52,331 nt of DNA from Luteimonas sp. ANT-B3E (GTDB lineage: Bacteria; Pseudomonadota; Gammaproteobacteria; Xanthomonadales; Xanthomonadaceae). Position 1 is the first letter of the stretch; the number at the start of each line of letters is the position of its first letter. Location: assembly GCA_001683895.1 (NCBI GenBank), contig LXQJ01000018.1:42394-94724 (forward strand). The letters are read 5' to 3'. Made by a program: the position numbers and the translations under genes. The notes beneath the pieces are model-generated. The model ran no database searches and was not told where the DNA came from. It was given only the letters and a program-made list of their open reading frames with translations. Of this stretch, positions 1-52,331 are shown one piece after another.

Positions 1-59
1 CCTTCCGCGGCATTCTCCGACCGGGCGGCTCGGCCAGGTGGTCGTTCCACGGGTGCGGA

Positions 60-65
60 TATACT
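60..65 (+). promoter_or_regulatory. Candidate -10 element for ssb
   Basis: TATACT matches the sigma70 -10 consensus at five of six positions and lies 43 nt before the ssb start. No convincing -35 hexamer is found 15-19 bp upstream, so this is a weak call. I see no LexA-type palindrome here. Confidence 0.3.
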
Positions 66-107
66 CGCAGGCTGGCTGTCCCTCCCGCACTTCTTCAAGG
101 AATCCCC

Positions 108-593
108 ATGGCCCGCGGCATCAACAAGGTGATCCTGGTCGGAAATCTCGGCAACGATCCCGACGTCAAGTACACCCAGGGCGGCATGGCGATCACCACG
201 CTCAGCCTGGCCACCAGCAGCGTCCGCAAGGACAAGGACGGCCAGCAGATCGAGAAGACCGAGTGGCACCGCGTCAAGCTGTTCGGCAAGCTCGGCGAGA
301 TTGCCGGCGAGTACCTCAAGAAGGGCCGGCAGGTGTACATCGAGGGCTCGATCCGCTACGACAAGTTCACCGGCTCCGACGGCGTCGAGAAATACTTCAC
401 CGACATCGTTGCCGACGAGATGCAGATGCTCGGCGGCGGTGGTGCGGAAGGCGCTGGTGGCGCTGGTGGCGGTGAGCGCAGCGCGCGCCCGCAGCGCGCG
501 GACGCCGCGCCCCAGCGCCGGGCCGCCCCGGGCGCCCCCGGCGCGGCGGCGGCGCCGATCGACGACTTCTCGGACGACGACATCCCGTTCTGA
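108..593 (+). CDS. ssb: Single-stranded DNA-binding protein
   Basis: Coats single-stranded DNA during replication, repair and recombination and recruits partner proteins through its C-terminal tip. The first ~110 residues form the SSB OB fold, beginning [15 protein letters not shown] and containing the [15 protein letters not shown] segment. A Gly/Ala/Arg-rich linker (about 115-150) follows, then the acidic tip DDDIPF, which is the universal partner-docking tail. At 161 aa it is about the usual proteobacterial length. The ATG at 108 starts exactly at the conserved N-terminus. Monocistronic or first of its unit; the next gene starts 93 nt downstream. Confidence 0.97.
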
Positions 594-686
594 TGCGCCC
601 CGGCGCGCGCCGCCGGCGCGCGTCCCCGGCCCGAACCTTGGCGGAGGCGACCCCGGGCGCACCGCGCGTATTCCTGGAGTCCCTGC

Positions 687-1742
687 GTGCAGACATGGCT
701 TGTCACCGGCGGTGCCGGATTCATTGGTGGAAACTTCGTCCTCGAGGCGGTCGCGGCGGGCGTCAAGGTTGTCAACCTCGATGCACTCACCTACGCCGGG
801 AACCTCGACACCCTGGCCCCGCTTGCCGGCGATGACCGCCACGTCTTCGTCCACGGCGACATCGGCGACGGCGCGCTGGTCGCCCGGCTGCTGGCGGAGC
901 ACCGCCCCGACGCGGTGGTCAACTTCGCGGCTGAAAGCCACGTCGACCGCTCCATCGACGGTCCCATGGCTTTTGTCCAGACCAATGTGGTCGGCACCCT
1001 GGCGCTGCTGGAGGGCGTACGCGACCACTGGCGCACGCTTGAAGGCGCAGCGCGCGATGCCTTCCGCTTCCTGCACGTGTCAACCGACGAGGTATACGGC
1101 TCGCTGGGCGACAGCGGAAAATTCCGTGAGGACACGCCGTACGCGCCCAACTCCCCGTACTCCGCGTCGAAGGCCGCGTCCGACCACCTGGTGCGCGCGT
1201 TCCACCACACCTACGGGCTGCCGGTGCTGACCACCAACTGCTCCAACAACTACGGTCCGTACCAGTTCCCCGAAAAGCTCATCCCGCTGGTCATCGCCAA
1301 GGCGCTGGCCGGCGAGCCGCTGCCGGTCTACGGCGACGGCCGCAATGTCCGCGACTGGCTGTATGTCGGCGACCACTGCGGCGCGATCCGCGCGGTGCTG
1401 GAGCGCGGGCGCGTGGGCGAGACCTACAACGTCGGCGGCGAGGCCGAGCGCGAGAACATCGTGGTGGTCAAGACCATCTGCGCGCTGCTCGACGCGCAGC
1501 GGCCGCTGGCCGACGGCCGCGCGCGCGAGTCACTGATCACCTACGTCAAGGACCGTCCGGGACACGACCGTCGCTACGCGATCGATGCGTCCAAGCTGCA
1601 TGGCGAACTCGGCTGGTCGCCGTCGCTCGGCTTCGACGAGGGCATGGCGCGCACGGTGCAGTGGTACCTCGACCACCAGCCCTGGGTGCAGCGCGTGCTT
1701 GATGGCAGCTACCGCCTCGAACGCATCGGGAGCGCCGCGTGA
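687..1742 (+). CDS. rfbB: dTDP-glucose 4,6-dehydratase
   Basis: Second step of dTDP-L-rhamnose synthesis: NAD-dependent conversion of dTDP-glucose to dTDP-4-keto-6-deoxyglucose in the cytoplasm. It is an extended SDR of 351 aa, about the family length. The Rossmann motif GGAGFIG is at residues 8-14, the STDEVYG segment with T133-D134-E135 holds the catalytic acid/base residues, and YSASK supplies Tyr158 and Lys162. The start is GTG at 687, preceded by TGGAG (675-679), and lies directly at the conserved [10 protein letters not shown]-terminus. The stop overlaps the next start by 4 nt (GTGA, 1739-1742), as expected for translational coupling in an rmlBACD operon. Confidence 0.96.
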
Positions 1743-2626
1743 CCGCGCGCCGCGGCATCGTGCTGGCCGGCGGGTCGGGCACCCGGCTGTACCCGCTGAC
1801 CCAGACCGTCAGCAAGCAGCTGCTACCGGTGTACGACAAGCCGATGGTCTACTACCCGCTCAGCGCGCTGATGCTGGCCGGGATCCGCGAGGTGCTGGTC
1901 ATCAACACCCCGCACGAGCAGGCGCTGTTCCAGCAGCTGCTCGGCGACGGCTCGCGCTGGGGCATGGACATCCGCTATGCCGCACAGCCGAGCCCCGACG
2001 GACTGGCCCAGGCATACCTCATCGGGCGCGAGTTCGTCGACGCCAAGCCCAGCTGCTTGGTGCTGGGCGACAACATCTTCCACGGCCACGGTTTCACAGA
2101 GCTGCTGAAGCGCGCGGATGTGCGCGACCACGGTGCGACGGTGTTCGGCTACTGGGTGGGTGATCCGGAGCGTTACGGCGTGGCGGAGTTCGACGCGCAG
2201 GGCAGGGTGGTGGGCCTGGAAGAGAAGCCGAAGTCGCCGCGCTCCAACTACGCAGTCACCGGCCTGTACTTCTACGACGGCCGCGCCAGCGACTTCGCCG
2301 CGTCGCTCAGGCCGTCGCCGCGCGGCGAGCTCGAGATCACCGACCTGAACCAGTGCTACCTCGACGAGGGCACACTGCATCTGGAGCAGCTGGGCCGCGG
2401 CTACGCGTGGCTCGACACCGGCACCCACCAGTCGCTGCTGGAAGCGTCGAACTTCATCGAGACGGTCGAGGCGCGGCAGGGCCTTCGCGTGTGCTGTCCC
2501 GAGGAGATTGCATGGCAGAACGGCTGGATCGGCGACGAGGACCTCGAGCGCCTCGCAGCGCCCCTGGCCAAGAACGGCTACGGACAGTACCTGCTGTCGC
2601 TGGCCAAGCGCGGGGTGGTGCGGTGA
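1739..2626 (+). CDS. rfbA: Glucose-1-phosphate thymidylyltransferase
   Basis: First step of the dTDP-rhamnose pathway: glucose-1-phosphate + dTTP to dTDP-glucose. The 295-aa protein carries the nucleotidyltransferase signature [11 protein letters not shown] followed by [12 protein letters not shown] (Lys of the sugar-phosphate site) near the N-terminus, plus the LGDNIFHG metal-binding Asp segment. Full length for the RmlA family. The start is GTG at 1739, inside the rfbB stop, and the stop overlaps the rfbC start by 4 nt. Gene order is B-A-C-D, with activation enzyme second, as in many Xanthomonadaceae. Confidence 0.96.
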
Positions 2627-3180
2627 AGCTGGTCGAGACCGGCCTGCCGGGCTGCGTGGTGATCGAGCCGCAGGTGTTCGGCGACGAGCGCGGCTATTTC
2701 TACGAGTCCTTCAACGTCGACAGACTGGCGCAGCACGGCCTGTCGCCGACGTTCGTGCAGGGCAACGTCTCGTCGTCCACGCAGGGCGTGCTGCGCGGCC
2801 TGCATTACCAGTGGCCGAAGCCGCAGGGCAAGTACGTGTCGGTGATCGAAGGCGAGGTCTGGGACGTCGCGGTTGACATCCGTCGCGGGTCGCCGACGTT
2901 CGGGCAGTGGACCGCGGTGGTGCTCAATGCCGAGAACAAGCGCCATTTCTACATCCCCGAGGGCTTCGCGCACGGATTCGTGACGCTCAGCGAGCGCGCC
3001 GTGTTCACCTACCTGTGTACCGCGACGTACAACCGTGACGCGGACGCCGCCATCCGCTGGGACGATGCCAGCCTGGCGATCGACTGGCCGGTGGCGGCGC
3101 CACGGCTGTCGGGAAAGGACGCGCAGGCGCCACTGCTGGCCGACGTCACGCAGGACCGCCTGCCGGTCTATCAGCCGTGA
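2623..3180 (+). CDS. rfbC: dTDP-4-dehydrorhamnose 3,5-epimerase
   Basis: Epimerises C3 and C5 of dTDP-4-keto-6-deoxyglucose, the third step to dTDP-L-rhamnose. The reading frame stays open well upstream, but the conserved protein begins at GTG 2623 ([16 protein letters not shown]), which overlaps the rfbA stop by 4 nt. That gives 185 aa, the normal RmlC size. Cupin features are present: [10 protein letters not shown], the substrate-binding segment LRGLHYQ with its catalytic His, and IPEGFAHGF. The stop overlaps rfbD by 4 nt (GTGA). Confidence 0.95.
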
Positions 3181-4070
3181 GGCTGCTGCTGCTCGGCGCC
3201 ACGGGGCAGGTGGGCCACGAGCTGCGCCGCAGCCTGGCGCCACTCGGCACCGTGGTCTGCGCCGCGCGCAGCGGCCAGCTGGCCGATGGCGGCGCCTGCG
3301 AGGTCGCGGATTTCGACCAGCCCCAGGGCCTGCCGGCGCTGGTCGCGCGCATCGCGCCGGACGTGGTGGTCAACGCTGCGGCCTACACTGCTGTGGATGC
3401 CGCCGAGAACGACCGCGCCGCGGCGTTCCGCGCCAACGCCGACGCGCCCCAGGCCTTGGCCGATGCCTGTGCGAAGCGCGGCGCGCTGCTGGTCCACTAC
3501 TCGACCGATTACGTCTTCGACGGCAGCGGCAGCCGGCCCTACCGCGAGGACGACCCCACCGCGCCGCTCGGGGTCTACGGTGCCAGCAAGCTCGCCGGCG
3601 AACACGCGGTGCGCGGCAGTGGCGCGAGCCACATGGTGTTCCGCACCGCCTGGGTATACGCCAGCCACGGCCGCAACTTCCTGCGCACGATGCTGCGGCT
3701 CGCCGGCGAGCGCGACGAGCTGCGTGTGGTCGCCGACCAGGTCGGCACGCCGACGCCGGCGGCGCTGATCGCCGACGTCACCGCGGCGGCGCTACGCGCG
3801 CCGCCGGCCTCCGGGCTGTGGCACCTGACCGCGCGCGGGCACACGACGTGGCACGGTTTCGCGGCGGAGATCGTGCGCCAGGCGCACGCTGCCGGGCGGC
3901 TGCAGCGGGTGCCCGCCGTGGTACCCATCACGACCGCGGAGTTTCCGACGCCGGCGGCCCGTCCGGCGTATTCCTGCCTCGACGTGTCGCGACTGCAGCG
4001 GGATCTCGATATCGCGCTGCCTGCATGGGACGACGCGCTGGCCTCGGCGGTCGCGGCGATGCCGCGCTAG
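3177..4070 (+). CDS. rfbD: dTDP-4-dehydrorhamnose reductase
   Basis: Final NAD(P)H-dependent reduction giving dTDP-L-rhamnose. The 297-aa SDR begins [13 protein letters not shown] with the nucleotide-binding GxxGxxG at the very N-terminus. It contains NAAAYTAVDAAE, the YSTDYVFDG segment and the catalytic YGASK. The C-terminal EFPTPAARPAYSCLD segment is typical of RmlD sugar-nucleotide binding. Starts on GTG within the rfbC stop. It ends the four-gene rml operon; a 144-nt gap follows without an obvious U-tract terminator. Confidence 0.95.
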   Translation: MRLLLLGATGQVGHELRRSLAPLGTVVCAARSGQLADGGACEVADFDQPQGLPALVARIAPDVVVNAAAYTAVDAAENDRAAAFRANADAPQALADACAKRGALLVHYSTDYVFDGSGSRPYREDDPTAPLGVYGASKLAGEHAVRGSGASHMVFRTAWVYASHGRNFLRTMLRLAGERDELRVVADQVGTPTPAALIADVTAAALRAPPASGLWHLTARGHTTWHGFAAEIVRQAHAAGRLQRVPAVVPITTAEFPTPAARPAYSCLDVSRLQRDLDIALPAWDDALASAVAAMPR

Positions 4071-4214
4071 CAACGTCGACTTTCACACCTTCCGCGGCTT
4101 ACAGTCGCGCCGCAGGACGCGGCGTGCCAGGCACGCCCGCACCCGCGCACATCGGGTATGGGGCCCGGTGGCGCGCCGACGTCGATGGCGTCGCAATCAG
4201 CAGGAGATGGCGTG

Positions 4215-6188
4215 ATGGGGAAGGGATGCAGAATGTTGGCCGTGGCGACGGCGCTGGCGTGCGCGATGCCGCAGGCGGCTGCCGTCGACGTGGCGAAGTA
4301 CGTCAAGCGCGACCAGTTCGAGGAGATCAAGATCTCGCCGAACGGCGATTTCTACGCAGCGACCGTGCCGATGGAGGACCGCACCGTCCTCGCGGTGCTG
4401 AGCCGCGCGGACAACAAGATCGTGACCTCGTTCAACACCGGCCGCAATACCGCGATCGCGGATTTCGTGTGGGTCAATGCGCGCCAACTGGTCGTCAGCG
4501 CGGCCGAGAAGTTCGGTTCGATGGACGAGCCACGGCTGACCGGTGAGCTGTACCGCGTCGACACCAGTGGCGGCGCCGAGATGCTGGTCGGGCAGCGCCT
4601 GAACCACCAGCAGACCGGCACCAACATCAAGACCAAGAAGGCCGAGCAGGTCGCGGCGTTTCTGACCGACGACCTGCCCGCCGACGATCGCCACGTGGTC
4701 ATCTCGGTGATGCCCTTCACCGCGGATCCGTTCACGCGCGCGGAGCGGATGGACGTCAACAGCGGCCGTCGGATCCCGATCGCGCGCGCGCCGGTCCGCA
4801 ACGCCCGCTTCGTCACCGACAACGCCGGCGTGGTGCGCTTCGCCCTGGGCGCCGGCATCGACAACGTCAACAAGCTCTATTACCGCAAGGGCGATGGCGC
4901 CGAGTGGCAGCTGGTCAATGACGAAGCCAGCACCGCGCGGATCGAGAAGGCGATCGGCTTCTCCGCCGACAACGCCACCGCCTACCTGCAGGTGGAACAT
5001 GCAGACGGCCCTGACGCGATCGTGGCGATGGACGCGGGCACGCTGGCGCGCACGCCGGTCCTCCGCGACGACAACGTGGACCCGCACACGATCATCCGCA
5101 GGCCCGGCACGGCGGTGCCCGTCGGCGTCGTGTTCCTGGACGGCAGGCCGCGCAGCGCCTTCTTCGACGAAGCGTCGAGCGAGGCCCGACTGCAGCGCAG
5201 CCTGGAAGCGGCGTTCCCCGGCGACTTCCCGGTGGTGACGTCGAGCACCGACGACGGCCGCCTGACGCTGGTCCACACGCGGAGCAATCGCAACCCGGGC
5301 GACTTCTTCGTCTTCGACACCCAGGCCAAGAGCGCCGAGCACCTGATCAGCAGCCGCAACTGGTTCGACCCGGACAGGATGGCCGCGGCGCAGCCGGTGT
5401 CGTTCAAGGCCCGCGATGGCCTGGTCATCAACGGGTTCCTGACCCTGCCCTCAGCCGGGGGCCGCCACCTGGCGATGGTGGTGATGCCGCACGGCGGCCC
5501 GTTCGGGGTCCAGGACGAGTGGGCGTTCGACACCGACAGCCAGCTGCTGGCCGCGGCCGGCTATGCGGTGCTGCGGGTCAATTTCCGCGGTTCCGGCAAC
5601 TATGGACGTGCGTTCCGGCATGCCGGCGCGCGGCAGTGGGGCGGGCGGATGCAGGATGACGTCACCGACGCTACCCGCTGGGCGATCACCGAGGGCTACG
5701 CGGATCCGAAGCGCATCTGCCTGTTCGGCGCGAGCTACGGCGGCTACGCCTCGCTGATGGGCGTCGCGCGCGAACCCGACTTGTATCGCTGCGCCGCGGG
5801 CTATGTCGGTGTCTACGACCTGCCGATGATGCACTCGCGTGGCGACATCCAGCAGCGAGGCTCGGGCGAGACGTTCCTCAACGAATGGATCGGACCCAAG
5901 GCGGAGCTGGCCGCCGTTTCGCCCAATCGCATGGCGGATCGCATCAGGGTGCCGGTGTTCCTCGCCGCCGGCGGCGCCGACGAGCGCGCGCCGATCGAGC
6001 ACAGCCGCATGATGGAGCGCGCGCTCTTGGCGGCCGGGGTTCCGGTAGAGACGCTGTATTACCCGACGGAGGGCCACGGGTTCTACGTCGAGTCCAACCG
6101 CGTCGCGTTCTACACCCGGCTGCTGGCCTTCCTGAACCGCCACATCGGAGGCAGCGCCGCAACCTCCGGCGTCGCGGGCGCGGACTGA
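4215..6188 (+). CDS. Secreted S9-family prolyl oligopeptidase-like peptidase
   Basis: Predicted exported serine peptidase of clan SC family S9. The frame is open from 4158, but AGGAG at 4202-4206 fits ATG 4215 (or GTG 4212), which begins a clean signal peptide (MGKGCRMLAVATALACAMPQ) cleaved near AAA-VD. The mature N-terminal half is a likely beta-propeller. The C-terminal alpha/beta hydrolase domain has the nucleophile motif GASYGGY (Ser507), Asp589 in GGADERAP and His621 in EGHGF, a complete triad in 657 aa. It sits between the rml operon and a glycosyltransferase starting 2 nt after its stop, so it may share the transcript. Substrate unknown. Confidence 0.88.
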   Translation: MGKGCRMLAVATALACAMPQAAAVDVAKYVKRDQFEEIKISPNGDFYAATVPMEDRTVLAVLSRADNKIVTSFNTGRNTAIADFVWVNARQLVVSAAEKFGSMDEPRLTGELYRVDTSGGAEMLVGQRLNHQQTGTNIKTKKAEQVAAFLTDDLPADDRHVVISVMPFTADPFTRAERMDVNSGRRIPIARAPVRNARFVTDNAGVVRFALGAGIDNVNKLYYRKGDGAEWQLVNDEASTARIEKAIGFSADNATAYLQVEHADGPDAIVAMDAGTLARTPVLRDDNVDPHTIIRRPGTAVPVGVVFLDGRPRSAFFDEASSEARLQRSLEAAFPGDFPVVTSSTDDGRLTLVHTRSNRNPGDFFVFDTQAKSAEHLISSRNWFDPDRMAAAQPVSFKARDGLVINGFLTLPSAGGRHLAMVVMPHGGPFGVQDEWAFDTDSQLLAAAGYAVLRVNFRGSGNYGRAFRHAGARQWGGRMQDDVTDATRWAITEGYADPKRICLFGASYGGYASLMGVAREPDLYRCAAGYVGVYDLPMMHSRGDIQQRGSGETFLNEWIGPKAELAAVSPNRMADRIRVPVFLAAGGADERAPIEHSRMMERALLAAGVPVETLYYPTEGHGFYVESNRVAFYTRLLAFLNRHIGGSAATSGVAGAD

Positions 6189-6189
6189 G

Positions 6190-7386
6190 ATGCAGGTCCA
6201 CGAGGCGACAGATCCAGGCGCAGGCGACGCAGGTCCCCTCGAGCTGACGATCCTCATGCCCTGCCTCGACGAGGCAGAGACCTTGGGCACGTGCATCCGC
6301 AAGGCGCAGGCGTTCCTGTCGTCGTCGGGCGTCCAGGGCGAGGTCGTGGTCGCGGACAACGGCAGCCGCGACGGGTCCCGGGACATCGCCATTGCCGAAG
6401 GCGCGCGCGTGGTCGACGTCGCGGAGCGGGGCTACGGTGCCGCCCTGACGGCCGGCATCCAGTCTGCCCACGGCCGTTACGTGGTGATGGGCGATGCCGA
6501 CGACTCCTACGATTTTTCGCGCCTCATGCCTTACCTGGAGGCGCTGCGGAGCGGACATGACCTCGTGATCGGGAACCGCTTCCAGGGCGGGATCGCACCG
6601 GGTGCGATGCCGTTCCTGCACCGGTATCTCGGCAACCCGGCGCTGAGCTTCCTCGGGCGGCTGTTCTTCGGCGTGCCCGTGCGCGACTTCCACTGCGGAC
6701 TGCGTGGATTCCACCGCGACCGCGTCCGCGCGCTGGGACTCGCCACCACCGGCATGGAGTTCGCCAGCGAGATGGTGGTCAAGGCCTCGCTCGCGGGCTA
6801 TCGCATCGGCGAGGTGCCGACCACGCTGCAGCCCGACGGGCGGTCGCGCCCCCCGCATCTGCGGACCTGGCGCGACGGGTGGCGGCACCTGCGGTTCCTG
6901 CTGGTGCACAGCCCGCGCTGGCTGTTCCTGCTGCCCGGTTTCGCGCTGGTCGCGGTGGGTACCGTGGCGATGGCCGTGATCGGCATGCGGACGGTCGAGA
7001 TCGCGGGCGTTAACCTCGACGTGCACACGCTGTCCTACGCCGGGGCGGCGATCCTGCTCGGCGTGCAGATGGTGCTGTTCTCGTTGCTGACCACGGCGAC
7101 GGGCATCCGTAACGGCTGGCTGCCCGATGATCGCGCCGCCAGCGGACTGCTGTCCGCGCTGACGCTCGAGCGCTGCCTGCTGGCCGCGGCGCTGCTGTTC
7201 CTGGCGGGCCTGGCGATGTCCGTCCATGCGGTCTACCTGTGGGCCGCGCGGGATTTCGGCGGGCTCGATCCGCGTGAAACGCTGCGCTGGGTGACGCCAT
7301 CGGTCGCGCTGATGGGAGTCGGTGGGGAGATCGCGCTCGCCGCGTTCTTCCTGGAAGCGCTGCGCCTGCCGGACGCGCACAGGTGA
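6190..7386 (+). CDS. Family 2 glycosyltransferase with C-terminal membrane helices
   Basis: Probably transfers a sugar from a nucleotide donor to a polyprenyl-phosphate or glycan acceptor at the inner face of the inner membrane. The GT2 fold covers about residues 18-235: LTILMPCLDEAETLG, VVADNGSRDGS and the metal-binding GDADDSYDF. Four hydrophobic segments follow (about 240-265, 280-303, 322-345, 362-392), as in DPM1/GtrB-like polyprenyl-phosphate transferases. ATG 6190 lies 2 nt after the preceding stop. The stop overlaps the methyltransferase start (GTGA, 7383-7386). The acceptor and sugar cannot be read from sequence. Confidence 0.85.
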   Translation: MQVHEATDPGAGDAGPLELTILMPCLDEAETLGTCIRKAQAFLSSSGVQGEVVVADNGSRDGSRDIAIAEGARVVDVAERGYGAALTAGIQSAHGRYVVMGDADDSYDFSRLMPYLEALRSGHDLVIGNRFQGGIAPGAMPFLHRYLGNPALSFLGRLFFGVPVRDFHCGLRGFHRDRVRALGLATTGMEFASEMVVKASLAGYRIGEVPTTLQPDGRSRPPHLRTWRDGWRHLRFLLVHSPRWLFLLPGFALVAVGTVAMAVIGMRTVEIAGVNLDVHTLSYAGAAILLGVQMVLFSLLTTATGIRNGWLPDDRAASGLLSALTLERCLLAAALLFLAGLAMSVHAVYLWAARDFGGLDPRETLRWVTPSVALMGVGGEIALAAFFLEALRLPDAHR

Positions 7387-8072
7387 ACCGCAGCGGCAAG
7401 GAGGTCAATGCGCAGTACAACAGCGCGCGGGGGGGCGGCATCACGGATCGCGTGTCGACCCGCATGCGGCGCCGGATGTACGCACACTTCATCGCCGCGG
7501 GAGTGGCCGACGACGACCGCATCCTCGATGTCGGCGTGACCAGCGACCGCGACCAGCTGGCATCCAACTACCTGGAGGCATGGCATCCGCGCAAGGACCG
7601 GATCACCGCATGCGGCATCGACGACGCCTCGTTCTTGGAGGACCTGTACCCCGGCATGCGGTTCGTCCATGGCGACGGCAAGGCGCTGCCGTTCCCCGCG
7701 CAAAGCTTCGACTGGGTGCACGCCAGCGCGGTGCTGGAGCACGTGGGCTCTGCGGCGGAGCAGGCGCGATTCCTGGCCGAACTCCATCGGGTGTGCAGCA
7801 AGGGGATCTTCGTCACCACCCCGAACCGCTGGTTCCCGGTCGAGTTCCACACCGTGTTGCCGCTGCTGCACTGGCTGCCGGCAGCGTGGTTCCGGGCGCT
7901 GCTGCGCACGCTGGGCCATCACACGCTGGCACGGGAAGACAACCTGAACCTGCTCGGTCGCCGTGAGCTCAATGCGGCGTGTGCACAGGCCGGCCTCAAG
8001 GACTGGAAGGTCCAGAGCGTGTCGCTCGGTGGTTGGCCGAGCAACCTGCTGCTGGTGGCGCGCCGGCCTTGA
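7383..8072 (+). CDS. Class I SAM-dependent methyltransferase
   Basis: 229-aa methyltransferase, likely acting on a glycan or lipid-linked sugar given its neighbours. Motif I is the variant RILDVGVTSDRD rather than the usual GxGxG. A methyltransferase-11 type core follows: GDGKALPFPAQSFDWVHASA and LEHVG, then a C-terminal hydrophobic stretch (LPLLHWLPAAWFRALL). Starts on GTG inside the upstream glycosyltransferase stop. The stop codon overlaps a TTG start of the next gene (TTGA, 8069-8072). The chain of overlaps argues for one translational unit of glycosyltransferase, methyltransferase and GT-C-like protein. Confidence 0.82.
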   Translation: MNRSGKEVNAQYNSARGGGITDRVSTRMRRRMYAHFIAAGVADDDRILDVGVTSDRDQLASNYLEAWHPRKDRITACGIDDASFLEDLYPGMRFVHGDGKALPFPAQSFDWVHASAVLEHVGSAAEQARFLAELHRVCSKGIFVTTPNRWFPVEFHTVLPLLHWLPAAWFRALLRTLGHHTLAREDNLNLLGRRELNAACAQAGLKDWKVQSVSLGGWPSNLLLVARRP

Positions 8073-9817
8073 GCGAGACAACGGCCGGCACCGTGGAGCA
8101 GGCGTGGCTGTTCGCCTCGCGCGGCGGCGCGGACCGCAGCACCGGATGGCGGGCGCTCGTGGCGGTGCTGTCGACGCTGCTGTTCGTCGCGTTCGTCAGC
8201 CAGCTGCCGGTCGCGCTGCTCGCGGACGCCGGCTACGACGACGCGTGGTTCTGGCAGCGCGCGGATCGCATTGCCACGGGCGGCTGGATGGGCGGCTACG
8301 ACGGGATGACGCTCATCAAGGGCACGGGCTACCCGCTGTTCCTGGCGCTCGCCCATGCGCTCGGCTTGTCCGTGATGACGGCGCAGGCCCTGTTGTACGC
8401 GGGTGGGTGCCTGCTGCTGGGCAATGCGGTGCATCGCGCCAGTGGCCGGCCGTGGCTGTCGCTGCTGCTGCTGCTGGTGCTGCAGTGGCATCCGGCGGCG
8501 CTGGCCTGGGCGCGGCTCCTGCGGGATGCGATCGGCGCAGCGCAGGTGCTGCTGGTGGTGGCCTGCCTGCTGAACTTCCTCTACGCCACACGCGTCCACA
8601 GGCGCGGGCGGCGGTGGGCAGTACTGGCGGGCCTGGTGCTGGCCTGGTCATGGTCGACGCGCGAGGACGGCATCTGGATCGTGCCCGGCCTGATGGTGCT
8701 GGTGCTGGTGCCGGTGGTGCAAGCGTGGCGCGACCTTCCGGAACGCCGGCGGTTGGGCATCGGACTCGGTCTTGCCGCGGTCGCCTGCTGCGGCTGGCTG
8801 GCGCTGGTGGCGACGGCCAACCTGGCGAAGTACGGGGTGTTCGCCACCGTGGAAACACGCGACACGGCCTACGCCGACGCTCTGTCGGCGCTGCAGCGCG
8901 TGCGCGTCGGCGAACCCGTCCCGCATGTGCCCGTCCCACGCGACGTGCGGGGCGCGGTCTACGCGGTCAGCCCGGCGTTCGCCCGGCTGCAGCCGTACTT
9001 CGAAGGCCACGGCCTCTCCTGGAGCGCACCGGGGTGTGGCCTGTATCCGCATACCTGCGGTGACTACGCCGGTGGCTGGTTCATGTGGGCCCTGCGCGAC
9101 GGCGTGGCATCGATCGGCGAGTACGCGTCCGCACCGGGGGCCGACGCTTTTTATCGCCAGGTGGCCGACGACGTCGAGGCGGCCTGCGATGCGGGGCAGC
9201 TCATCTGCGCGCGATGGGCTGTCCCCGGCATGCCGCCGACAACCGCCGCGCAGTGGGCGACCCTGCCCGACCACCTGCGCAGGGCCCTGTCGATGCTGCT
9301 GTGGCAGGGCATCGGTGAGGGACAGACCGAGAGCCACGTCGCCTCGCCGCGGGTGCTCGGGATGTGGGAATTCCTCGGCGGGCCGCGGGTGCCGGATGCT
9401 GCCGACACGCTGGGCGACCGCGCCGACGGCGCGCTGGCCGGGATTCCGCGCGAGGCGGAGGCGCGGATGGCGTACCGGTGGATCAAGCACTGGATCGGCC
9501 TGGGGTATGCCGCGGTGCTGCCGTGGCTGGCCGCGGCGGGGCTTCTCGCGTTCGGTTGGGCGACGGTCGGCCCGCTACGGCAGCGACGGCTGTCGCCGCT
9601 GCTGGTGCTGGCGGCGGCGGCATGGTGCCTCGCTGCCAGCCGCTGGCTGCTGCTCGCGCTGGTGGACATGTCGTCGTTCCCCGCGATCCACGTGCACTAC
9701 ATGCAGCCGGCGTATCCGATGCTGGTGCTCGCAGCTGTGGTGTCCATCGCGCTCGTGGCGCCGGGGACGGCAACCGTCGCTGCGTGCCGTTCGCGGGCAC
9801 CCACGGCGACGGGATGA
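8069..9817 (+). CDS. Polytopic membrane protein, GT-C-like glycosyltransferase candidate
   Basis: The frame is open from 7979; I place the start at TTG 8069, which overlaps the methyltransferase stop (TTGA), giving 582 aa. GTG 8093 is an alternative. The first helix (ALVAVLSTLLFVAFVSQLPVA) is followed by a loop with adjacent acidic residues (AGYDDAWFW) and TLIKGTGYPLFLALAHALG. This layout resembles GT-C enzymes, where acidic residues in the first periplasmic loop are catalytic. About nine to eleven hydrophobic segments occur, with a large loop at about 280-450 containing paired Cys. No family name is certain; the GT-C assignment is inference from topology, motif and context. Confidence 0.65.
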   Translation: MSETTAGTVEQAWLFASRGGADRSTGWRALVAVLSTLLFVAFVSQLPVALLADAGYDDAWFWQRADRIATGGWMGGYDGMTLIKGTGYPLFLALAHALGLSVMTAQALLYAGGCLLLGNAVHRASGRPWLSLLLLLVLQWHPAALAWARLLRDAIGAAQVLLVVACLLNFLYATRVHRRGRRWAVLAGLVLAWSWSTREDGIWIVPGLMVLVLVPVVQAWRDLPERRRLGIGLGLAAVACCGWLALVATANLAKYGVFATVETRDTAYADALSALQRVRVGEPVPHVPVPRDVRGAVYAVSPAFARLQPYFEGHGLSWSAPGCGLYPHTCGDYAGGWFMWALRDGVASIGEYASAPGADAFYRQVADDVEAACDAGQLICARWAVPGMPPTTAAQWATLPDHLRRALSMLLWQGIGEGQTESHVASPRVLGMWEFLGGPRVPDAADTLGDRADGALAGIPREAEARMAYRWIKHWIGLGYAAVLPWLAAAGLLAFGWATVGPLRQRRLSPLLVLAAAAWCLAASRWLLLALVDMSSFPAIHVHYMQPAYPMLVLAAVVSIALVAPGTATVAACRSRAPTATG

Positions 9818-9864
9818 GGGAACGGTGGCGGGCTCCCGGGGCGCCATCGCGGGCGTGCCGCTCT

Positions 9865-9894
9865 TTGCAGTCGGTCGATGGCTGCGCCTACCAT
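9865..9894 (+). promoter_or_regulatory. Candidate sigma70 promoter for the second S9 peptidase
   Basis: TTGCAG (9865-9870) and TACCAT (9889-9894), 18 bp apart, lie 28 nt before the ATG at 9923. Matches to consensus are three and four of six, so this is tentative. Confidence 0.3.
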
Positions 9895-9922
9895 CGCGGT
9901 TTCGCCTGCCCGGAGAGTCGCG

Positions 9923-12022
<2,100 letters not shown>

Positions 12023-12032
12023 CGGCGGCCCG

Positions 12033-13280
12033 ATGGCACCCGTCGGCACTGCGCTGATCACCAACGACGCCGTCGTCCTCGGCGTCCTGGCGACGATCCT
12101 GGGCCTGGTGTTCTGGACCTCGTCGCGGCCGTCCGGGGCGTGGCGGCGCTTCTACGGCATCGTGCCGGTGCTGCTGCTGTGCTACCTGTTGCCAGCGCTG
12201 CTCAACACCGCCGGCATCATCGACGGCGAGGCGTCCGCGCTGTACCCCATGGCCCGCGACTACCTGCTGCCGAGCGCGCTGGTGCTGCTGTGCCTCGCGA
12301 TCGACTTCGGTGCGGTGGTGCGGCTGGGTCCGAAGGCGGTGGTGATGTTCCTGACCGGCACGGTTGGGGTCGTGCTCGGCGCGATGGCGGCGTTCTGGTC
12401 GATGTCGCTGATCGATCCGCCTACGATGGCCGGCGAGACCTGGCGCGGAATGACGACGGTGGCCGGCAGCTGGATCGGTGGCGGCGCCAACCAGGCCGCG
12501 ATGCGCGAGGTGTTCGAGGTCGATGCCACGATGTTCGGGCAGTTCGTTGCTGTCGACGTGCTGGTGGCCAACCTGTGGATGGCGGTGCTGCTGTTCATGG
12601 CCCCGCGCGCGCAGGCGTTCGACCGCTGGACCCGCGCGGACACCTCGGCGATCAAGGATCTCACCCGGCGCATCGCGTCCTACCAGGCATCCCACGCCCG
12701 CATCCCCACGCTTGCCGACCTGATGGTGGTGCTGGCGGTCGGTCTGGGCGCGACCGGGCTGTCGCACGCCCTGGCGGGTCCACTGGTGGCGTGGATCTCC
12801 GGCCTGCCGACGTCGTGGCGGCTGCAGGACTACAGCCTGACATCGGGCTTCTTCTGGCTGGTGGTCATCGCGACCACCGTCGGGCTGTTGCTCAGCTTCA
12901 CGCGTGCGCGCCTGCTGGAAGGCGTCGGGGCGTCCAGGATCGGATCGGCCATGCTGTACGTGCTGGTGGCGACCATCGGCATGCAGATGGATCTTGCCGC
13001 ACTGCTGGAGCGGCCAGGGCTGTTCGCGCTCGGGCTGATCTGGATCGGCGTGCACGTTGGACTGATGCTGCTGGTGGCAAAGCTGATCCGCGCGCCGCTG
13101 TTCTTCCTCGCTGTGGGGTCGCAGGCCAATATCGGCGGTGCGGCGTCGGCCCCCGTCGTCGCGAGCGCCTTCCATCCAGCGCTGGCCCCGGTTGGCGTGT
13201 TGCTCGCGGTGATGGGCTATGCGCTGGGGACGTACGCGGCTTGGACCACCGGGCAGCTGCTGCGGTGGATGGCGACCTGA
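12033..13280 (+). CDS. DUF819 family integral membrane protein
   Basis: 415-aa polytopic protein with ten or more hydrophobic helices, beginning MAPVGTALITNDAVVLGVLA. The GGGANQAAMREVFE and QANIGGAASAPVVASAF segments match the DUF819 (YjcL-like) family, whose two repeats resemble transporters with conserved Asn/Gly-rich half-helices. Substrate unknown. Starts 11 nt after the upstream S9 peptidase stop, suggesting co-transcription. Full length. Converges with corA across an 85-nt gap. Confidence 0.85.
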   Translation: MAPVGTALITNDAVVLGVLATILGLVFWTSSRPSGAWRRFYGIVPVLLLCYLLPALLNTAGIIDGEASALYPMARDYLLPSALVLLCLAIDFGAVVRLGPKAVVMFLTGTVGVVLGAMAAFWSMSLIDPPTMAGETWRGMTTVAGSWIGGGANQAAMREVFEVDATMFGQFVAVDVLVANLWMAVLLFMAPRAQAFDRWTRADTSAIKDLTRRIASYQASHARIPTLADLMVVLAVGLGATGLSHALAGPLVAWISGLPTSWRLQDYSLTSGFFWLVVIATTVGLLLSFTRARLLEGVGASRIGSAMLYVLVATIGMQMDLAALLERPGLFALGLIWIGVHVGLMLLVAKLIRAPLFFLAVGSQANIGGAASAPVVASAFHPALAPVGVLLAVMGYALGTYAAWTTGQLLRWMAT

Positions 13281-13365
13281 TCGGCGCTGTCTGCCGGCGA
13301 TGTCGCTGGCATGGACGCGCTCGCCGGCTTCCCGGCGCTGCTGGCGGCGGTGCGCGCCGGCCCGG

Positions 13366-14367
13366 CTAAAGCCAACGTACCTTCTTGAGGTAGCGGTACA
13401 GGCCGGCCACCACGGTGGCCACGAGCGCGATCAGCACCGGATACGCATATCGAGACTCCAGCTCCGGCATCGCGACGAAGTTCATGCCGTACCAGCTGGC
13501 CACCAGCGTGGGGGCCGCCAGCAGCGCCGCCCAGCCCGCGAGCCGCTTGACCACCTCTCCCTGGGCCAGGGTCACCAGCGACTGGTTGACGCTGAGCGCG
13601 GTGCCGAGCATGTCGCGCAGCACGTCGATGGTGCCGTTGATGCGCACCGAATGGTCCAGCACGTCGCGGAAGTACGGCCGCAGCTCGTCGGCGACCAGCC
13701 GGCTGCTGATCCGCACCAGCTGCGACAGCACGTCCTGCATCGGCGTGACCGCGACCCGCATGTAGGTCAGCTCGCGCTTGAGGTCGTACAGGCGCATCAC
13801 GATGCCGCGGTGGAAGGTGTCGGTGAAGATGTCCTTCTCCAGCGTCACCAGCGTTTCCTTGAACGCATCGACGATCGGCAGGTAGTTGTCGACGATGGTA
13901 TCGAGCACCGCGTACAGCGCGAACGCCGGCCCCTGCGCCTGCAGCGCCGGGTCGCGTTCGACGCGCGCACGGGCATGGGCATAGGACAGCGATGCGCCGT
14001 GGCGCACGGTCACCAGGTAGCGCGCGCCTAGGAACGCGTGGGTCTCGCCATACAGGATGCGCCCGTCGACCTCCTGCGCTGTGTTGACCGCGATGAACAG
14101 GGAGTCCCCGTAGGTCTCGAGCTTCGGCCGCTGGTGTGCGCTGTGCGCATCCTCCACCGCCAGGTCGTGGAGCTGGAATTCCTCCTGCAGGATCTCCAGC
14201 ACGTCCTCGCCCGGCTCGTACAGCCCGATCCAGACGAAGCTGCCGTCGTCGACGGCGAGCACGTCGCTGATCTCGGCCAGCGCGACGTCGCGCCGCCCGC
14301 CGTCGCGGCCATAGGCGACGCAGTTGATGACACACGCGGGAAGGGTGGGGCGTTCGGTCGCTGACAT
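13366..14367 (-). CDS. corA: CorA-family magnesium/cobalt transporter
   Basis: Pentameric inner-membrane divalent-cation channel. The frame extends upstream, but the conserved N-terminus starts at ATG 14367 (MSATERPTLPACVINCVAYG), giving 333 aa, about family size. A long cytoplasmic funnel domain (about 1-270) is followed by TM1, which ends with the signature GMN at residues 294-296 in YGMNF. An acidic periplasmic loop (MPELES) and TM2 (YPVLIALVATVVAGLYRYL) follow, with a basic C-terminus (KKVRW). The start lies 68 nt downstream of the end of the GH97 gene on the same strand. Confidence 0.94.
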   Translation of the reverse strand: MSATERPTLPACVINCVAYGRDGGRRDVALAEISDVLAVDDGSFVWIGLYEPGEDVLEILQEEFQLHDLAVEDAHSAHQRPKLETYGDSLFIAVNTAQEVDGRILYGETHAFLGARYLVTVRHGASLSYAHARARVERDPALQAQGPAFALYAVLDTIVDNYLPIVDAFKETLVTLEKDIFTDTFHRGIVMRLYDLKRELTYMRVAVTPMQDVLSQLVRISSRLVADELRPYFRDVLDHSVRINGTIDVLRDMLGTALSVNQSLVTLAQGEVVKRLAGWAALLAAPTLVASWYGMNFVAMPELESRYAYPVLIALVATVVAGLYRYLKKVRWL

Positions 14368-14434
14368 GCCGGCATCCTGCGGTACCGCCTCCATGCCGGC
14401 AAGCCGCTCCGCAACGGCGCCGGCGCCTGTGCCG

Positions 14435-16477
14435 TCAGCGCGGCTGCAGCCGGATCGCGAAGCCGCCGCCTGGAGCGATCCGCAGCGACAACGCATCGTC
14501 GGCGCCGACCTCGCGGTCTTCGATGACGAGATCGTGCTGGTCGTCGCGCCACCCGGCGCGTGGGCCGTCGCGATGGATCCGCGCGATATAGCGCCGTCCC
14601 TGGTCCAGGAAGCCCAGCGGCACCGTCACGTCACGCGCGACGCCGTCGCCCACGCCGCCCACGTACCAGTCGTCGCCCGCGCGGTCCCGGCGGGCGATCA
14701 CGGCGTATTCGCCGACCTCCCCGGCCACGCCGCGTGTGTCCGACCAGTCCACCGGGACGTCCTTGATGAACTGGAATGCGCGCGGCCGTGCCTCGTAGTG
14801 CTCGGGCAGGTCGGCCGCCATCTGCAGCGGGCTGTGGATGACGACGTACAGCGCCAGCTGCTTGGCAAGTGTCGTCGCCATCCGCCCGCCGCCGCGGGTG
14901 CGCATGTCGAAGATGCCGGGGGTGAAGTCCATCGGTCCGGCCAGCAGACGGGTGTAGGCCAGGGTCGCCTCGTGTCCAGGCGGGTTGCCGGGCTCGCCCC
15001 AGGCGTTGTACTCCATCCCCCTGGCGCCTTCCCGGGTCAGCAGGTTGGGATACGTGCGGCGCAGCCCGGTGTCCTTGACCGGCTCGTGCGGATTGACGGT
15101 GATGCGCCGCGCCGCCGCGGCGTCGACCACGAGCTGGTGGTGGCGCACCATCGCCTGGCCCTCGTGCCAGGCGTAGCGCAGGCGGCCGCCGGCGCCCAGC
15201 ACCTTCGCCTGGCCGGCGTCGGCCACGTAGCCGGTCTTGACCGCGCCAACGCCCAGCTGCGCGTAGAGGTCGAGTGCATCGTCGAGCTGGGATTCGTAGT
15301 GCGCGGCGTGGCCCGAGGTCTCGTGGTGGCCGACCAGCATTACGCCGCGTGCGCGCGCATACGCGGCGAGCGCGGGGAGGTCGAAGTCGGGGGTGGCCCG
15401 GGTGAAGCTGAAGTCCTGGCCGTTGCCGAACCAGTCACCGTCCCAGCCGATGTTCCAGCCCTCGACGAGGACGCCGCCAAAGCCGTGCCCGGCCGCGAAA
15501 TCGATCATCCGCCGGGTGCGGGCGGTGGTGGCGCCGTGCCGCGGACCGGTGGCCCAGGTCAAGCGGTCGAGGTGCAGCTGCCACCAGATGCCGACGTACT
15601 TCATCGGCTTCACCCACGACACGTCGCCGAGCGCGTTGGGGGCGTTGAGGTTGAGGATGAGGCTGGACTCGACGAGGTCGCTGGCATCGTCGCCGACCAG
15701 GATCGTGCGCCACGGCGTGTCCATCGGGGCGTCGCGCACGACCTTGGCGCCATCGGTGCCCGGCGTCAGCTGCGCCTTGAGCCGCCGCCCGTCGACGCGC
15801 GTCAGGTTCATGCCGGCGTAGTCGACGAGCGCCGCCTCGTGGATGACGAGATGGGTGCCGTCACCGGTGCGCAGCGTGATCGGCGTCTGCGCGTCCCCGA
15901 CCTCTTCGACCGGCGTGCGGTGGTACAGGTACTCCTCGCGGTTCCATTCGCCGGCGGGGATCCACCACGCGATGGCGGGCGTGGCGACGTTGAACTCCGT
16001 CAGCTCCTCGGAGATCCGCAGCGTCGGAAGTGCGTCCTGCCGCGGGAACGCGTAGCGGAAGCCGACGCCGTCGTCGAAGACGCGGAACACGACGTCGAAC
16101 CGGCGTTTGGGACCGGCGGTTTCCGCCAGCGTGAGGACCAGCTCGTTGTAGCTGTCGCGGACGTATCGCCGTTCACCCCAGGGCTGCTCCCACGTCGCGT
16201 CGTGGCTGCGGTACCGCGGCGCCTCGATCGCGAGGTGACGCTCCAGCTTCGGGGCATCGACGAACAGCATTCCCAGCCGGGACGGTGCCAGCAGCGGCAG
16301 ACCGCGGCGTGCGACGGCGTAGGACGCGCGGCCCTCGCCATCGGTGGTGACGCTGACCTCGAGGCTGCCGTCGGGCGAGGCAACCCGATGCACCGGCGCC
16401 GGCATCCGCTCCTGTGCGCCGGCGACCGCCAGCCACGGCGCGAGCAGCAGCGCGGCCAACATGGGTACATGCCGCAT
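14435..16477 (-). CDS. Glycoside hydrolase family 97 (alpha-glucosidase-like), secreted
   Basis: Exported alpha-glycosidase of 680 aa. ATG 16477 is chosen: GGGAAG lies just upstream and it opens a signal peptide (MRHVPMLAALLLAPWLAVAGAQ). An N-terminal beta-super-sandwich (VASPDGSLEVSVTTDGEGRASYAV) leads to a (beta/alpha)8 barrel containing GGVLVEGWNIGWDGDWFGNG, VGHHETSGHAAHYES and REGARGMEYNAW (Glu489). Gly416 in VKTGY stands where retaining GH97 enzymes are expected to carry a nucleophilic Asp, so I infer an inverting, SusB-like mechanism. No Sus transporter pair is next to it. Confidence 0.88.
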   Translation of the reverse strand: MRHVPMLAALLLAPWLAVAGAQERMPAPVHRVASPDGSLEVSVTTDGEGRASYAVARRGLPLLAPSRLGMLFVDAPKLERHLAIEAPRYRSHDATWEQPWGERRYVRDSYNELVLTLAETAGPKRRFDVVFRVFDDGVGFRYAFPRQDALPTLRISEELTEFNVATPAIAWWIPAGEWNREEYLYHRTPVEEVGDAQTPITLRTGDGTHLVIHEAALVDYAGMNLTRVDGRRLKAQLTPGTDGAKVVRDAPMDTPWRTILVGDDASDLVESSLILNLNAPNALGDVSWVKPMKYVGIWWQLHLDRLTWATGPRHGATTARTRRMIDFAAGHGFGGVLVEGWNIGWDGDWFGNGQDFSFTRATPDFDLPALAAYARARGVMLVGHHETSGHAAHYESQLDDALDLYAQLGVGAVKTGYVADAGQAKVLGAGGRLRYAWHEGQAMVRHHQLVVDAAAARRITVNPHEPVKDTGLRRTYPNLLTREGARGMEYNAWGEPGNPPGHEATLAYTRLLAGPMDFTPGIFDMRTRGGGRMATTLAKQLALYVVIHSPLQMAADLPEHYEARPRAFQFIKDVPVDWSDTRGVAGEVGEYAVIARRDRAGDDWYVGGVGDGVARDVTVPLGFLDQGRRYIARIHRDGPRAGWRDDQHDLVIEDREVGADDALSLRIAPGGGFAIRLQPR

Positions 16478-16582
16478 CGAACGCTTCCCGGGGTTTGACG
16501 GTCCGAGTCTTGCACGACGCCTGGCCAGCCCGCGCCGCATACGTATGCAGGCCGCGCCGGCGCGCGGACGGCGCGGCGAGCG

Positions 16583-17929
16583 TCAATCGGCTGCCATTGG
16601 ACCCCGCGGCGCGCGCCTGCCGGCGTGCGGCAGCAGTACCGCCGCCAGCGCCAGCTGCACCGGCAGCAGCAGTGCGATCCAGTGCGCGTTGCGCTGCGGC
16701 AGCAGCGGCAGCCACAGCAGGAACATCGACAGCGCCGCGACCGTCGCCACGCACCACAGCGCCGCGGCGAACGCGCGTCCGCCCGGGCGCCCGCGCGCGA
16801 TTCGCCACGCGCCAGGCAGCAGCAGCAGGCACAGCGGGTTGAACAGCGCCAGGTTGTGGTTGGCCCAGCCGAAGCGGTGCGCGGTACCGAACCACAGGAA
16901 CAGCATCAGCAGCGAGACCACCGCGCACAGGGTCCACCAGGCCAGCGCCACGGCGGCCATTCGGCGCGGCCGCTTGCGCTGCCACAGCGCAAGCGCGCCG
17001 AAGACGAGTCCCGCCGCGAGCCACGGCCACCACGCGAACCGAGCCTCCGCCGGCTCTGGCGCGATTCGGTGCGGCAGCAGCGCCTCGTCGGCGCGCACCA
17101 GTGGCCTGCCATCGGCAAGCCGGATCGCCGCCAGGCTGTCGGCCAGGCGCATCGGCACGAACGCATCCTCCCAGCGCGAGTTGGGCACGTCCGCCGACGG
17201 ACCGAGGCCGACGTCGAAGCCAAGCCACATCCACAGCGCCGGCGACGCCAGGCGCACCGCCTCGCTGCGGTAGGTATTGCCCTGCGAACGCACCTGCATC
17301 TGCCGGCGCAGCGCACCGTCCAGTGTGCGGTCGAGCGCGTCGCGCACCCGGGTCGAACAGTTGTCGGTGAAGTAGTCGTACCGGTAGCGGGCATTCTCGG
17401 GGCGCGCGTTGAGCGCCAGCTCCGCCGCCAGCGCGCGTGCCTGCGCCGGTGTCAGGTCCAGCCACTGCAGCGACACGCCGCGCCCGACGTCGCGGTAGTA
17501 CGCGAGGTCATCGACCAGCGGCAGCGCGGCCAGCATGTAATGCATGTCACCCAGGACGAAGCGCAGGAAGAACCCCGGCTCGCCCATGTCGAAGTAGCCG
17601 AAGTTGTACGACACCGCACCCGGCGCCGCGGGGTTGTCGACGACGATCGCGTTGTGCCCGAAGCGCTCGAAGAAGATCTCGCCGGGCTGCATGGTCGCGA
17701 CGGCGATGCGGGGCGCGCCAACCTCGTCGACGGGCTGCGACATCGCCGGGAGCGCAGCGAGCAAGGCCAGCAGGCTCAGCCCAACAGCCAGCAGCACCTG
17801 CAGGCCCGGGAGGATCCCGGCGGGGCGCAGCGCAGCACCACACCGGGTCGGCGCACAGGATGCGCATGTCCGCGCCCGCATGCCACGGCAGCCGTCGAGC
17901 GACCAGCCGCGCCGCCATGCAGCGGTCAT
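16583..17929 (-). CDS. DUF4105 domain membrane protein
   Basis: 448-aa protein with an N-terminal hydrophobic segment (about 40-62, LLAVGLSLLALLAALPAMSQ), then a soluble DUF4105-type region with FFERFGHNAIVV, SYNFGYFDMGEPGFF and YFTDNCSTRVRDALD. Five C-terminal membrane helices lie after about residue 285. The NCSTR motif contains a conserved Cys seen in this papain-like family, so hydrolase activity on an envelope substrate is possible but unproven. ATG 17929 overlaps the corC stop by 4 nt (ATGA), supporting this start and co-translation. In many relatives the apolipoprotein N-acyltransferase gene lnt follows corC; here this gene does. Confidence 0.78.
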   Translation of the reverse strand: MTAAWRRGWSLDGCRGMRARTCASCAPTRCGAALRPAGILPGLQVLLAVGLSLLALLAALPAMSQPVDEVGAPRIAVATMQPGEIFFERFGHNAIVVDNPAAPGAVSYNFGYFDMGEPGFFLRFVLGDMHYMLAALPLVDDLAYYRDVGRGVSLQWLDLTPAQARALAAELALNARPENARYRYDYFTDNCSTRVRDALDRTLDGALRRQMQVRSQGNTYRSEAVRLASPALWMWLGFDVGLGPSADVPNSRWEDAFVPMRLADSLAAIRLADGRPLVRADEALLPHRIAPEPAEARFAWWPWLAAGLVFGALALWQRKRPRRMAAVALAWWTLCAVVSLLMLFLWFGTAHRFGWANHNLALFNPLCLLLLPGAWRIARGRPGGRAFAAALWCVATVAALSMFLLWLPLLPQRNAHWIALLLPVQLALAAVLLPHAGRRAPRGPMAAD

Positions 17930-18798
17930 TCGGTGCGGATGCTCATGTGCAGTGAATGCAGCCTGCGCGCATCGGCACGCGCGACGCGGAACCCGAACCG
18001 GCCCAGCGCCAGCTCCTCGCCGGCCTCCGGCAGGTGGCCGATGGCGGCGGTGACCAGGCCACCGATGGTGTCGTACTCGTCGTCGTCGAAATCGGCGTTG
18101 AAGCGCTCGTTGAAATCGGAGATCGGGGTCAGCGCATCGATCGCGTACTGGCCGTCGGCCTGCGCCGCGATCAGAGCATCGGGATCCTCGGTGTCGTCGT
18201 GCTCGTCGTCGATTTCGCCGACGATCTCTTCGAGCACGTCCTCGATCGTCACCAGCCCGGCAACGCCGCCGTACTCGTCGATGACGATCGCCATGTGGTT
18301 GCGCGACTGGCGGAACTCGCGCAGCAGCACGTTGAGCTTCTTCGACTCGGGGATCAGCACCGCCGGGCGGATGAGTTCGCGGATCGTGGCCGGGCCGTCG
18401 TCGGCGACCACGCCACGCAGCAGGTCCTTCGCCAGCAGGATGCCAAGAATCTCGTCCTTGTCCTCGCCGTGCACCGGGAACCGCGAGTGGCCGGATTCGA
18501 CGACCTCCTTCATCAGGTCGATGAAGCGGCCATCCGCGGGCAGCGCGATCATCTGCGCCCGCGAGACCATGACGTCGCTGACGCTGAGGTCGGACACTGC
18601 GATCGCGCCTTCCATCATGCGCAGCGTGTCGGCGCCGATCAGGCCGTCGGAATGGGCGTCGCGGAGCAGTTCGACGAGGTCGTCGCGGGTTGTGGGATCG
18701 CCGGAGATCGCCGAACTGATCTTCTCCAGCCAGGAGCGGCGCTTTTCCGGCGGCTCGCCGGGGCTGCTGTCGTCAGGCCTACTGTCGTCTTCTGCCAT
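17926..18798 (-). CDS. corC: CorC/HlyC-type CBS domain protein
   Basis: Cytoplasmic protein linked to Mg/Co efflux and envelope homeostasis; not a haemolysin. The protein starts at ATG 18798 (MAEDDSRPDD); a GTG 12 codons upstream is possible. It has 290 aa with two CBS motifs (about 60-180, VSDVMVSRAQMIALPADG and FPVHGEDKDEILGILLAKDLL) and the C-terminal CorC_HlyC domain (about 200-285), including YDTIGGLV. It lacks the DUF21 membrane domain, as expected for the short CorC form. Belongs to the conserved phoH-ybeY-corC string, here interrupted by a plus-strand gene at 19057. Confidence 0.92.
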   Translation of the reverse strand: MAEDDSRPDDSSPGEPPEKRRSWLEKISSAISGDPTTRDDLVELLRDAHSDGLIGADTLRMMEGAIAVSDLSVSDVMVSRAQMIALPADGRFIDLMKEVVESGHSRFPVHGEDKDEILGILLAKDLLRGVVADDGPATIRELIRPAVLIPESKKLNVLLREFRQSRNHMAIVIDEYGGVAGLVTIEDVLEEIVGEIDDEHDDTEDPDALIAAQADGQYAIDALTPISDFNERFNADFDDDEYDTIGGLVTAAIGHLPEAGEELALGRFGFRVARADARRLHSLHMSIRTE

Positions 18799-19056
18799 CG
18801 TCGTCGTGATCTGTGACCCGGGGGAGGGGGCCACCGCGGCAGTCTAGCAATCCACCCCCGGCTGGTCGTGACGCGCGTGGCTTGCCTCCGCGTGCGCTGA
18901 CGGCGTTGGCTGACGCTTCCGGCAGGCGTCCTCCGGGATCACGAAGGGGCGGGTCCTCCGCGACCGCATGCGCCCCGTCGCGGATGCTGGCCTGGTCGCC
19001 CTGCGACCCGCCGCCGACGCCGTCGCGGCGCGATGCGTGATCAAGGAGGATCAACC

Positions 19057-19587
19057 ATGCAGCATGTCCACGCTACTTCGCGCCACCGCCGCCGGCGGCG
19101 GTGGGCGCTGCTCCTCGCAGCGGTCCTGGCGGGCAACGCCACCACCGCGGCGGCCGCGGCGCCTGTCGCGGCCGGCAGCGGCGGCCATTATGTCGGTGCC
19201 ACTGACTACCTGCAGACGGATGCCGGTTTCGAAGCCTGGTTCCACCTGCGCCTGCAGCTGCGGCGCAATTTCGACGCCATCTGCGGCGACACATTCTGCG
19301 CAGGTGACTACAGCAACATCGAGGCGCTGCGCTTCCAGTGCTCTGTCCACCGCCTCAGCGGACGCCTGGGCGCCTGCAGCTGGTCGTTCGCCGCCAGCGA
19401 CGACGCGGTCGACTCCCTTCGCGGACGCATAAGCTCGACGCCGATGGCGTGGTCCTGCCACGTGCCAGGCGTGCGCGGCACGTCGTTCGAGACGCTGCTG
19501 GGATCGCTGGCCGGCGACCAGCCCCTTTACGCTGCGCTGCCGGGCCAGCTGCGCACGCTCTACGACGTCGTGGCCGACTGCCTGTAG
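19057..19587 (+). CDS. Small secreted six-cysteine protein of unknown function
   Basis: I do not recognise this family. AAGGAGGA (19043-19050), a near-perfect Shine-Dalgarno, fixes the start at ATG 19057, giving 176 aa. A basic N-terminus (RHRRRRR) and hydrophobic core (WALLLAAVLAGNATTAAAAA) form a signal peptide. The mature ~140 residues contain six Cys (AICGD, TFCAG, FQCSV, GACSW, WSCHV and the penultimate Cys), consistent with up to three periplasmic disulfides. It is transcribed against its neighbours ybeY and corC. Similar proteins may exist in related genera, but a search is needed. Confidence 0.75.
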   Translation: MQHVHATSRHRRRRRWALLLAAVLAGNATTAAAAAPVAAGSGGHYVGATDYLQTDAGFEAWFHLRLQLRRNFDAICGDTFCAGDYSNIEALRFQCSVHRLSGRLGACSWSFAASDDAVDSLRGRISSTPMAWSCHVPGVRGTSFETLLGSLAGDQPLYAALPGQLRTLYDVVADCL

Positions 19588-19642
19588 CGGCGCGTGGTCG
19601 CCGTGCCGCGGTGTGGCCAACCACACGGCCATCGGAGCAGGC

Positions 19643-20131
19643 TCAGACCGGCAGGTAGGGGTCGGCGATGCCCAGTCCGGCGAGGATCTCGCGTTCCAGC
19701 CGTTCCATGCATTCGGCCTCGCGGTCGTCGCCGTGGTCCCAGCCCAGCAGGTGCAGGGTGCCGTGCACGGTGAGGTGGGCGTAGTGCGCGGCCAGCGGCT
19801 TGCCCTGTTCACGGGCTTCGCTCGCGATCACCGGCGCGCACAGCACCAGGTCGCCAAGCAGCGGCATCCGCACGCCCTCTGGCAGTCGGATGCCCGCGTC
19901 GAGCTCGGCGGGGAAGCTGAGCACGTTGGTGGGGACATCGTGGCCGCGGTAGTGACGGTTCAGTGCGAGTCCCTCGTCGGCATCGACCACGCGGATCGCG
20001 ACGTCGGCCTCGCGAATGCGGCCTTCCAGCGCGGCGTGCACCCAGCGGCGGAAGCTCACCGACGACGGCAGCCCGCGGCGGGGCAGCGCGTAGCCCACGG
20101 ACACTTCAAGCCGGACCGGTCCCTGCGTCAT
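19643..20131 (-). CDS. ybeY: Endoribonuclease YbeY, rRNA maturation
   Basis: Single-strand endoribonuclease required for 16S rRNA 3' maturation and 70S quality control. The 162-aa protein has the zinc-binding HxxxHxxxxxH motif in HGTLHLLGWDH (His123, His127, His133) and the family segment DVPTNVLSFP. Full length, starting MTQGPVRLEVSVGYALP at ATG 20131, only 9 nt after the phoH stop, so both should be on one transcript. Confidence 0.96.
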   Translation of the reverse strand: MTQGPVRLEVSVGYALPRRGLPSSVSFRRWVHAALEGRIREADVAIRVVDADEGLALNRHYRGHDVPTNVLSFPAELDAGIRLPEGVRMPLLGDLVLCAPVIASEAREQGKPLAAHYAHLTVHGTLHLLGWDHGDDREAECMERLEREILAGLGIADPYLPV

Positions 20132-20140
20132 GCGCCGACT

Positions 20141-21139
20141 CTACGCCTGTGGCGCGGCGTCGGCCCTGGCATCGCGCGCCTCGTATGCGCCGACGATGCG
20201 CGCGACCAGTGGATGGCGCACGACGTCGCGCGCCTCGAAGAACGTAAAGCTGACCCCCTCGACCCCGTGCAGCACGTCGATCCCGTCGCGCAGGCCGGAC
20301 TTCAGGTGCTTGGGCAGGTCGACCTGGGTGAGGTCGCCGGTGACCACCGCGGTGCTGCCGAAGCCGAGCCGTGTCAGGAACATCTTCATCTGCTCGACGG
20401 TGGTGTTCTGCGCCTCGTCGAGGATCACGTAGGCGTCGTTGAGCGTGCGGCCGCGCATATAGGCCAGCGGCGCGATCTCGATGACGTTCTTCTCCAGCAG
20501 CTTGAGCACCTTGTCCACGCCCAGCATCTCGTACAGGGCGTCGTACAGCGGGCGGAGATAGGGGTCAACCTTCTGCGACAAGTCACCAGGCAGGAAGCCG
20601 AGCTTCTCGCCGGCCTCGACCGCGGGGCGGACCAGGATCAGTCGCTGCACCCGCGACTCGTTGAGCGCCTCGACGGCGCTCGCCACCGCGAGGAAGGTTT
20701 TGCCGGTGCCGGCCGGACCGACACCGAAATTGATGTCGTGGGTGGCGATCGCGTGCAGGTACTTCTGCTGGTTCGGACCCCGGCCGCGCACCGTGCCGCG
20801 CTTGACGCGTATGGCCACGTCCTGTGGCGCGTAGGTCGCATCGGCGACGCTGGCCGCACTGCCGGCAGCCGCATTGAGCCGGAGGTTGATGGCGTGGGCG
20901 TCGAAGACCTCGTCGCCGGCCTCCGCATACAGGCTGCGCAGCAGGCGCTCGGCCTGCGCGACGCCGACCTGTTCCCGGCCGGTGATGCGGAAGACGCTGC
21001 CGCGGTTGGCGATTTGCACGTCCATCCGCAGTTCGATCAGGCGCAGGTGGGCGTCGAACGCGCCGGCGAGATTCGCCAGGCGCACGGTGTCGGGCGGGTC
21101 GAGCGCGAACTCGGAGATCTCGGATGCGGACATGGTCAT
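20141..21139 (-). CDS. phoH: PhoH-like ATPase (YbeZ)
   Basis: Cytoplasmic ATPase/putative RNA helicase that partners YbeY. The frame is open to 21331, but the conserved protein starts at ATG 21139 ([17 protein letters not shown]), giving 332 aa, the usual size. An N-terminal KH-like region (about 20-110) precedes the P-loop [13 protein letters not shown] and Walker [12 protein letters not shown]. The C-terminus carries the RHPLVARIV segment common to YbeZ. The gene order miaB-phoH-ybeY is widespread; here 118 nt and an extra gene separate it from miaB. Confidence 0.95.
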
Positions 21140-21257
21140 GCGGGCCTCTTCGGACGAGGGGTGCTGTGCGGGTGGCCGCCCGGTTGGCCGTGCAACCTCC
21201 GGGCCGTGCGCGCAAAGCGCTCGCGGGCGCTGCCGCACGCTGGCATCGGGCCTGGAA

Positions 21258-22370
21258 TCAGTACCGCGTCTGTAGCGCCAGCGGGGCCTCGTCGCCGAGG
21301 GTGTCCCCGGCGAGGAACGCGACGTCGCCACCGTTGCCCTGGACGAGTTCGATCAGCTCGTCGACCACGTCATCGGTGACGCCATCGGCGGCGGCGTCAT
21401 CGCTGATGGTCACGGTGCGGGCCTCGGCGTCGATCACGCCCGGTTGGATATACCCGCGACGCACGTACAGGCGCTCGGTGTTGCCTTCGGTGGCGGCGCG
21501 GTAGATGTCCGACAGGTCGGTGAGCAGGCGATTGGCCCCGCGCGCCTGGCCACGCTGGTCCATGTCGGCAGCCTCGGAGGCGTCGCGATGGCTGGCCACC
21601 GCCTCCTGGGCATCGGCGACCAGGGCCACGGCGTCGGCCTCGAGGTCGGCGGCATTGGTAACCTCGCCGACGATGTCGTCGGGACGGTCGGAGAGCTGCT
21701 GGAACAGGGCCACGTTGCGCGCATCGCCGATCACGACCACCGGCAGGCGGTCGCTGCCGCGCTTGCCCTGGATTTCCTGCAGGCTCTTGTCGATCACGTT
21801 GAGGAACTCCTTCAGCAGGTTGTCCTCGCTGGGCGCCTGCGAACGGTCGTGGCCGCTGGTGCTGTAGAGCGAATTGTTCTTGATCGGGAAGCTGTAGCCC
21901 TGCAGGTCGGTGTTGCGGTCGAACTCGTGGACCAGGCGGTCGTTGTAGGCCTGGAACAGGCGTCCGTACTCGCGCGAGACGACCACGATGAAGTAGTTCA
22001 CGGCGTCGAAGAGACCGCGGGTGATGTCGCGGGTGGCGAAATTGTGGTCGATGATCGCGCGCTCCTTGACTTCGAACGGCAGCCGCACGATATCCGCGCC
22101 CCCGGCGCCGGCGAACAGCGCCATTCCTTCCAGGTTGTGGCTGTGGTCGTGCGCCTCGACCTGCGCATTGATCGCCTCCATGATCGGCCAGACCTCGCGC
22201 TTTTCCATCTGCGACAGCAGCCGCTCCTCGGTCTGCTTGACCAGGTTCTTCAGCGTGATCGGGTCCTGCTTGTTGTCGGGAAAGCTGCGATGGGTGGGCA
22301 TGAGGATGCTGATGGCAGGATCGTCCTGGCGCGCCTTGAGGTCGGCAAGGGTGGTCTTGAGGCTTTGCAT
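21258..22370 (-). CDS. baeRF-family (bacterial archaeo-eukaryotic release factor-like) protein
   Basis: 370-aa protein resembling the bacterial relatives of eRF1/Pelota that are inferred to act on ribosomes or tRNA. ATG 22370 is chosen; GGAG lies about 7 nt upstream and it begins [20 protein letters not shown]. Visible family-like features are the N-terminal SILMPTHR segment, the central [16 protein letters not shown] strand-helix and a C-terminal eRF1-domain-3-like tail ([20 protein letters not shown], ending APLALQTRY). No GGQ peptide-release motif is seen. It lies between phoH and miaB on the same strand. Family assignment rests on motif memory, so moderate confidence. Confidence 0.68.
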
Positions 22371-22497
22371 GTTCGCTCCGGATGGAAACGGCGGTGGGAA
22401 TGCCGGCATCCACATCACGCACATGCGGAAAGTGAGAGGGGTGCCTGCTTTCAGCCCGGCAGTCTGACCTCGCACGCGCCAGCGCGGCGTGACGTAC

Positions 22498-23913
22498 CTA
22501 TGCGTGGTCCGCGTCGACCCGCATGACGATCCCGCGCAGCGAATTCGGCAGCGCCTCGGTGATCCGCACGTCGACGAACTGGCCGACGAGTCGTTGAGCG
22601 CCGGGGAAGTTCACCGCACGCATGTTCTCGGTCTTGCCGGTCAGTTCGCTGGCGTCGCGACGCGATGCGCCCTCGACCAGCACCGACTGTACGCTGCCGA
22701 CCATGGCCTGCGAGATCGTCGCCGCGTGCGCACTGACGCGCGCCTGCAGCCGCGTCAGGCGGGCATGTTTTTCGTCGTCAGTGATGGTGTCGGGCAGGTC
22801 CGCGGCGGGTGTGCCCGGACGGCGCGAGTAGATGAAGGAGAACGACTGGTCGAAGCCGACGTCCTCGATCAGCTGCATGGTGCGCTCGAAGTCCGCGTCG
22901 GTTTCCCCAGGGAAGCCGACGATGAAGTCCGACGAGATCGAGATGTCCGGGCGCACGGCGCGCAGCCGGCGAATCTTGTGCTTGAACTCCAGCGCGGTGT
23001 AGCCGCGCTTCATCGCCGCCAGGATACGGTCGCTGCCCGCCTGCACTGGCAGATGCAGGTAGTTGGCCAGCTGTGGTACGTCGCGGTAGGCCTCGACCAG
23101 CGACTCGCTGAACTCGAGCGGGTGCGAGGTGGTGAAGCGGATGCGGCCGATCCCCTCGATGTCGGCGATGGCGCGGATCAGCAGGCCGAGGTCGGCGATC
23201 TCCCCTTCACCGTAGGGCCCACGATAGGCGTTGACGTTCTGGCCGAGCAGGTTCACCTCGCGCACGCCCTGCGCGGCAAGCAGCGCCACTTCCACCAGCA
23301 CATCCTCGAAAGGCCGGCTGACTTCCTCGCCCCGGGTATAGGGCACCACGCAGAAGCTGCAGTACTTGCTGCAGCCCTCCATGATCGAGACGAAGGCGCT
23401 GGCACCGTCGGCGCGCGGTGCGGGCAGGCGATCGAATTTTTCGATCTCCGGAAACGAGATGTCCACCTGGGGCGTCCCTGTCTCGCGCCGCGCGCGGATC
23501 AGCTCGGGCAGCCGATGCAGGGTCTGCGGGCCGAACACGAGGTCGACATAGGGGGCGCGGGCAACGATGGCCGCGCCTTCCTGCGACGCCACGCACCCGC
23601 CCACGCCGATGATCACCGGGCGGCCGTCGGCCTTGAGCGCCTTCCAGCGCCCCAGCTGGCTGAAGACCTTGTCCTGCGCCTTTTCGCGGATGGAGCAGGT
23701 GTTGACCAGCACGACATCGGCCTGGGCGACGTCGTCGGTCAGCTCCAGTCCGTCGCTGGCTGCCAGCACGTCGGCCATCTTGGCCGAGTCGTACGCATTC
23801 ATCTGACAGCCGTGGGTCTGGATATACAGCTTGCCTCCGGTTGGCGGATGCGCGCCAGGGCGCGCCAGGGCGCGCGGAACGGGGTCGGCAAGTGGGGTGA
23901 TGGTGGTGGTCAT
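22498..23913 (-). CDS. miaB: tRNA-2-methylthio-N6-dimethylallyladenosine synthase
   Basis: Radical-SAM methylthiotransferase that modifies A37 of tRNAs reading UNN codons. The 471-aa enzyme has three N-terminal cluster cysteines (Cys36 in [11 protein letters not shown], Cys73 in NTCSIREKA, Cys107 in GVGGCVAS). The radical-SAM CxxxCxxC is at Cys181/185/188 in [12 protein letters not shown]-terminal TRAM domain follows (about 400-465). ATG 23913 matches the usual start. A GC-rich near-repeat (gcgccaggg units, about 23855-23878) codes for the ALARPGAH region and is probably neutral. Confidence 0.97.
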
Positions 23914-24163
23914 GGCGGCTCGTCAATCGGGAAACGCCCTTGGCCGGCGGTCAGCCCGGGCGCCGGCGGCAGTGTACGCCGGCGTCCGCCCCACCCCGGA
24001 ACGCCGGAGATGTGGCACGCGACTTCCGGCAGGCGATCGCGGCCGTACCGTCCGGCGCGCCGGGCCCGAGTCGTCCGTTCGGCGATTCCGGTCACGGATC
24101 AATGACTTGGCACGGCCCGGGCTTGGGCGCAGACTGCCCGGGCACCAATGGGGGAGTGGGGTG

Positions 24164-25111
24164 ATGCACAGGAGATGGGGCTGGTTGGCGGCGGCGTGCC
24201 TGATCGGGGCCGGGCAGGCGCATGCGGGGACGATCTACCGCTGCGACAGCGCCGACGGTGGGCGCGCCTATGTCAGCAAGCGGGTGTCGGGCGCCAAGTG
24301 CACCGTCGTCAGCAGTTTCCAGCCGGCCCGGTCGTCGGCCCCACGCGTGCCGGCCTGGGTGCCCCCGGCGGCGTCCGCCGGGTCGGGCGGCGCGGTCGGT
24401 GGCGATGACGCTGTGCCGGCATCGATGCACGCCAATCCGCCGGCCACCTTCATGGGCGGACAGGGCGGCACTGCCGCGCCGCAGCCGGCGGCAGCGCCAG
24501 CGCCACCGGCGGCGCCCACGGGCGCGCCGCGCCGCGTACAGGGCCAGGTCTATTCCTATGTCCAGGATGGCGTCCGCCACTACACCAGCCGGCCACCGCA
24601 GGGCGGCGCGCGCGCCACCGCGGTCCGCACCATCAAGTACAGCTTCCTCGAGACCTGCTACGCCTGCGGCGCCGCGCCACAGGTCAACTTCGGCACCCTG
24701 CGGCTCAACACCACGGCATTCGATACCGAGGTCAAAGCCGCGGCCCGCGAGTTCGGCGTCGACGAGGCGGTCATCCGGGCGATCATGCACGCCGAGTCCG
24801 CCTACAACCCCAATGCGCTGTCGCGCGTCGGCGCCCAGGGGCTCATGCAGCTGATGCCGGCCACTGCCAGGCGCTTCGGCGTCACCAACGCGTTCGACCC
24901 TCAGCAGAACATCCGTGGCGGGGTGCAGTACCTCGCATGGCTGCTGAAGCGCTTCAACGGCAACCTGACGCTTGCCGCCGCCGGCTACAACGCCGGCGAG
25001 GGCGCCGTGGACCGCCACAAGGGGGTGCCGCCGTATTCCGAGACGCGCCGTTACGTCGAGCGCGTGGCCGTGCTCGCCGAGCGCTACCGCGGGCAGGTCG
25101 CGGCCAACTGA
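24164..25111 (+). CDS. Lytic murein transglycosylase (SLT domain)
   Basis: Exported peptidoglycan-cleaving enzyme of 315 aa. The frame opens at 23831, but GGGGGAG (24150-24156) and the signal peptide MHRRWGWLAAACLIGAGQAHA identify ATG 24164. The mature N-terminus has a short DUF4124-like piece (GTIYRCDSADGGRAYVS), then a Pro/Ala-rich linker (about 60-130). A second short repeat of that type (GQVYSYVQDGVRHYTSRPP) is followed by an SLT lysozyme-like domain (about 190-305): catalytic Glu211 in MHAESAYNP, GAQGLMQLMPATA and AAGYNAGEGAV. Probably periplasmic, soluble. Divergent from miaB. Confidence 0.92.
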   Translation: MHRRWGWLAAACLIGAGQAHAGTIYRCDSADGGRAYVSKRVSGAKCTVVSSFQPARSSAPRVPAWVPPAASAGSGGAVGGDDAVPASMHANPPATFMGGQGGTAAPQPAAAPAPPAAPTGAPRRVQGQVYSYVQDGVRHYTSRPPQGGARATAVRTIKYSFLETCYACGAAPQVNFGTLRLNTTAFDTEVKAAAREFGVDEAVIRAIMHAESAYNPNALSRVGAQGLMQLMPATARRFGVTNAFDPQQNIRGGVQYLAWLLKRFNGNLTLAAAGYNAGEGAVDRHKGVPPYSETRRYVERVAVLAERYRGQVAAN

Positions 25112-25147
25112 CGCGGCCGTTCCGCCATCTCCGGGCGGTGCGACACA

Positions 25148-25177
25148 TTGTCGGGGGATTCAGCCTTCCGCTACACT
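25148..25177 (+). promoter_or_regulatory. Candidate sigma70 promoter for petABC
   Basis: TTGTCG (25148-25153) and TACACT (25172-25177) with an 18-bp spacer lie about 90 nt upstream of petA in the 157-nt gap. Each hexamer matches four of six consensus bases. Confidence 0.42.
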
Positions 25178-25268
25178 CCACGGTCTTTCGAGGGGTGGTC
25201 CGCGCCAGCAAGCGCGCAGCCGCCCGGCAGCCAATTGATCAGCGACCGAACGATTCGCGGAGTGTCGG

Positions 25269-25907
25269 ATGGGTAATGAAGGTGTACTGGATCCGGCCAG
25301 CGAGGGCGGCACGGTCGATCTCGGTCGTCGGCGCTTCCTGACGGCGACAACCGCCGTGGTCGGAGCAGGCGGCGCGGCCATCGCGGCGATCCCGTTCATC
25401 AGGTCGTGGTTCCCAAGCGCGGAGGCGCAGCTGGCCGGTGCCCCGGTCACCGCCGACATCAGCGCGCTGCTGGAAGGCCAGCGCCTGGTGCTGGAATGGC
25501 GCGGCCAACCGATCTGGGTAGTCAAGCGCTCGGCCGCGATCCTCGAGGCGCTGCCGACGCTCGATGCGCAGCTCAGCGACCCGCAGTCCGACAACCTCGA
25601 CCAGCAGCCGGCCTACATCCGCGCTGCGAATCCCGAGCTGCGCTCGCTGAAGCCGGAGATATCGGTCCTGGTGGGCCTTTGCACGCATCTGGGATGCTCG
25701 CCGGAGATGGTGGCCGAGATCCGGCCGGCGCCGTTCGACGCCAACTGGAAGGGCGGTTACTTCTGCCCCTGCCACAAATCCAGGTTTGACATGGCCGGGC
25801 GCGTGTACTCGGGCGTGCCGGCACCGACCAACCTGATCGTGCCGCCCCATTATTTCGCCGACGACAACACCATCGTCATCGGCGTCGACCCCTCGGGAGC
25901 CGCGTAG
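25269..25907 (+). CDS. petA: Ubiquinol-cytochrome c reductase Rieske iron-sulfur subunit
   Basis: 2Fe-2S subunit of the cytochrome bc1 complex, taking electrons from ubiquinol at the periplasmic side. The 212-aa protein has a twin-arginine-type N-terminus (LGRRRFLTATTAV, residues 19-30) and a membrane anchor that stays attached. Cluster ligands are Cys138/His140 in CTHLGC and Cys166/His169 in CPCHK, with Cys143-Cys168 as the expected disulfide. Followed after 3 nt by petB. Length and motifs are complete. Confidence 0.97.
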   Translation: MGNEGVLDPASEGGTVDLGRRRFLTATTAVVGAGGAAIAAIPFIRSWFPSAEAQLAGAPVTADISALLEGQRLVLEWRGQPIWVVKRSAAILEALPTLDAQLSDPQSDNLDQQPAYIRAANPELRSLKPEISVLVGLCTHLGCSPEMVAEIRPAPFDANWKGGYFCPCHKSRFDMAGRVYSGVPAPTNLIVPPHYFADDNTIVIGVDPSGAA

Positions 25908-25910
25908 GCC

Positions 25911-27182
25911 ATGGCGAACGTCATCACGCGCACCGCGGCGAATACGGCCAACACCGTCGTCGACTGGGTCAACGAGCGCGCCCCCGGCCTGGCGCCGATG
26001 TACCGGAAGCACATGTCCGAGTACTACGCGCCCAAGAACTTCAACATCTTCTATATCTTCGGCGTGCTGTCGATCGTGGTGCTGGTCAACCAGATCCTGA
26101 CCGGCATCTTCCTGACGATGCACTACAAGCCCAGCGCGGCCGAGGCGTTTTCGTCGGTCGAGTACATCATGCGCGACGTGCAGTACGGCTGGCTGATCCG
26201 CTACATGCACAGCACCGGGGCGTCGCTGTTCTTCGTCGCGGTGTACCTGCACATGTTCCGCGGGCTGATGTACGGCAGCTACCAGAAGCCGCGCGAGCTG
26301 GTGTGGATCCTGGGCATGCTGATCTACCTTGTGCTGATGGCCGAGGCGTTCCTGGGCTATGTGCTGCCATGGGGCCAGATGTCGTTCTGGGGCGCCAAGG
26401 TGATCATCTCGCTGTTCGGCGCGTTCCCGGTGATCGGCAACGGGCTGACCGAGTGGATCATGGGTGACTACCTGCCCGGCGACGCCACCCTCAACCGGTT
26501 CTTCGCGCTGCACGTGATCGCGCTGCCGCTGGTGCTGCTGTTGCTGGTGGTGCTGCATATCGGCGCGCTGCACGAGGTGGGGTCCAACAACCCCGACGGC
26601 GTCGAGATCAAGAAGGGCCCCAAGGGCAACCGCTGGGACGCGAACAAGCCGGCCGACGGCATCCCGTTCCACCCTTACTACACGGTCAAGGACACTTTCT
26701 ACATCGGCTGCTTCCTGATCCTCGCCGCGTTCATTATTTTCTTCACCCCGGCGTTGGGCGGCTGGTTTCTCGAGCACGACAACTTCACCGAGGCCAACCG
26801 CCTGGTCACGCCGTCGCACATCAAGCCGGTCTGGTATTACACGCCGTACTACGCGATGTTGCGCGTCGTACCCGACAAGCTGTTCGGCGTGCTGGTGATG
26901 TTCGGCGCGATCGCGATCCTGTTCGCGGTGCCGTGGCTGGACCGCGCCAAGGTGCGCTCCTACCGCTATCGCGGCCTGATGTCGAAGGTGCTGCTGGGCC
27001 TGTTCGCGATCACGTTCGTGTGGCTGGGCAAGATCGGCGCCGGCACCGGTACCGATCCGGTCGAGACCATCATCGGCCGCGTGCTGACCTTCTTCTACTT
27101 CGCCTTCTTCATCACCATGCCGCTGTGGACGAAGATCGACAGCACCAAACCCGTGCCGGAGCGGGTGACGACGCATGACTAA
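25911..27182 (+). CDS. petB: Cytochrome b subunit of bc1 complex
   Basis: Di-heme transmembrane core of complex III carrying the Qo and Qi quinone sites. At 423 aa it has eight helices and the conserved heme His pairs in the regions of RYMHSTGASLFFVAVYLHMFRG and HVIALPLVLLLLVVLHIGALH, plus LPWGQMSFWGAKVI and the PEWY-like Qo element as KPVWYYTPYYAMLR. Proteobacterial full-length b (not split b6/IV). The stop overlaps the petC start by 8 nt. Confidence 0.97.
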   Translation: MANVITRTAANTANTVVDWVNERAPGLAPMYRKHMSEYYAPKNFNIFYIFGVLSIVVLVNQILTGIFLTMHYKPSAAEAFSSVEYIMRDVQYGWLIRYMHSTGASLFFVAVYLHMFRGLMYGSYQKPRELVWILGMLIYLVLMAEAFLGYVLPWGQMSFWGAKVIISLFGAFPVIGNGLTEWIMGDYLPGDATLNRFFALHVIALPLVLLLLVVLHIGALHEVGSNNPDGVEIKKGPKGNRWDANKPADGIPFHPYYTVKDTFYIGCFLILAAFIIFFTPALGGWFLEHDNFTEANRLVTPSHIKPVWYYTPYYAMLRVVPDKLFGVLVMFGAIAILFAVPWLDRAKVRSYRYRGLMSKVLLGLFAITFVWLGKIGAGTGTDPVETIIGRVLTFFYFAFFITMPLWTKIDSTKPVPERVTTHD

Positions 27183-27939
27183 GCAACCGACCTTCCGCGC
27201 GGTGCGCACGCTGCGCGCCGCCTTCGTCGCATGCGCGCTGGTGCTGTCGTCCGCGGCGGGTGCCGCCGAGAGCGGACCGGTCGAGCAGGCGGGCACCGAC
27301 CTCGGCAACCGCGCCTCGCTTCAGCGTGGCGCGCAGCTGTACATGAACTACTGCTCGGGCTGCCACTCGCTGAAGTACATGCGCTATTCGCGCATGGCCG
27401 AGGACCTCGGGCTGACCGAGGACGAGGTGATGAACAACCTCAACTTCACCGGCGCGGCGTTCGGCGAACAGGTCCAGGTGTCGATGGACAGGGCCGGTGC
27501 GGACCAGTGGTTCGGCAAGCTGCCGCCCGACCTCAGCGTCGTGTCGCGCGTGCGCGGGAGCGACTGGATCTACAGCTACCTCAAGGGCTTCTACCTCGAC
27601 GAGTCCCGCCCGCTGGGCTGGAACAACACCGTCTATCCCAACGCCTCGATGCCCAACCCGCTGTGGGAGATGCAGGGGCAGCTGCGCGCCGTGATGGGCG
27701 AGGTGGACCCAGCGACCGGCGAGCCCGCGATCGAGCGGCTGGTGCTGCACGTCGACGGCAGCCAGAACGCGCAGCAGTTCGATCAGACCGCGCGCGACAT
27801 CACCGCATTCCTCGAGTACGTCGGCGAGCCGGCGGCCCTGAAGCGCCAGAGCATGGGCGTCTGGGTCATCCTGTTCCTGACGTTCTTCACGTTCCTGGCC
27901 TGGTTGATGAAGCAGGAGTACTGGAAGGACGTCCACTGA
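27175..27939 (+). CDS. petC: Cytochrome c1 subunit of bc1 complex
   Basis: Passes electrons from the Rieske centre to soluble cytochrome c. The 254-aa protein has a signal sequence (about 1-31, ending AAGAAE), the heme c attachment motif CSGCH (Cys60, Cys63, His64), a candidate axial Met in NASMPNPLW, and a C-terminal anchor (about 228-245, MGVWVILFLTFFTFLAWLM) followed by KQEYWKDVH. ATG 27175 lies inside the end of petB, indicating translational coupling. Confidence 0.96.
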   Translation: MTKQPTFRAVRTLRAAFVACALVLSSAAGAAESGPVEQAGTDLGNRASLQRGAQLYMNYCSGCHSLKYMRYSRMAEDLGLTEDEVMNNLNFTGAAFGEQVQVSMDRAGADQWFGKLPPDLSVVSRVRGSDWIYSYLKGFYLDESRPLGWNNTVYPNASMPNPLWEMQGQLRAVMGEVDPATGEPAIERLVLHVDGSQNAQQFDQTARDITAFLEYVGEPAALKRQSMGVWVILFLTFFTFLAWLMKQEYWKDVH

Positions 27940-27950
27940 CGCGGCGGAGG

Positions 27951-27996
27951 GCAGGCACGTCGTCGGGCGCTCACGGGCGCCCGGGTCGACGCCTGC
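27951..27996 (+). terminator. Imperfect GC-rich hairpin after petC
   Basis: GCAGGC (27951-27956) pairs with GCCTGC (27991-27996); inside it GTCG pairs with CGAC and GGGCGC (27965-27970) with GCGCCC (27977-27982). There is no U-tract, so it may act as an mRNA 3' stabiliser or an atypical terminator between petABC and sspAB rather than a classical one. Confidence 0.35.
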
Positions 27997-28098
27997 CGCT
28001 GCTGCGGATGTTGTGCGAAGGGGGATCGAGGCGACCGTCTGCGAGGGGCAGTACCGGCGTCGATGCGGCCGGCAGACCCCGGCGGCGGGAGTGGTTCG

Positions 28099-28737
28099 AT
28101 GATGTCTGCGAGTCCGCGTATGCGTAACGCTCTGACCCTGTTCTCGTCCGTCGACGACGTGCTTTGCCACCGTGCAAGGCTGGTGCTGGCGGCCAAGGGC
28201 GTGACCTACGACCTGATCCCGGTCGACCCGCAGAACCCGCCCGAGGACCTGATCGACCTCAACCCTTACCACTCGGTGCCGACGCTGGTCGAGCGCGAGC
28301 TGGTGCTGTACGCGGCCAGCGTGGTCAGCGAGTACCTGGACGAACGCTACCCGCACCCCCCGTTGATGCCGGTCGACCCGCTGTCGCGCGCGCGCCTGCG
28401 GCTGGCGATGCTGCGCATCGAGCACGACTGGGTGCCGCAGGTGCAGGCGATCCAGTTCGGTGGCAAGCAGCAGGCGGAAGCCGGCCGCAAGCGGCTGCGC
28501 GAGTTGCTGACGGCCGCGGTGCCGCTGTTCAAGGCCAGCAAGTTCTTCCTCAACCCGGAGATGAGCCTCGCCGACTGCGCGATGGCGCCGATCATCTGGC
28601 GGCTGCCGTCGATGGGCATCGCGCTGCCCAAGGACGGCAAGGCGATCGAGGACTACGGCAACCGCATCTTCCGCAACCCGGGCTTCGCGCGCAGCCTCAC
28701 GTCGCAGGAAAAGAACCTGCGCGAGATGCCGGCCTGA
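28099..28737 (+). CDS. sspA: Stringent starvation protein A (GST-fold)
   Basis: RNA-polymerase-associated protein with a glutathione-transferase fold but no expected GST activity; supports stress and stationary-phase transcription. ATG 28099 is preferred (GGGAG at 28087-28091, spacing 7); the frame extends to 28063. 212 aa. Thioredoxin-like N-domain (LTLFSSVDDVLCHRARLVLAAKG) contains NPYHSVPTLVERELVLY, then an all-helical C-domain. The petABC-sspA-sspB order is conserved in beta/gammaproteobacteria. Confidence 0.93.
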   Translation: MMSASPRMRNALTLFSSVDDVLCHRARLVLAAKGVTYDLIPVDPQNPPEDLIDLNPYHSVPTLVERELVLYAASVVSEYLDERYPHPPLMPVDPLSRARLRLAMLRIEHDWVPQVQAIQFGGKQQAEAGRKRLRELLTAAVPLFKASKFFLNPEMSLADCAMAPIIWRLPSMGIALPKDGKAIEDYGNRIFRNPGFARSLTSQEKNLREMPA

Positions 28738-28788
28738 GCCGGCTCGTGCCACGCAGCGCCGACTGCGCGGCGCCAGGCGGCTGCCGCC

Positions 28789-29262
28789 GTGGCTGAGCCC
28801 CGCATGCCCGCGATGACCAGCCACCGCCCGTACCTGTTGCGTGCGCTGTACGAATGGATCGCCGACAACGGCATGACGCCACATGTGCTCGTCGACGCCA
28901 CGATGGCCGGCGTGCAGGTGCCGGCGCATGTCGTCAAGGACGGGCGGGTGGTGCTCAACATCGCCGACCGCGCGGTGGCCAAGCTGGAGATGGACAATGC
29001 CGGCGTGCGCTTCACCGCCCGCTTCGGCGGCGTCAGCCAGACGGTACGCGTGCCGATCGCCGCGGTGCTGGCGATCTATGCGCGCGAAACCGGGCAGGGC
29101 ATGGCGCTGCCGGACGACATCGGCGGTCCCGCGCCCGATGACGATCCGGACGGCGTCGACAGCGAGGGCGAGGGGGAGGGCGAGGGCGAAGGCGAGGCCG
29201 GAAGCGCTGACGGCGCCGGGCCGCCCGCGAAGCGCGGCGCGCACCTGCGCGTGGTGAAGTAA
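28789..29262 (+). CDS. sspB: ClpXP protease specificity-enhancing factor
   Basis: Adaptor that delivers ssrA-tagged peptides and other substrates to ClpXP. The conserved fold (TSHRPYLLRALYEWI to about residue 110) contains DGRVVLNIADRAV and VPIAAVLAIYARE. A Glu/Gly-rich acidic linker follows and the C-terminus (HLRVVK) matches the ClpX-binding tail. I list GTG 28789 (157 aa); ATG 28804 or 28813 are equally possible because no strong ribosome site decides. 51 nt downstream of sspA. Confidence 0.92.
   Translation: MAEPRMPAMTSHRPYLLRALYEWIADNGMTPHVLVDATMAGVQVPAHVVKDGRVVLNIADRAVAKLEMDNAGVRFTARFGGVSQTVRVPIAAVLAIYARETGQGMALPDDIGGPAPDDDPDGVDSEGEGEGEGEGEAGSADGAGPPAKRGAHLRVVK
29164..29196 (+). repeat. 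GAG-GGC codon repeat in sspB linker
   Basis: Eleven codons alternate Glu and Gly (Glu126 to Glu136), a simple hexanucleotide-like repeat with one GGG and one GAA variant. It lies in the flexible linker between the substrate-binding fold and the ClpX-binding tail, where slippage could change linker length without breaking the protein. Confidence 0.8.
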
Positions 29263-29283
29263 CCGTGCGCAGCCTGGCAGCCG

Positions 29284-29610
29284 TTAAGGGATGAGGCCGG
29301 CCCCGTCACGCGGCGGTGGGCCGCTGAAGGACACCAGCTGGCCGTCACGCAGGACCAACCGACCGATGTGGCGTTCGATGCCGTCTGCGGAATACTCGAA
29401 GCGGAAGCTGCGCTCCAAGCCGAGCCTGCCGTCTTCGCGTCGCCGGATGCGGAACCCGGTGCCGTGGACGGTCTGGTCGAGCAGCTGCACTCCAGAGGCG
29501 CGGCAGGCCTGGCGCCCAACGGACGTGGCGCGCTCGGCCGCAGCGCGCGCGGCACTCCACCACGCGAACAGCGCGGCACCGGCGATCATGGAGAGCAGGA
29601 GGGTCGGCAT
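29284..29610 (-). CDS. DUF3301 domain protein
   Basis: Small membrane-anchored protein of unknown function. The frame runs far upstream but ATG 29610 starts a natural 108-aa protein: one N-terminal helix (residues 2-18, PTLLLSMIAGAALFAWW), then a cytoplasmic or periplasmic domain with ACRASGVQLLDQTVHGTGF, RRREDGRLGLERSFRFEYS and GRLVLRDGQLVSF, as in the DUF3301 family. Convergent with sspB (21-nt gap), divergent from the FHA gene (78 nt). Confidence 0.8.
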   Translation of the reverse strand: MPTLLLSMIAGAALFAWWSAARAAAERATSVGRQACRASGVQLLDQTVHGTGFRIRRREDGRLGLERSFRFEYSADGIERHIGRLVLRDGQLVSFSGPPPRDGAGLIP

Positions 29611-29688
29611 CCCGCCACTCTGGCCGGCACTCCGGCACTCCGCAAGCCTTGCCACCGCCTTCACCTTCGGCTGGTCAGCGTACGCGCG

Positions 29689-30489
29689 ATGAAACTCGTC
29701 TTCCCCGGTGGTGAGCATCCGCAGGTCCTGCTGGGGCAAGGCCTCAACCGCGTCGGTTCGGCGCCCGATGCCAGCATCCACATCGACAGCCCGGGCGTGC
29801 TGCCCCGTCACTGCGACCTGCATGTCACGTCGCACGGGGTGATGCTCCAGGTCCCGGCCGGAACGATGGTGCGGGTCAACGACCGCGAGGTCGACGGCCT
29901 GATCGCCCTGCGCCCGGGCGACCTTGTCAGCTTCGACAAGGTGCAGGCCCGGCTGGCGTCGCTCGACGCTCCGGTCCCGCAAGCGCATGTGGCCGCGCCG
30001 CTCTCCGCGCCCGCCAATGACCAGCTGGCTGCCACGACCGTGCGCGCGGTGCTGCCACGCTACGTGCTGCGCGGCGTCTCGCACGCGGGTTTCGGGCGCA
30101 CATTCCCGCTGTCGTCCCCGACCATCCTGGGGCGTGCGCCCGACTGCGGCATCAGGCTCGACCACCCCGGGCTGTCGCGGCACCACGCCAGGCTGACGCC
30201 CACCGATGAGGGACTGCTGGTCGAGGACCTCGGTTCGACCAACGGATGGTTGCTCAACGACCAGCGGACCGACCGGGCAATGGTCGCCCACGGCGACGAG
30301 CTCGGTTTCGACCAGCTGCGCTTTCGTGTCGTTGCGCCTGGCCGCGGGGCGGTGCAGGTGAAGGCCAGCCGTCGTGCCTCCGCCGCAGCGGCAGGAGCCG
30401 CGTCCGCGGCATCGCCATCCGCGGCCTGGTGGTGGGCTGGCGGAGCCGCCGCCGCCGCGCTGGTCGCAGGAGCCTGGTTCTTCAGCTAG
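29689..30489 (+). CDS. Twin-FHA-domain protein with C-terminal membrane anchor
   Basis: 266-aa protein starting at ATG 29689 (MKLVFPGGEH). Residues 1-92 form a first FHA-like domain that is degenerate: VGSAPDASI is kept but the usual Ser before His is Pro (LPRHC) and the STNG-type loop is lost. Residues about 125-217 form a canonical FHA domain with LGRAPDC, LSRHHARL and LGSTNGWLLN, the phosphothreonine-binding residues. An Ala/Ser linker leads to a C-terminal helix (247-264), giving a predicted tail-anchored phosphopeptide reader. No kinase gene lies beside it, so the partner is unknown. Confidence 0.82.
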   Translation: MKLVFPGGEHPQVLLGQGLNRVGSAPDASIHIDSPGVLPRHCDLHVTSHGVMLQVPAGTMVRVNDREVDGLIALRPGDLVSFDKVQARLASLDAPVPQAHVAAPLSAPANDQLAATTVRAVLPRYVLRGVSHAGFGRTFPLSSPTILGRAPDCGIRLDHPGLSRHHARLTPTDEGLLVEDLGSTNGWLLNDQRTDRAMVAHGDELGFDQLRFRVVAPGRGAVQVKASRRASAAAAGAASAASPSAAWWWAGGAAAAALVAGAWFFS

Positions 30490-30550
30490 CGCGGACGTGC
30501 GCGGTTGGCCGGGAGGGCGGCAGGTCGCCACTGGCCGACGTCGTGCGGCT

Positions 30551-31423
30551 TCAGGGCGCGGGACCGAGCTTGAGCGACAGGTCGATCGCGCGCAGGTGCT
30601 TGGTCAATCCGCCGATCGAAATGCAGTCGACGCCGTCTTCGGCGATCTCGCGCAGTCCGGCGAGGTCGACGCCGCCCGAGACTTCCAGCGGGACGCGCGG
30701 GCCCGGGGCGGCGCGCGCCAGCGCGACCGCCTGCCGGCGCAGCGCTGCAGGGAAATCGTCGATCAGGATGCGGTCGCAGCCGGCGCCCAGCGCCTCCGCC
30801 AGCTCCCCCAGGTCCTCGACTTCCACGATCAGCGGCAGCGTCGGCTGCGCCAGGCGCGCCGCGGCGATCGCGGCGGTCACGGAGCCCGCGACGCGGACAT
30901 GGTTCTCCTTGAGCATCACCGCGTCGTACAGGCCCAGCCGATGGTTGCTGCCGCCACCGACCGCGACCGCGTATTTCTGCGCGACGCGCAGTCCGGGCAG
31001 CGTCTTGCGGGTGTCGAGGATCCGCGCGCCGGTGCCCGCGACCGCGGCGACATGCGCGGCCACGGTGGTCGCGGTGCCGCACAGCGTCTGCAGGAAGTTC
31101 AGCGACGCGCGCTCCGCGCCCAGCAGGGCATGCGTCCTGCCGCGGAGCGTCGCCAGCACCGTGCCGGCCTCCACATCGTCGCCCTCCCTGACGCGCCAGT
31201 CGATCTCGACGCGTGCATCCAGCGCGCGGTGGCACGCGTCGAACCATGGCCGCCCGCAGACCACGGCGTGCTCCTTGCACAGCAGGTAGGCGGTCTCCGG
31301 TGCGTCCGGCAGCAGCGCGGCGGTGACGTCGCCTGGGCCGATGTCCTCGGCCAGCGCGCGCGCGACGTCCCTCGCAACGACATCCTCCGCCGGTGCGGTG
31401 ACCACCAGCCGCGTTGCGGTCAT
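30551..31423 (-). CDS. nadC: Nicotinate-nucleotide pyrophosphorylase (quinolinate phosphoribosyltransferase)
   Basis: De novo NAD synthesis: quinolinate + PRPP to nicotinate mononucleotide, CO2 and PPi. The 290-aa enzyme begins near AEDIGPGDVTA and has the PRPP/quinolinate-binding LDTRKTLPGLR, KYAVAVGGGSNHRLGL and MLKENH segments, then ISIGGLTKH near the C-terminus. ATG 31423 overlaps the stop of the Trm112-like gene (ATGA, 31420-31423), indicating a coupled pair. Convergent with the FHA gene. Confidence 0.95.
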   Translation of the reverse strand: MTATRLVVTAPAEDVVARDVARALAEDIGPGDVTAALLPDAPETAYLLCKEHAVVCGRPWFDACHRALDARVEIDWRVREGDDVEAGTVLATLRGRTHALLGAERASLNFLQTLCGTATTVAAHVAAVAGTGARILDTRKTLPGLRVAQKYAVAVGGGSNHRLGLYDAVMLKENHVRVAGSVTAAIAAARLAQPTLPLIVEVEDLGELAEALGAGCDRILIDDFPAALRRQAVALARAAPGPRVPLEVSGGVDLAGLREIAEDGVDCISIGGLTKHLRAIDLSLKLGPAP

Positions 31424-31689
31424 GCCCTGGAGAAGTCGCCCAGGCCCGACACGGGGATGCCTTCCTCGACCAGCAGCACCGGGATGCCGTCGTCGATGCG
31501 GTAGATCGTGCGGCGGTCGTCGGTGATCAACGCTTCGTCGACCGTCTCGGCCTGCGGCGAATCGTCGACGCGGCGGACCGTACCCGCCGCCACCGCGCGG
31601 TTGAGCGCATCGAGTCCCGCGCGGTCGAGCAGCCCCAGCGGCTGGCGGCTGGCCGGGCAGACCAGGATGTCGAGCAGCTTGCGGTCCAC
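31420..31689 (-). CDS. Trm112-family small protein
   Basis: Bacterial relative of Trm112/YcaR, small proteins associated with methyltransferases. GTG 31689 is chosen because GAGGT precedes it at good spacing (89 aa, starting at the conserved DRKLLDILVCP); GTG 31707 would add six residues. Only one Cys of the usual CPxC-type knuckle is present (VCPASRQPLGLL), so zinc binding is doubtful. C-terminal DDGIPVLLVEEG is typical of the family. The stop overlaps nadC. Confidence 0.85.
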   Translation of the reverse strand: MDRKLLDILVCPASRQPLGLLDRAGLDALNRAVAAGTVRRVDDSPQAETVDEALITDDRRTIYRIDDGIPVLLVEEGIPVSGLGDFSRA

Positions 31690-31714
31690 GGCGTTACCTC
31701 GCGACACGGGCCGC

Positions 31715-31720
31715 TAGAAT
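31715..31720 (+). promoter_or_regulatory. Candidate -10 element for purEK
   Basis: TAGAAT matches five of six -10 bases and lies 24 nt before the purE ATG. No clear -35 at 16-18 bp, and no PurR-type palindrome was noticed. Confidence 0.3.
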
Positions 31721-31744
31721 ACGTCTTTGCCACCGGGAACGGCC

Positions 31745-32248
31745 ATGACCGCCACTCCGAACGCCGCGCGCATCGGCATCGTGATGGGTTCGCGATCCGA
31801 CTGGGCGACGATGCAGCCGGCGTCGCAGATGCTAGACGCGCTCGGCGTGGTGCACGAGGTGCGCGTGGTATCCGCGCATCGCACGCCGGATGTGCTGTTC
31901 GAGTACGCGGCAACCGCTGCATCGCGAGGGCTGCGCGCGATCATCGCCGGCGCCGGCGGCGCGGCGCACCTGCCGGGAATGCTGGCCGCCAAGACCGCGG
32001 TGCCCGTGTTGGGCGTGCCGGTACGGTCGAAGGCCCTGGCGGGCATGGATTCGCTGCTGTCGATCGTGCAGATGCCCGCGGGCGTCCCGGTGGCGACGTT
32101 CGCCATCGGGCCCGCCGGTGCGACCAACGCCGCGCTGTTCGCCGCCGCGATGCTGGCGGCGCATGACGGCGCGTTGGCGACGGCGCTGGCCGGGTTCCGC
32201 CTTCGGCAGACGCAGGACGTCGCGCGCAACGACGACCCGCGCCTGTGA
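31745..32248 (+). CDS. purE: N5-carboxyaminoimidazole ribonucleotide mutase
   Basis: Purine synthesis: converts N5-CAIR to CAIR. ATG 31745, preceded by GGGAA, gives 167 aa (class I PurE size). Signature segments: [21 protein letters not shown] (catalytic His), [13 protein letters not shown] and [13 protein letters not shown]. The stop overlaps the purK start by 4 nt (GTGA), the normal purEK arrangement. Confidence 0.96.
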
Positions 32249-33429
32249 CCCGGGTGCTGCCGGCCAGCGCGGCCGACGGGCGACACGTCGTGGGCATCCT
32301 GGGTGGCGGGCAGCTGGCCCGGATGCTGGCGCTGGCAGGCGCGCCGCTGGGCCTGCGGTTCATGGTGATGGACACCGCGGACGACGCCTGCGCCGGGCAG
32401 TGCGCACCGTTGCTGGTCGGCGATTTCCGCGACCATGCTGCGCTGGCCGACTTCGGCGGGCGCATCGACGTCGCCACGTTCGACTTCGAGAACGTGCCGG
32501 CGGAGTCCGCACGCTGGCTCGCCGAGCGCGGACCGGTGTTCCCGAATCCGGGAGCGCTGGCGATCGCGCAGGACCGCATGGCGGAGAAGTCGCTGTTCGT
32601 GGAGCTGGGGATCGCGGTGCCGCCGTTCGCGGACGTGCCGACGCGCGCCGCGCTCGATGACGCGGTGGCCGCCATCGGCATGCCCTGCATCCTCAAGACG
32701 CGTCGTCTTGGCTACGACGGCAAAGGCCAGCACCGCATCCGCGAGCGTGCGGACGTGGACGCCGCATGGGACGCGCTGGGCGCGCAGGCGGGCACGGTCG
32801 GCCTGATCCTGGAGACGTTCGTCGCCTTCGAGCGCGAGTTCAGTGTGGTCGCGGTGCGCGGCCACGACGGCGAGTTCCATGCCTGGCCGCTGACGGAGAA
32901 CTGGCACGTCGACGGCGTGCTGTCGCTCAGCCTCGCCCCGGCGCAGGTCGATCCGCGGACGGCCGCCGCTGCGGTGGCGCATGCGCACGCACTGGCGGAG
33001 CGGCTGGATTACGTCGGGGTATTCGCGCTCGAGCTGTTCTGCCACGACGGCCAGCTGCTGGCCAACGAGCTCGCCCCGCGGGTCCACAACTCCGGGCACT
33101 GGACGATCGAAGGCGCCGAGACCTCGCAGTTCGAAAACCACCTGCGCGCGGTACTGGGGCTGCCGCTCGGCGCCACCGCGTCGATCGGCCATGCCTGCAT
33201 GCTCAACTGGATCGGAGCCCTGCCGTCGCCGGCATCGCTGCTATCCACGGCAGGCGCGCACTGGCACGACTATGGCAAATCGCCGCGCGACGGGCGCAAG
33301 GTCGGGCATGCGACGCTGCGCGCGGATTCCGCCGCGGCGCTCGCCGCGATGCTGCACCAGGCTGGACTGGCCCTCGACCGCGGCGACCAGGTCGCGCCGG
33401 CGCTGGCAAGGCTGTCGGCCGGGGAGTGA
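32245..33429 (+). CDS. purK: N5-carboxyaminoimidazole ribonucleotide synthase
   Basis: ATP-grasp enzyme joining AIR and bicarbonate to give N5-CAIR for PurE. The 394-aa protein begins after a short leader with [17 protein letters not shown]. The ATP-grasp core has [13 protein letters not shown] and [17 protein letters not shown], followed by [20 protein letters not shown] and [19 protein letters not shown]. Full length, starts on GTG 32245 within the purE stop. Confidence 0.96.
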
Positions 33430-33437
33430 CGCGTCAA

Positions 33438-33466
33438 CCGGGTGCCGGCTGCGGCGCCGGCCCCGG
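33438..33466. terminator. Candidate hairpin between convergent purK and SOD-like gene
   Basis: CCGGG-GCCGGC pairs with GCCGGC-CCCGG around a TGCGGC loop, with a single bulged T: eleven GC-rich pairs in the 42-nt convergent gap. No U-tract on either strand, so a bidirectional terminator role is only likely by position. Confidence 0.35.
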
Positions 33467-33471
33467 AGACC

Positions 33472-34071
33472 TCAATGCCCGGCGCCCGACCACCTCGCGG
33501 CGACGCCGCGCCAGTCAACAAGCTGCCAGAACGCATCAAGCGGCAGCACCGGCATGCCGCAGCCGTCCACGAGCCCGTCGTCGGTGCGTGCAGGACGGGC
33601 GTATGCCAGCAGCGGCCTGTCGTCACCGGTGACGGGCGTTGCCCCAGGCGACGTCGCCACGATGCCTAGACCACCCTCGCGGCGGCGCACCAGCCACGTC
33701 CAGCCTCGCCCTGCGGCATCGTCGACGACTGCGTCGAAACGCGCGCGCAGCGCGGTGGGACCGCCGTAGCGCTGCTCGATCGCAGCCAGTACCGCGCCAG
33801 ACGGCGCATTGCCAACGCTCACTGCGGGCGCCGCCAGGCTTTGCAGGTAAAAGGCGATGTTCCAGGCCTGTGCCGCGTGGTGGAAGCGGGCGCCCTGCGC
33901 CGTGCGCAGCAGGTCTTCGAGCGCTGGTGTTGCATCAGGGTCGGGCAGCAGCGCCTCCAGCGCCGCGAGGTGCGCGACATATCGTGCCCAGATCTGGTCG
34001 ACGGCGTCGGCGGACAGGTGCGGCTCCAGCGCGGTGCGGTCGAAGGGCGGCGGTGGGCGCTCGAAGGGCAT
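33472..34071 (-). CDS. Fe/Mn superoxide dismutase-fold protein lacking all metal ligands
   Basis: 199 aa from ATG 34071 (MPFERPPPPFD), the usual Fe/Mn-SOD length. It lines up end to end with E. coli SodB: LEPHLSADAV, HHAAQAWNIAFYL, GRGWTWLVRRREGGLGIV, GATPV, RPLLAY and DAFWQLVDWRGVA. By hand alignment the four metal ligands are gone: His26 to Ile27, His73 to Ile (WNI for WNH), Asp156 to Ala and His160 to Arg, in the PLLAYARPAR stretch that replaces LTVDVWEHAY. The second-shell Tyr is also lost; the Gln of AAQ and the Trp of GWTW remain. Intact frame, so not a decaying pseudogene. Probably a regulatory or structural pseudoenzyme. Divergent from grxD, echoing sodB-grxD proximity in enterobacteria. 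Confidence 0.85.
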   Translation of the reverse strand: MPFERPPPPFDRTALEPHLSADAVDQIWARYVAHLAALEALLPDPDATPALEDLLRTAQGARFHHAAQAWNIAFYLQSLAAPAVSVGNAPSGAVLAAIEQRYGGPTALRARFDAVVDDAAGRGWTWLVRRREGGLGIVATSPGATPVTGDDRPLLAYARPARTDDGLVDGCGMPVLPLDAFWQLVDWRGVAARWSGAGH

Positions 34072-34143
34072 GCGGTCTCGCTGGGGATGGGATGTCGCGC
34101 GCGGGCGCGGGACCGACGGCCACGATGCCTGCACGGCTGCCCT

Positions 34144-34162
34144 TACAATGCCCGATTGTAAT
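34144..34162. promoter_or_regulatory. Perfect inverted repeat, candidate operator in divergent SOD-like/grxD region
   Basis: TTACAAT-GCCCG-ATTGTAA, seven-bp perfect arms with a 5-nt spacer, stands out as the only AT-rich element in a 141-nt GC-rich divergent gap. Each arm contains TACAAT reading outward, a five-of-six -10 match, so it may be an operator overlapping face-to-face -10 elements. It ends 50 nt before the grxD ATG. No good -35 found on either side. Confidence 0.5.
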
Positions 34163-34212
34163 CCCACGCCCGCCGCGTCCATTCGCCGACGCTGCACTGC
34201 AGGAGTCACGCC

Positions 34213-34539
34213 ATGGTCATCCTCGAGCGCATCCAGGCCGAGATTGAAGCCCACCCGATCGTGCTGTTCATGAAGGGCACGCCGCAGTTCCCGATGTGCG
34301 GCTTTTCCAGCCGCACGGTGCAGGCCCTGCGCACGGCCGGGGCGGATCCGGCGGCGCTGCACACGGTCAACGTGCTCGAGGAGCCCGAAGTGCGCGCCAA
34401 CCTTCCTCGCTACTCCAACTGGCCGACTTTCCCGCAGCTGTTCATCCACGGCGAGCTGATCGGGGGCTGTGACATCGCGCTGGAGCTGTTCGAGTCCGGC
34501 GAGCTCGCCCGCATGATCGCGGAGACGCAGAAGGCGTGA
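34213..34539 (+). CDS. grxD: Monothiol glutaredoxin (CGFS type)
   Basis: [2Fe-2S] cluster carrier and chaperone in Fe-S protein assembly. The 108-aa protein has the active-site CGFS motif at Cys29 in FPMCGFSSR, the glutathione-binding WPTFPQLFIHGELIGGCDI segment and Grx4 length. AGGAG (34202-34206) fixes ATG 34213. The stop overlaps the SDR start by 4 nt (GTGA), so grxD, SDR and MarC genes form a coupled trio. Confidence 0.96.
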   Translation: MVILERIQAEIEAHPIVLFMKGTPQFPMCGFSSRTVQALRTAGADPAALHTVNVLEEPEVRANLPRYSNWPTFPQLFIHGELIGGCDIALELFESGELARMIAETQKA

Positions 34540-35303
34540 TCGGCGGCGCGCCCGCTGCGCGCCCGGATGACGTCGGCCGCGATGCCGCCGCGAGGCCGCT
34601 GGCGGGACGCGTGGTGCTGGTCACCGGCGCCGGTGGTGGCCTCGGTCGTGTCGCCAGCCTGGCCTGCGCATGCGCGGGCGCGACGGTCGTGCTGCTCGGC
34701 CGGCGCGTGCCGAAGCTCAACCGCGTCTATGACGCGATTGCCGCGCTGGCCGGCGAGGGCGTCGGCGGCGCCGTCAACTATCCGCTGGACCTGGCAGGGG
34801 CGACGCCGCAGGACCTTGCCGACCTCGCGACGCGCATCGAGGCGCAGCTGGGCCGGCTGGACGGCATCCTCCACTGTGCCGCCGACTTCACCGCGCTGAC
34901 GCCGCTGGCGCAGACCGACCCGCTGGCGTTCGCACGATCGGTCCACGTCAACCTCGGCGCGCGCGCATGGCTGACGCAGGCGTGCCTGCCGCTGCTGGCG
35001 CGGGCGCCACGGGCGAGCGTGGTGTTCGTTGTCGACGACGCGCCCGAGTCCGTTGCCTATCGCGGTGGCTATGGCGTGGCGCAGGCAGCGCAGGTGGCGC
35101 TGGTGGAGATGCTGAAGGCCGAGATGGCGTCGTCGCCGGTGGCGCTGACGCTGTTCCGGCCTGGTCCGATGCGCACGCCGCTGCGCGCCAAGGCCTACGT
35201 CGAGTCCGACCCGGGCCGCGCCCGGGACCCCGCGGAGCACGCGGACGCCTGTGTGGCGCTGCTTGCCGGGGCCGCGGCGGCGAGCGACGCGACCCCCGCA
35301 TGA
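34536..35303 (+). CDS. SDR-family oxidoreductase, YciK-like, with altered catalytic residues
   Basis: 255-aa short-chain dehydrogenase fold. The nucleotide-binding motif TGAGGGLG (residues 30-37), GILHCAADF and Asn139 in VHVNLG are conserved, and the overall layout resembles YciK. However the catalytic Ser position reads Val-Asp (FVVDDAPES), and YxxxK is YGVAQ (Tyr179, Gln183), so the essential Lys is missing. It may bind NAD(P) without normal SDR chemistry. The C-terminal FRPGPMRTPLRAKAY substrate loop is present. GTG start in the grxD stop; the stop overlaps the MarC gene (ATGA). Confidence 0.82.
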   Translation: MIGGAPAARPDDVGRDAAARPLAGRVVLVTGAGGGLGRVASLACACAGATVVLLGRRVPKLNRVYDAIAALAGEGVGGAVNYPLDLAGATPQDLADLATRIEAQLGRLDGILHCAADFTALTPLAQTDPLAFARSVHVNLGARAWLTQACLPLLARAPRASVVFVVDDAPESVAYRGGYGVAQAAQVALVEMLKAEMASSPVALTLFRPGPMRTPLRAKAYVESDPGRARDPAEHADACVALLAGAAAASDATPA

Positions 35304-35896
35304 CGATCGCCTCGGCCGCGCTGCTGCTGTTCCTGATCCTCGACCCACTGGGCAACATCCCGGTGTTCCTCAGCATGCTGCGCACGCTGCCGCCAAGGCG
35401 CCAGCGCATCGTGCTGGCGCGCGAACTGCTGATCGCGCTCGGCGTGCTGATGCTGTTCCTGTGGAGCGGCAAGTACGCGCTGGAGCTGATGCACCTGCGG
35501 CAGGAGTCGGTCGCCATCGCTGGCGGCATCGTGCTGTTCCTGATCGGCATCCGGATGATCTTTCCGCCCCCGGAAGGCCTGATGGGAGAGTTGCCCGACG
35601 GCGAGCCCTTCATCGTACCGATGGCGATCCCGCTGGTGGCCGGACCTTCCGGCATGGCGGCGGTGATGCTGATGGGCAGCAACGAACCCGATCGCCTCTG
35701 GGAGTGGAGCCTCGCGCTGATGCTGGCGTGGGCGGCAACGGCGGTGATCCTGTTCTCCGCGACGTCGCTGTACCGCCTGCTCGGCATCCGCGCGCTGACC
35801 GCGGTGGAGCGGCTCATGGGCATGCTGCTGGTCGCGATCTCGGTGCAGATGTTCCTGGACGGGCTGACGGGCTACCTGGCCAACCCTCCTGCCTGA
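35300..35896 (+). CDS. MarC/YhgN-family inner membrane protein
   Basis: 198 aa, six hydrophobic segments, starting MTIASAALLLFLILDPLGNIPVF, the diagnostic MarC N-terminus with its DPxGNxP element. A second half repeat contains MAIPLVAGPSGMAAVML. Function unknown; the family is not a proven drug exporter. ATG 35300 overlaps the SDR stop. Full length. Confidence 0.9.
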   Translation: MTIASAALLLFLILDPLGNIPVFLSMLRTLPPRRQRIVLARELLIALGVLMLFLWSGKYALELMHLRQESVAIAGGIVLFLIGIRMIFPPPEGLMGELPDGEPFIVPMAIPLVAGPSGMAAVMLMGSNEPDRLWEWSLALMLAWAATAVILFSATSLYRLLGIRALTAVERLMGMLLVAISVQMFLDGLTGYLANPPA

Positions 35897-36019
35897 CAGG
35901 GGTGTGCCCCGAATCAAGGGTTTGCCGGTTCAATCTCAAGTCATTGATTCGACTCGGCACCGGGCGCGCAGCGGTCCTCACGCAACCGTCATTTCATTGT
36001 CATACGCCGCGGCTACCGT

Positions 36020-36036
36020 GTTAATCTGATGTTAAC
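36020..36036. promoter_or_regulatory. GTTAA inverted repeat upstream of TonB receptor
   Basis: GTTAATCTGATGTTAAC holds GTTAA and TTAAC arms 7 nt apart in the 244-nt gap before the receptor. A TTGTCA hexamer at 35997-36002 lies upstream; a -10 at about 36021-36027 (TTAATC/TAATCT) would be poor. This AT-rich island is the most plausible promoter/operator site in the gap. The rest of the gap shows no gene. Confidence 0.3.
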
Positions 36037-36140
36037 CGGATGTGACCGCTTTCGCGGTTCCGCCCGGCCGGGGATCACCCGCATCGCCTTTTCCTGTCGC
36101 GCACCGCGCGCCACCGTTCACCTGTCAGAGGCATTGCCCA

Positions 36141-39100
36141 ATGAACCACCGTCACCGCATCCGAGTGTCCAAGCTGTCGCTCGGCTTGATCGTCGCGCTT
36201 GCCGCGGCGCCCGCATTCGCGCAGCAGACCTCCGCTGGTGTCGCGGGCCAGATCCTCGGCGCCAACGGGCAGCCGGTCCCCAATGCCGAAGTGACGATCG
36301 TGCACACCGAGTCGGGCACGGTCAGCCGGGTCACGTCGGATGCCAACGGTCGATACACCGCGCGCGGCCTGCGCGTCGGTGGGCCCTACACGATCACGGC
36401 CAATGCCGCCGGTGCGGGCAGCAGCAGCCAAGATGCCATCTTTTTGAATCTCAACGCCGTCAACACGGTCGACGTCGCATTGCGCAATGATGTCACCACG
36501 CTCGGTACCGTGCAGGTCATCGGGGTCGGCGGTGGGTCGGAGATTTTCAGCGCCAGCAAGATGGGCACAGGCTCCAGCGTCACCCGAGAGCAAATCGAGG
36601 CGCTGCCGTCGATCGCGCGCGATATCCAGGACTACATCCGTCTCGACCCGCGCATCGCCCAGACCAGCAAGGGCCGCGGCGAGATCTCCGCCGGTGGCCA
36701 GAACTCGCGCTTCAACTCGATCCGCATCGACGGCGTGTCGGCATCCGATACCTTCGGCCTTGAGTCCAACAACTCCCCGACCTTCCGCCAGCCGGTGTCG
36801 ATCGACGCGATCGAGGAGATCAGCATTGAGCTGGCCGACTACGACGTCGGCATCAGCGGCGCCACCGGCGCGGTGGTCAACGCCGTGACCAAGTCGGGCA
36901 CCAACGAATTCAGCGGCTCCGCCTACTACTTCTTCCGCGACAACAACTTCGTGCGCGGCAACGACAACCCGGGTGGCGTGTATGGCCCGTTCGACGGCGG
37001 CGACTTCACCGGCTTCAACGACGAAGAAACCTATGGCATCACATTCGGTGGTCCGCTGATCAGGGATCGGCTGTTCTTCTTCGCCAACTACGAAAAGTTC
37101 GTCCGCTCCGCGCCTGGCACAACGGTGTCGCTGCAGGCGTCGAGAATCACCGATCCGCAGATCGCTGAGGTGCAGCGGATCGCACGCGATGTCTACGGCT
37201 TCGACGCGGGCACCCAGAACGCGCCTGAAGACCTGAAGACGGAGATCGAGGAGTACGCGGTCAAGATCGACTGGAACATCAGCGACACGCAGCGTGCGTC
37301 CTTCCGCTACAGCAACCTCGAGCAGTCCGACGTTTTCCTGTACGGCTTCGGCAACAACAGTCGTTCGCTGAGCACCAACTGGAGCATCACCGACAAGACC
37401 GTCGAGAGCTATGTGGCACAGCTCTTCAGCGACTGGAGCGACAACTTCTCGACCGAGTTCAAGGTCTCGTACCGAGAGTACGCGTCGGTGCGCAACCCGT
37501 TCTCGCGCCTGCCGGGGATCAGCGTCGCGTTCGGGACGCCGCTTGCCAACGGCACGCCGGTGTTGCCGTTCCTGAATTTCGGCACCGACACCTTCAGCCA
37601 TGTCAATGTGCTGGAGACCGACACCACCAACGCCTATGCCGCGGGTACCTATTACGCCGGTGACCATGAGATCAAGTTCGGCTTGGACTACGAGGACAAT
37701 GCGGTCTACAACGTCTTCGGCCAGAACCTGTTTGGCAGCTACAGCTTCGCCAGCACCGCCGACTTCGCGGCCGGACGCTACTGGACGTATTCGTCGAATG
37801 CGCCGCGTCCGGGCCTCCCTGTCGACAGTATCGCGGCGGACTATAGCCAGGCGAACCTGGGTATCTTCGTCCAGGATCGCTGGGCGATCACCAGCAACCT
37901 GAGCCTGATGTTCGGCATCCGCGCCGACCGCATCACCCTGGACTCGGCACCCGAGTTCAATGCGCTCACCGCGGCCGTCTATGGCGTCGACAATTCCCAG
38001 ACCCCGGACGGCAACACGCTGGTGCAGCCGCGCTTCGGCTTCAACTACACCTTCGACAGCGATCGCCAGACCCAAGTGCGAGGCGGCGTGGGCCTGTTCC
38101 AGGGCGCTGCGGCCAACGTGTGGATCGGCAACTCGTTCGCCAACACCGGTTTCAACGTCGTGAACTACGGCTCGCCGGGCTTCGGCAACTTGACGCAGGC
38201 GCAGCGCGACGCGATCCGGGCCCAGTTCCCGTTCACACCGGATCCGGACAACCAGCCGCAGCCGGCCGCGAACCGCCAGATGGCCGTCAACCTCATCGAG
38301 CCCGACTTCGAGCAGCCATCGGTGTGGAAGGCCAACCTCGCGTTCGATCACGAGCTGCCGTGGTACGGCATCGTCGGTTCGGCCGAGCTGCTGCTCACCC
38401 AGGTCAACAAGGGCCTGTACTACGAGCGGCTCGACCTCGGTACGCCCACCGGCTTCGCGCAGGACGGCCGCCCGGTGTACTACGCCAATCGCCTCACCAA
38501 CTCCGGCGTCCGCGCCAACCAGAACCGCGAGCTCAACGCGCTGCGCGCCGCCGGGCAGCTGCCTGCCGGCTTCGCGAACGTAAGCGGCTGGGCCAATGAC
38601 GGTGTGATCGTGCTGCGCAACACCGACAAGGGCGAGACCCAGCAACTGACGCTGAGCCTGCAGAAGCCGACGCAGGAGAACTGGTCGTGGCTCGCGGCTT
38701 ACACCCGCACCGTGGCCAACGAGGTCAACCCGCTGACCAGCTCGCGCGCGATCAGCAACTGGAACGCCAACATCTCGTTCGATCCCAATGAGGAAGTGTC
38801 GTCGCGCTCCAATTACGAGATCCGCGACCGTTTCACCGGCGCGCTCACCTGGCGCAAGGCGTTCTTCGGCGACAACAACACCAGCGTCTCGGTCTTCTAC
38901 GAGGGCCGTTCGGGCAAGCCGTACAGCTGGGGCTTCCGCAATGATGCCAACGGCGACGGCTATACGAATGACCTCTTCTACGTGCCGAAGGGACCGGGTG
39001 ACGTGGCGTTTTCCGGCGTTCGCGCCCCCACCGGGGGGGCGTTTACCACGACGCCCGCCCAGATGGAAGCCGCGTTCTTCACCTGGTTGAACCAGAACCC

Positions 39101-39464
39101 GGACCTGGCGCGCTTTGCCGGGCAGGTGGCGCCGCGCAACGTCGGCACCTCGAAGTTCGTGAATACCTTCGACGTCAGCATCAAGCAGGAGCTGCCGGGC
39201 TTTTTCGCCGGCAACAAGGCCGAGATCTCGTTCGACATCCTCAACTTCGGCAACCTGCTCAACAAGGATTGGGGGCAGACGTACGAGGTCGGGTTCCCGC
39301 TCAACCGCGGCGTCGCGCTGGCCACCGGTACCGATTCCCAGGGTCGATACATCTATAACTTCGATCCCGCGCTCGTGACTCCCGAAGGCCTCTACGACAA
39401 CCAGGACCAGACCAAGGGCATCTCGCGCTGGCAGCTGCAGGTCGGACTCCGCTACAAGTTCTGA
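36141..39464 (+). CDS. Oar-like TonB-dependent outer-membrane receptor
   Basis: Large TonB-dependent receptor, 1107 aa, probably taking up a peptide or other nutrient (substrate unknown). ATG 36141, with AGAGG upstream (36127-36131), starts a signal peptide (RVSKLSLGLIVALAAAPAFA). It has a carboxypeptidase-regulatory-like beta-sandwich (about 30-110, VAGQILGANGQPVPNAEVTI). A plug follows (about 130-250, IEALPSIARDIQDYIRLDPR, SGATGAVVNAVTKSGTNEF), then a 22-strand-type barrel ending in the C-terminal Phe (LQVGLRYKF). The domain order matches Oar. Abundant Asn/Tyr/Phe codons lower GC relative to neighbours, as is common in such barrels. Isolated transcription unit. Confidence 0.92.
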   Translation: MNHRHRIRVSKLSLGLIVALAAAPAFAQQTSAGVAGQILGANGQPVPNAEVTIVHTESGTVSRVTSDANGRYTARGLRVGGPYTITANAAGAGSSSQDAIFLNLNAVNTVDVALRNDVTTLGTVQVIGVGGGSEIFSASKMGTGSSVTREQIEALPSIARDIQDYIRLDPRIAQTSKGRGEISAGGQNSRFNSIRIDGVSASDTFGLESNNSPTFRQPVSIDAIEEISIELADYDVGISGATGAVVNAVTKSGTNEFSGSAYYFFRDNNFVRGNDNPGGVYGPFDGGDFTGFNDEETYGITFGGPLIRDRLFFFANYEKFVRSAPGTTVSLQASRITDPQIAEVQRIARDVYGFDAGTQNAPEDLKTEIEEYAVKIDWNISDTQRASFRYSNLEQSDVFLYGFGNNSRSLSTNWSITDKTVESYVAQLFSDWSDNFSTEFKVSYREYASVRNPFSRLPGISVAFGTPLANGTPVLPFLNFGTDTFSHVNVLETDTTNAYAAGTYYAGDHEIKFGLDYEDNAVYNVFGQNLFGSYSFASTADFAAGRYWTYSSNAPRPGLPVDSIAADYSQANLGIFVQDRWAITSNLSLMFGIRADRITLDSAPEFNALTAAVYGVDNSQTPDGNTLVQPRFGFNYTFDSDRQTQVRGGVGLFQGAAANVWIGNSFANTGFNVVNYGSPGFGNLTQAQRDAIRAQFPFTPDPDNQPQPAANRQMAVNLIEPDFEQPSVWKANLAFDHELPWYGIVGSAELLLTQVNKGLYYERLDLGTPTGFAQDGRPVYYANRLTNSGVRANQNRELNALRAAGQLPAGFANVSGWANDGVIVLRNTDKGETQQLTLSLQKPTQENWSWLAAYTRTVANEVNPLTSSRAISNWNANISFDPNEEVSSRSNYEIRDRFTGALTWRKAFFGDNNTSVSVFYEGRSGKPYSWGFRNDANGDGYTNDLFYVPKGPGDVAFSGVRAPTGGAFTTTPAQMEAAFFTWLNQNPDLARFAGQVAPRNVGTSKFVNTFDVSIKQELPGFFAGNKAEISFDILNFGNLLNKDWGQTYEVGFPLNRGVALATGTDSQGRYIYNFDPALVTPEGLYDNQDQTKGISRWQLQVGLRYKF

Positions 39465-39489
39465 TCCCGCGCGTTGCGCAGCATGAAAA

Positions 39490-39511
39490 CGGCCGGGGAG
39501 ACCCGGCCGTT
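39490..39511 (+). terminator. Rho-independent-like terminator after TonB receptor
   Basis: ACGGCCGGG pairs perfectly with CCCGGCCGT around a GAGA tetraloop, 25 nt past the receptor stop, followed by a short T-rich stretch (TGTCGTTTG). Strong stem, weak U-tract. Confidence 0.75.
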
Positions 39512-39568
39512 GTCGTTTGCGCGGGCAGTTGCGCTACAGTCGCCGGCCGTCAACGAAAGCACCGCTCC

Positions 39569-40957
39569 ATGACCAGTGCCGCCACGCCGTCGCGCGCCCT
39601 TCCGACCGTCAATGCATCGATCTATCCGAAGGGCGGGCTGGACATCCTGTCGCGCGATGAGGTGGCCCGGCTCAAGGACGCCTCCAGCGGCGGCATGCAT
39701 GACCTGCTGCGGCGCTGCGCGCTGGCGGTGCTGACCAGCGGCAGCACGTCCGACGACCCGCGCGCGGCGCAGGAGCTGTATCCGGGGTTCGACATCCAGG
39801 TGCTGCAGCAGGACCGCGGGCTGCGGATCGACCTGATCGACGCGCCGGCGATGGCGTTCGTCGACGGTACGATCATCCGCGGCGTCGCCGAGCTGCTGTT
39901 TGCGGTGGTCCGCGACCTGGCCTACACCGCGATCGAGCTCGGCCCGGAGTACGCGCACGACCTCGAGAGCTCCGCCGGTCTGACCAATGCGGTCTTCGGA
40001 CTGCTGCGCAATGCGCGCATCCTGCAGCCGCAGGATCCGAACCTCGTTGTGTGCTGGGGCGGGCACTCCATCAACCGCGACGAGTACGAGTACACCAAGC
40101 TGGTGGGCTACGAGCTGGGGCTGCGCGGACTCGACATCTGCACCGGCTGCGGCCCGGGCGCGATGAAGGGCCCGATGAAGGGCGCGACCATCGCGCACGC
40201 CAAGCAGCGCCGCCGCCGCACGCGCTACATCGGGCTCACCGAGCCCGGCATCATCGCCGCCGAGTCGCCAAACCCGATCGTCAACCACCTGGTGATCCTG
40301 CCGGACATCGAAAAGCGCCTTGAGGCCTTCGTGCGCGTCGGCCACGGCATCATCGTGTTCCCCGGCGGCGTCGGCACCGCCGAGGAGATCCTCTACCTGC
40401 TGGGCATCCTGCTGCGCGAGGAGAACGCGGCGCTGCCGTTCCCGCTGGTGCTGACCGGGCCGGTGGCGTCGTCGGCGTACTTCGAGCAGATCGATCGCTT
40501 CATCCGCCTGACCCTGGGCGAGGCGGCGACGCAGCGCTACGAGATCATCGTCGGCGACCCCGAAACCGTCGCGCAGCGCATGGCCGCAGGTGTGCGCTGC
40601 GTGCGCGAGCACCGCATCGCGCACAAGGATTCGTTCTTCTTCAACTGGGCGCTGACGGTGCCGCTGGCGTTCCAGCAGCCGTTCGTGCCCACCCACGAGG
40701 CGATGGCGGCGCTTGACCTGCACCACGGCCGCAAGCCGCACGAGCTGGCGGCCGACCTGCGGCGGGCGTTCTCCGGCATCGTCGCCGGCAACGTCAAGGA
40801 GGACGGCATGCGCCGGATCGAGGCCCACGGCCCGTTCCAGATCCACGGCGACAGTGACATGATGCAGGCGCTGGACGCGCTGCTGCGCGCCTTCGTGGAG
40901 CAGCGGCGGATGAAGATCGCCGGGGAATACCGGCCGTGCTACGAGGTCATGGCTTGA
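39569..40957 (+). CDS. ppnN: Pyrimidine/purine nucleotide 5'-monophosphate nucleosidase
   Basis: Hydrolyses the N-glycosidic bond of nucleoside monophosphates; in E. coli its PpnN (YgdH) counterpart is stimulated by (p)ppGpp. The 462-aa protein has the LOG-family Rossmann core with CTGCGPGAMKGPMKG and the signature FPGGVGTAEEILYLLG. The flanking N-terminal (SIYPKGGLDILSRDEVARL) and C-terminal domains distinguish PpnN from short LOG cytokinin enzymes. ATG 39569 matches the family start. Monocistronic by position. Confidence 0.94.
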   Translation: MTSAATPSRALPTVNASIYPKGGLDILSRDEVARLKDASSGGMHDLLRRCALAVLTSGSTSDDPRAAQELYPGFDIQVLQQDRGLRIDLIDAPAMAFVDGTIIRGVAELLFAVVRDLAYTAIELGPEYAHDLESSAGLTNAVFGLLRNARILQPQDPNLVVCWGGHSINRDEYEYTKLVGYELGLRGLDICTGCGPGAMKGPMKGATIAHAKQRRRRTRYIGLTEPGIIAAESPNPIVNHLVILPDIEKRLEAFVRVGHGIIVFPGGVGTAEEILYLLGILLREENAALPFPLVLTGPVASSAYFEQIDRFIRLTLGEAATQRYEIIVGDPETVAQRMAAGVRCVREHRIAHKDSFFFNWALTVPLAFQQPFVPTHEAMAALDLHHGRKPHELAADLRRAFSGIVAGNVKEDGMRRIEAHGPFQIHGDSDMMQALDALLRAFVEQRRMKIAGEYRPCYEVMA

Positions 40958-41140
40958 CCAGCGCCGGCCACGTGCACGGGGTCTGACCAGCCGGAACCGG
41001 GAATTGCTGGCCTTGGCGGCCGCTCCGATGCATCGGCCCGTACTCCCGGAGCTCTCGGCAGCCCGACGGATGCGATGTCCCTGCCCGCTACCGGGCAGCG
41101 GCGCCTGTGCACCCATTGCGACCGTTCATCCGTCGCGGCA

Positions 41141-41168
41141 TTGCATCCCCGCGCGGCCCCGCTAGTCT
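41141..41168 (+). promoter_or_regulatory. Weak candidate promoter for the minor pilin operon
   Basis: TTGCAT (41141-41146) and TAGTCT (41163-41168), 16 bp apart, 30 nt before fimT. Each matches three of six bases. No sigma54 GG-N10-GC box was noticed in the 241-nt gap, which holds no gene. Confidence 0.28.
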
Positions 41169-41198
41169 CTGCCGAGGCCGATCAATCGGGTAGGGGAC

Positions 41199-41735
41199 AT
41201 GCGGGCACATCGGGAATTGTCAGGGTTCAGCATGGTGGAGTTGATGATCACGATCGCGATCGTGGCCATCCTTGCCGCCATCGCGTTCCCGAGTTTCGAA
41301 GGCTCACTGCGCTCGAACCGTATCGCAACGGCCTCGAACGAACTCAATGGTGGACTCGCGCTGGCGCGCTCGGAGGCGCTGCGCAATCCCGGGGGTGCGT
41401 TCATCTGTTCGTCCATCAACGGCACGGCCTGTGGAGGCGACTGGAACGACGGCTGGATTGTCTGGGCAGACATCAACGGCGACGGCAACCTGACCGCCGC
41501 CGACCGTGTACTCCGCTACGTCCAGACGAATGATCGCCTGACCGTGACCGCCACGGCCGCGGCGCCCGCGAGTGCCACAGAGATCCGCTTCGACCGTCGC
41601 GGTCGGCTGCGCGACGGTGTTGCCCGCACCATCACCATGCGGCCCGCGTCATGTCCATCTGGCGTCGAGCTGAAACGCGACTTCAGTGTCATGCCAACAG
41701 GCCAGGTGACTATCCTGAGGAGTGCGTGCGCGTGA
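41199..41735 (+). CDS. fimT: Type IV minor pilin FimT/GspH-like
   Basis: First gene of the minor-pilin operon; minor pilins prime pilus assembly. 178 aa with a short leader cleaved by prepilin peptidase at Gly9 before FSMVELMITIAIVAILAAIAFPS, including Glu+5. A GspH-type C-domain contains NELNGGLALARSEALRNPGG, CGGDWNDGWIVW and an Asp-rich turn (DINGDGNLTAAD), a possible calcium-binding loop. TAGGGGA precedes ATG 41199. The stop overlaps pilV (GTGA). Confidence 0.9.
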   Translation: MRAHRELSGFSMVELMITIAIVAILAAIAFPSFEGSLRSNRIATASNELNGGLALARSEALRNPGGAFICSSINGTACGGDWNDGWIVWADINGDGNLTAADRVLRYVQTNDRLTVTATAAAPASATEIRFDRRGRLRDGVARTITMRPASCPSGVELKRDFSVMPTGQVTILRSACA

Positions 41736-42211
41736 CCAGGATCCGCATTGGCAAGATCCGGCGCCGCGCGAAGGGCGAGTCGGGTTTCAGCATGATCGAG
41801 GTATTGATCGCGCTTGTCGTTCTGGCGTTGGGCCTGCTCGGCTTCGCGCTGCTGCAGACGATGAATCTCCGCTACACCCAGAGCGCGAACCAGCGCACGC
41901 AGGCGACCAACCTTGCCTACGACCTCATCGACCAGATGCGCGCCAACAGCCTGGCGGCGGCCCAGTACCAGGCAGCCACGTTTCTGCCCAACACGCAAAC
42001 CGGCAAAGACTGCCCGCGGCCCGTGGGCACTACGACGTATGTGGAGAACACGGACCGCTGGAAGTGCCAGGTCGCCGAATCGCTGGGGCCACAGTCGAGT
42101 GCGAACGTGACCTACGCCAATCGCGAAGTAACCGTGGTGATCACGTGGAGCGAACGCCTTGCTAATGTTTCGGATCAGAACACGAGTTTTACAGTGAGGA
42201 CCCGGCTATGA
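41732..42211 (+). CDS. pilV: Type IV pilus minor pilin PilV
   Basis: Minor pilin, 159 aa from GTG 41732, which overlaps the fimT stop; GTG 41726 is an alternative. An 18-residue basic leader ends at Gly18 before FSMIEVLIALVVLALGLLGFALLQ with Glu+5. PilV-like signature: TNLAYDLIDQMRANSLAA after the hydrophobic stalk. The reading frame opens upstream but without a pilin leader. The stop overlaps pilW (ATGA). Confidence 0.9.
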   Translation: MTRIRIGKIRRRAKGESGFSMIEVLIALVVLALGLLGFALLQTMNLRYTQSANQRTQATNLAYDLIDQMRANSLAAAQYQAATFLPNTQTGKDCPRPVGTTTYVENTDRWKCQVAESLGPQSSANVTYANREVTVVITWSERLANVSDQNTSFTVRTRL

Positions 42212-43395
42212 GCTCCCGATTCCGCGGACGTCGCGGCGTTGCCGGCCTGTCGCTGATCGAGATCATGATCGCGCTGGCCATCGGCAGCCTGCTGATCCTG
42301 GGGCTGGTGCAGGTGTTCGCCGCGTCGCGGACCGCTTACCAGCTGTCGGAGGGGATGAGCCGCTCCCAGGAGAACGCGCGCTTCGCGATGGAGTACCTGC
42401 AGCGCGATATCCGCATGGCGGGGCACTATGGCTGCGTCAACGACCAGTCGCACCTGCAGACGCCAGGTGCGCTGAATGCAACCTACTTCGGAGGCGCCAC
42501 TGGCGCGACGATCGGGCGTGACTTCCCGGTCGGGATCCGTGGGTACGACGCCACCGGCACCGCCCCGGGCGCCACCCTTAACCTGGCGGCGCCGGCTGCA
42601 GGCTGGACGCCGGCACTTCCTGCGGCGATCGCGGCGCTTGCTCCGATCGCGGGCAGTGATGTGTTGGAGCTCCGCTTTCTGGCGAGCCAAGGCACTCCCG
42701 TCACCAACATCACCAATCCCACCGCTACGACGACGATCATTTCGGTCGGTACTGATCCTCTGCGCTGGGCGCCGTTGACGAGCGAGGGCGTGGCTAGCCC
42801 GACGATGTTCGGCATCGCGGACTGCAGCTACGTGGACGTGTTCCCGGCCTCTGGCGTGAACGCGGCAGCGGGCACGGTGAACGTAAATGGGTTGATCAAC
42901 CGCTACACCCCGCAGCCGTCGGGTCAGACGATGCTGTATCGCGCGGAGTCGCTCGTTTACTTCCTGCGCCGCAAGCCCGCGCCGAGCAACCAGGTCGCGC
43001 TCTATCGCGCCAGGTCCAACAACGCCGGCACCTACCCTGCCGCCAACGTCGAGGAAATGGTCGAAGGCATCGAGAACATGCAGTTCCTGTTCGGGCTCGA
43101 CCGCGAGCCGAGCCTGGCGACAAAGCCGCCTACCGGCTTTATCGACGTCCACCGACCAGCGTCCCACGGCTTGTTCACGGGTGCGGACGCCGTTGTCAAC
43201 TGGCGGCGAACCGGCCTCGTCCAGGTCGGCCTGCTTGCCGCGAGCCCGAACCCGGCCGCCGCCGGTCAGCCGCTCGCCGACAATCGGCGTCGGGCGCTGG
43301 GTGTGATCTATGAGCCGCCGACCACTGGCGACACCAACTACCGCGCCAGCTACCAGTCCACGGTCGCGCTGCGCAACCGTCTGTATGGCAACTGA
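42208..43395 (+). CDS. pilW: Type IV pilus minor pilin PilW
   Basis: 395-aa minor pilin. The leader ends at Gly13 and the mature N-terminus is LSLIEIMIALAIGSLLILGLVQVF, with Leu rather than Phe/Met at +1 but Glu+5 kept. SRSQENARFAMEYLQRDIRMAGHYGC is the PilW hallmark. The C-terminal region includes VEGIENMQFLFGLD, also typical of PilW. Operon position between pilV and pilX is canonical. Confidence 0.93.
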   Translation: MSSRFRGRRGVAGLSLIEIMIALAIGSLLILGLVQVFAASRTAYQLSEGMSRSQENARFAMEYLQRDIRMAGHYGCVNDQSHLQTPGALNATYFGGATGATIGRDFPVGIRGYDATGTAPGATLNLAAPAAGWTPALPAAIAALAPIAGSDVLELRFLASQGTPVTNITNPTATTTIISVGTDPLRWAPLTSEGVASPTMFGIADCSYVDVFPASGVNAAAGTVNVNGLINRYTPQPSGQTMLYRAESLVYFLRRKPAPSNQVALYRARSNNAGTYPAANVEEMVEGIENMQFLFGLDREPSLATKPPTGFIDVHRPASHGLFTGADAVVNWRRTGLVQVGLLAASPNPAAAGQPLADNRRRALGVIYEPPTTGDTNYRASYQSTVALRNRLYGN

Positions 43396-43408
43396 GGTCC
43401 AACCCGGA

Positions 43409-43924
43409 ATGCACAAGCACATGGCCATCCGAGGCGGCACGCAGCGCAGGCAGCAGGGCGCGGTACTCTACATCGCCCTCATCATGCTGGTGTTGCTGGC
43501 CATGCTCGGCATCATCGGCATGCAGGTGGCGAGCATGCAGGAGCGCATGTCATCCAACTACCTGGCGGTGAATCTGGCCTTCCAGAATGCCGAGGGTGAG
43601 GCGAGGAATGCCGAATGCGTGCTGGAGGACATCGTCAACAGAACGACCACCCCCGGCTGCAACCCAGCGCTGGTCGGTGCTGTCAGCCAGATCTGTGATG
43701 ACGGGTACGACGCCGGCGCATGGGCTGCAGACCTGGGGCTCGCCAGCCTGAGGGCCGTCAACGTGAGGCTGATCGGCCCCTGCATCTCCGGCAATGCGCC
43801 GCTGGACATGGGCGCACCGGTGAACGAAGACCCGAACCCGATCTACCAGGTCACCAGCTACAAGACCGATCGCGACCCCAACCCGTCGGCGGCCTCGGCC
43901 ATCGACACCATTTTCCGACCCTGA
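43409..43924 (+). CDS. pilX: Type IV pilus assembly protein PilX
   Basis: 171 aa from ATG 43409; ATG 43385, which would overlap the pilW stop, is an alternative and adds eight residues. Neither has a strong ribosome site. N-terminus RRQQGAVLYIALIMLVLLAMLGIIGMQ is the PilX_N domain, followed by SSNYLAVNLAFQNAEGEAR. Mature position +5 is not Glu, as in other PilX proteins. Followed after 10 nt by pilY1. Confidence 0.9.
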   Translation: MHKHMAIRGGTQRRQQGAVLYIALIMLVLLAMLGIIGMQVASMQERMSSNYLAVNLAFQNAEGEARNAECVLEDIVNRTTTPGCNPALVGAVSQICDDGYDAGAWAADLGLASLRAVNVRLIGPCISGNAPLDMGAPVNEDPNPIYQVTSYKTDRDPNPSAASAIDTIFRP

Positions 43925-43934
43925 GGAGCCAGCC

Positions 43935-46900
43935 ATGGCATCCCGTCGCATCAAGCTGCTAGCAGGCGCCACGACCATCGTCGTCGGCGCTGGCGCCTAT
44001 TTCCTTTACTCCGTCATGGCGGTGCAGGGACAGGGAACGCTGGCGCAGGCGCCGCTCAACGTGCAGGTGCAAACACCACCTGCATTCATCATGGCAGTGG
44101 ACGACTCGGGCTCGATGACGTTCGAAGTGTCGTTTGCCGCAGATGAGCAGGCCTATTGGGGCAACACCACTGCGTGCCTCAACGGCCAGGTGACCTGCCT
44201 GAATGGATTCTTCAACGACGACGGAACGGTCCGTACGTCAGGTTTGAGGTCCTACTACCACCTGATCCAGAACGGGATCCGGCTGGACAAGAACGGCAAT
44301 GGCGCTGTGGACACTGGTGGCAACGGTTATCGGCTTGGAATACCCCCACTCGATCTTTTCGGGTTCGCACGCTCACCTGATTACAACGGCCAGTATTTCG
44401 ACCCCGAAGTGACGTACACACCGTGGCAGTTTGCGGACGCCACTTTCTGGCCCAATGCGCCCATCACTGCAGCGCGTTCTGATCCCCGGCTGAATGGGTC
44501 TGCGGGTGTCAGGGGTCCCAACCCCGTAGTGGCCTACGACTTCACATCGACGGAAGCGAGGACGGACGATTACTTTGCGTTCCGCATGCAGCCCGGGATG
44601 CGCCTTCCCGGAGGTACCGAGTATTTCATCAGGAGCGCACGGCACGGTGCCGGTTGTGGTGGCCTAGGCATCACCGACGCCACTCGGAACGCATGGGTGA
44701 CGATCGGCGCGGGTGGGCACCTCGTTACGACCCAAGGCAACATCACCACGAATCCGGATCGCGGTGGTGGTTGCGAAGTCCATATCAAGTATTTCCCGGC
44801 AGTCGTCTACCTGCGCGAGGTCTCACCGCCCGTGCCCGGATTCGACCTCGCCCAGCGTGTCCTCGTTCCGAATGCGGGCGGTCCAGGCGTAGCGCTGTTC
44901 AAGTACGAGCTGAGGCCGGAAAACTTTACAACCGGGTATGCCGAGGTGATCCAGAATTTTGCCAACTGGTACACGTATTACGGCAATCGCAACCGTGCAA
45001 TGGTCACGTCGATGACCCAGGCCGTGCAGCCGATCAACAATATGCGGATTGGTTACTTCGCGATCAACAAGCGCACTGGCACCAACCCCGGCATGGCAAG
45101 CGGCAATGTCCTCATGCGCGACATGGCGCAGCCGTCCCAGAAAGTGAGCCTGTACGACAATCTGTTCACTTTGCCAGCAGATGGCGGGACGCCAAACCGC
45201 AGCGCCACGGTCTACATGGGCGACCAGTTCAAGCGTACCGACGCCGCGGCGCCTGTGCGCCTCGTATGCCAGAAAAACGCAGGCATGCTCTTCACCGACG
45301 GCTACACCAACGAAGGCGGGAGCAACGGCAATGTGTATCGCAACTTCGGAGACACCGACAGCGCCTTGCCGCCTCCCCTCGGCGGAAACCCCAACGGCAA
45401 CACGATCGCGGATATCGCCTATTCGTTCTATGCGAACAATCTGGTCCCGACGCTGACGCCCGCAGGACGGGTTCCGGTGCCGCAGGAGTGCGTTCTGCCG
45501 GATGGCACGATCGACCCCAACGCTGACCTGCGACTGGACTGCCAGCGCAATCTGCACATGAACTTCTACGGGGTCACGCTCGGCACGCCGGGCCTCATCC
45601 ACGGCGTGAACGCGGCGGCAACTGCTGATCCCTATACGACGTTCCCGAACTGGAGCGTCACCGGGACGACCAATCTCAACCCCCGCAACGTCGATGATAT
45701 GTGGCACGCCGCGATCAACACGCGTGGTGAGTACATCAATGCAAAGCGCCCGACCGATGTGACGTCCGCGATGCGGCGAATCCTCGCACTGGTGTCGGCA
45801 GGTGCGTCCCCCTCGGGTAGCATCGCCCTGACCGGGGCGCGCGTGGGCACGGGCTCGTTGGCCGTCGTTCCGTTCTACGAAGCGCGCAACAACGGCACCG
45901 ACTGGTACAGCACGCTCACCGCGCAGACAGTCAGCGTCGCGCCGGGGACGGGCGTCGTCACCTTCCCCACGGCGTGGGAGGCCACCACGAGGTTTCCGAC
46001 CGGCCCGCGTGCAGGCATCTGGTACGGACGCGGCAACGTGGCGCCCGCGCTGTTTACAGCCGCCAACATCAGCAACCTGGGCAACCTATGCAACAACACG
46101 CAGCCGGGGATGTCGCTGTGCACGGGCCCCCAGATCGCCGCACTCGGCGGCACCCCTGCGTTGACGCTCGACCAGGCGCTCGACTACCTCAAGGGCGATC
46201 AATCGCTCGAGGTGGAGCGCACTCCCGCGGGCAAGCTGCGTTTCCGCACGACCGTGCTTGGGGATATCGTCAACTCGACGCCCGTAGTCAGCGCGCCGAC
46301 GGATGACTTTGGCTACCGCGGACTCCCCGCGCCCTATGGTGCCCTATACAACACCTACCTGACGACGACCAAGGCGACGCGGCGTCCGATGGTGTTTGCA
46401 GGTGCCAACGACGGCATGCTGCACGGCTTTGACGGGCGGACAGGCCCAGAGGGTGGGCGTGAGCGCTTTGCCTTCATCCCGCAGAGTGTCATGGGGCACA
46501 TGGGCAATCTGCTGTTCCCCTATCAGGCGGCGGATGCCGGTGACCAGAAGTTCAAGCACCGCTATTACGTCGATGGCCCGGTCGCGGTGTCGGATGCATA
46601 CGACGGCACGGCGTGGAAGACGGTGCTCGTGGGCTCCACAGGCGCGGGCGCGCGGGGCGTTTTCGGGCTCGACGTATCGGGCGTGTCCGGCCTCAATGGC
46701 AGCTTCGCCGCGGCTGACAGGCTCTGGGAGATCAGCGACCTCAACACTTCTCTTGCCGCGGACGTTCGCAACAACATCGGCCATGTCCTGGGTCGGTCGG
46801 TTGTCGTGCCGGTGAAGACCGGGTCCGCCACGGGGCCGGTCACCTGGCGGGCCATCTTCGGCAACGGATACAACAGCCAGTCGGGCAAGGCCGTCCTGTA

Positions 46901-47909
46901 CATGGTGGACATCGGGACGGGTGCCCCACAGGTCCGGATGCTGGAAGCGCGCGAAGCGGCTGCGCCGGTAGCGGGTTCAAATGGGCTCGGCAACATCGTA
47001 GTCGTCGACCGTTGGGGTGCGGCAGCGGACAACTCGCTGACAGCGCGCACGCGCGACGGTTTCGCGGATACCGTGTACGCCGCAGACCAGAAGGGGGCGA
47101 TCTGGAAGTTCGATCTGCGCGATGCGACACCCGTCAACACCCTGCCTACGGTCGCCAACCAGACCATACCGGTGTTCACTACCCAGACGTACACGAGCGG
47201 TCCCGAAACCGGTACGCGTCAGCCGATCATTGGCGGATTGACCGCTGCGCAGGGGCCCGGTGGCGGGGTCCTCGTGTACTTCGGCACTGGCAGCTTCTCG
47301 TTCGAGGGGGATCCGACCGACAACTCGCAGCAGTCGCTGTACGCCGTCCTCGACACGTCCAACGGCAATCCGACCACAACGGTTGCGCGCTCGGATCTGC
47401 TGCAGCAGACGGTCGGCACCACGACCGGCGGTACGCGATCCACCAGCTCGAACGTGGCGACGGTGCTGCGGTTGGGCTGGTACCTGGACCTGCCGCTCGG
47501 CGAGCGGTTCGTGGGGTATCCGCGCGTCGAGAGTGGCCTGCTCTTCATGCCAACCTACGCGCCGACCAGCGTGACTGCGTGCAGCACGGCCGGAGTCAAC
47601 TGGCTGTACGGTCTCAACGCACTGAGCGGTGCGGCGGGTCTCTCGAATATCCGCTTCGACTCGCCGACGGGAACATCCCCGGGAGCGGGCGCGGGCGCCA
47701 TTTCGCTGAACACGCAGGGGACGGCGCCGGTGAAAGAGGTGGCCGTGCTGACGACGCCGCGGCCCCAGCCACTGGGCACGGGTGCAACGCCGGCGCAAAT
47801 CGCCGACGCGCTTGCCGCGCAGTGCTCCATGGTGATCCAGGTTGCAGGCGCACCTACGATGTACCTGCCAAGGCCCTGCGGCCGGCAGTCGTGGCGTCAA
47901 ATCCAATGA
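43935..47909 (+). CDS. pilY1: Type IV pilus tip adhesin/assembly factor PilY1
   Basis: 1324-aa secreted protein located at the pilus tip with the minor pilins; supports extension, adhesion and surface sensing. An N-terminal signal/anchor (about 6-27) leads to a von Willebrand-like region with MAVDDSGSM (MIDAS-type DxSxS, about residues 53-60). An EF-hand-like loop DKNGNGAVD lies at 118-126. The C-terminal PilC beta-propeller begins around VVSAPTDDFGYRGLPAPYG and VFAGANDGMLHGFDG. The propeller calcium-loop position reads ARTRDGFAD before TVYAADQKGAIWKFDL, lacking two acidic/amide ligands expected there. Start codon preceded by GAGGAG at 43923-43928. Confidence 0.93.
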   Translation: MASRRIKLLAGATTIVVGAGAYFLYSVMAVQGQGTLAQAPLNVQVQTPPAFIMAVDDSGSMTFEVSFAADEQAYWGNTTACLNGQVTCLNGFFNDDGTVRTSGLRSYYHLIQNGIRLDKNGNGAVDTGGNGYRLGIPPLDLFGFARSPDYNGQYFDPEVTYTPWQFADATFWPNAPITAARSDPRLNGSAGVRGPNPVVAYDFTSTEARTDDYFAFRMQPGMRLPGGTEYFIRSARHGAGCGGLGITDATRNAWVTIGAGGHLVTTQGNITTNPDRGGGCEVHIKYFPAVVYLREVSPPVPGFDLAQRVLVPNAGGPGVALFKYELRPENFTTGYAEVIQNFANWYTYYGNRNRAMVTSMTQAVQPINNMRIGYFAINKRTGTNPGMASGNVLMRDMAQPSQKVSLYDNLFTLPADGGTPNRSATVYMGDQFKRTDAAAPVRLVCQKNAGMLFTDGYTNEGGSNGNVYRNFGDTDSALPPPLGGNPNGNTIADIAYSFYANNLVPTLTPAGRVPVPQECVLPDGTIDPNADLRLDCQRNLHMNFYGVTLGTPGLIHGVNAAATADPYTTFPNWSVTGTTNLNPRNVDDMWHAAINTRGEYINAKRPTDVTSAMRRILALVSAGASPSGSIALTGARVGTGSLAVVPFYEARNNGTDWYSTLTAQTVSVAPGTGVVTFPTAWEATTRFPTGPRAGIWYGRGNVAPALFTAANISNLGNLCNNTQPGMSLCTGPQIAALGGTPALTLDQALDYLKGDQSLEVERTPAGKLRFRTTVLGDIVNSTPVVSAPTDDFGYRGLPAPYGALYNTYLTTTKATRRPMVFAGANDGMLHGFDGRTGPEGGRERFAFIPQSVMGHMGNLLFPYQAADAGDQKFKHRYYVDGPVAVSDAYDGTAWKTVLVGSTGAGARGVFGLDVSGVSGLNGSFAAADRLWEISDLNTSLAADVRNNIGHVLGRSVVVPVKTGSATGPVTWRAIFGNGYNSQSGKAVLYMVDIGTGAPQVRMLEAREAAAPVAGSNGLGNIVVVDRWGAAADNSLTARTRDGFADTVYAADQKGAIWKFDLRDATPVNTLPTVANQTIPVFTTQTYTSGPETGTRQPIIGGLTAAQGPGGGVLVYFGTGSFSFEGDPTDNSQQSLYAVLDTSNGNPTTTVARSDLLQQTVGTTTGGTRSTSSNVATVLRLGWYLDLPLGERFVGYPRVESGLLFMPTYAPTSVTACSTAGVNWLYGLNALSGAAGLSNIRFDSPTGTSPGAGAGAISLNTQGTAPVKEVAVLTTPRPQPLGTGATPAQIADALAAQCSMVIQVAGAPTMYLPRPCGRQSWRQIQ

Positions 47910-47922
47910 CAAGGACTTACCC

Positions 47923-48399
47923 GTGACCTCGACACTGCAGACCAGGCTCGACATCTTCCCGCAGCGCCGGTTGCGGCGTGCACGGCACAGCGGTTTCACT
48001 CTGATCGAACTGATCGTCGTGATTGCGATCGTGGCGATCCTAGTGGCCATCGCACTCCCGAGCTACCAGGATTCGGTCAGGAAGTCGAAGCGCGGGCAGG
48101 CGAAGGCGGATCTGACCGAGCTCGCCCAGCGCGCGGAGCGGTTTCATACGGTCAACAACACATATGTGGGGTTCTGGGCCAATGTTCCCTTGGCCGAGCA
48201 GGTGTCGCCGCGGACGCCAGGTTCCACTCCGGCATACGCCATCGATGTGGGCCCTGTGGACCCTACTGCGACTACATACACGCTGACGGCCACTCCCCAG
48301 GGTGGACAGCTCGCCGATACGCGCTGTCTGGCGCTGAGCATCAACCAGCTTGGCACCAAGGACAAAACCGGCAGCGGCACGGTCGCAGACTGCTGGTGA
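47923..48399 (+). CDS. pilE: Type IV pilin PilE-like minor pilin
   Basis: 158 aa from GTG 47923, supported by AAGGA (47911-47915); the frame opens upstream inside pilY1 without a leader. The unusually long 24-residue leader ends at Gly24 before FTLIELIVVIAIVAILVAIALPSYQ with Glu+5. SVRKSKRGQAKADLTELAQRAERF follows, the PilE-type minor pilin signature. A Cys pair (RCLAL and the final Cys-Trp) probably makes the C-terminal disulfide. Last gene of the operon, followed by a strong terminator. Confidence 0.93.
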   Translation: MTSTLQTRLDIFPQRRLRRARHSGFTLIELIVVIAIVAILVAIALPSYQDSVRKSKRGQAKADLTELAQRAERFHTVNNTYVGFWANVPLAEQVSPRTPGSTPAYAIDVGPVDPTATTYTLTATPQGGQLADTRCLALSINQLGTKDKTGSGTVADCW

Positions 48400-48425
48400 T
48401 CCATCCGGTCACTGCATCACCCATG

Positions 48426-48453
48426 AAAAAGCCGCGCATGACCGCGGCTTTTT
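48426..48453. terminator. Bidirectional rho-independent terminator
   Basis: AAAAAGCCGCG pairs with CGCGGCTTTTT around a CATGAC loop, with A-tract on one side and T-tract on the other. It can stop pilE transcription (plus) and tRNA-Asn transcription (minus), fitting their convergent layout. Confidence 0.9.
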
Positions 48454-48459
48454 CGTCTC

Positions 48460-48536
48460 TGGCGCCCGAAGTTGGACTCGAACCAACGACCCCCTGATTA
48501 ACAGTCAAGTGCTCTAACCAGCTGAGCTATTCGGGC
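48460..48536 (-). tRNA. tRNA-Asn (anticodon GTT)
   Basis: Minus-strand cloverleaf of 77 nt with encoded CCA. Acceptor GCCCGAA/TTCGGGC is perfect, D-arm AGCTCAGCTGGTTAGAGC, anticodon stem-loop TTGACTGTTAATCAG with GTT, and T-arm GGTTCGAGTCC. Plus-strand end points were located base by base. Confidence 0.96.
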
Positions 48537-48546
48537 GAGGCTCGCC

Positions 48547-48574
48547 ATTCTAGGCCCTCGAGCGGTCGGGTCAA
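48547..48574 (-). promoter_or_regulatory. Promoter of tRNA-Asn
   Basis: Read on the minus strand: TTGACC (48574-48569), 16-bp spacer, TAGAAT (48552-48547), five-of-six matches each, placing initiation about at the tRNA 5' end (10 nt away). Confidence 0.65.
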
Positions 48575-48607
48575 GTCTCTTCCGATTCGGCGGGCGACCA
48601 GCCAGCT

Positions 48608-49144
48608 TCAGTCTTGGCTGACCAGCGGGCAAGCGGTGCCTGGCGCGGGACGCTCGCTGCGCACCCTTCCAAGGCGGTTGACGACAACAGTGCCGGTGAG
48701 GGTCCCGCGCGCGCAGAGATGGACCGACAGGTTGCTGTGCGCGCTGCGCCCATCTTCCTGGAACCGGAGGAAAGGTCGGGTAGAGGCGAGCCGTACAGCC
48801 CCCGGATGGGTTGTCGGATCCGTGCTCCGCAGCAGGTCTTCGATCGAGTCCGGGATGCGGTCCTTGTCGTCGTCCAGGAACACCAGCCAGCCTGCGCTCC
48901 AGTCCCCGTCCTCCGCGCACGTCACCGGCGTCGCGCGCGGGCAGACCACGACCTGCGACCGCCGCATGATGGCGGTGCCCCGGGCCATCGCCATGTCGGT
49001 CGACAGCAGGTGCAGGGTGGTGGACACGCGCTGGCGTTCGAGTGCCTGCGACATCGCGGGGAGGGCGAGGGTGGTGGTGACGGCGACGATCGCGAGGGCG
49101 GCGGTGGCCTCGACGAGTGAGAATCCGTTGATGCGTGAGGGCAT
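48608..49144 (-). CDS. Orphan GspH/FimT-like pseudopilin
   Basis: 178 aa from ATG 49144 with GGAGG at good spacing. The very short leader MPSRING is cleaved before FSLVEATAALAIVAVTTTLALPA, with Glu+5. The globular part shares FimT features: TTLHLLSTDMAMARGTAIMRRS, CAEDGDWSAGWLVFLDDDKDRIPDS and a Cys pair. It is a diverged paralogue of the fimT at 41199 (compare DWNDGWIVW), encoded on the other strand outside the operon. Its role may overlap with minor pilins or type II secretion; unknown. Confidence 0.85.
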   Translation of the reverse strand: MPSRINGFSLVEATAALAIVAVTTTLALPAMSQALERQRVSTTLHLLSTDMAMARGTAIMRRSQVVVCPRATPVTCAEDGDWSAGWLVFLDDDKDRIPDSIEDLLRSTDPTTHPGAVRLASTRPFLRFQEDGRSAHSNLSVHLCARGTLTGTVVVNRLGRVRSERPAPGTACPLVSQD

Positions 49145-49263
49145 GTCCTGCCTCCGTGCTGGACGACGCACAGGCTAGGCCGCTGCGGATGGGCACAGGC
49201 ATCGGGGTGGATGGCTTCGCCGGGTAGGAAAAGGCGCGGCGCGCCCCATGGTTTGTCGTCGGG

Positions 49264-49300
49264 GGACCCCATCCACCTGGGGAGGACCCCATCCACCTGG
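49264..49300 (+). repeat. Tandem 17-nt direct repeat upstream of uvrB
   Basis: GGACCCCATCCACCTGG occurs at 49264-49280 and again at 49284-49300 (period 20). The inverted core GGTGGATGG occurs at 49207-49215. It lies in the 247-nt divergent gap between the pseudopilin and uvrB, which contains no gene. A TAGACT -10-like box lies at 49360-49365 without a clear -35. Confidence 0.7.
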
Positions 49301-49391
49301 TCCGGGACTGGACATGCGCCGCCGGGGCCTCACCCACGGCTGCTCCACCACCAGCCGCCTAGACTCGCGTGCAGACCCACGGACTTCGCCT

Positions 49392-51437
<2,046 letters not shown>

Positions 51438-51531
51438 CGCTGCGCGCGCTTCAGCAGCCGTGACAGGCCCGTGACCGGCCCGTCACCGGTGCGATGCAAT
51501 CGTGGCGGCCCTTCAACGACGGAGCGGCGCC

Positions 51532-52071
51532 ATGGGCCTGTTCGACTTCATGAAGAACGCCGGCGCGAAGATCCTCGGCAAGGACCGCGACGACACACCG
51601 GAATCGACGAAGCCGCTGAGCGCACACCTGCGCGACCACGGCATCGACCCGGTCGGCATCCAGTTCCGGTTCCATGGCGATACCGTGGTCATGGAAGGCA
51701 CGGTGCCCGACCAGGACACGCGCGAGAAGGCGGTGTTGATCGTGGGCAATGTCGAAGGCATCGCGCGGGTCGACGACAGGTTGCGTGTGGAACCACGTAA
51801 AGCGCCTGCCCAGATTCCGCCGAAACCCTTGTCCGGCGCCGCGGACGCGTCCGCGACCACCTCGCATGCATCACCCGGCTCGGGTGACGGCGGTGCCTGG
51901 ACGTCCAAGACGCACACGGTCGCGTCGGGCGACACGCTGTCGGGCATCGCCAAACAGCATTACGGCGACGCCAGGCTGTATCCGCGGATCTTCGAAGCCA
52001 ACAAGCCGATGCTCAAGGACCCCGACCAGATCTATCCGGGGCAGGTGCTTCGGATCCCGCCGCAGGGTTGA
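51532..52071 (+). CDS. BON-LysM protein, Kbp/YgaU-like
   Basis: 179 aa from ATG 51532, GGAG at 51520-51523. No signal peptide; N-terminus MGLFDFMKNAGAKILG as in E. coli Kbp (YgaU), a cytoplasmic potassium-binding protein. BON domain about residues 22-88 (GIQFRFHGDTVVMEGTVPDQD), then a Pro/Ala/Ser linker, then one LysM domain about 125-176 (HTVASGDTLSGIAKQHYGDA, PGQVLRIP). Function by homology. Confidence 0.88.
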   Translation: MGLFDFMKNAGAKILGKDRDDTPESTKPLSAHLRDHGIDPVGIQFRFHGDTVVMEGTVPDQDTREKAVLIVGNVEGIARVDDRLRVEPRKAPAQIPPKPLSGAADASATTSHASPGSGDGGAWTSKTHTVASGDTLSGIAKQHYGDARLYPRIFEANKPMLKDPDQIYPGQVLRIPPQG

Positions 52072-52080
52072 TCCGCGCAG

Positions 52081-52109
52081 TTGCCGGCACCGGGGCGAGC
52101 GGCTAGACT
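52081..52109 (+). promoter_or_regulatory. Promoter of tRNA-Val
   Basis: TTGCCG (52081-52086), 17-bp spacer, TAGACT (52104-52109); four of six matches each. Initiation would fall 5-8 nt before the tRNA at 52124. Confidence 0.5.
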
Positions 52110-52123
52110 TCGCGTCCCCATTG

Positions 52124-52198
52124 GGGCGGTTAGCTCAGCGGTAGAGCACTACCTTGACATGGTAGGGGTCACAGGTTCGAACCCTGTACCGCCCACCA
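52124..52198 (+). tRNA. tRNA-Val (anticodon GAC)
   Basis: 75-nt cloverleaf with encoded CCA. Acceptor GGGCGGT/ACCGCCC perfect, D-arm AGCTCAGCGGTAGAGC, anticodon stem CTACC/GGTAG around TTGACAT with GAC, T-arm ACAGGTTCGAACCCTGT. Confidence 0.97.
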
Positions 52199-52248
52199 GT
52201 TCGCGGTCCGGCATGTCGATTCGCACCGGAGCGCACGCGCCACACCAT

Positions 52249-52273
52249 GCCCCGCTGAGCGGGGCCTTTTTTT
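52249..52273 (+). terminator. Rho-independent terminator after tRNA-Val
   Basis: GCCCCGC pairs with GCGGGGC around TGA, followed by seven T residues: a classical intrinsic terminator. The last 58 bases of the window show no feature. Confidence 0.92.
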
Positions 52274-52331
52274 GGTTCTTCTCCCAAGTGAGGGAGTGGC
52301 GCACGGCCGACCCGGTTAATTTGTGGTTGTC

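Follow-up and report, generated by a model that had tools for sequence, protein, structure and literature searches.

An intact ortholog of the iron superoxide dismutase SodB in Luteimonas that has lost its metal ligands under purifying selection

In a survey of the SodFM family across 3,011 genomes, the four metal ligands are described as universally conserved, according to a figure legend (PMC10172142). Departures at the active site are reported for Xanthomonas citri, in which the SodB protein XAC2677 (Xac3) carries, by modeling, the gate changes His31 to Cys and Tyr35 to Glu. In the excerpts of that paper, its authors regard XAC2677 as probably inactive or of unknown function, and hold the trait to be specific to Xanthomonas; the genome also has a working MnSOD (PMC6322740). 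Among the open-licence literature listed, mostly as titles and abstract openings, no report of ligand loss in bacterial SodB was found, and a search for this or for SodB of Luteimonas yielded only the Xanthomonas gate case.

Here, we examined a window of 52,331 nucleotides from Luteimonas sp. ANT-B3E (contig LXQJ01000018.1; "the window" denotes this whole stretch). It contains an ortholog of the chromosomal Fe-SOD gene sodB, referred to below as pseudo-sodB, at a locus made up as follows:

32245..33429, plus strand: purK, syntenic neighbor, convergent with pseudo-sodB (named by reading the sequence)
33472..34071, minus strand: pseudo-sodB coding sequence, a SodB-derived pseudo-superoxide dismutase of 199 amino acids (from frame, profile matches, and fold)
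34072..34212, no strand: gap of 141 bases between the divergent pseudo-sodB and grxD
34213..34539, plus strand: grxD, monothiol glutaredoxin with CGFS, syntenic neighbor
34536..35303, plus strand: short-chain dehydrogenase/reductase (SDR)-like gene downstream of grxD, syntenic (named by reading the sequence)

The pseudo-sodB frame is intact, running from an ATG at 34071 to a stop at 33472, and full-length homology to SodB, as proposed in the first-pass annotation of this DNA, was upheld by profile and PDB matches. The NCBIfam SodB equivalog PRK10543 matched residues 1 to 191 at 109 bits, short of its cut-off of 348, and sequence searches matched PDB entries 2w7w (E = 2.4e-29) and 1isa, from E. 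coli (E = 5.5e-27; 36% identity to E. coli SodB). The C-terminal domain PF02777 scored 41.9 bits (cut-off, 20.9) over profile positions 1 to 67 of 102 only, and the N-terminal domain PF00081 scored 19.5 bits, below its cut-off of 27. In a six-frame search, a Luteimonas profile matched the pseudo-sodB frame at 176.6 bits (E = 1.7e-55), and the other four frames reported all scored below 0 bits, which excludes a chance likeness to SodB. An AlphaFold2 model of the window protein, the one ortholog modeled, was built from a 17-sequence alignment and gave a pLDDT of 87.7 and a pTM of 0.84, with its weakest confidence at residues 161 to 170. In Foldseek, the best 10 matches to this model were all SODs (TM, 0.82 to 0.87; rmsd, 3.0 to 3.5 Å), as were the best 25 of 353, and matches 26 to 50 of 353 were SODs or plastid RNA polymerase chains. 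The window protein is accordingly modeled with a SOD fold, as the first-pass annotation had predicted.

The three His and one Asp that define an Fe/Mn SOD are not found in this protein. The altered positions are:

33991..33993, minus strand: codon 27, Ile in place of the SodB metal ligand His26 (from alignments)
33856..33858, minus strand: codon 72, Ile in place of the metal ligand His73, giving WNI for WNH (from alignments)
33538..33603, minus strand: codons 157 to 178, rewritten segment replacing DVWEH and the residues downstream, including the lowest-confidence stretch of the model

It had been claimed that all four ligands are replaced, by Ile27, Ile (WNI), Ala, and Arg. The first two replacements, H26 to Ile27 and H73 to Ile72, were clear in the alignments. 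The Ala and Arg proved dependent on the aligner, the equivalents of D156 and H160 being read as Ala/Arg, as Ala/Asp (phmmer), or as gaps. However, the segment from L155 to F181 is rewritten throughout and contains zero His and zero Trp, so the WEH motif and H160 are lost under any alignment. His occupies the position of gate Tyr34, whose loss had also been noted, and the second-shell residues said to remain were found as Gln69, Trp122, and Trp124. The missing WEH motif was not found in the other frames when these were searched with the last 41 positions of the Luteimonas profile. A frameshift or assembly slip was rejected as the cause of the rewritten segment because neither the profile nor its C-terminal part matches another frame. 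Since the window protein lacks the ligands, it should bind no Fe or Mn in the manner of a SOD, and its dismutase chemistry, judged from the sequence, is very probably lost, as first proposed.

To place this loss within the genus, we used all 52 Luteimonas genomes returned by the search. SodB ligands were lost in 47 of these, the canonical set (HHDH) was kept in two (G006 and G051), and three (G007, G010, and G012) had no sodB gene and still had grxD. In these three genomes (loci L162, L163, and L164), purK and grxD adjoin, with about 100 to 120 bases between them and sodB gone. For these counts, L003 was dropped as a repeat of the window locus, L051, L053, L058, and L062 as loci that are or may be from genomes already counted, and L142, L147, and L148 as other SOD-like paralogs. 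Two of the paralogs, L142 (G010) and L148 (G057), represent an extra, very divergent SOD-like protein that two Luteimonas genomes encode away from the sodB locus; in a loose alignment, they keep HHDH and are altered at Gln69 and the pocket Trp positions. All 49 Luteimonas orthologs are full-length, with the other 48 sharing 38 to 48% identity with the window protein; in six rows, one stop fell within the match, at the C-terminal end and beyond the shorter proteins' own stops. The first-pass expectation of a conserved pseudo-SOD was borne out, since H73, D156, and gate Tyr34 were lost in 47 of the 49.

Residue counts were made over 45 of the 47 ligand-loss orthologs, excluding the window and G063. 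Position 73 was never His in these 45 proteins (N in 15, T in 12, L in 7, E in 5, D in 4, and Q and C in 1 each), and position 156 was never Asp (S in 25, C in 19, and N in 1). Position 34 was never Tyr: it held His in 28 and Asp in 6. Trp77, Trp122, Trp124, and Trp158 were each present in all 45, and E159 was retained in 32. G063 (locus L077) is eroded like the window, with R or H at position 26, depending on the alignment, followed by D, P, and G; across the Luteimonas loci read, complete or near-complete ligand loss was confined to G063 and the window genome.

These counts bear on a reading, which we consider doubtful, in which the typical Luteimonas pocket binds another metal or ligand through H26, H160, and Gln69 together with the His or Asp newly present at 34 and the Cys or Ser newly present at 156, the window protein being a further derivative without ligands. 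Retention of H26 (43/45), H160 (45/45), and Gln69 (45/45) speaks for such a site, as do the narrow choice of Ser, Cys, or Asn at 156, the preference for His or Asp at 34, and the occurrence in Luteimonas of the sets His-Asp-Cys-His and His-Glu-Cys-His at positions 26/73/156/160. Against it, position 73 varies freely, 11 of the 45 carry a residue other than His or Asp at position 34, and the window protein lacks the residue set, yet its branch evolves at the same omega as the rest. A genus-wide neofunctionalized SOD, in which H73 and D156 were lost, His/Asp34 and Ser/Cys156 were gained, and a new ligand-binding pocket (H26-H160-Gln69-Cys/Ser156) took on a novel function other than dismutation, with the window protein later reduced to the scaffold alone, appears just as doubtful.

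The Luteimonas pseudo-SodB is under purifying selection. Under GY+F3X4, omega was 0.107 for pseudo-SodB (31 of the 45 orthologs), 0.074 for canonical SodB (n = 31, with 30 from other genera plus L043), and 0.050 for GrxD from the same 31 Luteimonas loci; the first-pass annotation had named high dN/dS as a sign of decay, and the pseudo-SodB value is low. In a purpose-written two-ratio codon model with 12 sequences and a fixed tree, omega was 0.145 on the window branch versus 0.140 in the background. An omega of 1 was rejected on the window branch (2ΔlnL = 26.5; P ≈ 3e-7, chi-square with 1 degree of freedom), with similar strength when residues 155 to 178 were left out (25.2), and more weakly in the C-terminal half (7.3) than in the N-terminal half (20.3). 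Synonymous change is saturated on this branch (length, ∼7.6), so the omega there is a long-time average that leaves room for recent decay in this genome. A recent pseudogene was considered and found unlikely, given that ligand loss is common to the orthologs, that the frames are intact, and that the codon tests show constraint. Thus, the three marks of a pseudoenzyme were found together: a kept SOD fold (predicted, and for the window protein only), lost ligands, and purifying selection.

It is improbable, in our estimate, that these genes are slow relics, that is, copies of a dispensable SodB that is being lost and has been retained through inertia. The gene is missing between purK and grxD in 3 of the 52 Luteimonas genomes, which indicates that sodB is dispensable; omega is somewhat above that of canonical SodB, and the window and G063 proteins are the most eroded in the genus. 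All of this would be expected of a relic. In contrast, the 49 full-length frames out of 49, the rejection of neutrality on the window branch, and the invariance of H160 and four Trp residues in the 45 orthologs are not.

Regarding redundancy, a canonical sod elsewhere in the genome, a check suggested in the first-pass annotation, was found twice over: the window genome encodes two further Fe/Mn SODs (L001 and L002), both with HHDH, and it is the one genome in which the ligands of second SODs were read. We compared 122 genomes for which the ligands could be read and PF02777 matches counted; L131, L133, and L141 were excluded because their ligand columns were incomplete, and all Luteimonas genomes except G006 entered as having at least two SODs by PF02777 count. 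All 36 genomes having one PF02777 match kept HHDH, and ligands were lost in 53 of the 86 with at least two. Because every single-match genome keeps HHDH, all 53 losses fall in genomes with an additional SOD-domain match. (The 67 canonical rows used for residue comparison were selected for reading HHDH.) Over independent pairs, the second SOD pointed in the same direction in 0.8 of 7 and made no difference in 6.2 of 7 (median p, 1). The association fits the redundancy prediction, with kinship explaining much of it, and the corrected test is underpowered and not significant. In one single-SOD genome, G313 (L136), the ligands are kept, the gate Tyr is gone, and the frame is apparently truncated.

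Beyond Luteimonas, a SodB match was present in 381 of 395 genomes of the family. The gene was read in 76 of the 346 matched family genomes outside Luteimonas, of which 73 had all four ligand columns filled; the 76 were chosen from the listed best matches and deliberately from weak ones, and this non-random choice permits no estimate of frequency. Ligand loss also arose separately in other genera of this family, where the sets read were LLNH in L088, HHNH in L099, QLNH in L138 and L139, HLDH in L149, and HQPT in L140. In a tree of PurK, GrxD, and SDR, built from the 127 of 161 SOD loci that had matches to both GrxD and SDR and were not duplicates, four of these five loss groups are each sister to canonical sequences (SH-aLRT, at least 96); the placement of L140, on a long branch, is unsure. 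At least 9 changes were required over 120 tree rows, a count from a quick tree with 30 open forks in which gain and loss are indistinguishable. Gate changes with the ligands kept occurred in L117, L123, and L125 (C30, E34), in L086 and L152, and in others. L117, L123, and L125 come from a genus with genomes of 4.9 to 5.3 Mb, and their Cys30/Glu34 pair is the published signature of Xanthomonas XAC2677. HHDH was kept in all 19 loci from other families of the order, which were taken from the best extra-family matches listed, and was also read in 13 order-level loci and the Oleiagrimonas locus L052.

The locus itself is old. The order purK, (pseudo-)sodB, grxD, and SDR was found in nearly all family loci read, with sodB convergent with purK and divergent from grxD, and canonical SodBs of the same family and of other families occupy the identical purK/grxD locus; E. 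coli sodB also lies near grxD. Since canonical SodBs share the locus, the sodB-grxD linkage predates ligand loss. This bears on a further reading, that pseudo-SodB is a partner of the neighboring GrxD in Fe-S or redox sensing, which we regard as very unlikely. The two genes lie next to each other, divergently and in conserved synteny, at almost every family locus read, and of the 13 genomes from other genera of the family without a SodB match, 8 were checked and all 8 showed a distant GrxD only (42 to 48%), as a partnership would predict. However, canonical SodBs have the same linkage, and grxD persists where sodB is absent, in three Luteimonas genomes. A linkage older than ligand loss does not establish a partner role, and the use of grxD adjacency as evidence of role in the first-pass annotation did not hold; pseudo-SodB may have a sensor, scaffold, or partner role, as offered there. 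In the eight genomes checked (L165 to L172), sodB and this grxD may have been lost together, or the assemblies may be incomplete. A promoter scan found no sigma-70-type match in the 141-base pseudo-sodB/grxD gap. Elsewhere in the window (36042 to 39464, plus strand), a large frame resembles, on reading, a TonB-dependent receptor with a carboxypeptidase-like N-terminal domain.

Taken together, these data make it reasonably probable that a sodB ortholog became a pseudoenzyme, was freed by a second SOD, was kept for work other than dismutation, and was eroded further in the window. A second Fe/Mn SOD would assume the dismutase duty, leaving the SodB active site free to change. The folded body would serve another purpose, with the pocket of the old active site accommodating either a partner protein or a small ligand, and this other task would explain why the protein is retained. 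E159 and H160 bridge the two subunits of a SOD, which may be why H160 outlasts the pure ligands H73 and D156. In most species, the protein is probably a dimer, as the retention of these two residues suggests, and its common role is likely that of a dimeric binding protein. In the window lineage, H26, H160, and the WEH motif are gone as well, and with them the E159/H160 bridge. Its protein should be metal-free, because its task would need none of the old ligands, and may act by binding rather than by redox chemistry. Several points count against this pseudoenzyme reading: the omega of pseudo-SodB exceeds that of canonical SodB, three Luteimonas genomes do without the gene, the link with a second SOD is not significant after correction for kinship, the saturated window branch leaves room for recent decay, and H26, H160, and Gln69 persist in most species, which would be odd for an empty pocket.

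In this bacterial family, SOD ligands were lost more than once from a gene that remained under selection, and canonical sisters occupy the same locus. These genes offer a natural series of steps from enzyme to pseudoenzyme in which a role for a metal-less SOD fold can be tested, and the annotation "superoxide dismutase" would mislead for them. The window protein resembles E. coli SodB (PDB 1isa) in fold, length, Gln69, and Trp122, but the latter has the metal ligands and gate Tyr. The SOD fold is reused structurally in the yeast mitoribosomal proteins mS42 and mS43; these are eukaryotic ribosomal proteins, unlike the bacterial protein described here, and excerpts of PMC9892005 and PMC7560712 make no mention of SOD. 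In plants, the plastid RNA polymerase subunits PAP4 and PAP9 (FSD3 and FSD2; PDB names) are SOD homologs within a larger complex. The surveyed SodFM family is homologous to the window protein, and the four ligands that the figure legend describes as conserved there are lost here. On the excerpts of the X. citri paper, the closest precedent is XAC2677, likewise a SodB from the same family with a further SOD in its genome; whereas gate changes are reported for XAC2677, the window protein has lost the metal ligands themselves.
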